DNA of 51,954 nt, taken from Rhodocyclaceae bacterium (GTDB taxonomy: Bacteria > Pseudomonadota > Gammaproteobacteria > Burkholderiales > Rhodocyclaceae). The stretch spans positions 1 to 51,954 of the forward strand of contig JAGRFQ010000013.1 of the NCBI GenBank assembly GCA_020445945.1. The letters run 5' to 3'. The notes beneath the pieces are model-generated. The model made no database searches, was not told the DNA's origin, and worked only from the letters and a program-made list of their open reading frames with translations. Below, piece after piece: positions 1 to 51,954 of this stretch. How positions within the stretch are numbered: the first letter of the stretch is position 1; each line of letters begins with the position of its first letter. Made by a program: the position numbers and the translations under genes.

Positions 1-120
1 CCGACGCCGCTGGCCGACGGCTTCATGCCGCTGGGCCGGCTGGAGATCGCGCGGCTCGACAACGACCCGAACTTTCCCGAGCACGGCGTGCTGCGCCTTG
101 AACTGCACGGAGGCAAATGA
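1..120 (+). CDS. C-terminal end of an unidentified gene (partial)
   Basis: An open frame enters from the left edge and ends at TGA 118-120, giving the last 39 residues of a protein (ends in LRLELHGGK). The fragment is too short to identify. It is translationally coupled to the next gene: the ATG at 117 overlaps this stop codon, and a GGAGG-type ribosome site sits inside its last codons. Because the next four genes belong to a phage-tail-like or contractile injection operon, this is probably another baseplate component, but that is inferred from position only. Confidence 0.6.
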   Translation, partial: PTPLADGFMPLGRLEIARLDNDPNFPEHGVLRLELHGGK

Positions 121-2930
121 TGAGCACCGCCCGCGTGTCCCCGAAAACCGATTGTGATTGCTGCGCCGGCATCGACGCCGTCACCCCGGCGCGCATCAGC
201 AACCCGCCGGGCCTGTCGCAGATCGCCTACCGCATCGGCCGGCATGGCGACTTCGTCGAATCCATGCGCGCCCGCCTCTCCAGCGCCGACCGCCCCGCGC
301 TGGCCGCGCTCACCACGCGCGAGGCCAGCGACTTCACGCTCGCCATCACCGACGCGCTGGCCACCTCGCTCGACGTGCTCAGCTTCTACACCGAGCGCTT
401 CGCCAACGAGCACTACCTGCGCACCGCCACCGAGCGCCTGTCGGTGCGCGAGATGGCGCGGCTGATCGGCTACGAGCTGGCCCCCGGCGTGGCCGCCGGC
501 ACGCATCTGGCCTTCACGCTGCAGACCATTCCCGGCGCGCCGGCCGAGCCCATCGTGATACCGGTCGGCACCCGCGTGCAAAGCGTGCCGGGGCAGGACG
601 AACAGGCACAGAGCTTCGAGACCGTGGCGCCCACGCCCGCCCGCGCCGAGTGGAACGCCATCCCGGTGCAGACCCGGGTGCGCTGGCTGCCCAAGTCCGG
701 CGACACCGAACTGTGGCTCGATGGCCTGGCCACCGGCCTGCAGCCGGGCGATGCGATCCTCATCGTCGGCAGCGAGCGCATGAGCGACCCCGGCAGCGAG
801 CGCTGGGATGTGCGCGTGCTCGCCAGCGTCACCCCCGACAACGCCAATGCCCGCACCCGCGTGCGCTGGGACCACCCGCTGGGCAGCGCTTTCCCGGCCA
901 TGAGCCCGAGCAGCCTCGGCGTGCAGGTGCATGCCCTGCGTCAGCGCACCGCGCTGTTCGGCCACAACGCGCCCGACCCCAACCTGATGGGCAATGACGA
1001 CTCCAATGTCGCCACGCTGATCGATAAAACCACCAATCCGAACAGCTGGCAGTGGAACAACTTCGCCCTCGACACCTCAGCGCTCGACCTCGATACCGAC
1101 AACGCCAAGATCACCGCCGGCAGCTGGATCGCGCTGGTCTCCAACGAGCCGAGCCTGGGCAGCGCCGCCTTGCCCGGCTACACCGAGCTGTACCGCGCGA
1201 GCAAGGTCATCCACCGCAGCCGCAACGCCTTCGCCATCTCCAGCAAGGTCACGCGGGTGACGCCGGACACCACCGAAAACCTCACCGCCAGCCGCTTTCC
1301 GCTGCGCCGCACGCTGGTGCTGGCGCAAAGCGAGCGGCTGGCCACGGTCGATACGCCGATCTTTCATCCGGTGTATGGCGAGGCGATCACACTCGGCCAG
1401 CGGATTGCCGACTTGCTGCCCGGTCAGCCGATTGCGCTGTCCGGCCCGCGCCAGCGCATCGCCATCGCGCCGCGCGCGGTGGGGCTGTCGCTGAACGTGG
1501 AGGGTGGCGGCAGCGTGGCGCTGGCCGAGGGCGACGAGCTGTTCATGCGCGCGCCGGCGGTGCGCCTGTTCGGCAGCACGCCGGTGGCCCTCAGCGCCGA
1601 TAGCTTTGCCGCGCAACTGGGCAAGGCCGGCGTGGTGCTGCGCCTGGCGCTCGAAGACCGCGACGGGCGCACCGGCACGCTCACCGCCAAGGGCAGCGAG
1701 CTGCGTCTGACCGCCAGCCGCAAGGACGACCCGCTGGTGAGCGAGATCGCCTTCATCGCCACCGCCAACGACCCCATCGTGCTCGACCGCGACCACACCC
1801 ACCTCAAGCTCGCCGCGCCGCTGGCACAGGTGTATGCGCGCGCCGCGCTGCGCATCAACGCCAACGTGGCCCCCGCCACGCATGGCGAAACCGTGGAGGC
1901 CATCCTCGGCGATGGCGACGGCGCGCAGGCCAACCAGCGCTTCGTGCTGGGCCAGGCGCCGCTCACCTTCGTGAGCGCCAACACCGCCAGCGGCCGCGCC
2001 AGCACGCTGCAACTGCGGGTCAATGACGTGTTGTGGGCCGAGGTGCCGACCCTGCATGGCGCCGCGCCCGACGCGCGGGTATTCGAAACCCTGCAGGACG
2101 ACGACGCCCGCACCACGGTGCTCTTCGGCGACGGCGCCGAGGGCGCGCGCCTGCCCAGCGGCAGCACCAACCTGCGGGTGCGCTACCGCAAGGGCCTGGG
2201 CGTGGCCGGCAACCTCGCCGCCGGCAAGCTCACCACCCTGCTGAGCCGCCCGCTGGGCGTCACCGGCGCCACCAACCCGGCGCCGGCCACCGGTGGCGAA
2301 GATGCCGAAACCCTCGCCCGCGCCCGCGACAACGCCCCGCTCACCGTGCTCACCCTCGACCGCGCGGTGTCCATCGACGACTACGCCAACTTCGCCCGCG
2401 CCTTTGCCGGCATCGACAAGGCCCACGCGCTGTGGATTCCGGCCGGGCCGGCGCGCGGGGTGTTGCTGAGCATCGCCGGCATCGACGGCGCGCCGGTGCC
2501 CGAGAGCAGCGACACCTACATCAACCTGCGCAAGGCGCTGGCCACCTACGGCGACCCGCTGGTGCCGCTGCGCCTGCTCAACTACCGCGACGCGCGCTTC
2601 CGCTGTCGGTTGTCGGTCAAGGTGGACGCCGCCTTCGCGCCCGACGCCGTGCTGGTGGCGGTCGATGCCGCGCTACGCACCGCCTTCAGCTTTGCCCGCC
2701 GCGCCTTCGGCCAGACCGTATCCATCGACGAAGTGGCCGCCGTGGCGCAGGACGTGGCCGGCGTGATCGCGGTGCACGTGACCCGCCTGTACCGCGTCGG
2801 CCAGAGCCCCACCGTGGTGGTGCCGCGCCTGTTCGCCGCGCTGCCGGTGGCTTCGCTCACCGCCGTGCCGCCGGCCGCCGAGCTGCTCACCCTCGCCGCC
2901 GACCCGATCGAACTGGAGGTGCTGCCGTGA
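117..2930 (+). CDS. Putative baseplate assembly protein (contractile injection system / phage-tail-like)
   Basis: This 937-residue protein has the hallmarks of the large family annotated as putative baseplate assembly protein in extracellular contractile injection systems and related tail-like particles. The N-terminal 130 residues carry the typical PPGL..IAYRIGRHGDF start and the run SFYTERFANEHYLRTATER, followed by LIGYELAPGVAAGTHLAFTL and a beta-rich middle. The C-terminal third (from about residue 720: GGEDAETLARARDNAP, then VSIDDYANFARAF) is like baseplate protein J/gp47. By family knowledge it would form wedge parts of the baseplate that contact the spike and trigger sheath contraction. 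It starts with ATG ATG overlapping the upstream stop; a start at 120 is equally possible. It overlaps the next gene by 4 nt. No sheath, tube or ATPase gene is visible, so the class of particle cannot be fixed. Confidence 0.85.
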   Translation: MMSTARVSPKTDCDCCAGIDAVTPARISNPPGLSQIAYRIGRHGDFVESMRARLSSADRPALAALTTREASDFTLAITDALATSLDVLSFYTERFANEHYLRTATERLSVREMARLIGYELAPGVAAGTHLAFTLQTIPGAPAEPIVIPVGTRVQSVPGQDEQAQSFETVAPTPARAEWNAIPVQTRVRWLPKSGDTELWLDGLATGLQPGDAILIVGSERMSDPGSERWDVRVLASVTPDNANARTRVRWDHPLGSAFPAMSPSSLGVQVHALRQRTALFGHNAPDPNLMGNDDSNVATLIDKTTNPNSWQWNNFALDTSALDLDTDNAKITAGSWIALVSNEPSLGSAALPGYTELYRASKVIHRSRNAFAISSKVTRVTPDTTENLTASRFPLRRTLVLAQSERLATVDTPIFHPVYGEAITLGQRIADLLPGQPIALSGPRQRIAIAPRAVGLSLNVEGGGSVALAEGDELFMRAPAVRLFGSTPVALSADSFAAQLGKAGVVLRLALEDRDGRTGTLTAKGSELRLTASRKDDPLVSEIAFIATANDPIVLDRDHTHLKLAAPLAQVYARAALRINANVAPATHGETVEAILGDGDGAQANQRFVLGQAPLTFVSANTASGRASTLQLRVNDVLWAEVPTLHGAAPDARVFETLQDDDARTTVLFGDGAEGARLPSGSTNLRVRYRKGLGVAGNLAAGKLTTLLSRPLGVTGATNPAPATGGEDAETLARARDNAPLTVLTLDRAVSIDDYANFARAFAGIDKAHALWIPAGPARGVLLSIAGIDGAPVPESSDTYINLRKALATYGDPLVPLRLLNYRDARFRCRLSVKVDAAFAPDAVLVAVDAALRTAFSFARRAFGQTVSIDEVAAVAQDVAGVIAVHVTRLYRVGQSPTVVVPRLFAALPVASLTAVPPAAELLTLAADPIELEVLP

Positions 2931-4996
2931 GTGCCGATGCGCAAAAACTGTTCGCGCTGCTGCCGGCCATCCACCGCATCCGCGATGCCGAGCAGGCCGC
3001 TGCCGAGGGGCTGGACCGCGGCCCGCTCGAAGAACTCATCGGCGTGCTCGCCGAGCAGCTGGCGGTGGCCGACGAGAGCCTGGAACAGCTCTACGACGAC
3101 CTCTTCATCGAGACCTGCGCCGACTGGGTGGTGCCCTACATCGGCGACCTGATCGGCTACCGCAGCCTGCACCAGGCCGCGCCCGAGGCGGCCAGCGCGC
3201 GCGCCGAGGTGGCCCACACCATCGCCCTGCGCCGACGCAAGGGCACGGCGCTGGTGCTCGAACAGCTCGCGCGCGACGTCACCGGCTGGGACGCCCGCGC
3301 GGTCGAATACTTCCAGCGCCTGTGCACCACGCAGTACATGAATCATCTGCGTCCGGCCAACCTGCACACCCCCGATCTGCGCCGCGCCGAGCCGCTCGAA
3401 TGGATCGGCACCGCCTTCGAGACCGCCAACCGCACGGTGGACGTGCGGCGCATCGAGTCCGGCCGCGGGCGGCACAACATTCCCAACATCGGCCTGCACC
3501 TGTGGCGCATCCAGGCCTGGCCGCACCGCGAATCGCCCGCCACCCGCGCCGGCGTGCGCCGCTACCGCGCCAGCCCCCTCGGCCACGACCTGCCGCTCTA
3601 CAACCGCCCGCTGGCCGAGGACGACATCACCCACCTGGCCGAGCCGGACAACGTGCCCTGGCCGCTGTCGCGCCGCCGCCTCGCCACCCACCTGGCCCGC
3701 CACTACGGTGAGCGCGCCAGCGCCGGCGCGCCGCTGGACAACCCCGACCCGGCGCTGATCCTGCGGGTGAACGGCACGCTCATCGAGCGCGACCGCATCC
3801 GCATCTGCCACCTCGGCGACGAGGCCGCCAGCTGGGCGCACACCCCGCCGCCCAACGGCTTCTATTCGATTGACCCGGTGCTCGGGCGCATCGCCCTGCC
3901 TGCCGACGCGCCCGACCCGGCCGACGTGCGCCTGACCTGGCGCGAAGGTTTTTCGGCCGCGCTTGGCGGGGGCGAGTACGAGCGCGGCGACACCCTGCCG
4001 GTGCCGCCCGCCAGCGTCACCGTGCTGCGCGTGCCCGACGACCACCCCACGCTCGCCGCCGCGCTCACCGCGCTGGCCGGCGACGGCGTGGTCGAGATCA
4101 CCGACAGCAGCCGCTACAGCGAAACGCTGACGATCAACGTGGTGGCCGATGGTGCGGTCGAGATCCGCGCGGCCAACGGCCGCCGGCCGGTGCTCGAACT
4201 GGGCGGGCTCACCGTCAGCGGCGCCGCCAACAGCGCGTGCACGCTCAACGGCCTGCTCATCACTGGCGCGCCGCTGGCCGTGCCCGATGCCGCCGGCAAC
4301 GCGCTGGCCCGGCTCAACCTCATCCACTGCACCCTGGTGCCCGGCATCGCGCTGAACGCCGACGGCAGCCCCACCCAGCCGAGCGCGCCCAGCCTGCAAC
4401 TGGCCATCGCCGGGCTGGAGACCGAGATCGACCGCTGCATCGTCGGCGGCATCCGCAGCCACGAGCGCAGCACCCTGCGCGCCACCGACAGCCTCATCGA
4501 CGCCACCACGCGCGAGGGCGTGGCCTTTGCGGCCATGGATGGCGCGGCGCCCGGCGCGGTGCTGTCGCTGGTCGCCTGCACGGTGGTGGGCACCGTGCAT
4601 ACCGCCGAGGTCGGGCTGATTTCCAACAGCATCCTGCTCGCCTCGGCCGCCCCCGGCGTTGCGCCGGTGCGCGCCGCGCGCAAGCAGGTGGGCTGCGTGC
4701 GCTTCTCGTGGTTGCCGTTTGAATCCATCGTGCCGGCGCGCCACCGCTGCCAGCCCGATTCCGCCCAGAGCGCCCGCCACATCGCCCCGCGCTTCACGTC
4801 CCTGCGCTACGGCACGCCGGCCTACGGCCAGCTCACCACGGCCACGCCGGTCGAGGTGCTGCGCGGCGCCGACGACGAGAGCGAAATGGGCGTCTTCCAT
4901 CACCTCTTCGGTGCCCAGCGCGAAACCAACCTGCGCATCCGCCTCGCGGAATACCTGCGGGTGGGGCTGCGCGCCGGCATCTTCTACGAATCTTGA
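2927..4996 (+). CDS. Phage-tail-like protein with beta-helix-like C-terminal half
   Basis: A 689-residue protein. The GTG start at 2927 overlaps the TGA of the upstream gene (GTGA), and it is the only start that removes a long low-complexity leader read from inside the previous gene. Residues 1-130 (SADAQKLFALLPAIHRIRD, then LEQLYDDLFIETCADWVVPYIGDLIGY) match the N-terminus of the tail-protein family usually encoded directly after the large baseplate assembly protein; in the phage paradigm this is the tail-fibre-attaching protein I position. From about residue 365 the sequence changes to repeats rich in V/I/L, N and G (VEITDSSRYSETLTINVV, CTLNGLLITGAPL, LNLIHCTLVPG), which look like rungs of a right-handed beta-helix. 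It probably anchors or forms part of the fibre. Family membership is fairly sure; the helix is inferred from pattern only. Confidence 0.75.
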   Translation: MSADAQKLFALLPAIHRIRDAEQAAAEGLDRGPLEELIGVLAEQLAVADESLEQLYDDLFIETCADWVVPYIGDLIGYRSLHQAAPEAASARAEVAHTIALRRRKGTALVLEQLARDVTGWDARAVEYFQRLCTTQYMNHLRPANLHTPDLRRAEPLEWIGTAFETANRTVDVRRIESGRGRHNIPNIGLHLWRIQAWPHRESPATRAGVRRYRASPLGHDLPLYNRPLAEDDITHLAEPDNVPWPLSRRRLATHLARHYGERASAGAPLDNPDPALILRVNGTLIERDRIRICHLGDEAASWAHTPPPNGFYSIDPVLGRIALPADAPDPADVRLTWREGFSAALGGGEYERGDTLPVPPASVTVLRVPDDHPTLAAALTALAGDGVVEITDSSRYSETLTINVVADGAVEIRAANGRRPVLELGGLTVSGAANSACTLNGLLITGAPLAVPDAAGNALARLNLIHCTLVPGIALNADGSPTQPSAPSLQLAIAGLETEIDRCIVGGIRSHERSTLRATDSLIDATTREGVAFAAMDGAAPGAVLSLVACTVVGTVHTAEVGLISNSILLASAAPGVAPVRAARKQVGCVRFSWLPFESIVPARHRCQPDSAQSARHIAPRFTSLRYGTPAYGQLTTATPVEVLRGADDESEMGVFHHLFGAQRETNLRIRLAEYLRVGLRAGIFYES

Positions 4997-5009
4997 GGGA
5001 GTCCACATC

Positions 5010-8000
5010 ATGAGTTTCGACCTGAGCCGTATCCGCTTCGACGCCCGCAAGGACTTTTTCGGACTGGTGGTGCAGCAGGGCCGGGTGCAGCTGGACGCCG
5101 AGTGGAATGAATGGGTCGCCCAGCTCGGCCGCCGCCTGCAGGCCGGCACGCTGGACACCTTCGGCGGCAACGTGGTGCCGCGCATCACGCCCGACGGCTT
5201 CCGCATCGAGGCCGCCGGCGGGGCGCTCAGCATCGGCCCCGGCCGCATCTATGTGGACGGCCTGCTGGCCGAGAACCACGGCGGCACGCCCGACGCCTGG
5301 GACCCGCGCCTGGCCGAACTGACCGGCACCACGCCGCTGGCCTACACCGCCCAGCCCTACTACCCCAACCCGCCAGCCCTGCCGGCCGGCGGCCCGCACC
5401 TGGTGTATGTGGATGTGTGGCAGCGCGACATCAGCGCCATCATCGACCCCGGCCTCATCGAGCCCGCCGCGGGCGTGGACACCACCGGCCGGCTGCAAAC
5501 GGTGTGGCAGGTCAAGGTGCTGCCCAACGTGGGCAACGCCACCTGCGCCACCGACGACGCCGACGTTAACGGCTGGCAGGCCGCCACCGCGCCCTCGGCC
5601 GGCCGCCTGAGCACCGACACCGGCGACCCCGCCTTTGCGCCCAACCCCTGCCAGGTGCCGCCCGCCGCCGGTTATCGCGGGCTGGAGAACCAGACCTACC
5701 GGGTGGAGGTGCACACCGGCGGGCCGATCGGCACGGCCACCTTCAAGTGGTCGCGCGACAACGCCACGGTGGCCTCGCGGGTGACCCACATCAACCCGGC
5801 GCGCAACCGCATCACGGTTGAATCCGTCGGGCGCGACGACGTGCTGCGCTTCCATGACGGCGACTGGGTGGAAGTGACCGACGACCACCGCGAGCTGCAC
5901 GGCCTGCCCGGCGAGCTGCGCCGCATCCGCGTGGCCGGCGGGGTGGACGACACCGCCCGCACGCTGAGCTTCGACATCGCGCTGCCGGCCGGCCTGTTCC
6001 CCACCGATGCGCAGCAGGCCACGCAAGCCGCGCGCAACACCCGCGTGCGCCGCTGGGACCAGTCCGGCCAGGTGCGGCGCGAGAACGGCACCGTGGCCAC
6101 CAACCTCGACACCAGCACCACCGGCGAGATCCCCATCCCCGGCGGCACCACGCGGCTGTTTCTGGAGCACGGCATCCTGGTGGACTTCAGCCTCGATCCG
6201 GCCGGCGGCGAGTTCCATACGGGCGACTACTGGGTGTTCGCCGCGCGCACGGCCGACGCCAGCGTGGAAACACTCACCAACGCCCCGCCGCTGGGCATCC
6301 ACCACCACTATGCGCGCCTGGCCATCGTGAACTTCCCCGATGGCGAGACCGACTGCCGCACCCTGTGGCCGCCCATTGCCGAGGGCGAGGGCTGCGACTG
6401 CACGGTGTGCGTGAGCGCCGAGCACCACAACAACGGCACCGCCACCATCCAGCAGGCCATCGACAGCATCAAGGACGAGGGCGGCACCATCTGCCTGGGC
6501 ATTGGCAACTACAGCATCGGCGCGCCGCTGGTGGTCGACGGCGCGCGCTCGCTGCGGTTTCGCGGGCAGGGCTGGGCCACGTTGCTGGTTGGCGCCGAGC
6601 CGGGCAGCGTGTTCGACATCCGCAACAGCACCGGCGTGGCGCTGCAGAACCTGAGCGTGATCGGCTCGGCCCGCGGCGCCGGCAGCACCGCCATGATCGC
6701 CGCGCGCGGCGTGACCGACCTGCGCGCCGAGCACCTTACCGTGCTCGGGCTGGCGGTGGGCGACGGCACGAGTGTGGGCATTGGCCTGGCCGGCAACATG
6801 CTCGGCGTGAGCATCAGCGACTGCGCCATCGTGGCCGAGCGCGGCGTGGCCGCCGTGCCGGGGGGCGATAGCAACTACGTGCTCACCGGCGAGCTGCGCA
6901 TGGCGCGCAACCTGTGCTTCTGCAGCCAGCGCGCGGTGAGCTTCGACACCACCAGCCTGCACTACGCCAGCACGCGCATCGAGGGCAACTTCCTGCTCAA
7001 CGGCAACCAGGCCGCCGTGGTCGCCACCGGCGCGGTGCTGCCGGGTTCGAGCTTTGCGGTGGCCGACAACGTGATCTATACCGCCGGTGACGGCGTGCGC
7101 GCCGGGGTCGATGGCCTCACCGTGGAGCGCAACGAGATCACCGGCATTGGCGAGCGCAGCGGCCACGGCATCGTGCTCGAAGAAGGGCTGGACCCGGTCG
7201 CCATCGACCGGGTGCGCATTGCCGCCAACCGCCTGAGCGGCCTGCGCGGCCACGCCATGCTCCTCACCCAGCAGGTGGACGAGGCGATCATCACCGACAA
7301 CCAGATCGAGCACATCGGCCTCGGCGCGCTGCTCATGGGCGAGGGCGCCGGCGCCGGCCTGCTGCGCCTGGCCGGCAACCAGTGTCAGCACCTGGGCGAA
7401 GCGCTGGGCAACGACAACGCCGCCTTCGTGGCGGTGCAGCTCATCCGCGTCGAGCGCGGCGACGTGCTCGACAACGTCATCGCCCAGGTGGCCCGCTCGG
7501 CGCTCACCAGCCCCGGCATCGACGCCCTGCGCTGCGCCGCCGTGGGGCAGGTGCGCATTGCCGGCAACCGCTTCTTCGGTATCGGTCCGGATCGCATCAG
7601 CGCCCCGGTGGCCGCCATCCGCGTGCTGCCGCCCTTCGACCGCACAGCCATCGACGACAACAGCGTCGAGCGCATCGGCGAAGCCGGGCAGAACCCCATC
7701 GTGATCGAATGGCGGGCCATCAACATTGCCCCCGAGCCGGCCGGCGCGGTGCCCGGCTTCGTGGCCGCCGGCTACTTTGCCGCCGCCGAGTCCGCCTACC
7801 TGCTCACCGCCAGCCGCGCCTTTGCCGTGCTGCTGCGCCCGGCCGCGGTGTCCATCCGCGGCAACCAGCTGCGCGGCCAGGCCACCGGCGTGCCGCTCAA
7901 CCAGTGCGGCGCGGTCGACAGCCTGTTGTTTGCCGACAACCACTGCCAGACCGCCGGCGATGGTGGCAAGGAACCGCTGCTCGGCGAGTTCGGCGGGCGC

Positions 8001-8177
8001 ACCCTCAATGTGAGCAACAACCGGCTCATCGCCCTGGGCGACCTCGACACCCTGCACCTGCACCCGCAGCAAAAGCTCGCCATCGTCATGGGCAACACCA
8101 GCACCGGCAACATCCGCGTGCAGAGCGGCGCGCCCGTGCCCGCCGACATGAGCCTGACCAACATCATCGGAATGTAA
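5010..8177 (+). CDS. DUF6519 / right-handed parallel beta-helix protein (tail-fibre-like)
   Basis: A 1055-residue protein with ATG at 5010 preceded by GAGGGAG, 13 nt after the previous stop. The N-terminus (FDARKDFFGLVVQQGRVQLDAEWNEW) is the signature of the DUF6519 family, which recurs in contractile-injection operons. The first 460 residues form this globular part and end in a CDCTVC motif followed by TIQQAIDSIKDEGGTICLG, the usual entry to a pectate-lyase-like beta-helix. The remainder to residue 1040 is a long series of rungs (for example VADNVIYTAGDGV, ITDNQIEHIGLGALLMGEG, IAGNRFFGIG) with regularly placed N-x-I/F turns. A role as tail fibre, baseplate periphery or surface-binding protein is inferred from context and fold; no catalytic residues are recognisable. 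It is the largest gene of the operon and the best candidate for specificity. Confidence 0.8.
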   Translation: MSFDLSRIRFDARKDFFGLVVQQGRVQLDAEWNEWVAQLGRRLQAGTLDTFGGNVVPRITPDGFRIEAAGGALSIGPGRIYVDGLLAENHGGTPDAWDPRLAELTGTTPLAYTAQPYYPNPPALPAGGPHLVYVDVWQRDISAIIDPGLIEPAAGVDTTGRLQTVWQVKVLPNVGNATCATDDADVNGWQAATAPSAGRLSTDTGDPAFAPNPCQVPPAAGYRGLENQTYRVEVHTGGPIGTATFKWSRDNATVASRVTHINPARNRITVESVGRDDVLRFHDGDWVEVTDDHRELHGLPGELRRIRVAGGVDDTARTLSFDIALPAGLFPTDAQQATQAARNTRVRRWDQSGQVRRENGTVATNLDTSTTGEIPIPGGTTRLFLEHGILVDFSLDPAGGEFHTGDYWVFAARTADASVETLTNAPPLGIHHHYARLAIVNFPDGETDCRTLWPPIAEGEGCDCTVCVSAEHHNNGTATIQQAIDSIKDEGGTICLGIGNYSIGAPLVVDGARSLRFRGQGWATLLVGAEPGSVFDIRNSTGVALQNLSVIGSARGAGSTAMIAARGVTDLRAEHLTVLGLAVGDGTSVGIGLAGNMLGVSISDCAIVAERGVAAVPGGDSNYVLTGELRMARNLCFCSQRAVSFDTTSLHYASTRIEGNFLLNGNQAAVVATGAVLPGSSFAVADNVIYTAGDGVRAGVDGLTVERNEITGIGERSGHGIVLEEGLDPVAIDRVRIAANRLSGLRGHAMLLTQQVDEAIITDNQIEHIGLGALLMGEGAGAGLLRLAGNQCQHLGEALGNDNAAFVAVQLIRVERGDVLDNVIAQVARSALTSPGIDALRCAAVGQVRIAGNRFFGIGPDRISAPVAAIRVLPPFDRTAIDDNSVERIGEAGQNPIVIEWRAINIAPEPAGAVPGFVAAGYFAAAESAYLLTASRAFAVLLRPAAVSIRGNQLRGQATGVPLNQCGAVDSLLFADNHCQTAGDGGKEPLLGEFGGRTLNVSNNRLIALGDLDTLHLHPQQKLAIVMGNTSTGNIRVQSGAPVPADMSLTNIIGM

Positions 8178-8188
8178 GGAGCGCCCCC

Positions 8189-8686
8189 ATGCCCATCGCA
8201 ACCTTTCGCGGCGAAAAAACCGTCGCCGCCATTGCCGACAAACTCTTCGTCAAACTCACGCCCAAACAGCGTGAAAAGGCCGAAGCCGCGCTCATCAAGG
8301 AAAACCCCCAGCTACGCGAACTGGCCACCGTGCCCCAGGGCGCCATCCTGCGCGTGCCCGAACTGCCCGAACTGCGCGCCAAAACCAACCGCAGCCTCGA
8401 AAACCCCGACGTGCAAATCGCCCGCAACCTGGCCGACGCCGTCTCCGCCTACGGCAGCCACCTGGGCGAGCGCTTCAAGGCCGTGCAGAAAGAGGGCAAG
8501 GAACAACTGGCCGTGCTCAAGAGCGGCGAACTGCGCAAAGCCCTCGCCGACGCCCCCGCCTACCGCGCCGTGGCCGACGAAGCCGCCAAGGCGCTGGACG
8601 CGCGGGCGGCTGGGCTGGGCGATCGGCAGAAGGCGGTCGATGCGGCGATCAAGCAGGCGGTGGCGGGGTTGGGGGGGAAGCGGTGA
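8189..8686 (+). CDS. Small LysM-like tail-associated protein with helical C-terminus
   Basis: A 165-residue protein, ATG at 8189 after AAGGAG, 11 nt downstream of the beta-helix gene, so almost certainly in the same operon and its last gene. Residues 1-55 (TVAAIADKLF, AALIKENPQL, VPQGAILRVP) have the beta-alpha-alpha-beta layout and terminal P-x-G-x-x-L-x-V-P of LysM-like domains used in phage and injection-system tail proteins to link tube and baseplate. Residues 70-165 are charged, alanine-rich and predicted helical, ending in GLGGKR. A structural link or a cargo adaptor are both possible; neither can be decided from sequence. No signal peptide is present. Confidence 0.6.
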   Translation: MPIATFRGEKTVAAIADKLFVKLTPKQREKAEAALIKENPQLRELATVPQGAILRVPELPELRAKTNRSLENPDVQIARNLADAVSAYGSHLGERFKAVQKEGKEQLAVLKSGELRKALADAPAYRAVADEAAKALDARAAGLGDRQKAVDAAIKQAVAGLGGKR

Positions 8687-8718
8687 GGTCAGTCTGGCGC
8701 GGACGACGCGGGGCGTAG

Positions 8719-8792
8719 GGTGGGCGGCTTGCCGCCCACCAAGCGGTGCCGGTCGGAAGTCACGTAGGGTGGGTGGCAAGCCACCCTACGTG
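8719..8792. repeat. Two related palindromic repeats (GTAGGGTGGG family)
   Basis: Two hairpin-forming units share the opening CGTAGGGTGGG. The first (8719-8740) is a perfect 10-bp inverted repeat, GGTGGGCGGC / GCCGCCCACC, with a TT loop. The second (8761-8792) is a 12-bp inverted repeat, CACGTAGGGTGG / CCACCCTACGTG, with an 8-nt loop. They follow the last injection-operon gene by about 30 nt and have no T-run, so they resemble REP-type dispersed palindromes more than a terminator, although they could stabilise the 3' end of the transcript. Confidence 0.75.
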
Positions 8793-8882
8793 TGCCGACG
8801 GGAGAAAATGGCGTTGGATGGCCTGATGGATGCCGTTTGGCCGAAACCAGCGCTCGGGCCTTTGGTGGCGCCAGCATGCGAT

Positions 8883-8976
8883 GCGTAGCCCGGATGGGGC
8901 GAGCGCAATCCGGGGTGAGCGATCGATCAACCGATGAATCCCGGAGGCGGCCCGGTGGGCCTTGTCCGGGCTACGC
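8883..8976. repeat. REP-like inverted repeat element (GCGTAGCCCGGA ... TCCGGGCTACGC)
   Basis: Twelve-base perfect inverted arms at 8883-8894 and 8965-8976 enclose about 70 nt including GCGCAATCCGGGG and GAATCCCGGAGG. The arm resembles the CGTAGCCCGGAT...ATCCGGGCTACG palindromes scattered through many beta- and gammaproteobacterial genomes. It lies at the border where base composition drops into the AT-richer island. The rest of 8687-8997 holds no convincing gene. Confidence 0.7.
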
Positions 8977-8997
8977 TTCCTGGGAGGACATCAAAAT

Positions 8998-9537
8998 CTA
9001 TTCGGACGCATGCTCCAAAGAGCCTTCGCTGTCAATTGTGCTGTCGATCCCTGCAATTGCTCTGACCAGTTCACTTCTAGACTTCTGTTTTGCATCCCCA
9101 TTCAGCCCTTCACATACGCTGTTTGCCAACAGGAACCGCTGCGTCCTATCCAATCGGTTTTGAAAATCAGACAACTGGATAGCTGTTTTTCCATAAAGAT
9201 AGAAGTTGATGCCAGCAATTACCTCTATAAGCGATCCACAAATCAAGCTTACGACCGCTATATTTTGATCCTGTTGAGCCACTAAAAAAATTACGGAAAC
9301 CAGAAAAAACCCGAAGCCACCAATGGCTGCAGCTAACGCCCAGCGAAAGCTCCTTGTTGCCTGGTCCAGAACGACGTTGTGGTAGATTGTTAATAACTGA
9401 ATCTGAGAGGCAACAATTTCTTGAACTTTAGATGGGTCGGTTTCAAACAAACGCTTAATAGGCTCCAACTCGATGGTTAGTAGTCCATCTGAGCTGGTAA
9501 TGTATTTAGGTTCCGTTTTGTATTGACCGTTTTCCAT
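8998..9537 (-). CDS. TRADD-N-associated two-TM membrane domain protein
   Basis: A 179-residue protein with two adjacent membrane segments (about 66-88 and 93-113). The block LDQATRSFRWALAAAIGGF, the following FFLVSVIFL, and then ISL-like LICGSLIEVIAGINFYLYG and DRTQRFLLANSVCE match the pattern of the membrane domain found next to TRADD-N-like death-fold domains in bacterial proteins. That domain is thought to be part of conflict or immune-type signalling modules. Here the N-terminal region is only about 55 residues, so an effector or TRADD-N domain seems reduced or absent. The ATG lies 8 nt after the stop of the PEP-CTERM-like gene, with AGG upstream, suggesting co-transcription. Family assignment is from remembered motifs; function is unknown. 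Confidence 0.65.
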   Translation of the reverse strand: MENGQYKTEPKYITSSDGLLTIELEPIKRLFETDPSKVQEIVASQIQLLTIYHNVVLDQATRSFRWALAAAIGGFGFFLVSVIFLVAQQDQNIAVVSLICGSLIEVIAGINFYLYGKTAIQLSDFQNRLDRTQRFLLANSVCEGLNGDAKQKSRSELVRAIAGIDSTIDSEGSLEHASE

Positions 9538-9545
9538 TGAAGTGC

Positions 9546-10229
9546 CTATTGTATCCGGGGTCGGGGCTTGTCTGCGCTACGCTCGCTATTTCCTGTACGA
9601 CGTCGCCCCACACATGCAAGAGCAATGAAACCAGAGATCAGCAATGAAAGCGTTTCTCCCTCAGGTATCTCAAGAGGCGCCTCTGATACTTCAAAATCAA
9701 TTGAATAGTTCCAGCTCGCGCCACCTGTGGAGCTGTTTCTGCTAAATCCTTGCTGAGCAAAGGCAAAAACTGTTGATTCTGATGTCGGAAGGGCCGATAA
9801 GAATAGATCAATAGAGTTTCCTGTCGTAATATCGACCCAGTCGTATGCAATGGTGTTCTCTCCAAGAAAGTATCCATAGTAGTCAGTCATAAGTGAAACT
9901 AGTGTCCTTACCTGGCTAGCGTCTACGTAGTTGGCATCCGTAACTCTGTAGGAGACTTTTTTTAGAACGAGACCCTGATTAAGAACGATAAAAAACGGGT
10001 CGCTGTCAATCCATGAGCGAATGTAAGAGGAGTGGCCTAGAACTGTGTTGGCTCCAGGTTGAAGCTCCAGTGTCGCGCTGAGCGCATTTGGCGGGTAGTA
10101 CTTCATTAAATCACCAGAAACCGCCTCGTCATAAATTACGCTCGATGATGCTGGGTTAGAGAAAATCCAAAGAATCGACGTAATTAATATGGCGAGGAGC
10201 CTGTTCTTCTTGTGTGTGGTTTTATACAT
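9546..10229 (-). CDS. PEP-CTERM-like exported protein with atypical PEG motif and tail extension
   Basis: A 227-residue protein with a signal peptide (KKNRLLAILITSILWIFSNPASS, cleavage near residue 30) and a low-cysteine, beta-rich, Ser/Thr/Tyr-rich body. The C-terminus has the tripartite layout of PEP-CTERM sorting signals: short motif, hydrophobic helix (about 193-208), basic cluster RRR (209-211). Two things are odd. The motif reads IPEGET, so the usual PEP is PEG. A 16-residue hydrophilic tail follows the RRR, where these proteins normally end. Its bases resemble the GC-rich repeats nearby, so the original stop may have been lost. Sorting by an exosortase is family knowledge; no exosortase is in the window. 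ATG at 10229 follows AAGGAAGG. Confidence 0.65.
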   Translation of the reverse strand: MYKTTHKKNRLLAILITSILWIFSNPASSSVIYDEAVSGDLMKYYPPNALSATLELQPGANTVLGHSSYIRSWIDSDPFFIVLNQGLVLKKVSYRVTDANYVDASQVRTLVSLMTDYYGYFLGENTIAYDWVDITTGNSIDLFLSALPTSESTVFAFAQQGFSRNSSTGGASWNYSIDFEVSEAPLEIPEGETLSLLISGFIALACVGRRRTGNSERSADKPRPRIQ

Positions 10230-10259
10230 CTGCCTTCCTTGTTTAATAAACGATTCATT

Positions 10260-10484
10260 CTATTTGTCTAGAGATGGTGTGCGCATTCTTGACAAGAGCG
10301 CAAAGAGCTTGCAAAGAGCAAAGAGCTTGAATTCAGGTCTTGAAATACAACATTCCGCATCGCCTCTTGTTCGGGTGGGGCGGAGATTGTTTGAGGACAT
10401 GAGCGTTGTGCTGTGGATGAACTGGTCGTATTTCAAGACCTGATCTCGGATGTACGTAGAAAAGAAATTTTTTTCCTCGCTCAT
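10260..10484 (-). CDS. Doubtful 74-residue ORF overlapping a palindromic repeat
   Basis: The ATG overlaps the stop of the upstream 154-residue gene (ATGA), which suggests translational coupling. The first 30 residues (MSEEKNFFSTYIRDQVLKYD) look protein-like. The second half, however, is read through one arm of a 16-bp perfect inverted repeat and through repeated AAAGAGCTT units (about 10302-10328), giving a repetitive KLFALCKLFALLSR. It may be a genuine small gene whose 3' part was replaced by a repeat insertion, or no gene at all. No family is recognised. Confidence 0.3.
   Translation of the reverse strand: MSEEKNFFSTYIRDQVLKYDQFIHSTTLMSSNNLRPTRTRGDAECCISRPEFKLFALCKLFALLSRMRTPSLDK
10333..10443. 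repeat. 16-bp perfect inverted repeat (palindromic element)
   Basis: TCAGGTCTTGAAATAC at 10333-10348 recurs as its exact reverse complement at 10428-10443, enclosing 79 nt. The left arm plus its continuation (10334-10364) aligns with 11059-11090 with few mismatches, CAG[G/A]TCTTGAAA..CAACATT..GCAT[C/T]GCC, so this is one copy of a dispersed element and not a chance palindrome. The two copies flank the unknown membrane gene at 10481-10945. It could be a non-autonomous mobile palindrome; no transposase is visible. Confidence 0.6.
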
Positions 10485-10945
10485 GCTCCACCGCCATCTT
10501 TAATATTCAACCCCGATGCAATTTGAGTGCACAGACGGCGAACATTCTCGTCGGTGGACGAGCCGGAAAGGGGTTCCGGAATTTGAGTAAGCAAAAGATG
10601 CTGCCCTCTTGGACCACTTACGTGAATAGACCACCCGCCGTTCTTGTAAAACGGAGTGGCGTAGACGCGCGAGAAATTTGCCAGAGAAATAACTTTTGAT
10701 TTTCGAAAAGGATTTAACGCAGAATAGAAAAACGTGGCTTCCTTCGATTCAAATGAAATCGTTACGTAGTGAACACGAAAAAGCCACCAGGCAGCCAACG
10801 CGCCGAGCGGAAAAGAGGCGACTAGAATGCCGGTAAAATCTCTGGTTGCAAGAATGGCAAAAGCTGAGAAGCAAATCGGAACGCTATACAGCAATGGATT
10901 TTGCTTGGAAGGTAGCAAAATCGAATGCTGCTGTGCTTTAGTCAC
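10481..10945 (-). CDS. Small membrane protein of unknown function, two N-terminal TM segments
   Basis: A 154-residue protein. Hydrophobic segments at about 18-33 and 38-55 form a hairpin, followed by a roughly 100-residue soluble region (VHYVTISFESKEATFFYSAL, then SKVISLANFSRVYATPF, then GGWSIHVSGPRGQHLLL) with alternating hydrophobic strands. This layout, TM hairpin followed by a beta-sandwich of PH-like character, is common in bacterial membrane proteins with YdbT/bPH-like domains, but no motif secures the assignment. It is the first gene of the minus-strand island cluster. Codon use is AT-richer than the flanking core genes. Function unknown. Confidence 0.55.
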   Translation of the reverse strand: MTKAQQHSILLPSKQNPLLYSVPICFSAFAILATRDFTGILVASFPLGALAAWWLFRVHYVTISFESKEATFFYSALNPFRKSKVISLANFSRVYATPFYKNGGWSIHVSGPRGQHLLLTQIPEPLSGSSTDENVRRLCTQIASGLNIKDGGGA

Positions 10946-11364
10946 TTGCGTTCACCAAAATCGTTCGATATGTCGAGTCCACTATTTCTAAATAGAAGAA
11001 GTCGACAGCGTCCTGTCCATTAGGCTGCGCCAATTAATCCTGGGCAGGTATCGGGGGGCAGATCTTGAAAGCCAACATTTTGCATTGCCAACAATCGGAC
11101 ACGTCCTGAACTCTGACTTCACGCGGGTCTGACCCGGCAGCACGTAAGCATACTCCCGAAATGCATGGTTTCGTATCGGGTTCGAGGGGTTCTTGCCGCA
11201 TCTGTCTCGGATGCAGTCGGCCGGCCCGCCCGCGTTCGCTTAGGGCCTTGGGCGAGATGCGCCAAGGCGGTGGGGTGGGACGCTCCGGGGCACCGTTCCC
11301 GGCGTTGGGCCTGCGGCCCGCGGCCGGGCTACGCGGGGCAGCGTGGTTGCGCCCGCCGCCCGCC
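10946..11364. other. Non-coding border region with repeat remnants
   Basis: These 419 bases hold no convincing gene. They contain a second copy of the TCTTGAAA..CAACATT repeat (11059-11090), a short inverted repeat GGGTCTGACCC (11129-11139), and a GC-rich stretch around 11314-11370 with GGCCGGGCTACGCGGGGC that resembles the REP-like arms seen at 8883-8976. Plus-strand open frames here are by-products of GC-rich sequence. The change from AT-rich to GC-rich composition occurs at about 11150-11220. Confidence 0.5.
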
Positions 11365-13158
11365 CTACAACGGCCAGAACAGCGGAATCAGCACACTCGC
11401 GGCGAGCCAGGTGATGAGGTTCATCGGGATGCCGAGGCGGGCGAAGTCGGTGAAGCGGTAGTTGCCGGCGGTGTAGACCAGGGTGTTGGTCTGGTAGCCG
11501 ATAGGGGTGGCGAAGCTGCAGCTGGCGGCGAACATGATGCCGACCACGAAGGGGCGCGGGTCGACGCCGAGTTGCTGGGCGACGCCGATCACCACCGGGG
11601 TGAACAGCACGGCGACGGCGTTGTTGCTGAGAAACTCGGTGGCGATGGAGGTGGCGAGGATGACCAGCGAGAGCATCATCCACGGTGACAGGTCGGCCCC
11701 CACGGTGACCAGCGCGCCGGCCATGAGGTCGGCCAGGCCGGATTCGCGCATGGCGATGCTGATCGCCAGCATGCCGAAAATGAGCATCAGGATCGGCCAT
11801 TCGATGGCCTTATAGGCTTCGTCGGGGCGGATGCAGCCGGTGACGAGCACCACGGCGGCGCCGATCATGGCCAGCGCCTCGATGGGCATGACCTTGAGCG
11901 CGGCGAGCAGCATGACGCCGGTGATGGTGGCCAGCGCGATGGGGGCGCGGGCGTGGCGGTGGGTGGTGCTGCGCGCTTCGGTCAGCGCGAACAGGTCGCC
12001 GTTGTCGCAGAAGCGCTTGATCTGCGCGGGCGTGCCTTCGACCAGCAGCACGTCGCCAAACTGCAGCTGGAAGTCGTCGCCGATGGCCTGGATGGAGGCG
12101 TTGCGCCGGTGCACCCCCACCAGGTGGATGCCGTAGCGCGCGGCGAGGTCGAGGTCGCGGATGGGGCGCTGCACATAGCGCGAGGTCTGGCCCACGATGG
12201 TTTCCACCACCACCACGTCGCGGCGGCGCAGGGTTTCCAGGTCGTGGGTGTCGCCGGCTCGGGCGGAGAGGCCGACCAGGTCGGTGCTGTGCAGGCTCAC
12301 CATGTGCTCGCTGCGGCTGTGCACCACCAGGCGGTCGCCGGCCTGCAGGCGGGTGTCGGCCGGCGGGGCGGCCAGCTCCACGTCGCCGCGGAACAGGGTC
12401 AGCACCTGGATGTCGCCGTTGGCGAGGCGGGCTTCGCGCAGGCTGCGCCCGGCCAGGCGCGAGTCGGCCGGCACGAACAGTTCGGTCATGAACAGGCGGT
12501 CGCCGCTGCCCGAGAACTGCTGGGTGAGCGTCTCGCGCGCTGGCAGCACGCGCCGCGCGAACACCAGCATGAAGGCGCAGCCGAGCAGCGCCATGAGCAG
12601 GGCCGGGGTGGTGATTTCGAACATGCCGAAGGGCGCCAGGCCGTACTCGCGCGCCACGCCGTCGACCAGGATGTTGGTGGAGGTGCCCACCATGGTCAGC
12701 AGGCCGCCGAGGATGGTGGCGTACGACAGCGGGATGAGCAGGCGCGAGGGGGCGATGCCGGCGCGGCTCGACAGCGCGATCACCGCCGGAATCATCACCA
12801 TCACGATGGGCGTGTTGTTGATGAAGGGCGAGACCAGCACCCCGATCAGCAGCATGGCCAGCAGCAGGCGCGCTTCGCTGTGGCCGGCGTGGTGGCCCAG
12901 CCACTCGCCGAGGCGGTCCACACAGCCGGTGCGGCTCAGCGCGCCGCTGATGATGAACAGGCAGGCGATGGTGATGGGCGCGCTGTTGCCGAACACGCCG
13001 AGCACCTGTTTGGCCTCGAGCAGGCCGAGCGCCAGCAGCACCGCCACCGCGGCCATCACCGCCACGTCGGGCTTGAGCCACTCGCGCACGAAGGTGATGA
13101 ACAGCCCGACCAGGACGGCACCAACAACGAGTGCATGGGTGGATTCGGGCAGGGCCAT
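11365..13158 (-). CDS. SLC13-family permease with two RCK-C (TrkA-C) domains
   Basis: A 597-residue inner-membrane transporter. The N-terminal half has hydrophobic helices with the CitMHS/ArsB-like signature SPFINNTPIVMVMIPAV and GTSTNILVDG. A central hydrophilic region carries two TrkA-C-type domains, each containing LQAGDRLVV or LQFGDVLLVEG. The C-terminal half repeats the transporter fold with FLSNNAVAVLFTPV and FATPIGYQTNTLVY. This topology is that of bacterial SLC13/DASS-like permeases, which move dicarboxylates, sulfate or similar anions with sodium or protons; the substrate cannot be read from sequence. The ATG at 13158 gives the usual family length; the frame upstream lacks transporter sequence. 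It is divergent from the P-type ATPase with 247 nt between the starts. Confidence 0.9.
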   Translation of the reverse strand: MALPESTHALVVGAVLVGLFITFVREWLKPDVAVMAAVAVLLALGLLEAKQVLGVFGNSAPITIACLFIISGALSRTGCVDRLGEWLGHHAGHSEARLLLAMLLIGVLVSPFINNTPIVMVMIPAVIALSSRAGIAPSRLLIPLSYATILGGLLTMVGTSTNILVDGVAREYGLAPFGMFEITTPALLMALLGCAFMLVFARRVLPARETLTQQFSGSGDRLFMTELFVPADSRLAGRSLREARLANGDIQVLTLFRGDVELAAPPADTRLQAGDRLVVHSRSEHMVSLHSTDLVGLSARAGDTHDLETLRRRDVVVVETIVGQTSRYVQRPIRDLDLAARYGIHLVGVHRRNASIQAIGDDFQLQFGDVLLVEGTPAQIKRFCDNGDLFALTEARSTTHRHARAPIALATITGVMLLAALKVMPIEALAMIGAAVVLVTGCIRPDEAYKAIEWPILMLIFGMLAISIAMRESGLADLMAGALVTVGADLSPWMMLSLVILATSIATEFLSNNAVAVLFTPVVIGVAQQLGVDPRPFVVGIMFAASCSFATPIGYQTNTLVYTAGNYRFTDFARLGIPMNLITWLAASVLIPLFWPL

Positions 13159-13230
13159 GGCGAGACGCACTTCCGGGAACGGTGACAGGACGGCTGCGAC
13201 GATAGCGCGGCGCACAAAGAACGGGAATGA

Positions 13231-13242
13231 ATAACGGGTTAT
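13231..13242. promoter_or_regulatory. Palindrome ATAACGGGTTAT in the divergent promoter region
   Basis: A 5-bp-arm palindrome (ATAAC-GG-GTTAT) lies 73 nt upstream of the SLC13 start, nested in a wider GAATAA/TTATTC inverted repeat (13226-13249). It could be an operator for the permease gene. No known regulator is assigned. Confidence 0.3.
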
Positions 13243-13319
13243 CTCCTTATTCCATTTATATCTGACGACACGGCGGGAACAAATGGCCCACGCCGCGGAC
13301 GAAGGAAGCGCGATGCGAC

Positions 13320-13333
13320 CTGATCCAGCGCAA
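13320..13333 (+). promoter_or_regulatory. FNR/Anr/FixK-like site upstream of the P-type ATPase
   Basis: CTGATCCAGCGCAA differs by one base from the TTGAT-N4-[A/G][T/C]CAA type of site bound by FNR/Anr/FixK regulators. It is centred at 13326.5. A weak -10-like element, TGCGCTAGC at about 13351-13359, would place the transcription start near 13366, so the site would be centred about 40 bases upstream, the usual position for FNR activation. This suggests low-oxygen induction of the ATPase-DUF2062-antiporter-Usp operon. The promoter itself is inferred. Confidence 0.45.
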
Positions 13334-13405
13334 TCCACACGACCTGCGGCTGCGCTAGCGTGAAATGGACACCTTCCAACCCCGCGCCGACCGAGCGAGG
13401 ACGCC

Positions 13406-16114
13406 ATGAGAGCCGACGCCCCGTTTCCCGCCCACGCCACTCCTGCCTGGCATGCCCTGCCGGGTGAGGCGGTGGTGGACGAACTGCAGACCGATGCCGT
13501 GCGCGGCCTGCCCGCGGCCGAGATTGCGGCGCGGCGGGCGCGCTTCGGCCCCAATGCGCTGCCGCCGCCGCGCCGGCGCGGGCCGTGGCTGCGCTTTGCG
13601 CTGCAGTTCCACAACCCGCTCATCTACGTGCTGCTGGCGGCCGGCGCCATCACCTTTGCGCTGCGCGACTATGTAGACGCCGGGGTCATCGTCGGCGTGG
13701 TGATCATCAACGCGCTCATCGGCTTTGTGCAGGAGGGCAAGGCGGAGAAGGCGCTGGAGGCGGTGCGCGCCATGCTCGCCAGCCACGCCACGGTGGTGCG
13801 CGACGGCGAGCGCCACGAGGTGGACGCCGCCGATCTGGTGCCCGGCGATATCGTGCTGCTCGAATCGGGCGCGCGGGTGCCGGCCGATCTGCGCCTGCTG
13901 CGGGTCAAGAACCTGCGCGTGGGCGAGGCCGCGCTCACCGGCGAATCGCTGCCGGTGGACAAGAGCGCCGAGCCCGTGCCCGAAGGCGCCATGATCGGCG
14001 ACCGCCGCGCCATGGCCTACTCGGGCACCACGGTGGGCTATGGCCAGGCGCGTGGTGTGGTGGTGGCTACCGGCACAGCCACCGAAATTGGCCGCATCGG
14101 CACCCTGGTGGGCGCGCTCGGCGTGCTGGCCACGCCGCTGACCCGCCGGCTCGACCAGTTTGCCCGCCAGATCACGCTGTTCATCCTCGCCGTGGGCGCG
14201 CTCACCTTTGCCTACGGCTACGGCGTGCGGCAGATGCCGATGCTCGACATCTTCCTGGCCGTGGTGGGGCTGGCGGTGGCGGCGATCCCCGAGGGGCTGC
14301 CGGCCATCGTCACCATTGTGCTGGCCATTGGCACCCGCGCCATGGCCCGCAGCCGCGCCATCATCCGCCGCTTGCCGGCGGTGGAGACGCTGGGCTCGGT
14401 CACCGTGATCTGCTCCGACAAGACCGGCACCCTGACCCGCAACGAGATGACCGCGGTGCAGGTCATGCTGCCCGCGCACAGCCTGGCCGTGAGCGGCGTG
14501 GGCTATGCGCCCGAAGGCGGCTTCACCCGCGACGATGCGGCCATCGACCCGGCGGCCGATGCCCCGCTGGTGGCGCTCGCCCGTGCCGCCCTGCTGTGCA
14601 ACGACGCCCGCGTGCAGCAGGGCGCCGAGGGCTGGCAGCTGGTGGGCGACCCCACCGAGGGCGCGCTGGTCACCTTGGCGCGCAAGGCCGGCCTGAACCC
14701 GCAGGAACTCGCGGCCGCCTGCCCGCGGGTGGACGAGATCCCCTTCGAATCCGCCCACCGCTACATGGCCACCTTGCACCACGACCACGCCGGCCATGCC
14801 TTCGTGCTGCTCAAGGGCGCGCCCGAGCGGGTGCTGGGGCTGTGCACCACTACCGCCGGCGGCAAGCCGCTGGACCCGGCCGCATGGCATGCGCGCATGG
14901 AGGCGGCCGCCCGCGCCGGCCAGCGAGTGCTGGCCCTGGCGCGCTGCGAGATGCCCGCCGGCACCACGGCCTTGTCGATGAGCGACATCACGGCGCGCTT
15001 CACCCTGCTCGGCCTGGTCGGGCTGATCGACCCGCCGCGCGAGGCGGCCGTCGATGCCGTGGCCCAATGCCAGCGCGCCGGCCTGCGGGTGAAGATGATC
15101 ACCGGCGACCACGCCGTCACCGCCGCGGCCATTGGCGCCCAGCTTGGCCTGCAGGCCGGCTCGCCGCTCACCGGCGAGGCCATCGAGGCGCTGGACGATG
15201 CGGCCCTGCGCCAGCGCGTGCAGCACACCGACGTGTTCGCCCGCGCCAGCCCCGAGCACAAGCTGCGCCTGGTGGCCGCGCTGCAGGCCGAAGGCGAGCT
15301 GGTGGCGATGACCGGCGACGGGGTGAACGACGCCCCCGCGCTCAAGGCCGCCGACATTGGCGTGGCCATGGGGCAAAAGGGCACCGACGCCGCACGCGAG
15401 GCGGCCGACCTGGTGCTGACCGATGACAACTTCGCCACCATCGCCCGCGCGGTGCGCGAAGGGCGGGTGGTGTTCGACAACATCAAGAAGTCGCTGCTGT
15501 TCATCCTGCCCACCAACGGCGGCGAGGCGGGCGTGATCCTGCTCGCCGTGTTCGCCGGCCTGGCCCTGCCGGTGACCGCCGGCCAGATCCTGTGGGTGAA
15601 CATGATCACCGCGGTCACCCTTGCCCTGGCGCTGGCCTTCGAGCCGGGCGAGCGCGGCGTCATGCAGCGCCCGCCGCGCGCTCCGCGCGAGCCGCTGGTG
15701 ACCCGCGTGCTGGCGGCGCGCATCGCCTATGTGAGCCTGCTCATGGTGGGGGTCACCTTCGCCGCCTTCGAGTGGGTGCTGGCGCGCGGCGACAGCCTGG
15801 AGGCGGCGCGCACCGCGGCGGTGAACATGCTCGTGGTGGGCGAGCTGGTGTATCTGTTCAACGTGCGCCACTTCACCGCCAGCGCGCTGCGCCTCGAGAG
15901 CCTCACCGGCAACCGTGTGGCGCTGTGGATGAGCGGGTTGCTGATCGGCTTCCAGCTGCTGTTCACCTACGCCCCGCCCATGCAGCACATCTTCCACACC
16001 GTGGCGCTCGATGTGCAGACCTGGGGCCTGATCCTGGCCCTTGGCGCGGCCAAGTTCATCGCCGTCGAGCTGGAAAAGACGATACTGAGGCACATGAACA
16101 TTCACAGCATGTAG
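13406..16114 (+). CDS. P-type (P2-like) cation-transporting ATPase
   Basis: A 902-residue ATPase with all hallmarks of the family: N-terminal cation_ATPase_N region, TGES in the actuator domain (178-181), PEGLP in the fourth membrane helix (295-299), the phosphorylation site DKTGTLT with D338, KGAPERV in the nucleotide domain, and TGDGVNDAPA (636-645) in the hinge. Overall sequence and the PEGLP motif place it with the Ca2+/Mg2+/Na+ P2 group rather than the heavy-metal CPx group (no CPC, no HMA domain). The ion is not determined. Start ATG 13406 is preceded by CGAGG. It leads a four-gene plus-strand run with a DUF2062 protein, a Kef-type antiporter and a universal stress protein, suggesting ion homeostasis under energy or oxygen limitation. 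Confidence 0.92.
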   Translation: MRADAPFPAHATPAWHALPGEAVVDELQTDAVRGLPAAEIAARRARFGPNALPPPRRRGPWLRFALQFHNPLIYVLLAAGAITFALRDYVDAGVIVGVVIINALIGFVQEGKAEKALEAVRAMLASHATVVRDGERHEVDAADLVPGDIVLLESGARVPADLRLLRVKNLRVGEAALTGESLPVDKSAEPVPEGAMIGDRRAMAYSGTTVGYGQARGVVVATGTATEIGRIGTLVGALGVLATPLTRRLDQFARQITLFILAVGALTFAYGYGVRQMPMLDIFLAVVGLAVAAIPEGLPAIVTIVLAIGTRAMARSRAIIRRLPAVETLGSVTVICSDKTGTLTRNEMTAVQVMLPAHSLAVSGVGYAPEGGFTRDDAAIDPAADAPLVALARAALLCNDARVQQGAEGWQLVGDPTEGALVTLARKAGLNPQELAAACPRVDEIPFESAHRYMATLHHDHAGHAFVLLKGAPERVLGLCTTTAGGKPLDPAAWHARMEAAARAGQRVLALARCEMPAGTTALSMSDITARFTLLGLVGLIDPPREAAVDAVAQCQRAGLRVKMITGDHAVTAAAIGAQLGLQAGSPLTGEAIEALDDAALRQRVQHTDVFARASPEHKLRLVAALQAEGELVAMTGDGVNDAPALKAADIGVAMGQKGTDAAREAADLVLTDDNFATIARAVREGRVVFDNIKKSLLFILPTNGGEAGVILLAVFAGLALPVTAGQILWVNMITAVTLALALAFEPGERGVMQRPPRAPREPLVTRVLAARIAYVSLLMVGVTFAAFEWVLARGDSLEAARTAAVNMLVVGELVYLFNVRHFTASALRLESLTGNRVALWMSGLLIGFQLLFTYAPPMQHIFHTVALDVQTWGLILALGAAKFIAVELEKTILRHMNIHSM

Positions 16115-16118
16115 ATCG

Positions 16119-16679
16119 ATGGGTTTCTTTCAGCGCTTCAAGTCGAAGATGCCGACCCGCGAGCAGATCCACGGCAATCGCTGGCTGGGCTGGCTCGCAC
16201 CCTGGCTCGGCCATCCGCGCCTGTGGCACTGGTCGCGTCGCGGCGTGGCCATGGGCGTGGCGCTGGGGGTGTTCTTCGGCCTGCTGATCCCGATTGCGCA
16301 AATTCCGCTGTCGGTCGGCGCTGCCGTGGTGCTGCGCGCCAATGTGCCGGCCGCCGCGGCCAGCACCCTGGTAACGAACCCAATCACCTTCGGACCGGTC
16401 TACTTTGCGGCCTATCGCCTTGGCACCTGGGTAACCGGCGAGCGCCTGCCCGAGCACGCCGCCGACCCCGCCACCGCGCGCGACATCAACGCCGAGGCCG
16501 GTATCTGGGAGCGGCTGCGCGCCATGGGCAAGCCGCTCATGATCGGGCTGGCGATCCTGGCCACGCTGGTGGGGCTGGTCACCTACGGGTTGATCACCCT
16601 GATCTGGCGCTGGCGAACGCTGGCGCGACGGCGCAACGGGCGGGGACGCCGCCGGCGCGTGGAGGATGAGCAGGAGTAA
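16119..16679 (+). CDS. DUF2062 domain membrane protein
   Basis: A 186-residue protein beginning 4 nt after the ATPase stop. It has the DUF2062 pattern: a basic N-terminus with W-x-x-x-H (RLWHWSRRGVAMGVALGVFFG), the IPIAQIPLSV segment, then VTNPITFGPVYFAAYRLG, and a final membrane helix (about 147-166) followed by a very basic tail RRRNGRGRRRR. Two to three membrane segments are expected. The molecular function of the family is not established. Its position between two ion transporters suggests an accessory membrane role, but the gene also occurs in other contexts. No strong ribosome site is visible, consistent with coupling to the upstream gene. Confidence 0.85.
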   Translation: MGFFQRFKSKMPTREQIHGNRWLGWLAPWLGHPRLWHWSRRGVAMGVALGVFFGLLIPIAQIPLSVGAAVVLRANVPAAAASTLVTNPITFGPVYFAAYRLGTWVTGERLPEHAADPATARDINAEAGIWERLRAMGKPLMIGLAILATLVGLVTYGLITLIWRWRTLARRRNGRGRRRRVEDEQE

Positions 16680-16683
16680 GCGC

Positions 16684-18351
16684 ATGCATGAACCGTTTGC
16701 CGAGCTGGCCCTGCTGTTGCTGATCGCCGCGGCGGTGGGTGCGCTGGCGGTGCGCCTGCGCCAGCCGGTGCTGATTGCCTACATCGTGGTGGGCATCGCG
16801 GTGGGCCCCGCCGGCTTCGAGCTGGTGCGCGCGCATGACCAGATCGACCTGCTCGCCCAGGTGGGCATTGCGGTGCTGCTGTTCCTGGTGGGCCTCAAGC
16901 TCGATCTGCAGCATGTGCGCCATATCGGCCCGGTGGCGCTGGCCACCGGCCTGGGGCAGCTGTTCTTCACCATCGTGATCGGCTTCGGGCTGATCCTGCT
17001 CATGGGGCGCGACTGGCTCACCGCGCTGTATGTGGCGGTGGCGCTGACCTTTTCGAGCACCATCATCATCATCAAGCTGCTCTCCGACAAGCGCGAGCTC
17101 GACTCGCTGCACGGGCGCATCGCGGTGGGCTTCCTGATCGTGCAGGACATTGCCGTGGTGCTCGCCATGATGGCCATGAGCGCCCTGCGCACCGCCGGCG
17201 AGCACGACGCCGGCGTGCTGCTGGTGGCCGCCTCCATCGTGGGCCGCGTGCTGCTCGCCGCCGGGCTGCTGTACGCGCTCATGCGCTTCGTGCTCTCGCC
17301 GCTGGTGCGCACCATGGCGCACTCGCAGGAGCTGCTGCTGATCTTTGCCATCGCCTGGGGCACGGCGCTGGCGGCGCTGGGCGAGTGGGCCGGCTTCTCG
17401 AAGGAGGCCGGCGCCTTCCTGGCCGGCTTCTCGCTGGCCTCCACGCCGTTTCGCGACGCCATTGGCGCGCGCCTGACCGGCATCCGCGACTTCCTGCTGC
17501 TGTTCTTCTTCATCGACCTGGGCGCCAAGCTCGACTTCTCCGCCCTCGGCGGCGAGCTGTGGCCGGCGCTGGCCCTGTCGGCCTTCGTGCTCATCGGCAA
17601 CCCGCTGATCGTGATGGCCATCATGGGCTTCATGGGCTATCGCAAGCGCACCGGCTTCATGGCCGGGCTGACCGTAGCGCAGATCAGCGAGTTCTCCATC
17701 ATCTTCGTGGCCATGGGCATATCGCTGGGCCATGTGGGCACCGACGCGCTCGGCCTGACCACCCTCGTGGGCATCGTCACCATTGCCCTGTCGACCTACA
17801 TGATCCTGTACTCGCAGCCGCTGTTCGAGCGCATCGGCCCCCTGCTCGACATCTTCGAGCGTCGCCGCCCGCACCGCGAGATGGCGGTCGAGCAGCAGCG
17901 GCCGTCCGAAGCGCCGCCGCAGGTGGTGATCTTCGGCCTCGGCCGCTACGGCGCCCGCCTGCTCACCTCGCTGCGCAAGCGGGGCGTGCCGGTACTCGGC
18001 GTCGACTTCGACCCCGAAACCGTGCGCCGCCTGCGCCGGCACGGCTGCGCGGTGCGCTTCGGCGACGGCGAGGACCCGGCGTTTCTCGACACGCTGCCGG
18101 TCAACACCGCGCAATGGATCGTCACCACGCTGCCGACCTGGGAATCGAACCGCGGGCTGCTCCATGCACTCCAAGCCATGGCAGTGCCCGCCACCATCAT
18201 CGGCGTGGTGGGTGACGAGGTGCATCGCGCGGCGTTGCATGCTGCCGGTGCGAACCGGATCATCAACCCGTTTCTCGACTCTGCCGATCACACCGCGCAG
18301 ATCCTGGTCGATGCACTCAACCCTGCGGAGGACGCGCCATGCCCCACCTGA
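16684..18351 (+). CDS. Kef/CPA2-type monovalent cation:proton antiporter with TrkA-N domain
   Basis: A 555-residue membrane protein. Residues 1-385 are the Na+/H+ exchanger fold (about 12-13 helices; GPAGFELVRAHDQIDLLAQ, TFSSTIIIIKLLSDK, FSKEAGAFLAGFSLA). From residue 413 there is a Rossmann TrkA-N domain with GLGRYG and the acidic strand end GVDFDPE, which binds nucleotide and gates transport in KefB/KefC/YbaL relatives. No C-terminal TrkA-C is present. The start chosen is ATG 16684, with AGGAG eight bases upstream; an ATG at 16666 lies inside the previous gene. It overlaps the next gene by 13 nt. K+ or Na+ in exchange for H+ is the expected reaction; the ion is inferred from the family. Confidence 0.9.
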   Translation: MHEPFAELALLLLIAAAVGALAVRLRQPVLIAYIVVGIAVGPAGFELVRAHDQIDLLAQVGIAVLLFLVGLKLDLQHVRHIGPVALATGLGQLFFTIVIGFGLILLMGRDWLTALYVAVALTFSSTIIIIKLLSDKRELDSLHGRIAVGFLIVQDIAVVLAMMAMSALRTAGEHDAGVLLVAASIVGRVLLAAGLLYALMRFVLSPLVRTMAHSQELLLIFAIAWGTALAALGEWAGFSKEAGAFLAGFSLASTPFRDAIGARLTGIRDFLLLFFFIDLGAKLDFSALGGELWPALALSAFVLIGNPLIVMAIMGFMGYRKRTGFMAGLTVAQISEFSIIFVAMGISLGHVGTDALGLTTLVGIVTIALSTYMILYSQPLFERIGPLLDIFERRRPHREMAVEQQRPSEAPPQVVIFGLGRYGARLLTSLRKRGVPVLGVDFDPETVRRLRRHGCAVRFGDGEDPAFLDTLPVNTAQWIVTTLPTWESNRGLLHALQAMAVPATIIGVVGDEVHRAALHAAGANRIINPFLDSADHTAQILVDALNPAEDAPCPT

Positions 18352-19226
18352 ATACCGTGCTTGCCACCACCGATCTGTCGGCGCCGGCGCGGCACGCCGC
18401 ACAACGGGCCGCTCTGCTGGCCAATCAAACCGGCGCCCGCCTGGAGTTGCTGCATGTGCTGGAGAAGACAGCGCTTGAGGCGCTGCAGGCCACGTTCTTC
18501 GACCAGGACGCCGCAGTGGCTGAACGGGTTCGCGAGCTGGCCCGCGAGGCGCTCGACCAGCTGGCCACCGACATCGGCGAACCGCTGGGCATCACCGCCG
18601 GGTTGCATCTGGAAGAAGGCACGGTGCTCGACATCATCGCCACCCAGGCCGACCGCCTGGACGCCAGCCTGCTCGTGCTCGGCGCACGCGGCACCGACTT
18701 CATGCGCCAGTGGCTGCTCGGTGCCACCGCCGAGCGCCTGCTGCGCAAGGTCCGCCGACCGATTCTGGCGGTCAAGCAACCCGCACGCGAACCCTACCGG
18801 AACGTGCTCGTCGCAGTCGATTTTTCCTCATGGTCGGCCGCTGCCGTGCGCCTGGCACGTGCCGTCGCGCCGCGGGCGGAGCTGACCCTGTTGCACACCT
18901 TCGAACTGCCCTATGAAGGCAAACTGCGCCTCGCTTTCGTGGAAGAAGAAGTCATCCTCGGCCACCGCGCCAAGGCACGCAAGGCGGCGGTCGCCCGCCT
19001 GCACCAATTCGCCACCGACGTCGGGCTGAGCGGCACTGACTGGCAGGCGTCGGTCATCCACGGCGACACCTCGATGCGCGTGCTCGAACAGGAAGAAGAG
19101 CTTGGAACCGACCTGATCGTACTCGGAAAGCATGGCGCCGGCATGACCGAAGAACTCCTGCTCGGCAGCGTCACCAAGCATGTGCTGGCGCATGCACGCA
19201 GCGATGTGCTGGCCGCGTATCGCTGA
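18339..19226 (+). CDS. Tandem universal stress protein (UspA-type, two domains)
   Basis: A 295-residue cytoplasmic protein of two Usp domains (about 1-145 and 148-295). The second has the complete ATP-binding signature G-x2-G-x9-G-S (GKHGAGMTEELLLGS). The first has GARGTDFMRQWLLGA, where the final S/T is A, so nucleotide binding may be weaker there. Each domain starts with the usual V-x-V/T-D-F/L strand (VLATTDLS, VLVAVDFS). Start ATG 18339 has CGGAGGA upstream and overlaps the antiporter gene, pointing to coupled translation. Tandem Usp proteins commonly accompany transporters in oxygen- or energy-responsive operons; a regulatory role for the antiporter is possible but unproven. Confidence 0.92.
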   Translation: MPHLNTVLATTDLSAPARHAAQRAALLANQTGARLELLHVLEKTALEALQATFFDQDAAVAERVRELAREALDQLATDIGEPLGITAGLHLEEGTVLDIIATQADRLDASLLVLGARGTDFMRQWLLGATAERLLRKVRRPILAVKQPAREPYRNVLVAVDFSSWSAAAVRLARAVAPRAELTLLHTFELPYEGKLRLAFVEEEVILGHRAKARKAAVARLHQFATDVGLSGTDWQASVIHGDTSMRVLEQEEELGTDLIVLGKHGAGMTEELLLGSVTKHVLAHARSDVLAAYR

Positions 19227-19259
19227 GCGACCCAACGGCCATCCACCCCGCCCGGCCCG

Positions 19260-19763
19260 CTACGACACCCCCGCCGCCGCAACCAGCGCACAGCGGGCAA
19301 CGTCGAATTCGGGGAAACTGCCGCGCAAAAACAGTTGCGCCTCGCAAGCGCGCAGGCGGCGCGTCACCTCCCGCCCGAGATTCATCTGGATCAGCGCAAA
19401 CTGCTCCATGTCGCGCTCCGCCACCGCGAGCAGCGACGCGGAACTGATCTCGAGCAAGCGCGCCGCCTCGCTGGCCAGTGCGGACGCACTGCGCGGCATC
19501 AGATCGAACAGGGCCATCTCGCCCACACAGTCGCCGCGCTTGAGTGCACTGAGCAGGTAGTGCCGGCCCCGGTCCTGCTTGAGAATCGCCAGCGCCCCCT
19601 CTTCGACCACGAACATCGACCCCGACGCGTCGCCCTCGCGCAGCAACCAGTCGCCACGCGCAAGCACTACCGTTTTCCCATGCGCGAGCAGAAAATCGAT
19701 GATGTCCTCGCGGATGGCGCCAAAGACGGGGGTTTCGCGCAGCAAGCGCGCATGCAAACTCAT
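19260..19763 (-). CDS. Cyclic-nucleotide-binding (cNMP) domain protein without HTH
   Basis: A 167-residue protein in which residues 5-125 form a CRP-like cNMP-binding beta-roll (ETPVFGAIREDIIDFLL, GDWLLREGDASGSMFVVEEG, GDCVGEMALFD, RSASALASEAARLLEIS). The phosphate-binding cassette G-E-M-A-L-x-x-x-x-R-S-A is recognisable. The C-terminal 40 residues have no helix-turn-helix, so this is not a classical CRP/FNR regulator and may act through protein contacts or as part of a signalling pair. Start ATG 19763 is preceded by AGGAGG; the frame extends further upstream but without this signal. It converges on the Usp gene, 33 nt away. Confidence 0.85.
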   Translation of the reverse strand: MSLHARLLRETPVFGAIREDIIDFLLAHGKTVVLARGDWLLREGDASGSMFVVEEGALAILKQDRGRHYLLSALKRGDCVGEMALFDLMPRSASALASEAARLLEISSASLLAVAERDMEQFALIQMNLGREVTRRLRACEAQLFLRGSFPEFDVARCALVAAAGVS

Positions 19764-19905
19764 GCCCCCCTCCTGCCCGCACTCCATGAACTGATCACGA
19801 TGGCTCCCTCGGGAAGAAATCCCGCGCCACGACATCGGCACTTCCAGCATAGACCAGGGGCACGGCAGCAAACCGCAAGATCATGAAAATTGCCATCGCC
19901 AGAAC

Positions 19906-19937
19906 GTAAAAAGCCCGGCTGACGCCGGGCTTTTTAC
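19906..19937 (-). terminator. Intrinsic terminator of the tRNA operon
   Basis: GTAAAAAGCCCGGC-TGAC-GCCGGGCTTTTTAC forms a strong 7-bp GC stem extended by A/T pairs, with T-runs in both orientations. It begins 7 nt after the CCA end of tRNA-His, so it ends the minus-strand tRNA transcript and may also stop read-through from the other side. Confidence 0.9.
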
Positions 19938-19943
19938 TGTATT

Positions 19944-20019
19944 TGGGGCGACATGCCGGTCTCGAACCGGCGACCCTTGGAATCACAATCCAATGCTCTA
20001 CCAACTGAGCTAATGCCGC
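19944..20019 (-). tRNA. tRNA-His (anticodon GTG)
   Basis: Read on the minus strand the cloverleaf is complete: acceptor GCGGCAT/ATGTCGC, D arm TAGCTCAGTTGGTAGAGC, anticodon stem TTGGA/TCCAA with loop TTGTGAT (anticodon GTG), T arm GCCGG/CCGGC with TTCGAGA. C73 and encoded CCA follow. The base before position 1 is G (20020), giving the extra G-1:C73 pair that identifies tRNA-His. It is the last of three tRNAs before the terminator. Confidence 0.95.
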
Positions 20020-20062
20020 CGCCGTCTGGTGGGATGCCGCCAATGCGTCATCCGATAACCTC

Positions 20063-20139
20063 TGGCCTGCCCGGCAGGGATCGAACCTGCAACCCCCGGC
20101 TTAGAAGGCCGGTGCTCTATCCAATTGAGCTACGGGCAG
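20063..20139 (-). tRNA. tRNA-Arg (anticodon TCT)
   Basis: Minus-strand cloverleaf: acceptor CTGCCCG/CGGGCAG, anticodon stem CCGGC/GCCGG with loop CTTCTAA (anticodon TCT, reads AGA/AGG), T arm GCAGG-TTCGATC-CCTGC, discriminator G, CCA encoded. It lies between tRNA-Pro and tRNA-His in one transcript. Confidence 0.95.
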
Positions 20140-20168
20140 ATCCCGCACGGGCACTCCGGGGTGAGCTC

Positions 20169-20245
20169 TGGTCGGGGTGGAGGGATTCGAACCCCCGACA
20201 TCTTGCTCCCAAAGCAAGCGCGCTACCGGACTGCGCTACACCCCG
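20169..20245 (-). tRNA. tRNA-Pro (anticodon TGG)
   Basis: Minus-strand cloverleaf: acceptor CGGGGTG/CACCCCG, D arm TAGCGCAGTCCGGTAGCGC, anticodon stem CTTGC/GCAAG with loop TTTGGGA (anticodon TGG), T arm with GGTTCGAATCC, discriminator A, CCA encoded. First tRNA of the cluster, starting 11 nt after the -10 element of the cluster promoter. Confidence 0.95.
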
Positions 20246-20255
20246 AGAAGGCGAG

Positions 20256-20284
20256 ATATTACACACTTGATTTGGGGCCGTCAA
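20256..20284 (-). promoter_or_regulatory. Promoter of the Pro-Arg-His tRNA operon
   Basis: On the minus strand TTGACG (20284-20279) and TAATAT (20261-20256) are separated by exactly 17 nt. The -10 box ends 10 nt before tRNA-Pro, as expected for a stable-RNA promoter. Confidence 0.75.
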
Positions 20285-20327
20285 ACACGAAAAAGGCCCG
20301 CCAAATCAGGCCAGAATGCGCATCGAC

Positions 20328-20356
20328 TTGCGGCTCCGTGCGCTTTCTGATATTAA
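20328..20356 (+). promoter_or_regulatory. Candidate dksA promoter
   Basis: TTGCGG and TATTAA are separated by 17 nt and sit 32 nt upstream of the dksA ATG. Matches to consensus are moderate. It is back to back with the tRNA promoter. Confidence 0.5.
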
Positions 20357-20387
20357 ATCGCCTTCACCCCGATCGGAATGACAACGC

Positions 20388-20813
20388 ATGGCTGACGATA
20401 CTCTGCACAAGCAGTTTCCGCCGTATGTGCTCGCCAAGGGCGAGGATTATATGAGCGAGAAGCAGCTGGACCATTTTCGCGAGATTCTTTCGTCGCTCAA
20501 AAATGAGTTGATGGGCGATATCGAGCGGACCGTGCACACCATGCAAGATGAGGCCACGGTGTTTGCGGACCCCAATGACCGCGCCAGCCAGGAATCCGAC
20601 ATTGCGCTTGAGTTGCGCAACCGGGACCGCGAGCGCAAGCTCATCAAGAAAATTGACGAAGCGCTGGGGCGCATCGCGTCGGGCGAGTATGGATATTGCG
20701 ACAGCTGCGGTGTCGAGATCGGCCTGAAGCGACTTGAGGCGCGGCCGACAGCGACGATGTGCATCGACTGCAAGACGCTTGAGGAGATTCGCGAGCGCCA
20801 AGTCGCCAAATAG
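20388..20813 (+). CDS. dksA: RNA polymerase-binding transcription factor DksA
   Basis: A 141-residue protein close to the usual length of about 150. The coiled coil (about 30-100) carries DPNDRASQESDIALELR, whose acidic tip residues (DPNDRAS) enter the polymerase secondary channel. The C-terminal zinc finger has four cysteines, C104, C107, C125 and C128 (CDSCG ... CIDC). With ppGpp, DksA lowers rRNA and tRNA transcription and activates amino-acid biosynthesis genes. It is divergent from a tRNA operon, a natural DksA target, and is followed by a bidirectional terminator shared with pnp. Confidence 0.97.
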   Translation: MADDTLHKQFPPYVLAKGEDYMSEKQLDHFREILSSLKNELMGDIERTVHTMQDEATVFADPNDRASQESDIALELRNRDRERKLIKKIDEALGRIASGEYGYCDSCGVEIGLKRLEARPTATMCIDCKTLEEIRERQVAK

Positions 20814-20859
20814 CGCACCGCATGCGCGATCCGTGCCGGCCGCGTCGCGTGGGCCGGGC

Positions 20860-20891
20860 AAAAAAAGAGGCGCCCGAAGGTGCCTCTTTTT
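20860..20891. terminator. Bidirectional terminator between dksA and pnp
   Basis: AAAAAGAGGCGCC-CGAA-GGTGCCTCTTTTT forms a stem with A- and T-runs on both sides. It lies 46 nt after the dksA stop and 14 nt after the pnp stop, serving both convergent genes. Confidence 0.9.
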
Positions 20892-20905
20892 CGTTCACCG
20901 CTCGA

Positions 20906-23005
<2,100 letters not shown>

Positions 23006-23038
23006 TGGAATGTCCTTTTTCAATGGTGGCGGCAAGCA

Positions 23039-23054
23039 ACAACCGCCGGGTTGT
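23039..23054 (-). promoter_or_regulatory. Small hairpin in the pnp leader
   Basis: ACAACC-CGGC-GGTTGT forms a 6-bp hairpin 34 nt upstream of the TTG start. In enterobacteria the pnp leader is folded and cut by RNase III as part of PNPase autoregulation. A similar role here is only a guess. Confidence 0.3.
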
Positions 23055-23097
23055 ATTCATGTCATGTCAACGGCCCGGCATGCGCGCCGCAAAACGC

Positions 23098-23129
23098 AAA
23101 AACCGGCGCGGCCGAAAGGCTCACACCGG
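23098..23129 (-). terminator. Intrinsic terminator after rpsO
   Basis: On the minus strand CCGGTGTGAGCC-TTTC-GGCCGCGCCGG pairs over 11 positions (two G-T pairs, one bulged A), followed by TTTTT. It lies 56 nt after the rpsO stop and would separate rpsO from pnp expression. Confidence 0.75.
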
Positions 23130-23185
23130 CTTGGATGGAACAGCTGGCGGACGCGGATAACGTCATCGCCACAACAACCGCCTGC

Positions 23186-23455
23186 TTACTTGCGCAGACC
23201 GAGGCGTTCGATCAGGCTGCGATAGCTATCCACATTGGTACGCTTCAGATAGTCGAGCAGCTTGCGACGCTGGCTCACCATCTTGAGCAGCCCGCGACGG
23301 GAGTGGTGATCTTTGGCGTTGGCCTTGAAGTGGCCCGTGAGACCATTGATGCGACCGGTCAGAAGCGCCACCTGAACTTCAGGTGAGCCGGTGTCGCCCT
23401 GCGCACGCTGGAAGTCCCCAACAATTTGCGCCTTCTGTGCTAAATCGAGAGCCAT
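23186..23455 (-). CDS. rpsO: 30S ribosomal protein S15
   Basis: An 89-residue protein, the normal S15 length. It carries the family signature [23 protein letters not shown] followed by LLDYLKRTN, residues that contact the three-way junction of 16S rRNA helices 20-22. ATG 23455 is the standard start ([12 protein letters not shown]). A consensus promoter lies 46-74 nt upstream and a terminator follows, so rpsO can be made independently of the rest of the operon. S15 represses its own mRNA in several bacteria; no such leader fold was identified here. Confidence 0.97.
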
Positions 23456-23500
23456 GTAAACGTTACTCTTTAGTTGAATGCTGTTTTTGGAAAAGCGGGG

Positions 23501-23529
23501 ATTATAACGGCGCGCCCCGGCAAACTCAA
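23501..23529 (-). promoter_or_regulatory. rpsO promoter
   Basis: On the minus strand TTGAGT (23529-23524) and a perfect TATAAT (23506-23501) are 17 nt apart, between truB and rpsO. The predicted start near 23494 gives a leader of about 40 nt. Confidence 0.8.
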
Positions 23530-23555
23530 GGATGAAACATTTTTTTGTTGTACTT

Positions 23556-24473
23556 TCAAGCACCTTCACCCGTAGAGACCAAGCGCCGAGAACGCAGCAC
23601 AGCCGAATCATCGACTCGCCCCAGCCCCAGAAAAGTCGTGCCGAGATACACCCGATAGTCGCCCGCCGGCGTGCCATCGAGCGGCACACACTGCCCCTGG
23701 CAAAGCCGATGGGCATCTGCGTCCGGCAGGGTCAGCGCCGGCAAAGCACCGATCAGGCAGTCCACCGGCAACAAGCGGGCACGCGCAGCCAGGCCTTCGG
23801 CCTCGACCTGCGCCATCGACAAGGCATCTTCAATGCCAAAACGCCCGATCGCAGTACGCCGCAAAGCCGTCAGGTGTGCACCGCAACCGAGCATGTGACC
23901 GATGTCTTCGCCCAGCGTACGCACGTACGTGCCCTTGCTGCAGCGCACCACCATGTCGAACGTATCGTCGGCAAGCAACGTGCATTGCAAATCGTAGATG
24001 TGCACCCGGCGGCGCTTGCGCTCGATGTCGACGCCCTCGCGTGCATAAACGTAGAGCGGCTTGCCCGCGTGTTTCAGGGCCGAATACATCGGCGGCATCT
24101 GCTCGATTTCGCCCCTGAAGCACGCGGCAGCCGCGGCGAGTTGCGCCGCATTGACCACCACCGGCGCACGCGAAAGCACTTCGCCCTCGGCATCGCCCGT
24201 GCTCGTCGACACGCCGAGCTTGACCGTCGCGCGATAGGCCTTGTCGGCATCGAGCAAGGCCTGTGAAAATTTGGTGGACTCGCCAAAGGCCAGCGGCAGC
24301 AGACCGGTTGCCAGCGGATCGAGGGTGCCGGTGTGGCCGGCCTTGGCGGCACCGAGCACACGCCGCGCGCGCTGCAGCGCAGCGTTGGAGCTGATTCCCG
24401 ACGGCTTGTCGAGCAACAGCACACCATCTACCCGTTCGCGCAAGGGCTTCGGGCGGTCAGTCGTCCGGGTCAT
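23556..24473 (-). CDS. truB: tRNA pseudouridine(55) synthase
   Basis: A 305-residue enzyme that isomerises U55 in the T loop of tRNAs. The catalytic motif [12 protein letters not shown] has the nucleophile D52. KPSGISSN near the N-terminus, the [21 protein letters not shown] block and [15 protein letters not shown] are typical of TruB. A C-terminal region of about 70 residues ([18 protein letters not shown]) resembles the PUA-like extension. Its ATG lies inside the 3' end of rbfA (17-nt overlap), indicating coupled translation. Confidence 0.97.
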
Positions 24474-24846
24474 CCGCGGCGTCGTTGCGTGCCTGGTCTT
24501 CCTTGACCGCCTTGTCGATCAGCGCAGACAGCGCCGCACCGCGCTCGACCGAAGCATCATAGTGAAAATGCAGTTCGGGCAATGTGTGGATACGCACCCG
24601 CTTGCCCAGCTCGCGGCGCAGAAAACCGGAGGCACGGCGCAGGCCGAGCAGGACTTCGTCCAGCCCTTCGCTGCCGTTCATCGAGGTAAAAAACACCTTG
24701 GCATGGGCGTAGTCGGGCGTCACCTCGACATCTGTCAGGGTAATGAACCCGACCCGCGGATCCTTCACTTCCATGCGCAGCAACTCAGCCAGCTCGCGGC
24801 GGATCTGTTCGCTGACCCGCTGCGCACGTGAAAAGTCTTTCGCCAT
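24457..24846 (-). CDS. rbfA: 30S ribosome-binding factor A
   Basis: A 129-residue KH-fold protein needed for 16S rRNA 5'-end maturation and cold adaptation. Family motifs include the N-terminus RVSEQIRRELAELLRMEVKDPR, the LTDVEVTPDYAHAKVFF strand, and RRELGKRVRIHTLPELHFHYD. It sits 12 nt after infB and overlaps truB, as in most proteobacteria. Confidence 0.96.
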   Translation of the reverse strand: MAKDFSRAQRVSEQIRRELAELLRMEVKDPRVGFITLTDVEVTPDYAHAKVFFTSMNGSEGLDEVLLGLRRASGFLRRELGKRVRIHTLPELHFHYDASVERGAALSALIDKAVKEDQARNDAADDPDD

Positions 24847-24858
24847 CGCTGCCCCGGC

Positions 24859-27642
<2,784 letters not shown>

Positions 27643-27655
27643 GGTTCCCCCCGTC

Positions 27656-29128
27656 TTACTCGAACCAATGCGCACGTGCCACGGTGATCAGTTCCACAGC
27701 CTTCGATTCTTCGATGCCGGTCATTTCGACCAGCTCATCCGTTGCCAGATCGGCCAGGTCATCGCGTGTCTTCACGCCATGCGTCGCCAGTGTGGCAGCC
27801 AGTTCCTTCTCCATCCCCTCGAGGCTGATCAGATCCTCGGAGACGCTTTCAAGCTGCTCCTCGGTCACGATCGCTTCGGTCAGCAATACGTTGCGTGCGC
27901 GATCGCGCAGTTCGTTCACGGTGTCTTCATCGAAGGCTTCGATTTCAAGCACTTCCGACAGCGGCACGTAAGCGATTTCCTCCAGCGAGGTAAAGCCTTC
28001 GTCGATCAGGATGTCGGCAACTTCCTCGTCGACGTCGAGCCGCTCCATGAACAGGCTGCGCAAGGCGTTGCGCTCCTCGCCGGAGCGCTGGGCCGACTCT
28101 TCCTCGCTCATCAGGTTGATCGACCAGCCCGCCAGCTCCGATGCGAGCTTGACGTTCTGGCCGCTGCGCCCGATGGCGATCGCCAGGTTGTTCTCGTCGA
28201 CCACCACATCCATCGAATGGGTTTCTTCGTCGACAACGATCGAGCTCACTTCGGCCGGCTGCAGCGCGGCGATCACGAACTGCGCCGGATCGGGCGACCA
28301 GACGATGATGTCGATCTGCTCACCGCCGATCTCGTTGCGCACCGCGGTCACGCGCGAGCCGCGCAACCCGACGCAGGTGCCGATCGGGTCGATCCGCGGA
28401 TCGTGGGCCTCGACGGCGATCTTGGCACGCAGGCCCGGATCGCGGGCGCAGGCCTTGATTTCAAGCAGCCCGTCTTCGATCTCCGGCACTTCGAGCTCGA
28501 ACAGCTTCATCAGGAATTCGGGCGCCGTGCGCGACAGGATCAGCTGCGGGCCGCGTGCGTTGCGGTCGATGCGCAGCAAGTAGGCTTTCACCCGATCGCC
28601 AACGCGCAGGTTTTCCTTCTGGATCATCTGCTCGCGCGGCAGCATGGCTTCGAGCCGCCCGACTTCGATGATCGCGTTGCCGCGCTCCATGCGCTTGATG
28701 CTGCCGCTGACCAGAAATTCCTTGCGCTCCAGGAAATCGTTGAGCACCTGCTCGCGCTCGGCATCACGGATCTTCTGGAGGATGACCTGCTTCGCCGCCT
28801 GGGCACCAATGCGGCCGAAATCGATCGGCTCGAGCGCCTCCTCGATGTACTCGCCCACTTCGATGTCCGCCACTTCCTCGCGGGCGTCGATGATGCCCAT
28901 CTGGGCCTCGTCATTCTCGACTTCGGCATCGGGCAGCACCAGCCAGCGGCGGTAGGATTCGTAGTCGCCGGTTTCGCGGTCGATCGTCACACGCACGTCG
29001 GCATCGTCGTGAATGCGCTTCTTCGTGGCTGAGGCCAGAGCGGATTCCAGCGAGGCAAACACGATGTCCTTGGCGACGTTTTTCTCGCGCGCCAGCGCGT
29101 CCACAAGCAGCAAGATTTCGCGGCTCAT
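27656..29128 (-). CDS. nusA: Transcription termination/antitermination factor NusA
   Basis: A 490-residue protein with an N-terminal polymerase-binding domain (1-130), S1 (about 131-200), KH1 and KH2 ([39 protein letters not shown]), and two C-terminal acidic repeats that contact the alpha subunit C-terminal domain, so it is the long proteobacterial form. It controls pausing, intrinsic termination and rRNA antitermination. The gene is 13 nt upstream of the infB start. The terminator in the rimP leader upstream would offer NusA a way to control its own operon. Confidence 0.97.
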
Positions 29129-29152
29129 TGATTCAAACCTCCAGACCGAAGC

Positions 29153-29587
29153 TCAAAATTGGGGCACCAGGCGTGCTTTCTCGACTTCCTCGAACGGAAT
29201 CTCCAGCACGCCGGTCGACTGCACCAGAAGCACCTTCCCGTCCTCGAAGCCTTTCAGCACCCCCGAAAAATTTCGCTGATTTCCTTCGTTGAGCGGCAGG
29301 CGTGTGCGCAGCTGGACGGTTTCGCCGGCAAAGCGGGCGAAATCAGCGGCCTTTTTGAGCGGACGATCCAGCCCCGGCGAAGACACTTCGAGGCGATCGA
29401 ACTCGATGTTCTCGACCTCGAACACCCGCGTCAGCTGGTTGCTGACCGCGGCGCAGTCGTCCACGGTGACACCACGCTGGATATCGATAAATACCCGCAA
29501 CAGACGAACCTTCGGAGAGGTTTCGAAATCGACAAGCTCGAAACCCAGACCACTGACGACTTGTTCAACGCGCCCGAGCAAATCCAT
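29153..29587 (-). CDS. rimP: Ribosome maturation factor RimP
   Basis: A 144-residue protein with the two-domain RimP layout. The N-terminal part has GFELVDFE and LRVFIDIQRGVTVDDCAAVSNQL; the middle has LEVSSPGLDRPLKKAADFARFAG; a C-terminal SH3-like barrel follows. It aids 30S assembly. First gene of the operon, 24 nt before nusA, with a promoter and leader terminator directly upstream. Confidence 0.96.
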   Translation of the reverse strand: MDLLGRVEQVVSGLGFELVDFETSPKVRLLRVFIDIQRGVTVDDCAAVSNQLTRVFEVENIEFDRLEVSSPGLDRPLKKAADFARFAGETVQLRTRLPLNEGNQRNFSGVLKGFEDGKVLLVQSTGVLEIPFEEVEKARLVPQF

Positions 29588-29600
29588 TTTTCACGCCCAA

Positions 29601-29627
29601 AAATAAAAAAATGGGCTCTCGCCCATC
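29601..29627 (-). terminator. Leader terminator (attenuator) 14 nt upstream of rimP
   Basis: On the minus strand ATGGGC-GAGA-GCCCAT is followed by TTTTTTATTTTT, a textbook intrinsic terminator. Its T-run ends only 14 nt before the rimP start and it lies downstream of the operon's own promoter, so it can only act as an attenuator. A rimP leader of this kind is a described RNA family in proteobacteria. Confidence 0.75.
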
Positions 29628-29688
29628 CCCATACCACTCAACTGGAAATCGGTGTTTGGTGACCTTTTCTGACCACCAAAACCGTTCG

Positions 29689-29717
29689 ATTATAGCGATT
29701 GCAAAACAGACAAGCAA
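29689..29717 (-). promoter_or_regulatory. Promoter of the rimP-nusA-infB operon
   Basis: TTGCTT (29717-29712) and a perfect TATAAT (29694-29689) are 17 nt apart on the minus strand, directly after the rluB stop codon. The predicted start near 29681 gives a leader of about 95 nt containing the terminator at 29601-29627. Confidence 0.75.
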
Positions 29718-30920
29718 TTAACGCTTCGATTTCCTCGAATTCCCGCCAGGCTTGCCCTGCCGCGAGCGCCGCGCAGATTTGCCCGGCTTGGCGCCACCTG
29801 CGGCGGCCGGCATTTCGATACCGGCCAGCTGGCCGATGAGCACTTCATCGAGATCTTCCCACATCCCGCGCTTGAGACGCGACGGCAGCGCGACCGGACC
29901 GTAGCGCACCCGCATCAAGCGGCTCACGGTGAGCTCCAGTGCCTCGAACATGCGTCGAACCTCGCGATTGCGCCCTTCGGCAAGTATCACGTGATACCAG
30001 TGGTTGGCGCCCTCACCGCCGCGATCTTCCACGCTCATGAAGCGCGCCGTGCCATCGCTCAGCTCGACACCGGACTTGAGCAGCGCGACCTGTGCGTCAG
30101 TCAGCGAGCCGAGGATACGCACCGCGTACTCGCGCTCCATCTCGTAGCGCGGATGCATCAAGCGATTGGCGAGACCGCCGTCGTCGGTAAACAGCAGCAG
30201 TCCGGAGGTGTTGAAATCGAGCCGCCCGACCGCGATCCAGCGACCATGACGCAGCTTGGGCAGCCCTTCGAACACGCTCGGCCGGCCCTCCGGGTCGTCG
30301 CGCGACACGATCTCGCCCTCGGGCTTGTGATACAGCAGCACCCGCGGCACCTTGGTTTCGAAGCGCAACTGCACCAGCTTGCCATTCACGCGAATCCGGT
30401 CGGCGGGGGTCACCTTCTGGCCGATGCCGGCGGGCATCTCGTTGACCGAAATCCGCCCGGCGATGATCATTTCCTCGATCTCGCGCCGTGACGCAACGCC
30501 AATCGCCGACAGCGCCTTGTTGAGCCGTTCGGGCACGGCAAATTCGTCCGGCGTTCGACGCCCGCCGCCATTGCGCGGCGCCGCCCCGTTGCCACTGTTC
30601 TTGCCCTTGCCACCGGCCGACCCACGGCGCGACACAGCGCCCCGCCGCCCTTCGACTCCGTCGCCGGCTGGCGCAGCGCCTCGCCCGCGGCCACCGCCCG
30701 CGCGCGCCGAGTTGCCTCGCCCATCGCCGCCTTTGGGTTCGGGCTTGGCACGTGGCATGACATTGCCGTTGACCTCACCTGCCGGCTGCGCGGTGCCGGC
30801 AGACTTGCCCCGGCCGCCCCCACGGCGGCGCCGCGCCTTCCCGCTGCCGGGCTGCTGAGGATTATCAGTCGGTGCTTTCGGGCGCCGCGGGCGTCGCGTC
30901 GGGTTGCTGGAGTTCGACAA
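29718..30920 (-). CDS. rluB: 23S rRNA pseudouridine synthase RluB-type
   Basis: About 400 residues. The enzyme core starts near residue 130 with an S4 domain ([21 protein letters not shown]), then the RsuA/RluB catalytic domain containing the motif [17 protein letters not shown], where the D of GRLD is the catalytic aspartate, and [26 protein letters not shown]. RluB makes pseudouridine 2605 in 23S rRNA. The first 130 residues are a disordered Arg/Gly/Ala/Pro-rich extension (for example [15 protein letters not shown]) and the C-terminus is basic. No ATG exists near the start; TTG 30920 has AAGGA nine bases upstream and is preferred, TTG 30938 is an alternative. Either way the gene starts inside scpB. 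Confidence 0.88.
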
Positions 30921-31458
30921 GGTCCATGATCCTTTCAATTTCGGTCAAAGGCGGCAGCTCGGTGAGGCTGCGCAAGCCCAGGTCGTCGAGAAATCGACGC
31001 GTTGTGGCCAGCAGCGCGGGCCGCCCCGGGGTTTCGCGGTGACCAACCACGTCGACCCAGCCGCGCGACTCGAGCGTCTTGATCACGTTGGTCGACACCG
31101 CGACACCGCGAATATCTTCAATGTCGCCGCGCGTTACCGGTTGGCGATAGGCAATGATTGCCAAGGTTTCGAGCACGGCGCGCGAATACCGCGGCGGCTT
31201 CTCGTCTTTCAGGCGATCCAGAAAGACCTGCATGTCGGCGCGCGTCTGAAAGCGCCAGCCAGAGGCCGACTGCACCAACTCGACGCTGCGTCCGTGCCAG
31301 TCTTCGCGCAATTCGTCGAGCAGGCGGCGAACCATGTCGGCACCGGGATCGTCGGCAAAAAGGCGGCGCAGCAAACTGACCGGGCGCGGCACGCTGGCCG
31401 AAAGCAAAGCGGCTTCCAGCACCTGCTTGTAGCCGTCAGGTGTGCTCGGTTCCTGCAT
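30865..31458 (-). CDS. scpB: Segregation and condensation protein B
   Basis: A 197-residue kleisin-associated protein with two winged-helix domains. Family motifs are [12 protein letters not shown], then [29 protein letters not shown], and [21 protein letters not shown]. ScpB dimers bind ScpA and regulate SMC. ATG 31458 overlaps the last 23 nt of scpA, indicating coupled translation; the frame extends nine codons further without support. The 3' end overlaps rluB. Confidence 0.94.
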
Positions 31459-32293
31459 CGTTAAGCTTGACGTAAATGGGTGCAAATGCCGTGTTCTGCG
31501 TCACATGCACCAGTTTTTCCTTCACCAGTTCGAGAACCGCGAGAAAACTTACCACCAGATGGGGGGCGCCCTCGTCCGCGTCGAACAATGTATCGAACAC
31601 CACGTAGGCGCCACCCTGCAAGCGGCGCAGGATGCGGCTCATGTGCTCGCGCACCGAGAGGCTGTCCTTTCGAATATGGTGGTGCTGGGTCAGTCGGGCC
31701 TGGCGGACAATCCGCAGCCAGGCCAGTTGCAGGTCATGAAGGCTGACCTCGGGCTGGCGCTCCACGACCTTCTCGGCCACAAACACCCCGACCCATTCAA
31801 AATCCCGGTCGATGCGGGGGATGGCATCCAGCCGGGCGGCCGCCAGCTTCATTTGCTCGTAGTCTAGCAGGCGACGCACCAGTTCTGCACGCGGATCTTC
31901 CTCTTCCTCCACCACCCGTGGCGGCCGCGGCAGCAGCATGCGCGACTTGATCTCGAGCAGCATTGCCGCCATCAGCAGGTAGTCGGCCGCCAACTCCAGA
32001 TTGTGACTGCGCATCGCTTCGACATAGGCCAGATACTGCGCGGTAAGCGGCGCCATCGGGATGTCGAGGATGTTCACGTTGGCTTTGCGGATCAGGTAGA
32101 GCAGCAGATCCAGCGGCCCTTCGAAGGCTTCGAGAATGACCTCGAGCGCCTCGGGCGGAATGTACAGGTCCACCGGCAGTTCGAGCAGCGGTTCGCCATA
32201 CAGCCGCGCCACCGCGGCCATCTGGGCCGGCGTTTCGAGCGGCGCCAGCGGCAGTTCGACGACCGATGCGTCAACCGACCCGGGCGCAGTCAT
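31436..32293 (-). CDS. scpA: Segregation and condensation protein A
   Basis: A 285-residue kleisin. It has [24 protein letters not shown], typical of ScpA, then [36 protein letters not shown], and a C-terminal winged-helix ([28 protein letters not shown]). With SMC and ScpB it forms the condensin complex; the smc gene is elsewhere. The N-terminal 40 residues are an extension before the conserved core. It lies 33 nt downstream of trpS. Confidence 0.95.
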
Positions 32294-32326
32294 GACGACG
32301 CGCTGTGGCGCACACGGCCCACCGCC

Positions 32327-33529
32327 TCAACTGTAGCCCAGACCCATCGCATCGCGCACATCACGCATGGTTTCCTGCGCCAGTTTGCGCGCCCGCTCGC
32401 AGCCGTCGGCGACGATGCTGCGCACCAGGGTCGGGTCGTCGAGATACGGCTGGGCGCGCTCGCGCATGCCGTCCTGCTCTTTCTGGATCTCATCGAGGAC
32501 AGGTTGCTTGCACTCCAGACAACCGATCCCCGCACTTCGGCACCCCGTCTGCACCCATTCGCGCGTACTGTCGCTGGAGTAGATCTGATGCAACTGCCAC
32601 ACCGGGCACTTCTCCGGATCGCCCGGATCGGTCAGCCGCACCCGCGCCGGATCGGTCTGCATGGTGCGGATTTTCTTGGCCACCGACTCGGCGTCTTCGC
32701 GCAGCGAGATGGTGTTGCCGTAGCTCTTGGACATTTTCTGACCATCCAGCCCCGGCATCCGCGCCGCTGCGGTTAGCAAGGCGCCCGGCTCGGCTAGGAT
32801 CATCTTGCCGCCGCCTTCGAGAAAGCCATAGAGCCGTTCGCGGTCGCCCAGCGACAGGCTTTGCGCGTCGTCGATCAGTGCCTGGGCGCGTTCCAGCGCA
32901 GCGTCTTCGCCCTCTTGCTGATAGCGCGTGCGCAGCTCTTCGTAGAGCTTGGCGCGCTTGCGCCCGAGCTTCTTGATCGCTTCGAGCGCCTTGTCTTCAA
33001 AGCCCGGCTCGCGGCCGTACAAGTGATTGAAGCGGCGGGCCACTTCACGCGTGAGCTCGACGTGCGGAACCTGGTCTTCGCCCACCGGCACCTTGTCGGC
33101 GCGGTAGATCAGGATGTCGGCCGACTGGAGCAGCGGATAGCCGAGAAAGCCGTAGGTGGACAGATCCTTGTCGGAGAGCTTTTCCTGCTGATCCTTGTAG
33201 GTCGGCACACGTTCGAGCCAGCCGAGCGGACACATCATCGACAGCAGCAGATGCAACTCAGCGTGCTCGGGCACGCGCGACTGGATGAAGATCGTCGCCT
33301 GGGCCGGGTCGACACCGGCGGCGAGCCAGTCGATCACCATGTCCCACACGCTCTCCTCGATCACCAGCGGGCTGTCGTAGTTGGTGGTCAGGGCGTGCCA
33401 GTCGGCCACGAAGAACAGGCACGGATACTCGGCCTGCAACTGAACCCAGTTTTTGAGCACGCCATGGTAATGGCCCAAGTGCAGGCGACCGGTCGGCCGC
33501 ATGCCGGAGAGAACGCGTTCGGCGTACAT
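32327..33529 (-). CDS. trpS: Tryptophan--tRNA ligase
   Basis: A 400-residue class I aminoacyl-tRNA synthetase. The HIGH-type motif is PTGRLHLGHYHG (12-23) and the KMSKS motif is DGQKMSKSYGN. Other family blocks are CLFFVADWHALTT, IFIQSRVPEHAELHLLL and DILIYRADKVPVGEDQ. It is longer than the 334-residue E. coli enzyme because of an insertion of about 60 residues ahead of KMSKS (LYEELRTRYQQEGEDAALERA onward), a form seen in other betaproteobacteria. The stop of the M50 protease gene lies 6 nt before its start. Confidence 0.96.
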   Translation of the reverse strand: MYAERVLSGMRPTGRLHLGHYHGVLKNWVQLQAEYPCLFFVADWHALTTNYDSPLVIEESVWDMVIDWLAAGVDPAQATIFIQSRVPEHAELHLLLSMMCPLGWLERVPTYKDQQEKLSDKDLSTYGFLGYPLLQSADILIYRADKVPVGEDQVPHVELTREVARRFNHLYGREPGFEDKALEAIKKLGRKRAKLYEELRTRYQQEGEDAALERAQALIDDAQSLSLGDRERLYGFLEGGGKMILAEPGALLTAAARMPGLDGQKMSKSYGNTISLREDAESVAKKIRTMQTDPARVRLTDPGDPEKCPVWQLHQIYSSDSTREWVQTGCRSAGIGCLECKQPVLDEIQKEQDGMRERAQPYLDDPTLVRSIVADGCERARKLAQETMRDVRDAMGLGYS

Positions 33530-33535
33530 GGTGAT

Positions 33536-34195
33536 TCAGAATCCAAAGATGACAGCAAGAAAATAACTGAAAAACCCGATCAGCGGGCCAAGAATCCGGC
33601 CCAGCAAGCCGGTGAGCAGCAAGACGATGAGGATCGGAAACCCGTACGGCTCAAGGCGCGCGAACTTCCACGCCAGCGCCGAGGGCAACACGCTGACCGC
33701 GATGCGCCCGCCATCGAGCGGCGGGATCGGGATCAGGTTGAGCAGCATCAGAATGAGATTGATGGTGATGCCCGCCTCGGCCATGCTCGCCATCGGCAGG
33801 CTGTAGTCGCTCTCGGGCAGCGCGAAGGCCAGCTTGAGCAGCGCCGCCCAGCCCAGCGCCATGGCCAGATTGGCCAGCGGCCCAGCGGCGGCGACCCACA
33901 GCATGTCAGCCTTGGGCCGGCGCAGGCGCGAAAAGTTGACCGGCACCGGCTTGGCCCAGCCGAACAGCATGCCGCCCGCGCCCGCCAGCGTGCTCATCGC
34001 GAGAATCAGACCGGGCACGAGGATGGTGCCCACAGGGTCGATGTGCTTGAGGGGGTTGAGCGTGATGCGCCCGGCCAGATCGGCGGTCGGATCCCCGAAA
34101 TGGCGCGCCACATAGCCGTGTGCGGCTTCATGCAGCGTAATGGCGAGGATCACGGGCAGCGCCCAGATCGCCACGGTGGAAATCAAGTCTTCCAT
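33536..34195 (-). CDS. Site-2 protease family (M50) membrane metalloprotease
   Basis: A 219-residue polytopic membrane protein. The zinc site HEAAH is at residues 22-26 in the first transmembrane helix, and the third ligand is in PPLDGGR near residue 160. The GYVARHFGDPTADLAGRITLNPLKHIDPVGTI block is characteristic of the short M50 proteases without PDZ domain found widely next to trpS and scpAB. The substrate is unknown. It starts 58 nt after the YciO-type gene. Confidence 0.9.
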   Translation of the reverse strand: MEDLISTVAIWALPVILAITLHEAAHGYVARHFGDPTADLAGRITLNPLKHIDPVGTILVPGLILAMSTLAGAGGMLFGWAKPVPVNFSRLRRPKADMLWVAAAGPLANLAMALGWAALLKLAFALPESDYSLPMASMAEAGITINLILMLLNLIPIPPLDGGRIAVSVLPSALAWKFARLEPYGFPILIVLLLTGLLGRILGPLIGFFSYFLAVIFGF

Positions 34196-34253
34196 GAACC
34201 GCCAGCGTCAAAAGCCGTGCATTGTATCAGAGCGCCGCACCGAGCTCTGCTGC

Positions 34254-34877
34254 TTACAGCCCGAATGGCGCCAGATCGCCGCGCCCGGCGCGCACCAGCT
34301 CCGGCGAGCCGGTGGTGAGATCGATCACCGTGGTCGCCTCGGCCGGACAGCCGCCGTCGTCGATCACCAGATCGACCAGTTTGCCGAGCCGGTCGCGAAT
34401 ATCCTCGGCCTCGGTCATCGGCGTCTCGTCGTCGGGCAGCAGCAGCGTCGAGGTCAGGATCGGCTCGCCCAGTTCCGCGAGCAGCCCGGCCACCACCGGA
34501 TGCTCGGGAATGCGCAGCCCGATGGTCTTGCGCTTGGGGTGGAGCAGGCGCCGCGGGAGTTCCTTGGTCCCTTCCAGAATGAAGGTGTAGGGGCCCGGCG
34601 TGACCGCCTTGAGCAGGCGGTACTGGCTGTTATCGACCCGCGCGTAGGTGCCGATCTCCGACAGGTCGCGGCACATCAGCGTGAAGTGGTGGCGCGCGTC
34701 CACTTTACGGATGCTGCGGATGCGCTCGATCAGTTTCGCATCTCCGGTGTGTCCGCCCAGCGCATAGGCCGAGTCGGTCGGAAAAGCGACCAACCCGCCC
34801 TGGCGCATGATCTCCGCAGCCTGGCGCATCAGGCGCGGCTGCGGCTGCTCGGGGTGAACGGTGAAGAACTGGGCCAT
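34254..34877 (-). CDS. YciO/Sua5/YrdC-family protein (threonylcarbamoyl-AMP synthase-like)
   Basis: A 207-residue protein with the YrdC fold. Motifs: MRQGGLVAFPTDSAYALGG, KLIERIRSIRKVDARHHFTLMC, TPGPYTFILEGTKELPRRLLHPKRKTIGLRIPEH and TVIDLTTGSPELVRAGRGDL. These place it in the YciO branch, whose role in tRNA t6A synthesis is weaker than or distinct from TsaC/Sua5. The phosphate-binding residues are present, so enzymatic activity is plausible. Adjacent to a PHP phosphatase, as yciO and yciV (rnm) are neighbours in many genomes. Confidence 0.88.
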   Translation of the reverse strand: MAQFFTVHPEQPQPRLMRQAAEIMRQGGLVAFPTDSAYALGGHTGDAKLIERIRSIRKVDARHHFTLMCRDLSEIGTYARVDNSQYRLLKAVTPGPYTFILEGTKELPRRLLHPKRKTIGLRIPEHPVVAGLLAELGEPILTSTLLLPDDETPMTEAEDIRDRLGKLVDLVIDDGGCPAEATTVIDLTTGSPELVRAGRGDLAPFGL

Positions 34878-34889
34878 GGGAAATCCGTG

Positions 34890-35747
34890 CTAAATCATGT
34901 AATCGGTCAGTCGCTCCCATACCGGCGTCAGCCCCGCCGGCAAGGGATCGCAGCGACCGAGATCGACGGCGCTCTCCTCGACCCCGTGAAAATCCGAGGC
35001 GCGCGAGGCGAGCAGGCCGTAGCGGCGCGCGTAGCGGGCGAATTTACCCACTTTGGTGGCGGAATGCGACCCCGACACCACCTCCACGCCCTGTCCGCCA
35101 GCATCCACAAAGGCCGCCAGCAAGGTTTCCATCTGCGCATCCGACAGACGGTAGCGCCCCGGATGCGCCACCACCGGCACCCCGCCCGCGGCGCGAATCC
35201 AGCCCACCGCCTCGTCCAGCCGCGCCCACTGCGTCTCGACAAAGCCCGGTTTGCCGCGCACCAGATAATGGCGAAACACCTCGCCGGCGCTGGGCGCGCA
35301 GCCGATTTCGACCAGATAGCGCGCAAAGTGCGCACGGCTCACCAACGCCGGATTGCGCGCGTATTTGAGCGCGCCTTCGAGCACGCCGTGGATGCCGCGC
35401 TCGGCCAGCGCGTCGCTCATCCGCCGGGCACGTTCGTCGCGCCCCGAGCGCACCTGGCGCAAACCGGCGTCGAGCACCGGGTTGGCGGCGTCGATGCCCA
35501 GACCGACGATGTGCACCGTCTCCTCCGCCCACGACACCGACACCTCCACCCCCGGCACGAAGGCCAGCCCTTGCGTGCGCGCGGCGGCAGCGGCCGCGGC
35601 CAGCCCGCCGGTCTCGTCGTGGTCGGTCAACGCCAGCAGGTCGACCCCGTTGGCCGCCGCACGCGCGACCACCTCGGCCGGCGCCAGCCAGCCGTCGGAA
35701 ACCGTTGAATGGCAGTGCAGATCGGGGTTCAAGGGCATCGTTTTCAT
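34890..35747 (-). CDS. PHP-domain phosphatase (YciV/Rnm-like 3',5'-nucleotide bisphosphate phosphatase)
   Basis: A 285-residue metal-dependent hydrolase. The PHP ligands are visible: DLHCHSTVSDG (H11, H13), ALTDHDETGG, the glutamate of PGVEVSVSW, VAHPGRY, and ASDFHG near the C-terminus. Family members hydrolyse 3',5'-bisphosphorylated nucleotides or trim short RNAs from the 5' end. The preferred start ATG 35747 overlaps the stop of the alpha/beta hydrolase gene (ATGA). The downstream YciO-type gene supports a yciV-like identity. Confidence 0.88.
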   Translation of the reverse strand: MKTMPLNPDLHCHSTVSDGWLAPAEVVARAAANGVDLLALTDHDETGGLAAAAAAARTQGLAFVPGVEVSVSWAEETVHIVGLGIDAANPVLDAGLRQVRSGRDERARRMSDALAERGIHGVLEGALKYARNPALVSRAHFARYLVEIGCAPSAGEVFRHYLVRGKPGFVETQWARLDEAVGWIRAAGGVPVVAHPGRYRLSDAQMETLLAAFVDAGGQGVEVVSGSHSATKVGKFARYARRYGLLASRASDFHGVEESAVDLGRCDPLPAGLTPVWERLTDYMI

Positions 35748-36628
35748 GCATCTCTCACTTCGGCGGCGAGGCAAAACGCGTCGATCAGCCGCGCCACCTC
35801 CTGCGGCGCGTCGTGATGAAGATTATGACCGGCGTCGGCGATCAAATGCTCCCGGAAATCGGCAAAACACGCCTTGCCGGCGGCGATGCTCGCCTCGCTC
35901 AGGCCGAGTTGCTGGCGCAAGGCGATGTCGTCGGGCTCGATCCACATCACCGGCGCGCGCACCCGCCGCCAACACGCCTCGGCCTCGGCGCGGCGGTAGA
36001 GCACCGGATTGATGCCCTGATGCGCCGGATCGGCCGCCAGCACGATGCGTCCGTCGTCGCGCGCGCGGCCAAGCACGCGCGCCAGAAACGCGGCCGTGGC
36101 GCCATCGAGGCGCGGATTCTGCCGCTGCAATCGTCGCGCGAGGGCGTCCCAGTCGTCGTAGTCGCGCCACTGGGGTTCGGCGGATTGCTCGCGCAGCCAC
36201 TTCTCGTAGCGCCCCGGCGCCTCCTCCGCCGGCCGGTCGGCCAGCCCGAAGGCGTCGATGGCAACCACCGACGTGACCCGCGCGGGGCGAATCCCGGCGT
36301 AGAGGCAGGCCACGTTGCCGCCCAGGCTGTGCCCGACCAGCGGCACCGGCGCGTGCGGCGAGAGTTGCATGAGCAGCGCGTCGAGATCGGCGAGGTAGTC
36401 CGGAAACCAGTAGCCGCCGGGCGCACGATCGCTGTCGCCAAAGCCGCGCCAGTCGGGCGCCACCACGTGCCAGTCGCGCGCCAGCGCGTCGACCACGAAC
36501 TGGAAGCTGCCGCCTGCATCGCCCCAGCCGTGGAGCATCACCAGCAAGGGCGCGGTCTCGTCGCCCCAGCAGGTGCCGTGGCAGTGCAATCCGCGCAGCA
36601 GGAATTGACGGTGTCGGGCCGGTTTCAT
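35744..36628 (-). CDS. Alpha/beta-fold hydrolase
   Basis: A 294-residue hydrolase. The oxyanion region is MLHGWGDAGGSF, the nucleophile elbow is VGHSLGG with S101, D233 in WIEPDD is a likely acid, and H268 in DAGHNLHHDAP completes the triad. The substrate is unknown; the sequence resembles epoxide-hydrolase/haloalkane-dehalogenase-like or BioH-like esterases without a deciding motif. Start ATG 36628 fits the family; ATG 36640 is an alternative. It is divergent from the glycine riboswitch and its upstream region overlaps the gcvT promoter. Confidence 0.85.
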   Translation of the reverse strand: MKPARHRQFLLRGLHCHGTCWGDETAPLLVMLHGWGDAGGSFQFVVDALARDWHVVAPDWRGFGDSDRAPGGYWFPDYLADLDALLMQLSPHAPVPLVGHSLGGNVACLYAGIRPARVTSVVAIDAFGLADRPAEEAPGRYEKWLREQSAEPQWRDYDDWDALARRLQRQNPRLDGATAAFLARVLGRARDDGRIVLAADPAHQGINPVLYRRAEAEACWRRVRAPVMWIEPDDIALRQQLGLSEASIAAGKACFADFREHLIADAGHNLHHDAPQEVARLIDAFCLAAEVRDA

Positions 36629-36652
36629 GGCTCCGATCATAGCAACAAAGCC

Positions 36653-36681
36653 TTGCACCGCCTCGCCCCCGGTGATACCGT
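36653..36681 (+). promoter_or_regulatory. Candidate gcvT promoter
   Basis: TTGCAC (36653-36658) and TACCGT (36676-36681) are 17 nt apart, the latter with an extended -10 TGA before it. The predicted start near 36688 falls immediately before the first glycine aptamer. Confidence 0.5.
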
Positions 36682-36690
36682 TGCGCCGTC

Positions 36691-36872
36691 GCGCGGGAGA
36701 GCACTCTACCGTGAGTCGCCGAAGGCGTAACCCCCCGGAACCGCTCAGGCAAATGGACCGCCGACAATTCACAAATCTGGAGAGCGATGCGGGCCCGCGG
36801 GCTGGCGCATCCACCGAAGGGGCACCCGTCGGCGCGACGGAATCTCTCAGGTAGAAGGGACAGATGGGGACG
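36691..36872 (+). ncRNA. Tandem glycine riboswitch
   Basis: Two glycine aptamers lie head to tail upstream of gcvT. The first (36691-36762) has CGGGAGAGC, GCCGAAGGCGTAA and CGCTCAGGCAAATGGACCG. The second (36777-36863) has CTGGAGAGC, ACCGAAGGGGC and AATCTCTCAGGTAGAAGGGACAG. The GGAGAGC / CCGAAGG / CTCAGGnA series is the known signature, and the short AATT-containing linker between aptamers is typical. With the terminator that follows, it should switch on the glycine cleavage operon when glycine is abundant. Confidence 0.95.
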
Positions 36873-36899
36873 CCGCCATCCGTGCGCCGTCCCCTTTTT
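36866..36899 (+). terminator. Riboswitch expression-platform terminator
   Basis: GGGGACG (36866-36872) pairs with CGTCCCC (36888-36894); an inner CGC/GCG pair and a 7-nt loop complete the hairpin, followed by TTTTT at 36895-36899. It ends 35 nt before the gcvT ATG and overlaps the 3' border of the second aptamer, so glycine binding can compete with it. Confidence 0.85.
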
Positions 36900-36934
36900 G
36901 TTGCCTACACTGTCTGTAACGAAGGAGAGATCGC

Positions 36935-38017
36935 ATGTCCCAGCACACCCCCTTGCACGCTGCCCATCTTGCCGCCGGCGCCCGCATGGTCGATTTCGCG
37001 GGCTGGGACATGCCGGTCAACTACGGCTCGCAGATCGAGGAGCACCATGCCGTGCGCAGCGACGCCGGCATGTTCGACGTCTCGCACATGCTCGCGCTCG
37101 ATCTCACCGGCGAGGGCGCCACCGCCTATCTGCGCACCCTGCTGGCCAACGACGTTGCCAAGCTCGGCACCCTGGGCAAGGCGCTGTACAGCTGCATGCT
37201 CAACGACGCCGGCGGCGTGATCGACGACCTGATCGTGTACTACTTCGCCGCCAACCATTTCCGCATCGTGGTCAATGCCGGCACCGCCGACAAGGATGTG
37301 GCGTGGATGCGCAAGCAGATCGCCGCGCTCGGCGCCAACGTCACCCTCGACGCGCGGCGCGACCTGGCGATGATCGCGGTACAGGGGCCCAATGCCCGCG
37401 CCAAGACCTGGCACGCCATCCCCGGCTCGGAAGCGGCCAGCGTCGGGCTCAAGCCCTTCTTCGGCGCCGAACTTGGCGACATGCTCATCGCCCGCACCGG
37501 CTACACCGGCGAAGACGGCTTCGAGATCACCCTCCCCGCCGCCAACGCGACCGACACCTGGAACGCGCTGATCGCCGCCGGCGTCGCACCCTGCGGGCTC
37601 GGCGCGCGCGACACCCTGCGCCTCGAAGCCGGCATGAACCTCTACGGCCAGGACATGGACGAGGACACCTCGCCGCTCGACGCCGGCCTCGCCTGGACCG
37701 TCGACTTCAAGGACCCGGGGCGCAACTTCATCGGCCGCGCCGCGCTCGAAGCGGCCCCCGCCAGCCGCCAGGTGCTCGGGCTGATCCTCGAAGACCGCGG
37801 CGTGCTGCGCGCCCATCAAACCGTGTTCACCGAACACGGCGAGGGCGAGACCACCAGCGGCAGCTTTTCGCCCACGCTGCAAAAAGCCATCGCCTTCGCG
37901 CGCCTGCCGCTGGGCGTCGAAGCCGGCGACGCGGTCGAGGTCGACATCCGCGGCAAACGCCTCAAGGCGCGTGCCGTCAAGCTGCCTTTCGCGCGTCATG
38001 GCAAGGCATTGGTTTAA
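36935..38017 (+). CDS. gcvT: Glycine cleavage system aminomethyltransferase (T protein)
   Basis: A 360-residue tetrahydrofolate-dependent enzyme that takes the aminomethyl group from the H protein, releasing ammonia and methylene-THF. Motifs: [35 protein letters not shown] near the N-terminus, [20 protein letters not shown], and [20 protein letters not shown] with the conserved acidic residue. ATG 36935 has AAGGAG eight bases upstream. First gene of the riboswitch-controlled gcv operon. Confidence 0.97.
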
Positions 38018-38076
38018 GTTTTCCGGTCCCCCCTGCGACCGTTCGTTCCGCCCCTCATCGCACTGGAGAAATCTTG

Positions 38077-38460
38077 ATGAACACCCCCGCCGAACTGAAG
38101 TACACCAAGTCCCACGAGTGGGTCCGCGTCGAGGCTGACGGCACCGTCACCGTCGGCATCACCGACCACGCGCAGGAAGCGCTGGGCGACATCGTGTTCC
38201 TCGAACTGCCCGAAGCCGGACGCACGGTTGCCGCAGGCGAAGAGTGCGCGGTGGTCGAATCGGTCAAGGCCGCCTCCGACATCTACGCCCCGCTCGGCGG
38301 CGAAATCGTGGCCGCCAATGACGACGCCGTCGACGCACCGGAATCGGTCAACGCCGACGCCTACGCCACCTGGCTGTTCAAGCTCAAGCCCGACAACCTC
38401 GCCGACGCCGACGCGCTGCTCGACGCCGCCGCCTACACCGCCATCGCCGGCGCGGACTGA
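38077..38460 (+). CDS. gcvH: Glycine cleavage system H protein
   Basis: A 127-residue lipoyl carrier. The lipoylated lysine is K64 in the conserved [19 protein letters not shown] and [19 protein letters not shown] are typical. Start ATG 38077 has GGAG nine bases upstream; a long open frame reading in from gcvT is not coding. It shuttles the aminomethyl and dihydrolipoyl groups between P, T and L proteins. Confidence 0.97.
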
Positions 38461-38544
38461 GCCCCGCCGCATTGCCGCGCGCGGACTGCCCGTGCGGCCG
38501 CCCCGACCCGGGGCATCCGACCTGTATCGAGAGACGCAACGCCC

Positions 38545-41448
<2,904 letters not shown>

Positions 41449-41465
41449 GCTGCCGCGCGGCGCGC

Positions 41466-44400
41466 TCAGGGCGCGTCGCGCAGACTGCCCACGGGGCGCG
41501 CATCGCCGCTCGACAGCACGACCCGGTTGCGCCCCGCGGCCTTGGCGGCGTACAAGGCCTCGTCGGCGCACTTGAGGAGCTGTTTGGCGTCGAGCCGCCC
41601 CCCGGCGTCGACCGCGATCCCGACCGAGAAGGTGCATTGGCTGAAGCTGTCTTCACCCGCCTCGAACACCCGCTGCGCGAACAGATGCTGCAGGCTCACG
41701 AAGCGCGTATAGGTCGCGTCCGGGTCCGGGTCGGGCAGAATCACCACAAACTCCTCGCCGCCGAAGCGGCACACCGTGTCGGTGGTGCGAAACCAGCCGC
41801 TCAGCGCCTCGGCCATACTCTGGAGCACCACGTCGCCGACGTCGTGACCGTGCTGGTCGTTGATCCGTTTGAAGTAATCGAGATCGACGATCGCGCAGCC
41901 CAGCGATCCCTGACTGCGGCCCGCGCGGCGCACCTCGCGCTGCAGCGTCTCTTCCATGTAGCGGCGGTTGTAGAGCCGGGTCAACGGGTCGCGGATGACC
42001 TGATCGCGCAGCATCTCGCGCAGCGCCAGGTTCGACAGCGACAGGTTGATGCTCTCGCTGAGCGTCTCGAGCAGACGTCGCTGCTCGATCCACGCCGCGT
42101 CGTCGACATCCGGCAGATTCAGGGAAATCAGCCCGTGGGCATTGCCCTGCACCACCAGCGGCACGCAGATGCACGCCCCCACCGACGCGCCGACATGCTT
42201 GCAGCGCAGGTCGACATCGTGATGGCGGAACTCGTGCGGCCGCCCCTGCCGGATCGCCCAGCATTCCTTCTCGCGCACCTGCGGCGCCAACCCGGACACA
42301 TCGCCCCAGATCGCCAGCTGCCGCAGCTCGCCGCGGGCCTTCTCCTCGCTGGTCACGGCCAGCATACCGCCCAGACCGGGGAACAGTTTTTCCATCGCCG
42401 AGCGCACCACCTCGGCCGCCTCCTCGCGGTCGTTGCAGGCCATCAGCTGCTCGTTGATGCGCGCCAGCGCGGTCAGCGCGCGGTCGCGCCGCTCCAGCGT
42501 GGTCACCAGCTGGCGCAAGCGCGCGTTGATTTCCTCCACCTGCGCCGCCGAGGCCACCCGGTCGGAGACATCGCGCACCACGCCGACAAACATCCGCCGG
42601 TCATCGAGCACCAGCTCCGACACCGCCAGATCGAGCGGGAAAACCTGGCCGTAGCGGTGCTTGCCCTCCACGGTTCTGCCGGCACCGATCACACGCTTCT
42701 CGCCGGTGTTGTGGAAGTGGGCCAGATAGCCGTCGTGCGCGCTGTGATACGGCTCCGGCATCAGGATGTTCACATTGCGCCCGATCACCTCGTCCGCGCG
42801 CCAGCCAAAAATACGCTCGGCGGCCGGGTTGAAGGCGTCGATGATGCCCGCGCGGTCGATGATCACGATGCCGTCGAGCACCGTGTCAAACACCCCGCGC
42901 ATGCGGGCCTCGCTGGTGCGCACGACCTCCTCGACGCGGCGCCGCTCCTCGACCTCGGCCTTGAGCAAGGCCGTCCCCGCCGCCACCTCGCGGGCGACCT
43001 CCTCGCGCTGACCGGTCATCATCAGCAAGAAACCCTGCAACAGGGCCAGCAAGGCCACCCCGCCGCCCATGGTCACCCACAGCGCCGGAAAGCGCGGGGT
43101 GTCGAGAAATGCCGCCGTCGCGGCAACCACCATGCGCCAACGCCGCTGACCGAATTCGAACACGAACGCGTTTTGGTAGCCGGCCATCGCCGGCGCCGCG
43201 GCGCTGGCATAGAGCCGTTGCGGCTCCGCAGCGTCGGTGATGTCTTCGAGGGTCAGATGCATCCCGCGGGCGAGCACGTCGGGCGCCAGCGCGCCAATCA
43301 GGCGCGGCACCGACACCACCCCCAGCGCCAGTCCGCTCACCGCCGGCCCGACGCCGCGCCGGGTGTCGCCGCGATACACCGGGGCAACCACCAGCACCGC
43401 CGACTGCGCAACCGTCATCTGCACCAGCTGCACCGGCGCCGTTACCGCCGGCGTGCCGCTGCGCTCGGCATGGCGCACCGCCGCCCGCCGGACCGCTTCG
43501 GAGGCAACGTCAAAGCCCACCGCCGCTTGATTGCCGACATAGGGCTCAACGAAATACACCGGATAGTAGGCCTCGCGGCTGGCCGCGCTGACCAGCGCGC
43601 CATCGCGACCGCGCTCGCTGATGATGAAGTCGCCGGCGCCCTCGTCGCGTGCACGCTGTTCGAAGCGCGTGCGCTCGGCATGCCCCACCTTGGGGACCCA
43701 TTCGAGCGCCTGAAGACCGGGGTTGGCCTCAAGCAGGTGGCGTACGAAGTGACCGAATCGGGCACGGTCCAGCCACGGGTTGGCTTCCAGAAAACGGCGC
43801 GTGGAGAGCACTGCGTCCAGATGACTCTGCAGCAGATGCTCGGCGGTGTGTTCGATGGCTTCGCTGGCCTCGGCAAAGTGCTGCGTACGCTGCCCTTTTT
43901 CGGTGTAGATGGCGAACTGCAGCAAGCCCAGGCCGACCACCAGCATCACCGCCGTCGGCAGTGCGACCGTGCCCAGACGGGCGCGCCACAGGGCCTGGCG
44001 GCGCAGCCACAGCGCCTGCGCAATCGGCAGCACACCGACCGTTCCCAGCATCTGTGCCACCCACGCGGCGGCCAGAACCGCCATCGGCGATACCGCCGCG
44101 TCGCCGGCCAGCGCCACCCGCAGCACCATGCGCAGCAATGCCCACGGCAAGGTCCCCAGCGTTACCGCGCACACAAACATGCGCACCCCGTCGATGCCAC
44201 GCGTCAGCACCCGCCATTGGGGCACACAGCGCTGCACCAGCGTTGCACCGACGGCCGCCTGCAGCACCGCCCCCAACGCCATCACCGCCGAGGCCACCAG
44301 TGCCATGCTGTGCGACAGCGACGCCCACCCCGGATCGCAGGCCACGCCAACGAAGAGCGCGCCCACGAACAGCGGTACAACGGCATACATCCCGAGCCAC

Positions 44401-44543
44401 ATCCAGCCGACGATGCCAATCGCCGCGCCCGGCAGGATCGCCAGCTCGCCCGCCACCGGCCCCGGGAAAAAGCACGCGACAACCCCGGCCGCTGCATAGA
44501 GCAGTGCCAGCACCGACATCTTCAAGCTGTGTGAACGTGCCAC
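41466..44543 (-). CDS. Membrane sensor diguanylate cyclase (MASE1-like, CHASE, PAS, GAF, GGDEF)
   Basis: A 1025-residue signalling protein. An N-terminal membrane region of about eight helices (to about 215) resembles MASE1. A periplasmic CHASE-type domain (about 225-430) and a helix (483-511) follow, then PAS (about 545-660, with GIVIIDRAGIIDAFNPAAERIFGW), GAF (about 690-835) and GGDEF (846-1010). The active-site motif is GGEEF, preceded five residues earlier by the inhibitory I-site RTTD, so it should be an active, product-inhibited c-di-GMP synthase. The GTG start at 44543 has GGGGAAA upstream; ATG 44519 is an alternative. The ligand sensed is unknown. It stands alone between gcvP and a LysR gene. 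Confidence 0.88.
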   Translation of the reverse strand: MARSHSLKMSVLALLYAAAGVVACFFPGPVAGELAILPGAAIGIVGWMWLGMYAVVPLFVGALFVGVACDPGWASLSHSMALVASAVMALGAVLQAAVGATLVQRCVPQWRVLTRGIDGVRMFVCAVTLGTLPWALLRMVLRVALAGDAAVSPMAVLAAAWVAQMLGTVGVLPIAQALWLRRQALWRARLGTVALPTAVMLVVGLGLLQFAIYTEKGQRTQHFAEASEAIEHTAEHLLQSHLDAVLSTRRFLEANPWLDRARFGHFVRHLLEANPGLQALEWVPKVGHAERTRFEQRARDEGAGDFIISERGRDGALVSAASREAYYPVYFVEPYVGNQAAVGFDVASEAVRRAAVRHAERSGTPAVTAPVQLVQMTVAQSAVLVVAPVYRGDTRRGVGPAVSGLALGVVSVPRLIGALAPDVLARGMHLTLEDITDAAEPQRLYASAAAPAMAGYQNAFVFEFGQRRWRMVVAATAAFLDTPRFPALWVTMGGGVALLALLQGFLLMMTGQREEVAREVAAGTALLKAEVEERRRVEEVVRTSEARMRGVFDTVLDGIVIIDRAGIIDAFNPAAERIFGWRADEVIGRNVNILMPEPYHSAHDGYLAHFHNTGEKRVIGAGRTVEGKHRYGQVFPLDLAVSELVLDDRRMFVGVVRDVSDRVASAAQVEEINARLRQLVTTLERRDRALTALARINEQLMACNDREEAAEVVRSAMEKLFPGLGGMLAVTSEEKARGELRQLAIWGDVSGLAPQVREKECWAIRQGRPHEFRHHDVDLRCKHVGASVGACICVPLVVQGNAHGLISLNLPDVDDAAWIEQRRLLETLSESINLSLSNLALREMLRDQVIRDPLTRLYNRRYMEETLQREVRRAGRSQGSLGCAIVDLDYFKRINDQHGHDVGDVVLQSMAEALSGWFRTTDTVCRFGGEEFVVILPDPDPDATYTRFVSLQHLFAQRVFEAGEDSFSQCTFSVGIAVDAGGRLDAKQLLKCADEALYAAKAAGRNRVVLSSGDARPVGSLRDAP

Positions 44544-44603
44544 CCGTTTCCCCGTACGCGCATGGCGTATATAACTATCGGCGTAGGGGCTGGATTCTTG
44601 AAC

Positions 44604-45530
44604 TCAGGGCACGAAGGGCAGCACGATTTCGTCGCTGCGGGAGAGACCCTCGGTAATTGTCCGGCACATGTCCAGGAACGCGCTCATGCCGGGGGTCTTG
44701 AACTTCTGCCGGTGCCACACGAACTGGAAGTGGCGCGACAGGTCGACCCCGACCACCTCCACCGGCACCAGCGAGCCGCGACGAAACGCATCGCGCAGCG
44801 CGAGTCGCGAGATGCAGCCGATGCCGAGGCCGAATTCCACTGCCCGCTTGATCGCCTCGGTGTGCTCCAGCTCCAGGCGGACCTTGACCCGCCCCGGCAG
44901 TTTGCGCATCGCCTGATCGAAGCTTGCCCGCGTGCCGCTGCCCCGCTCGCGCAGGATCCACGCCTCGTCCGCCAGCGCGTCGAGCGCCACCGGCCCGCAC
45001 TGCGCCAGCCGGTGGCCGGGCGCGCAGAATACCACCAGCTCGTCGGCGATCCACGGCTCGACTTCCAGATCGGGGTGATCGCACACCCCCTCGATCAAGC
45101 CCAGGTCGAGCTCGAACGCCGCCAGCCGGGCCACGATGTCGACCGTGTTATGCACGTGCAGATCGATCTGGCTGTGCGCGTGGCGCTGCAGGAATTCGGC
45201 CACGATCAGCGTCGCCAGATAGTTGCCGATGGTCAGCGTGGCGCCGATGCGCAGGTGGCCGAAGCCGTGGCCGCCGGCCAGAAACGACTCCATCGCCCGC
45301 GCGCGATCGAGCAGCTCCGCCGCCATCGGCAGCAATTGCTCGCCCAGCGCATTGAGCCGCACGCTGCGCCCGACGCGGTCGAACAGGCGCAGGTCGAACT
45401 GGCGCTCCAGCTCTCCCACCGCCGAGCTGGCCGCCGACTGCGACATCGCCAGCACCTGCGCCGCCTGCGACACGCTGCCCTGACGCGCCACTTCGAGAAA
45501 CACTTCCATCTGCCGGAGACTGATTTTCAT
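44604..45530 (-). CDS. LysR-family regulator, FinR-like, divergent from fpr
   Basis: A 308-residue LysR regulator with HTH at residues 4-62 (LRQMEVFLEVARQGSVSQAAQ) and an effector domain. It is divergent from the ferredoxin-NADP reductase gene with 97 nt between the starts. In Pseudomonas the LysR protein FinR is encoded next to fpr and activates it under superoxide or sulfur-related stress; the same arrangement suggests the same role here. The shared intergenic region holds two T-N-A type palindromes. Confidence 0.85.
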   Translation of the reverse strand: MKISLRQMEVFLEVARQGSVSQAAQVLAMSQSAASSAVGELERQFDLRLFDRVGRSVRLNALGEQLLPMAAELLDRARAMESFLAGGHGFGHLRIGATLTIGNYLATLIVAEFLQRHAHSQIDLHVHNTVDIVARLAAFELDLGLIEGVCDHPDLEVEPWIADELVVFCAPGHRLAQCGPVALDALADEAWILRERGSGTRASFDQAMRKLPGRVKVRLELEHTEAIKRAVEFGLGIGCISRLALRDAFRRGSLVPVEVVGVDLSRHFQFVWHRQKFKTPGMSAFLDMCRTITEGLSRSDEIVLPFVP

Positions 45531-45531
45531 A

Positions 45532-45577
45532 TCGATAAAATCGAACGTAATTATCTAAATTATTCGCTTTATCGAAT
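45532..45577. promoter_or_regulatory. LysR-type operator region between regulator and fpr
   Basis: Two palindromes lie in the 97-nt intergenic space: TCGATAAAATCGA (45532-45544) next to the lysR start, and ATTCGCTTTATCGAAT (45562-45577) ahead of fpr. Their shared TCGAT/ATCGA cores and the spacing resemble paired recognition and activation sites of LysR regulators. Confidence 0.55.
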
Positions 45578-45627
45578 ATAGAACAGTCCCTAGACTGGCG
45601 CAAAGCCCATCCTCTCCGGAGCCCGTC

Positions 45628-46404
45628 ATGAGCCAGCTTGCCACCGAACGCGTTCTCTCCGTCCATCACTGGAACGACACCCTGTTCAGTTTCCGCACCA
45701 CCCGCGACCGCGGTCTGCGCTTCGAGAACGGCCAGTTCGTGATGATCGGCCTCGAAACCGACGGCCGCCCGCTCACCCGCGCCTACAGCATCGCCAGCCC
45801 GAACTACGAAGAACATCTCGAATTCTTCAGCATCAAGGTGCCCGACGGCGCGCTCACCTCGCGCCTGCAACACCTCCGGCCCGGCGACCCCATCGTCGTC
45901 AGCCGCAAGCCCACCGGCACGCTGGTGCTGCACGACCTGCGCCCGGGGCGCAACCTCTACCTGCTGTCGACCGGCACCGGCCTCGCCCCCTTCCTGAGCG
46001 TGATCCAGGACCCCGAAACCTACGCACGCTTCGAAAAGGTGGTGCTGATCCACGGCGTCCGCTGGAACGCCGAACTGGCCTACAGCGACTTCATCGAAAC
46101 CGAACTGCCGAAGAACGAATTCTTTGGCGAGGCGGTGCGCGAGCAGCTCATCTACTACCCCACCGTCACCCGCGAGCCGTCGCGCCACAACGGCCGCATC
46201 ACGCAAGTGATCCCCACCGGAAAACTGATGCGCGACACCGGCCTGCCCCCGCTCGACCACAACGTCGACCGCGCCATGATCTGCGGCAGCCCGGCCATGC
46301 TGGCCGACTGCTGCGAGATGCTCGACGGCGTCGGCTTCGAGATCTCGCCGCGCATCGGGGTGCAGGGCGATTACGTGATCGAGCGCGCGTTTGTGGAGAA
46401 GTGA
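45628..46404 (+). CDS. fpr: Ferredoxin--NADP+ reductase
   Basis: A 258-residue FAD enzyme of the bacterial Fpr type. FAD-binding RPLTRAYSIASPNYEEH, the LSTGTGLAPFLSVIQD nucleotide motif, MICGSPAMLADCCEML and the short C-terminus VIERAFVEK match subclass I/II bacterial FPRs. It exchanges electrons between NADPH and ferredoxin or flavodoxin, supporting iron-sulfur repair and redox stress defence. The start ATG 45628 is 11 nt after CCGGAG. The gene downstream is unrelated and separated by about 200 nt. Confidence 0.94.
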   Translation: MSQLATERVLSVHHWNDTLFSFRTTRDRGLRFENGQFVMIGLETDGRPLTRAYSIASPNYEEHLEFFSIKVPDGALTSRLQHLRPGDPIVVSRKPTGTLVLHDLRPGRNLYLLSTGTGLAPFLSVIQDPETYARFEKVVLIHGVRWNAELAYSDFIETELPKNEFFGEAVREQLIYYPTVTREPSRHNGRITQVIPTGKLMRDTGLPPLDHNVDRAMICGSPAMLADCCEMLDGVGFEISPRIGVQGDYVIERAFVEK

Positions 46405-46450
46405 GCCGGCAACCAGCCTCACCTCCGTGATTTTCGCGCTCGCCGCTGGC

Positions 46451-46478
46451 GGGGGTGTCGGAAAAATTGACAGCCCCC
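46451..46478. promoter_or_regulatory. Palindrome TGTC-N9-GACA upstream of a PEP-CTERM-like gene
   Basis: GGGGGTGTC and GACAGCCCCC form an inverted repeat around GGAAAAATT, centred about 145 nt before the ATG at 46610. No T-run follows, so it is not a terminator of fpr. A TGTC...GACA palindrome is reminiscent of the conserved element upstream of RpoN/PrsR-controlled PEP-CTERM genes in floc-forming betaproteobacteria, but no clear -24/-12 site was found here. Confidence 0.4.
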
Positions 46479-46609
46479 ACAACGGCATCGCTCGGCGTGC
46501 GTCGAATGGTTTCTAATCGCCTGTTTTTGTAACGAAATCTTATTCACAAAAACCGGGCGCCCGTTTTGCTTCACCGCCTTCATAAAAACAGATGATGGAA
46601 GGTGAAGAG

Positions 46610-47100
46610 ATGACAAAGCCCCGTATTTTCTGTGCCAGCGCGCTGGCGCCGGCCATTGCTTACACGACGCCGGCGGGAGCCTCCGTAGTGGGCGCCGGCG
46701 ACCTGCAACTGAACGTCAGCGGCGAAGGCGTGGGCTATGCCCGTTACACCTATTCCAACCGCGACTACGGTGCCCTCCACAACTGGGATGGCGTCCTCCA
46801 CGAGCAGTACACCTATCTGGATGCCAGCACCCTGACCGATGCCTCCAGTCAGGGGCCCTCCGACCTGTCGGGCTACTTCGTGGTGCATTCCGACTACGGC
46901 ACCGGCACCTCGTACTTCGACCCCAACCTCGACCCCAACAGCCTGTACCTGACCAGAAAGACGGGTCAATTCGCTACGACTTGACCACCGGCGGTGTCGA
47001 TCGCGCCGGCGCCGTCATGGCAGCCTCCGTGCCGGCACCGGCCGCCCTGACGCTGCTCGGGCTCGGCCTGTGCGCGCTCAGGGTATCGCGGCGGCGCTAA
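46610..47100 (+). pseudogene. PEP-CTERM-like exported protein, frameshifted
   Basis: ATG 46610 (with AAGGTGAAG upstream) opens a frame with a signal-peptide-like start (MTKPRIFCASALAPAIAY) and a Tyr/Asp/Gly-rich body, stopping at 46982-46984. The neighbouring frame continues the protein: DGSIRYDLTTGGVDRAG, then VPAPAALTLLGLGLCALRVSRRR and stop at 47100, a clear PEP-CTERM-type sorting tail (short motif, hydrophobic helix, RRR). Joining the frames near 46950-46958 (ACCAGAAAGACGGG) by one missing base gives a continuous protein of about 163 residues. It is either a genuine disrupted gene or a base-calling error. The motif is VPAP, not VPEP. Confidence 0.65.
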
Positions 47101-47156
47101 GGCAACCGCCCGTTGCGAAACCCGCACCGGGGTGACCCGGCCGGGCTTCGTCGCGT

Positions 47157-48536
47157 TCAATCCAGCGCGGCCACTCGCGCAATCGCGGCCTCGACCCGCT
47201 CCACCGCAATCACTTCAATCCCCTTCACCCCGCCTTTGGGGGCATTGGCCTTGGGCACGATGGCGTGGGTGAAGCCGAGTTTGGCGGCTTCGCGCAGGCG
47301 CTCCTGGCCGCGCGGGGCGGGGCGGATTTCGCCGGCGAGGCCGACTTCGCCGAACACCGCGAGCTGGCGCTGCAGCGGGCGATTCTTGAGCGAGGAGACG
47401 ATCGCCAGCAGCACCGCGAGGTCGGCCGCCGGTTCGCTGATCTTGACCCCGCCCACGGCGTTGACGAACACGTCCTGATCGGCGCACTGGATGCCGGCGT
47501 GGCGGTGGGCGACGGCGAGCAGCATGGCGAGGCGGTTCGGGTCGAGCCCGACGCTGAGGCGGCGCGGGCTGGGGGCGTGGCTGCCATCGACCAGCGCCTG
47601 CACCTCGACCAGCAGCGGCCGGGTGCCTTCCTGGGTGACCAGCACGCAGGCGCCCGCAACCTGCTGGCTGTGTTGCTGGAGAAAGATCGCCGAGGGGTTG
47701 GAGACCGGGCGCAGGCCGCGGTCGGTCATGGCGAAGACGCCCAGTTCGTTGACCGCGCCGAAGCGGTTCTTGAAGGCGCGGATCAGGCGGAAGCTCGAAT
47801 GCGTGTCGCCTTCGAAATAGAGCACCGTGTCGACCATGTGTTCGAGCACGCGCGGGCCGGCCAGCGCGCCGTCCTTGGTGACGTGGCCGACGAGGATCAG
47901 CGCGGTGCCGCTTTGTTTGGCGAAGCGGGTGAGCTGGGCGGCGCATTCACGCACCTGGGTGACCGAACCGGGCGCGGGGTTGAAGGCCTCCGAGTACAGC
48001 GTCTGGATGGAGTCGATGACGGCGATCTGCGGGCGCGCCGCGCCGAGGGCGTCGAGGATCGCTTCGAGGCCGATCTCGGGCAGCAGTTGCAGGCCGTCGG
48101 TGGCAAGCTGCAGGCGCTGGGCGCGCAGCGCGACCTGCTCGGCCGACTCCTCGCCACTCACGTACACCACCGCGTGCCGGCCAGCGAGCACCGACAAGGC
48201 CTGAAGCAACAGCGTGGATTTGCCGATGCCGGGGTCGCCGCCGATGAGCACCACGCCGCCGGCGACCAGCCCGCCACCGAGCACGCGGTCGAATTCGTCG
48301 ATGCCGGTGGGGATGCGCGGGGTTTCGGCCGGCGCGATGTCGGCCAGCGCGCGCAGGCCGCCGCTCGCCCCGGCCAGCGCGGCGAAGCGTCTGGGGCTGG
48401 TAGCGGCCACGGCAGGGGCGGTCTCGACAATGGTGTTCCACTGGCCGCAGTGCGGGCACTGGCCTTGCCAGCGCGGGGTGTTGCCGCCGCATTCGGTGCA
48501 GGTGTAGGTGTTGCGTTGCTTTGCTTTTGTTGCCAT
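47157..48536 (-). CDS. radA: DNA repair protein RadA
   Basis: A 459-residue DNA-branch-migration ATPase. It has the N-terminal zinc finger (CTECGGNTPRWQGQCPHCG), Walker A GGDPGIGKST, the RadA-specific KNRFG motif, and a C-terminal Lon-like domain (EPAADLAVLLAIVSS, FGEVGLAGEIRPAPRG). RadA processes recombination intermediates with RecA. The start is 3 nt after the stop of the LysR gene, implying co-transcription. Confidence 0.96.
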   Translation of the reverse strand: MATKAKQRNTYTCTECGGNTPRWQGQCPHCGQWNTIVETAPAVAATSPRRFAALAGASGGLRALADIAPAETPRIPTGIDEFDRVLGGGLVAGGVVLIGGDPGIGKSTLLLQALSVLAGRHAVVYVSGEESAEQVALRAQRLQLATDGLQLLPEIGLEAILDALGAARPQIAVIDSIQTLYSEAFNPAPGSVTQVRECAAQLTRFAKQSGTALILVGHVTKDGALAGPRVLEHMVDTVLYFEGDTHSSFRLIRAFKNRFGAVNELGVFAMTDRGLRPVSNPSAIFLQQHSQQVAGACVLVTQEGTRPLLVEVQALVDGSHAPSPRRLSVGLDPNRLAMLLAVAHRHAGIQCADQDVFVNAVGGVKISEPAADLAVLLAIVSSLKNRPLQRQLAVFGEVGLAGEIRPAPRGQERLREAAKLGFTHAIVPKANAPKGGVKGIEVIAVERVEAAIARVAALD

Positions 48537-48539
48537 GAG

Positions 48540-49445
48540 TCAGCGCTGGGCGCGGGTTTTGAGTTGTTCGGCGGCGAAGTCGGCGAAGGTGGTGATCAGG
48601 CGCGAGCGGAATTTGTCTTTGGGCAGAATGACTTCGAGCGGGGTGAACAGGCGCGGGCGCATCGGCACCGCGGCCAACCGGCCGTCGGCAATGTCGCGCT
48701 GGATGGCCATGTACGAGGCCATCGCATAGCCGAAGCCTTCGCTGGCGAGCTGCTTGACCGCGGCCAGGCTGCCCAGCTCGGCGGCGATGGTGACGTCTTC
48801 GAGCGCAATGCCGGCATTGGCGAAGTACAGATCCGCCAGGTCGCGGATGGCGTTGCCGGGCTCGCGGGTGATGAAGGGATGGGGCAGCAGGTCGGCCGCC
48901 GAGAGGGTTTCGGCGCGCGCCAGCCGGTGACCGGGGTGGCAGATCACCATCAGCTCGTCCTGCGACGCGCCGCGCCGTTCCAGCGCCGGGTCGTCGGTGA
49001 TGATCTCGATCAGGCCGAGATCAAGGTCGCGGTTGGCCACGCGGTCGGCGATCAGCTGCGAATTGCCCACCGTGACCCGCGGCACCACCCGCGGGTAGGC
49101 GCGCTTGAAGCCTTCCAGGATGTGCGGCAGCCAGTAGGCGGCGATGGTGGTGCTGGTGCCGACGTTGAGCGTACCGCCGAGTTCGTCGGTCAGCTCGCCG
49201 ACGCGCGCCTCCATCTCGGCGTTGAGTTCGAGGATGCGCTCGGCGTAGTTGGCCACGATCTGCCCCGCCGCGGTGGGGGTGGCGTGCCCGTGACCGCGCT
49301 CAAGCAGGCGGGTATTGAAGTGCTCTTCGAGTTGCTTGATCTGGAAGGTGACCGCCGGCTGGGTCATGAACAGCCGCTCGGCAGCGCGCGTGAACGAGCC
49401 ATGTTTAACGACGGCGGCAAAAACCTGGAGACGACGATCAGCCAT
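48540..49445 (-). CDS. LysR-family transcriptional regulator
   Basis: A 301-residue LysR regulator. The HTH lies at residues 2-60 (RRLQVFAAVVKHGSFTRAAERL, then MTQPAVTFQIKQLEEHF), and a substrate-binding domain follows (GTLNVGTSTTIAAYWLPHIL). The effector domain is similar in style to CysB/CbbR-like regulators but no ligand is assigned. ATG 49445 gives the standard start; TTG 49454 would add three residues. It is divergent from the lplT-like gene and directly upstream of radA. Confidence 0.9.
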   Translation of the reverse strand: MADRRLQVFAAVVKHGSFTRAAERLFMTQPAVTFQIKQLEEHFNTRLLERGHGHATPTAAGQIVANYAERILELNAEMEARVGELTDELGGTLNVGTSTTIAAYWLPHILEGFKRAYPRVVPRVTVGNSQLIADRVANRDLDLGLIEIITDDPALERRGASQDELMVICHPGHRLARAETLSAADLLPHPFITREPGNAIRDLADLYFANAGIALEDVTIAAELGSLAAVKQLASEGFGYAMASYMAIQRDIADGRLAAVPMRPRLFTPLEVILPKDKFRSRLITTFADFAAEQLKTRAQR

Positions 49446-49562
49446 GGGGAACAATCAGTTTGATTTATTCACACCGATTGGACCACAAATTGCCGGCTGC
49501 GCGTGCAGCATGGCCGTCAATCGACCAACAATTGATCGCCCACGGGGGCCGGCACCGGGGCT

Positions 49563-49574
49563 TCGTGGTATAAA
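49563..49574 (+). promoter_or_regulatory. Candidate lplT promoter (extended -10)
   Basis: TGGTATAAA (-10 TATAAA at 49569-49574 with an upstream TG) lies 39 nt before the lplT ATG. No good -35 box is seen 17 nt upstream, as is common for extended -10 promoters. Confidence 0.4.
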
Positions 49575-49612
49575 CCGCCTTCCGCTTACCTCCTGCTTCG
49601 GCCCACTCCACG

Positions 49613-50863
49613 ATGCCGTTAGGTTTCTACATCATCATGGCGGCCCAGTTTTTTTCCGCGCTGGCCGACAACGCGCTGCTGATCGCCTCGATCGCCCTGC
49701 TGCGCGACATGCAGGCGCCGCAGGAATACGAGCCGCTGCTCAAGCTGTTCTTCACCGTCTCGTACGTCGCACTGGCCGCCTTTGTCGGCGCTTACGCTGA
49801 TTCGATGCCCAAGTGGCGGGTAATGCTGATCGCCAACACGATCAAGATCGGCGGCTGCGCGATGATGCTGCTCGGCGCCCATCCGCTGTTCGCCTACGCC
49901 GTGGTCGGGCTCGGTGCGGCGGCCTACTCGCCGGCCAAATACGGCATCCTCACCGAATATCTGCCGCACCGTCAGCTGGTAGTGGCCAACGGCTGGATCG
50001 AGGGGCTGACCGTAGGCGCGATCATTCTCGGCACGGTGATGGGCGGCGCACTGATCCGCCCCGACGTGGGCGAAGCGCTGATGCGCCTCAGCCTGCCGGG
50101 CATCGACACCACCTTCGCGATGTCCTTGCTCGTCATCGGCCTGCTCTACGTGCTGGCCGCCTTCTTCAACTTCTTCATCCCCGACACCGGCGTCGACCAC
50201 AAGCCGCTCAAGAACAACCCGCTGTATCTGCTGCACGACTTCAACCACTGCCTCAAACTGCTGTGGCGCGACAAGCTCGGCCAGATCTCGCTGGCGGTGA
50301 CCACGCTGTTCTGGGGCGCCGGCGCCACGCTCCAGTTCATCGTCATCAAATGGGCCGAGCACGCGCTGGGGCTGGAGCTGTCTCAAGCCTCGATGCTGCA
50401 GGGCGTGGTCGCCATCGGCATCGCGCTCGGTGCGGTGCTGGCCGCGCGCTATGTCACCCTGCGCAAATCGCTGAAAGTCATCCCGCTGGGCATCGCGATG
50501 GGCCTCACCGTGCTGGTCATGACCCTGGTCCACGACAAAGCCATCGCCATGGTGCTGATGGTCGTCATCGGCGCGCTGGCCGGCTTCTTTGTGGTGCCGA
50601 TGAACGCCCTGCTGCAGCATCGCGGCCACATCCTGATGGGCGCCGGGCACTCGATCGCGGTGCAGAACTTCAACGAAAACCTGTCGATCCTGATCATGAC
50701 CGGGCTCTACGCCCTGCTCATCATGTGGGGCCTGTCGATCAACACCGTGATCGTCCTGTTCGGCCTGTTCGTCGCCGCCACCATGCTGCTGGTGCAAAAA
50801 GTGCACAACCTCAACCAGGCCCAGTTCGACAACGTCGCCCTGCTCGACGACTCGCGCCACTAA
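49613..50863 (+). CDS. lplT: Lysophospholipid transporter LplT-type (MFS)
   Basis: A 416-residue major-facilitator protein with about 12 helices. The N-terminus GFYIIMAAQFFSALADNALLIASIALL and the segment GAAAYSPAKYGILTEYLPHRQLVVANGWIEG match LplT, which flips lysophosphatidylethanolamine and related lipids inward for reacylation by Aas. The C-terminal half has MNALLQHRGHILMGAGHSIAVQNFNEN. No aas-like gene follows here, so the acyltransferase must be elsewhere. It is divergent from a LysR gene. Confidence 0.9.
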   Translation: MPLGFYIIMAAQFFSALADNALLIASIALLRDMQAPQEYEPLLKLFFTVSYVALAAFVGAYADSMPKWRVMLIANTIKIGGCAMMLLGAHPLFAYAVVGLGAAAYSPAKYGILTEYLPHRQLVVANGWIEGLTVGAIILGTVMGGALIRPDVGEALMRLSLPGIDTTFAMSLLVIGLLYVLAAFFNFFIPDTGVDHKPLKNNPLYLLHDFNHCLKLLWRDKLGQISLAVTTLFWGAGATLQFIVIKWAEHALGLELSQASMLQGVVAIGIALGAVLAARYVTLRKSLKVIPLGIAMGLTVLVMTLVHDKAIAMVLMVVIGALAGFFVVPMNALLQHRGHILMGAGHSIAVQNFNENLSILIMTGLYALLIMWGLSINTVIVLFGLFVAATMLLVQKVHNLNQAQFDNVALLDDSRH

Positions 50864-50869
50864 GCCCGA

Positions 50870-51367
50870 TTAGAGAATCACCGGCCGGTTGGGCAACTCG
50901 TCCGGATTGTCGTCCGTTTTGGGGAAGTGGGTGGCAATCAGCGCGCCGATCTCATCGACCGCGCTCGCGCAGCCGGCGGCATACTCGCCAGCGCGAAAGC
51001 GCGCCTCCAGCGCACGGCAGATTTGCGCCCAGCGCGCCGCCGGCACATGCCGCGCGATCCCCCGGTCGGCCACGATTTCGACCGCGTGGTCGGCGTACTG
51101 GATGTACACCAGCACGCCGGTATTCTCCTCGGTGTCCCAGATGCCCAGCGCGGCAAAGGCGTCGAGCGCGCGCTGGCGCGGGGTCACGCCCTGCCACAGC
51201 GCGCTCAGCGCCAGCCCGCCTTCGATGGCGATGCCGATCTCGCCGCGATGGCCGGATTCGGAAGCGCGAATCGACGCTTCGATCCGCGCCAGCATCGCCT
51301 CGGGAAAACGCCGTTTCACCTGCCAGCCCGGCAGCGCCAGATGGCGCAGCATGCGTTTGAACTCCAT
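50870..51367 (-). CDS. TPM-domain (YgcG/Psb32-like) cytoplasmic protein
   Basis: A 165-residue TPM-domain protein lacking a signal peptide. Motifs: GEIGIAIEGGLALSALWQG, RQRALDAFAALGIWDTEENTGVLVYIQYADHAVEIVADRGI, then the helical WAQICRALEARFRAGEYAAGCASAVDEIGALI. Its ATG at 51367 overlaps the last base of the upstream TPM gene's stop codon. It converges with the lplT-like gene 6 nt away. Paired TPM genes of this kind often follow a LemA gene; function of the domain is uncertain (repair or quality control at membranes). Confidence 0.88.
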   Translation of the reverse strand: MEFKRMLRHLALPGWQVKRRFPEAMLARIEASIRASESGHRGEIGIAIEGGLALSALWQGVTPRQRALDAFAALGIWDTEENTGVLVYIQYADHAVEIVADRGIARHVPAARWAQICRALEARFRAGEYAAGCASAVDEIGALIATHFPKTDDNPDELPNRPVIL

Positions 51368-51954
51368 CACCAGCCTCCCGACGCACCGCCGCCGCTGAAC
51401 CCGCCGCCTCCGCCGCCAAAACCACCGCCGCCGGACGACCACCCGCCGCCACGGCTACCGAAGCCGCCGCCGTGCCCCGAGCCGGTGGTCCACGGCCCGC
51501 CGCCCCGCCCGCTGCCGATCATCAGCACCGCCAGTCCGGCCACCAGCGCGCCGAGCCCGCCCAGCGCCAGCGCGCCGGTCTGCACAAACCACAGCGCGCC
51601 GCCCGCCGCCGCGCCGGCACCGGCGCCGAACAGCCGGCCGAACATGGCGCGCAGGATCGGCGCCGCGAAAAAAGCGATGAAGACGGTCTGCACCAGCAGA
51701 TCGCCGATGTCGGCAGCGCGTTCTCCGCGGCCGGCCTGCGGCGCGGGCAGCGGCTCGCCGTCGATGCGCGCGACGATCGCGTCGACCCCCAGCCGCAGGC
51801 CGTCGGCAAAACGCCCGGCGCGAAAGGCGGGCGTGATCTGCTCGGTGATGATGCGTTTGGCGATGGCGTCGGGAATCGCCCCTTCCAGCCCTCGCCCGAC
51901 CTCGATGCGCAGCTTGCGGTCGTTTTTGGCGACCAGCAGCAACACGCCGTCGTC
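51367..51954 (-). CDS. TPM-domain membrane protein with Gly/Ser-rich tail (5' end beyond window)
   Basis: The visible 195 residues start inside the TPM domain (DDGVLLLVAKNDRKLRIEVGRGLEG, then ITPAFRAGRFADGLRLGVDAI), followed by two membrane segments (about 83-101 and 115-140) and a long Gly/Ser/Trp-rich tail with repeated GGG-F/W-S ending in GASGGW. This is the YgcG-type architecture; the signal peptide and domain start lie outside the window. It is coupled to the second TPM gene by a one-base overlap of stop and start. Confidence 0.88.
   Translation of the reverse strand, partial: DDGVLLLVAKNDRKLRIEVGRGLEGAIPDAIAKRIITEQITPAFRAGRFADGLRLGVDAIVARIDGEPLPAPQAGRGERAADIGDLLVQTVFIAFFAAPILRAMFGRLFGAGAGAAAGGALWFVQTGALALGGLGALVAGLAVLMIGSGRGGGPWTTGSGHGGGFGSRGGGWSSGGGGFGGGGGGFSGGGASGGW

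What the first reader, a model, noticed from the sequence alone, without database searches (positions are those of the whole stretch)
1..8686. 3' end of a contractile injection / phage-tail-like operon in a chromosomal core context
Five co-directional, mostly overlapping genes encode a large baseplate assembly protein, a tail protein with beta-helix-like tail, a DUF6519 beta-helix protein and a LysM-like protein. No phage lysis, capsid or integrase genes are visible, and the operon abuts core genes on the right. This fits an extracellular contractile injection system or a related intracellular particle, classes where cargo and target are usually unknown.
Basis: partly seen in the sequence, partly recalled or inferred. 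Interest (0 to 1): 0.75.

Follow-up and report, generated by a model that had tools for sequence, protein, structure and literature searches.

The report
Tip genes of a bacterial nanosyringe
These genes encode the tip (baseplate, adaptor and probable target-binding fibre) of a phage-tail-like protein-injection machine of a recently catalogued type, and outside the window its operon carries an exchangeable protein-cutting enzyme that is a good candidate for injected cargo.

Summary
The window starts at a contig end; its first 8,686 bases are the end of one baseplate gene plus four complete co-directional genes: a second Baseplate_J protein (TIGR02243), a gpI-like adaptor fused to a beta-helix, a DUF6519 tail fibre, and a 165-aa protein (real gene, no LysM match). 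Contig C75 of the same assembly joins the window in frame through a 25-nt overlap and carries gp25, PAAR, OB spike, gpD, a tube-like protein and a subtilase; C59 carries sheath and tube (linked by relatives' gene order only). Relatives add Pvc16_N cap, AAA+ ATPase and eCIS_core (DUF4157) genes. No capsid, terminase or integrase turned up in the genes examined. [quoted passage not shown] Less documented: a fixed internal cargo slot holding eCIS_core proteins in 76 of 78 slots read, and in that slot a full-length subtilase (S8, two P-domains), present or absent between loci about 97% identical on either side; close full-length copies were found only beside this eCIS. That it is injected is inferred.

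The parts
1..120 (+). 3' end of the first Baseplate_J gene (J1, TIGR02243, Afp11-like); the rest is on contig C75
   Evidence: 25-nt exact overlap with C75 and in-frame continuation; TIGR02243 282 bits on the C75 part
117..2930 (+). Second Baseplate_J gene (J2), 937 aa, baseplate wedge
   Evidence: TIGR02243 E 5.6e-64; Baseplate_J E 1.7e-8; PHROG baseplate wedge subunit; PDB 9gtp J-like protein E 2.2e-10
2927..4996 (+). gpI-like (Tail_P2_I) adaptor with C-terminal right-handed beta-helix, 689 aa
   Evidence: Tail_P2_I E 0.026 and TIGR02242 E 0.0046, both under cut-off; AlphaFold2 model, residues ~361-560 mostly pLDDT over 90, ~78 to 590; weak Foldseek matches to beta-helix enzymes and tailspikes, none at E 0.001
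5010..8177 (+). DUF6519 (eBAP5) tail fibre, 1055 aa: anchor ~1-500, exchangeable tip ~500-1055
   Evidence: DUF6519 E 4.4e-33; PHROG tail spike E 4.3e-6; identity profile breaks near residue 500; eBAP5 naming from PMC12923769 (passages)
8189..8686 (+). 165-aa protein of unknown role after the fibre, last gene of the operon
   Evidence: ATG at 8189; dN/dS 0.16-0.34 against 7 relatives; no family hit

Best explanation
The region is the baseplate and fibre end of an eCIS of the DUF6519/Tail_P2_I type. Two Baseplate_J proteins and the gpI-like adaptor form the wedges; the adaptor holds the DUF6519 fibre, whose tip binds a surface; binding triggers sheath contraction, which drives tube, OB/PAAR spike and payload into the target. 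Payloads are encoded in an internal slot between the AAA+ ATPase and the tube-like gene: eCIS_core proteins, and in this genome also an S8 subtilase with two P-domains. Shown: gene content, order, homology, conserved catalytic motifs, linkage and repeated gain or loss of the subtilase. Inferred: assembly, fibre-triggered firing, and that the subtilase is injected.
For: Structural set across contigs C59, C75 and the window; same order, as far as in view, in 9 relatives from the order survey and in most of 80 named loci. eCIS_core in 76 of 78 slots seen end to end (of the two exceptions one has a long run of N). Cap Pvc16_N E 1.4e-48, AAA 2.2e-25, eCIS_core 1.1e-28 in relative G138. Tube closest to 7adz (E 2.5e-17, AlgoCIS by recall) and 7b5h (E 3e-16, the Anabaena tCIS, named). 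Subtilase: Peptidase_S8 1.2e-35 and P_proprotein 6.7e-44 with two stretches; all nine aligned copies keep the Asp, His and Ser motifs; dN/dS 0.17-0.25 against three relatives; directly before the tube-like gene in 8 of the 78 complete slots (8 of 89 loci) and in this genome. DUF6519 as fibre anchor and Tail_P2_I as its probable adaptor: PMC12923769, passages read.
Against: AAA+ ATPase and eCIS_core were not recovered in this genome's own contigs (rang in no control genome either, so it does not show absence); cap and the two small genes beside them were not searched there. gpI is assigned below model cut-offs. I recognised no tape-measure gene in the loci annotated (no dedicated search). One of 78 complete slots, G023, has no eCIS_core domain and no sequence gap. 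The subtilase has neither an eCIS_core domain nor the Cys-rich leader of many slot proteins (0 of 7 called S8 genes), so its loading is unproven.
Confidence: 0.92

Rival explanations
1. The particle stays in the producing cell (cytoplasmic or membrane-anchored CIS) and acts in stress or cell death rather than on other cells.
For: Such systems are known in Streptomyces and Anabaena (paper titles and abstract starts in the listings); I noticed no lysis gene in the stretches read (no dedicated search).
Against: A full fibre with a large tip is kept under purifying selection; PMC12923769 treats fibres as a sign of outside targets (passages). Slot enzymes of relatives include an N-acetylmuramoyl-L-alanine amidase and a CHAP protein, fitting attack on cell walls.
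Confidence: 0.12
2. Ordinary prophage tail or R-type tailocin.
For: Baseplate_J and gpI-like proteins are shared with phages; weak phage hits to the second half of J2 (25 records, none covering 80% of it).
Against: No fibre match in 50,697 phage records; no fibre or adaptor relatives in two IMG/VR scans (reaches close relatives only); eCIS parts (Pvc16_N, AAA with WHD, eCIS_core) in relatives; same chromosomal neighbour in four relatives of the Denitromonas group.
Confidence: 0.03
3. The subtilase is not payload but a processing enzyme for slot proteins or particle parts.
For: It sits beside an eCIS_core gene in the same apparent operon; eCIS_core itself carries a metallopeptidase-like motif of unknown role (PMC8213781 and PMC11297309, passages).
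Against: Present or absent between loci about 97% identical on either side, absent from 70 of 78 complete slots, and found with different eCIS_core neighbours, so it is not needed for assembly in general.
Confidence: 0.3

Closest known systems
eBAP5 (DUF6519) eCIS, PMC12923769 (Nat Commun 2026; passages read)
   Same: DUF6519 anchor at the fibre N-terminus, Tail_P2_I adaptor gene upstream, frequent pectin-lyase-like tips, eCIS_core (DUF4157) as marker of the loci
   Different: Here a second Baseplate_J gene stands between the first and the adaptor (J1 called in 72, J2 in 71 places of 80 loci), and the adaptor carries a beta-helix (adaptors of 663-776 aa in nine relatives); the internal slot and the subtilase were not in the passages I read
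AlgoCIS (Algoriphagus) and tCIS (Anabaena)
   Same: Tube homologous (7adz E 2.5e-17, 7b5h E 3e-16)
   Different: No solved structure matched the adaptor (best E 0.36) or the fibre (none up to E 1) by sequence
Afp / PVC
   Same: Shared set: sheath, tube, gp25, PAAR, Baseplate_J, AAA+, Pvc16 cap (role names recalled)
   Different: Tube only weakly similar to Pvc1 (E 8.7e-4); fibre type differs; no recognised tape measure
eCIS-associated toxins (EATs), PMC8213781 and PMC11297309 (passages read)
   Same: eCIS_core (DUF4157) proteins and their neighbours as payload candidates; 46 predicted EATs (2%) are proteases or peptidases
   Different: EATs are reported to tend to the 3' end of operons; here the slot is inside the operon, and an S8 protease with P-domains is not named in the passages read

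Membership tests
eCIS | Contractile sheath and gp19-type tube | tested here: met
   Phage_sheath_1, Phage_sheath_1C, Phage_T4_gp19 on C59 of the same assembly
eCIS | Baseplate and spike: gp25, Baseplate_J, OB, PAAR | tested here: met
   PAAR_motif only E 0.0047, under cut-off; the gpD-like protein has no Pfam hit
eCIS | AAA+ ATPase and Pvc16_N cap | tested here: inconclusive
   Present in relatives; AAA+ only a weak hit in the own assembly, cap not searched there
eCIS | eCIS_core (DUF4157) gene in the locus | tested here: inconclusive
   C75 holds only the C-terminal part of a protein whose relative L046:5881-7245 has eCIS_core E 6.2e-31; the domain itself was not found in the own assembly
eCIS | No capsid, terminase or integrase | tested here: met
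   None among the flanking genes scanned; the gap between C59 and C75 is unseen
eBAP5 subtype | DUF6519 at the fibre N-terminus | tested here: met
   E 4.4e-33
eBAP5 subtype | Tail_P2_I adaptor just upstream of the fibre | tested here: inconclusive
   Right place and helical N-terminus, but E 0.026, under cut-off
eBAP5 subtype | Particle released and fibre binds a target | not testable with these tools
   Needs microscopy and binding assays
Prophage or tailocin | Close relatives of fibre and adaptor in phages | tested here: not met
   J2 has weak partial phage hits

The most novel reading that the evidence does not exclude
This eCIS lineage has an internal payload slot, between the ATPase and the tube-like gene, into which interchangeable enzymes are dropped next to eCIS_core proteins; one of them is a dedicated P-domain subtilase that is carried by the particle and cleaves proteins in the target. 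Clostripain, papain-like, amidase, CHAP, transglutaminase and deacetylase genes occur in the same slot in relatives.
Probability: 0.45. Interest if true: 0.55.

Novelty: new member of a known kind. Interest (0 to 1): 0.4.

Why it matters
The machine itself is of a catalogued type, so the window adds a member rather than a class. What could be used further is the conserved position of the payload slot: it tells where to look for cargo in similar loci, including cargo without the eCIS_core mark. The subtilase, on or off between closely related loci, gives a natural with-and-without pair for testing what such a protease does. The fibre and adaptor have no solved relatives by sequence, so structures would be informative.

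Tried and rejected
Phage origin: rejected. T6SS: no separate search was made for T6SS membrane-complex genes; none was noticed. eCIS_core proteins as tape measure in place of a recognised ruler: not supported, since slot size varies from 1.3 to 8.9 kb and slot make-up varies between near relatives such as the Pseudomonas loci, but not excluded. PDB sequence search with the subtilase profile at E 1e-20 gave nothing. Literature: six searches showed me no paper on a subtilase in an eCIS operon; this is weak evidence, since only open-licence papers are held, long hit lists were seen only in part (12 of 2,374), and four papers were read as passages only (PMC12923769, PMC11297309, PMC8213781, PMC12210884), without supplements.

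Own errors: the 165-aa gene was first scanned in a wrong frame (protein 4, LysM2 rows, whose dN/dS above 1 exposed it); corrected. In one search three of the 22 rows (D. ohlonensis, D. halophila, Thauera) were wrong-frame ORFs and are not used; their fibre identities (93, 94, 66%) are. My gene caller failed on some loci (L065, L079, L086, L118), so slot counts use tblastn and a home-made eCIS_core profile. The 80 named loci are the best 80 of 439 confirmed. G249 was dropped from the tree (gpD split), and four loci without a readable slot were not counted for the label.
Full report
What is there. The window is G000:C26:1-51954 and starts at the contig's first base. Its first 8,686 bases hold the last codons of one Baseplate_J gene and four complete genes on the + strand. 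Family scans identify J2 as TIGR02243 (E 5.6e-64) and the third as DUF6519 (E 4.4e-33). The second is gpI-like only below cut-off (E 0.026; 0.0046); a model from 35 sequences shows a helical N-terminus, poorly modelled in parts between about residues 50 and 195, and a confident right-handed beta-helix at about 365-600, with weak Foldseek matches to beta-helix lyases, esterases and tailspikes, none at E 0.001 or better. The fourth is a real gene (dN/dS 0.16-0.34 against 7 relatives) without any family match.

The rest of the operon. The end of contig C75 and the start of the window share exactly 25 bases, and the first Baseplate_J gene runs through in frame. In relatives the two Baseplate_J genes are adjacent in one contig. 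C75 carries, in operon order: the C-terminal 185 aa of a slot protein (eCIS_core type, by its relatives), an 872-aa subtilase, a 218-aa tube-like protein (CIS_tube E 6e-4, under cut-off), a 120-aa protein (weak Phage_tail_X), a 380-aa gpD-like protein (no Pfam hit), an OB spike (E 1.1e-20), PAAR (weak), gp25 (E 1.5e-16) and J1. C59 carries sheath, tube (gp19, E 4e-46) and the start of a T4_baseplate-like gene, with a sensor kinase and a response regulator further upstream; its place in the operon follows from relatives' gene order. The stretch between C59 and C75, which in relatives holds the rest of that gene, a ~240-aa gene, Pvc16_N, AAA+, an ~85-aa gene and eCIS_core genes (roughly 9 kb in L047), was not found: the AAA+ query gave one weak hit, eCIS_core none (where no control genome rang either), and the others were not searched.

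Relatives. In 399 genomes of the order, 34 (the own one included) have a J2 match at E 0.001, many of them only to the shared Baseplate_J part; none of the 12 same-family genomes listed does. Nine loci of 33-36.5 kb were read; as far as in view they share one gene order (G310 begins after sheath and tube). A genome-wide scan with the tube-like protein confirmed 439 relatives, of which 80 were kept, from Pseudomonadota to Nitrospirota, Acidobacteriota, Chloroflexota, Cyanobacteriota and an archaeon. The closest are Proteobacteria isolate PRO3 131, Denitromonas species and a Zoogloeaceae bacterium (93-99% in this protein). Downstream, the same CitMHS/TrkA_C transporter lies 0.9-4.1 kb from the fibre gene in G399, G401, G402 and G403; in G400 and G405 it is on another contig, and in G404 only a distant match was found. 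This fits a locus settled in the chromosome of the Denitromonas group.

The fibre. Against the window's fibre, 12 of 13 relatives' genomes have a match; 11 of these cover it end to end at 63-98% identity, the Nitrosomonas one only residues 1-544. Aligned in 100-residue bins, identity drops after about residue 500; in Nitrosomonas and G310 the second half is no longer alignable, and in G249 and G028 it is missing. In plasmid records (21 with a match, 20 seen) matches end by residue 569. This is an anchor plus exchangeable tip, as PMC12923769 describes for DUF6519/eBAP5 fibres (passages read).

The payload slot. Between AAA+ and the tube-like gene, 78 of 89 loci can be read end to end; 76 hold one to four eCIS_core domains. 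Of the other two, L071 has a long run of N in the slot and G023 has a short slot without the domain. Of 160 domains, 96 have a CxC...CxxC motif within 170 residues upstream in frame; among the other called + strand gene classes none showed it in the first 170 residues. Other slot genes scanned (10 of the 34 listed) include a clostripain, two papain-like proteases, an amidase, a CHAP protein, a transglutaminase and a polysaccharide deacetylase; two had no Pfam hit and one only a weak one.

The subtilase. It directly precedes the tube-like gene in 8 of the 78 complete slots (L046, L048, L049, L053, L062, L065, L085, L101; 8 of all 89 loci) and in this genome. The other eight copies are 55-90% identical to this one and all keep the catalytic motifs DDG, HGT and GTS (motif roles recalled). 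By eye it has no hydrophobic N-terminal signal. In the genomes of 48 of the 80 named loci, 8 have a near full-length match of 55% or more; 7 are those in the slot and one, in the Halomonas urmiana genome, lies 719 bases after the fibre gene and has one in-frame stop; three further genomes have only distant partial matches. In 399 genomes of the order, at E 1e-30, only the own genome has a full-length match; two have partial ones. The closest relative, L045, is about 97% identical on both sides and lacks the gene: the stop of the slot protein is followed within 8 bases by the tube-like start. On an 89-row tree the label needs 8 changes for 9 rows, at least 6 forced by well-supported branches; 108 of 500 shuffles needed as few, so it is hardly clustered at all. 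So it has come or gone repeatedly at one place. That suggests a dispensable, operon-linked accessory, which I read as payload (about 0.45); a processing enzyme is the main rival.

Known or new. The system meets the tested eCIS features except those hidden in the gap, and its fibre meets the eBAP5 definition. Protease-type toxins are already predicted for eCIS (46 proteins, 2%, PMC11297309, passages). My six literature searches showed nothing on this subtilase or this internal slot, which is not proof of novelty. I rate it a new member of a known kind with one testable new detail.

Noticed in passing
window 8715-8777 and 11355-11368: Three copies of a GTAGGGTGGG-type repeat (0.16 expected from shuffles), two of them just after the operon; REP-like by recall.
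   Followed up: partly
window 8001-12000: G+C drops from about 0.71 to 0.56 after the operon; this stretch holds a CyanoTRADDas_TM protein (9001-9537) and two genes without Pfam or PHROG hits (9549-10229, 10484-10945).
   Followed up: partly
L004:3445-3924 and 4435-4723: Long intergenic stretches with direct and inverted repeats between the PAAR, OB and gpD genes of an otherwise tight operon.
   Followed up: partly
L006:1394-4270: PAS sensor kinase and response regulator upstream of the sheath gene, with one methyltransferase-like gene between; possible regulators.
   Followed up: no
L030:2622-3977 and L042:3129-4547: In relatives G249 and G028 the DUF6519 gene is only 451-472 aa: anchor without tip.
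   Followed up: no
loci, e.g. L032: No tape-measure gene was recognised in this eCIS type; what sets tube length is open (no dedicated search).
   Followed up: partly
L004:6961-9579, C-terminal end: The subtilase has a Lys/Ala-rich tail in the Denitromonas and Azoarcus copies; the Neptunomonas, Nitrosomonas and C1.bin.42 genes end without it.
   Followed up: no
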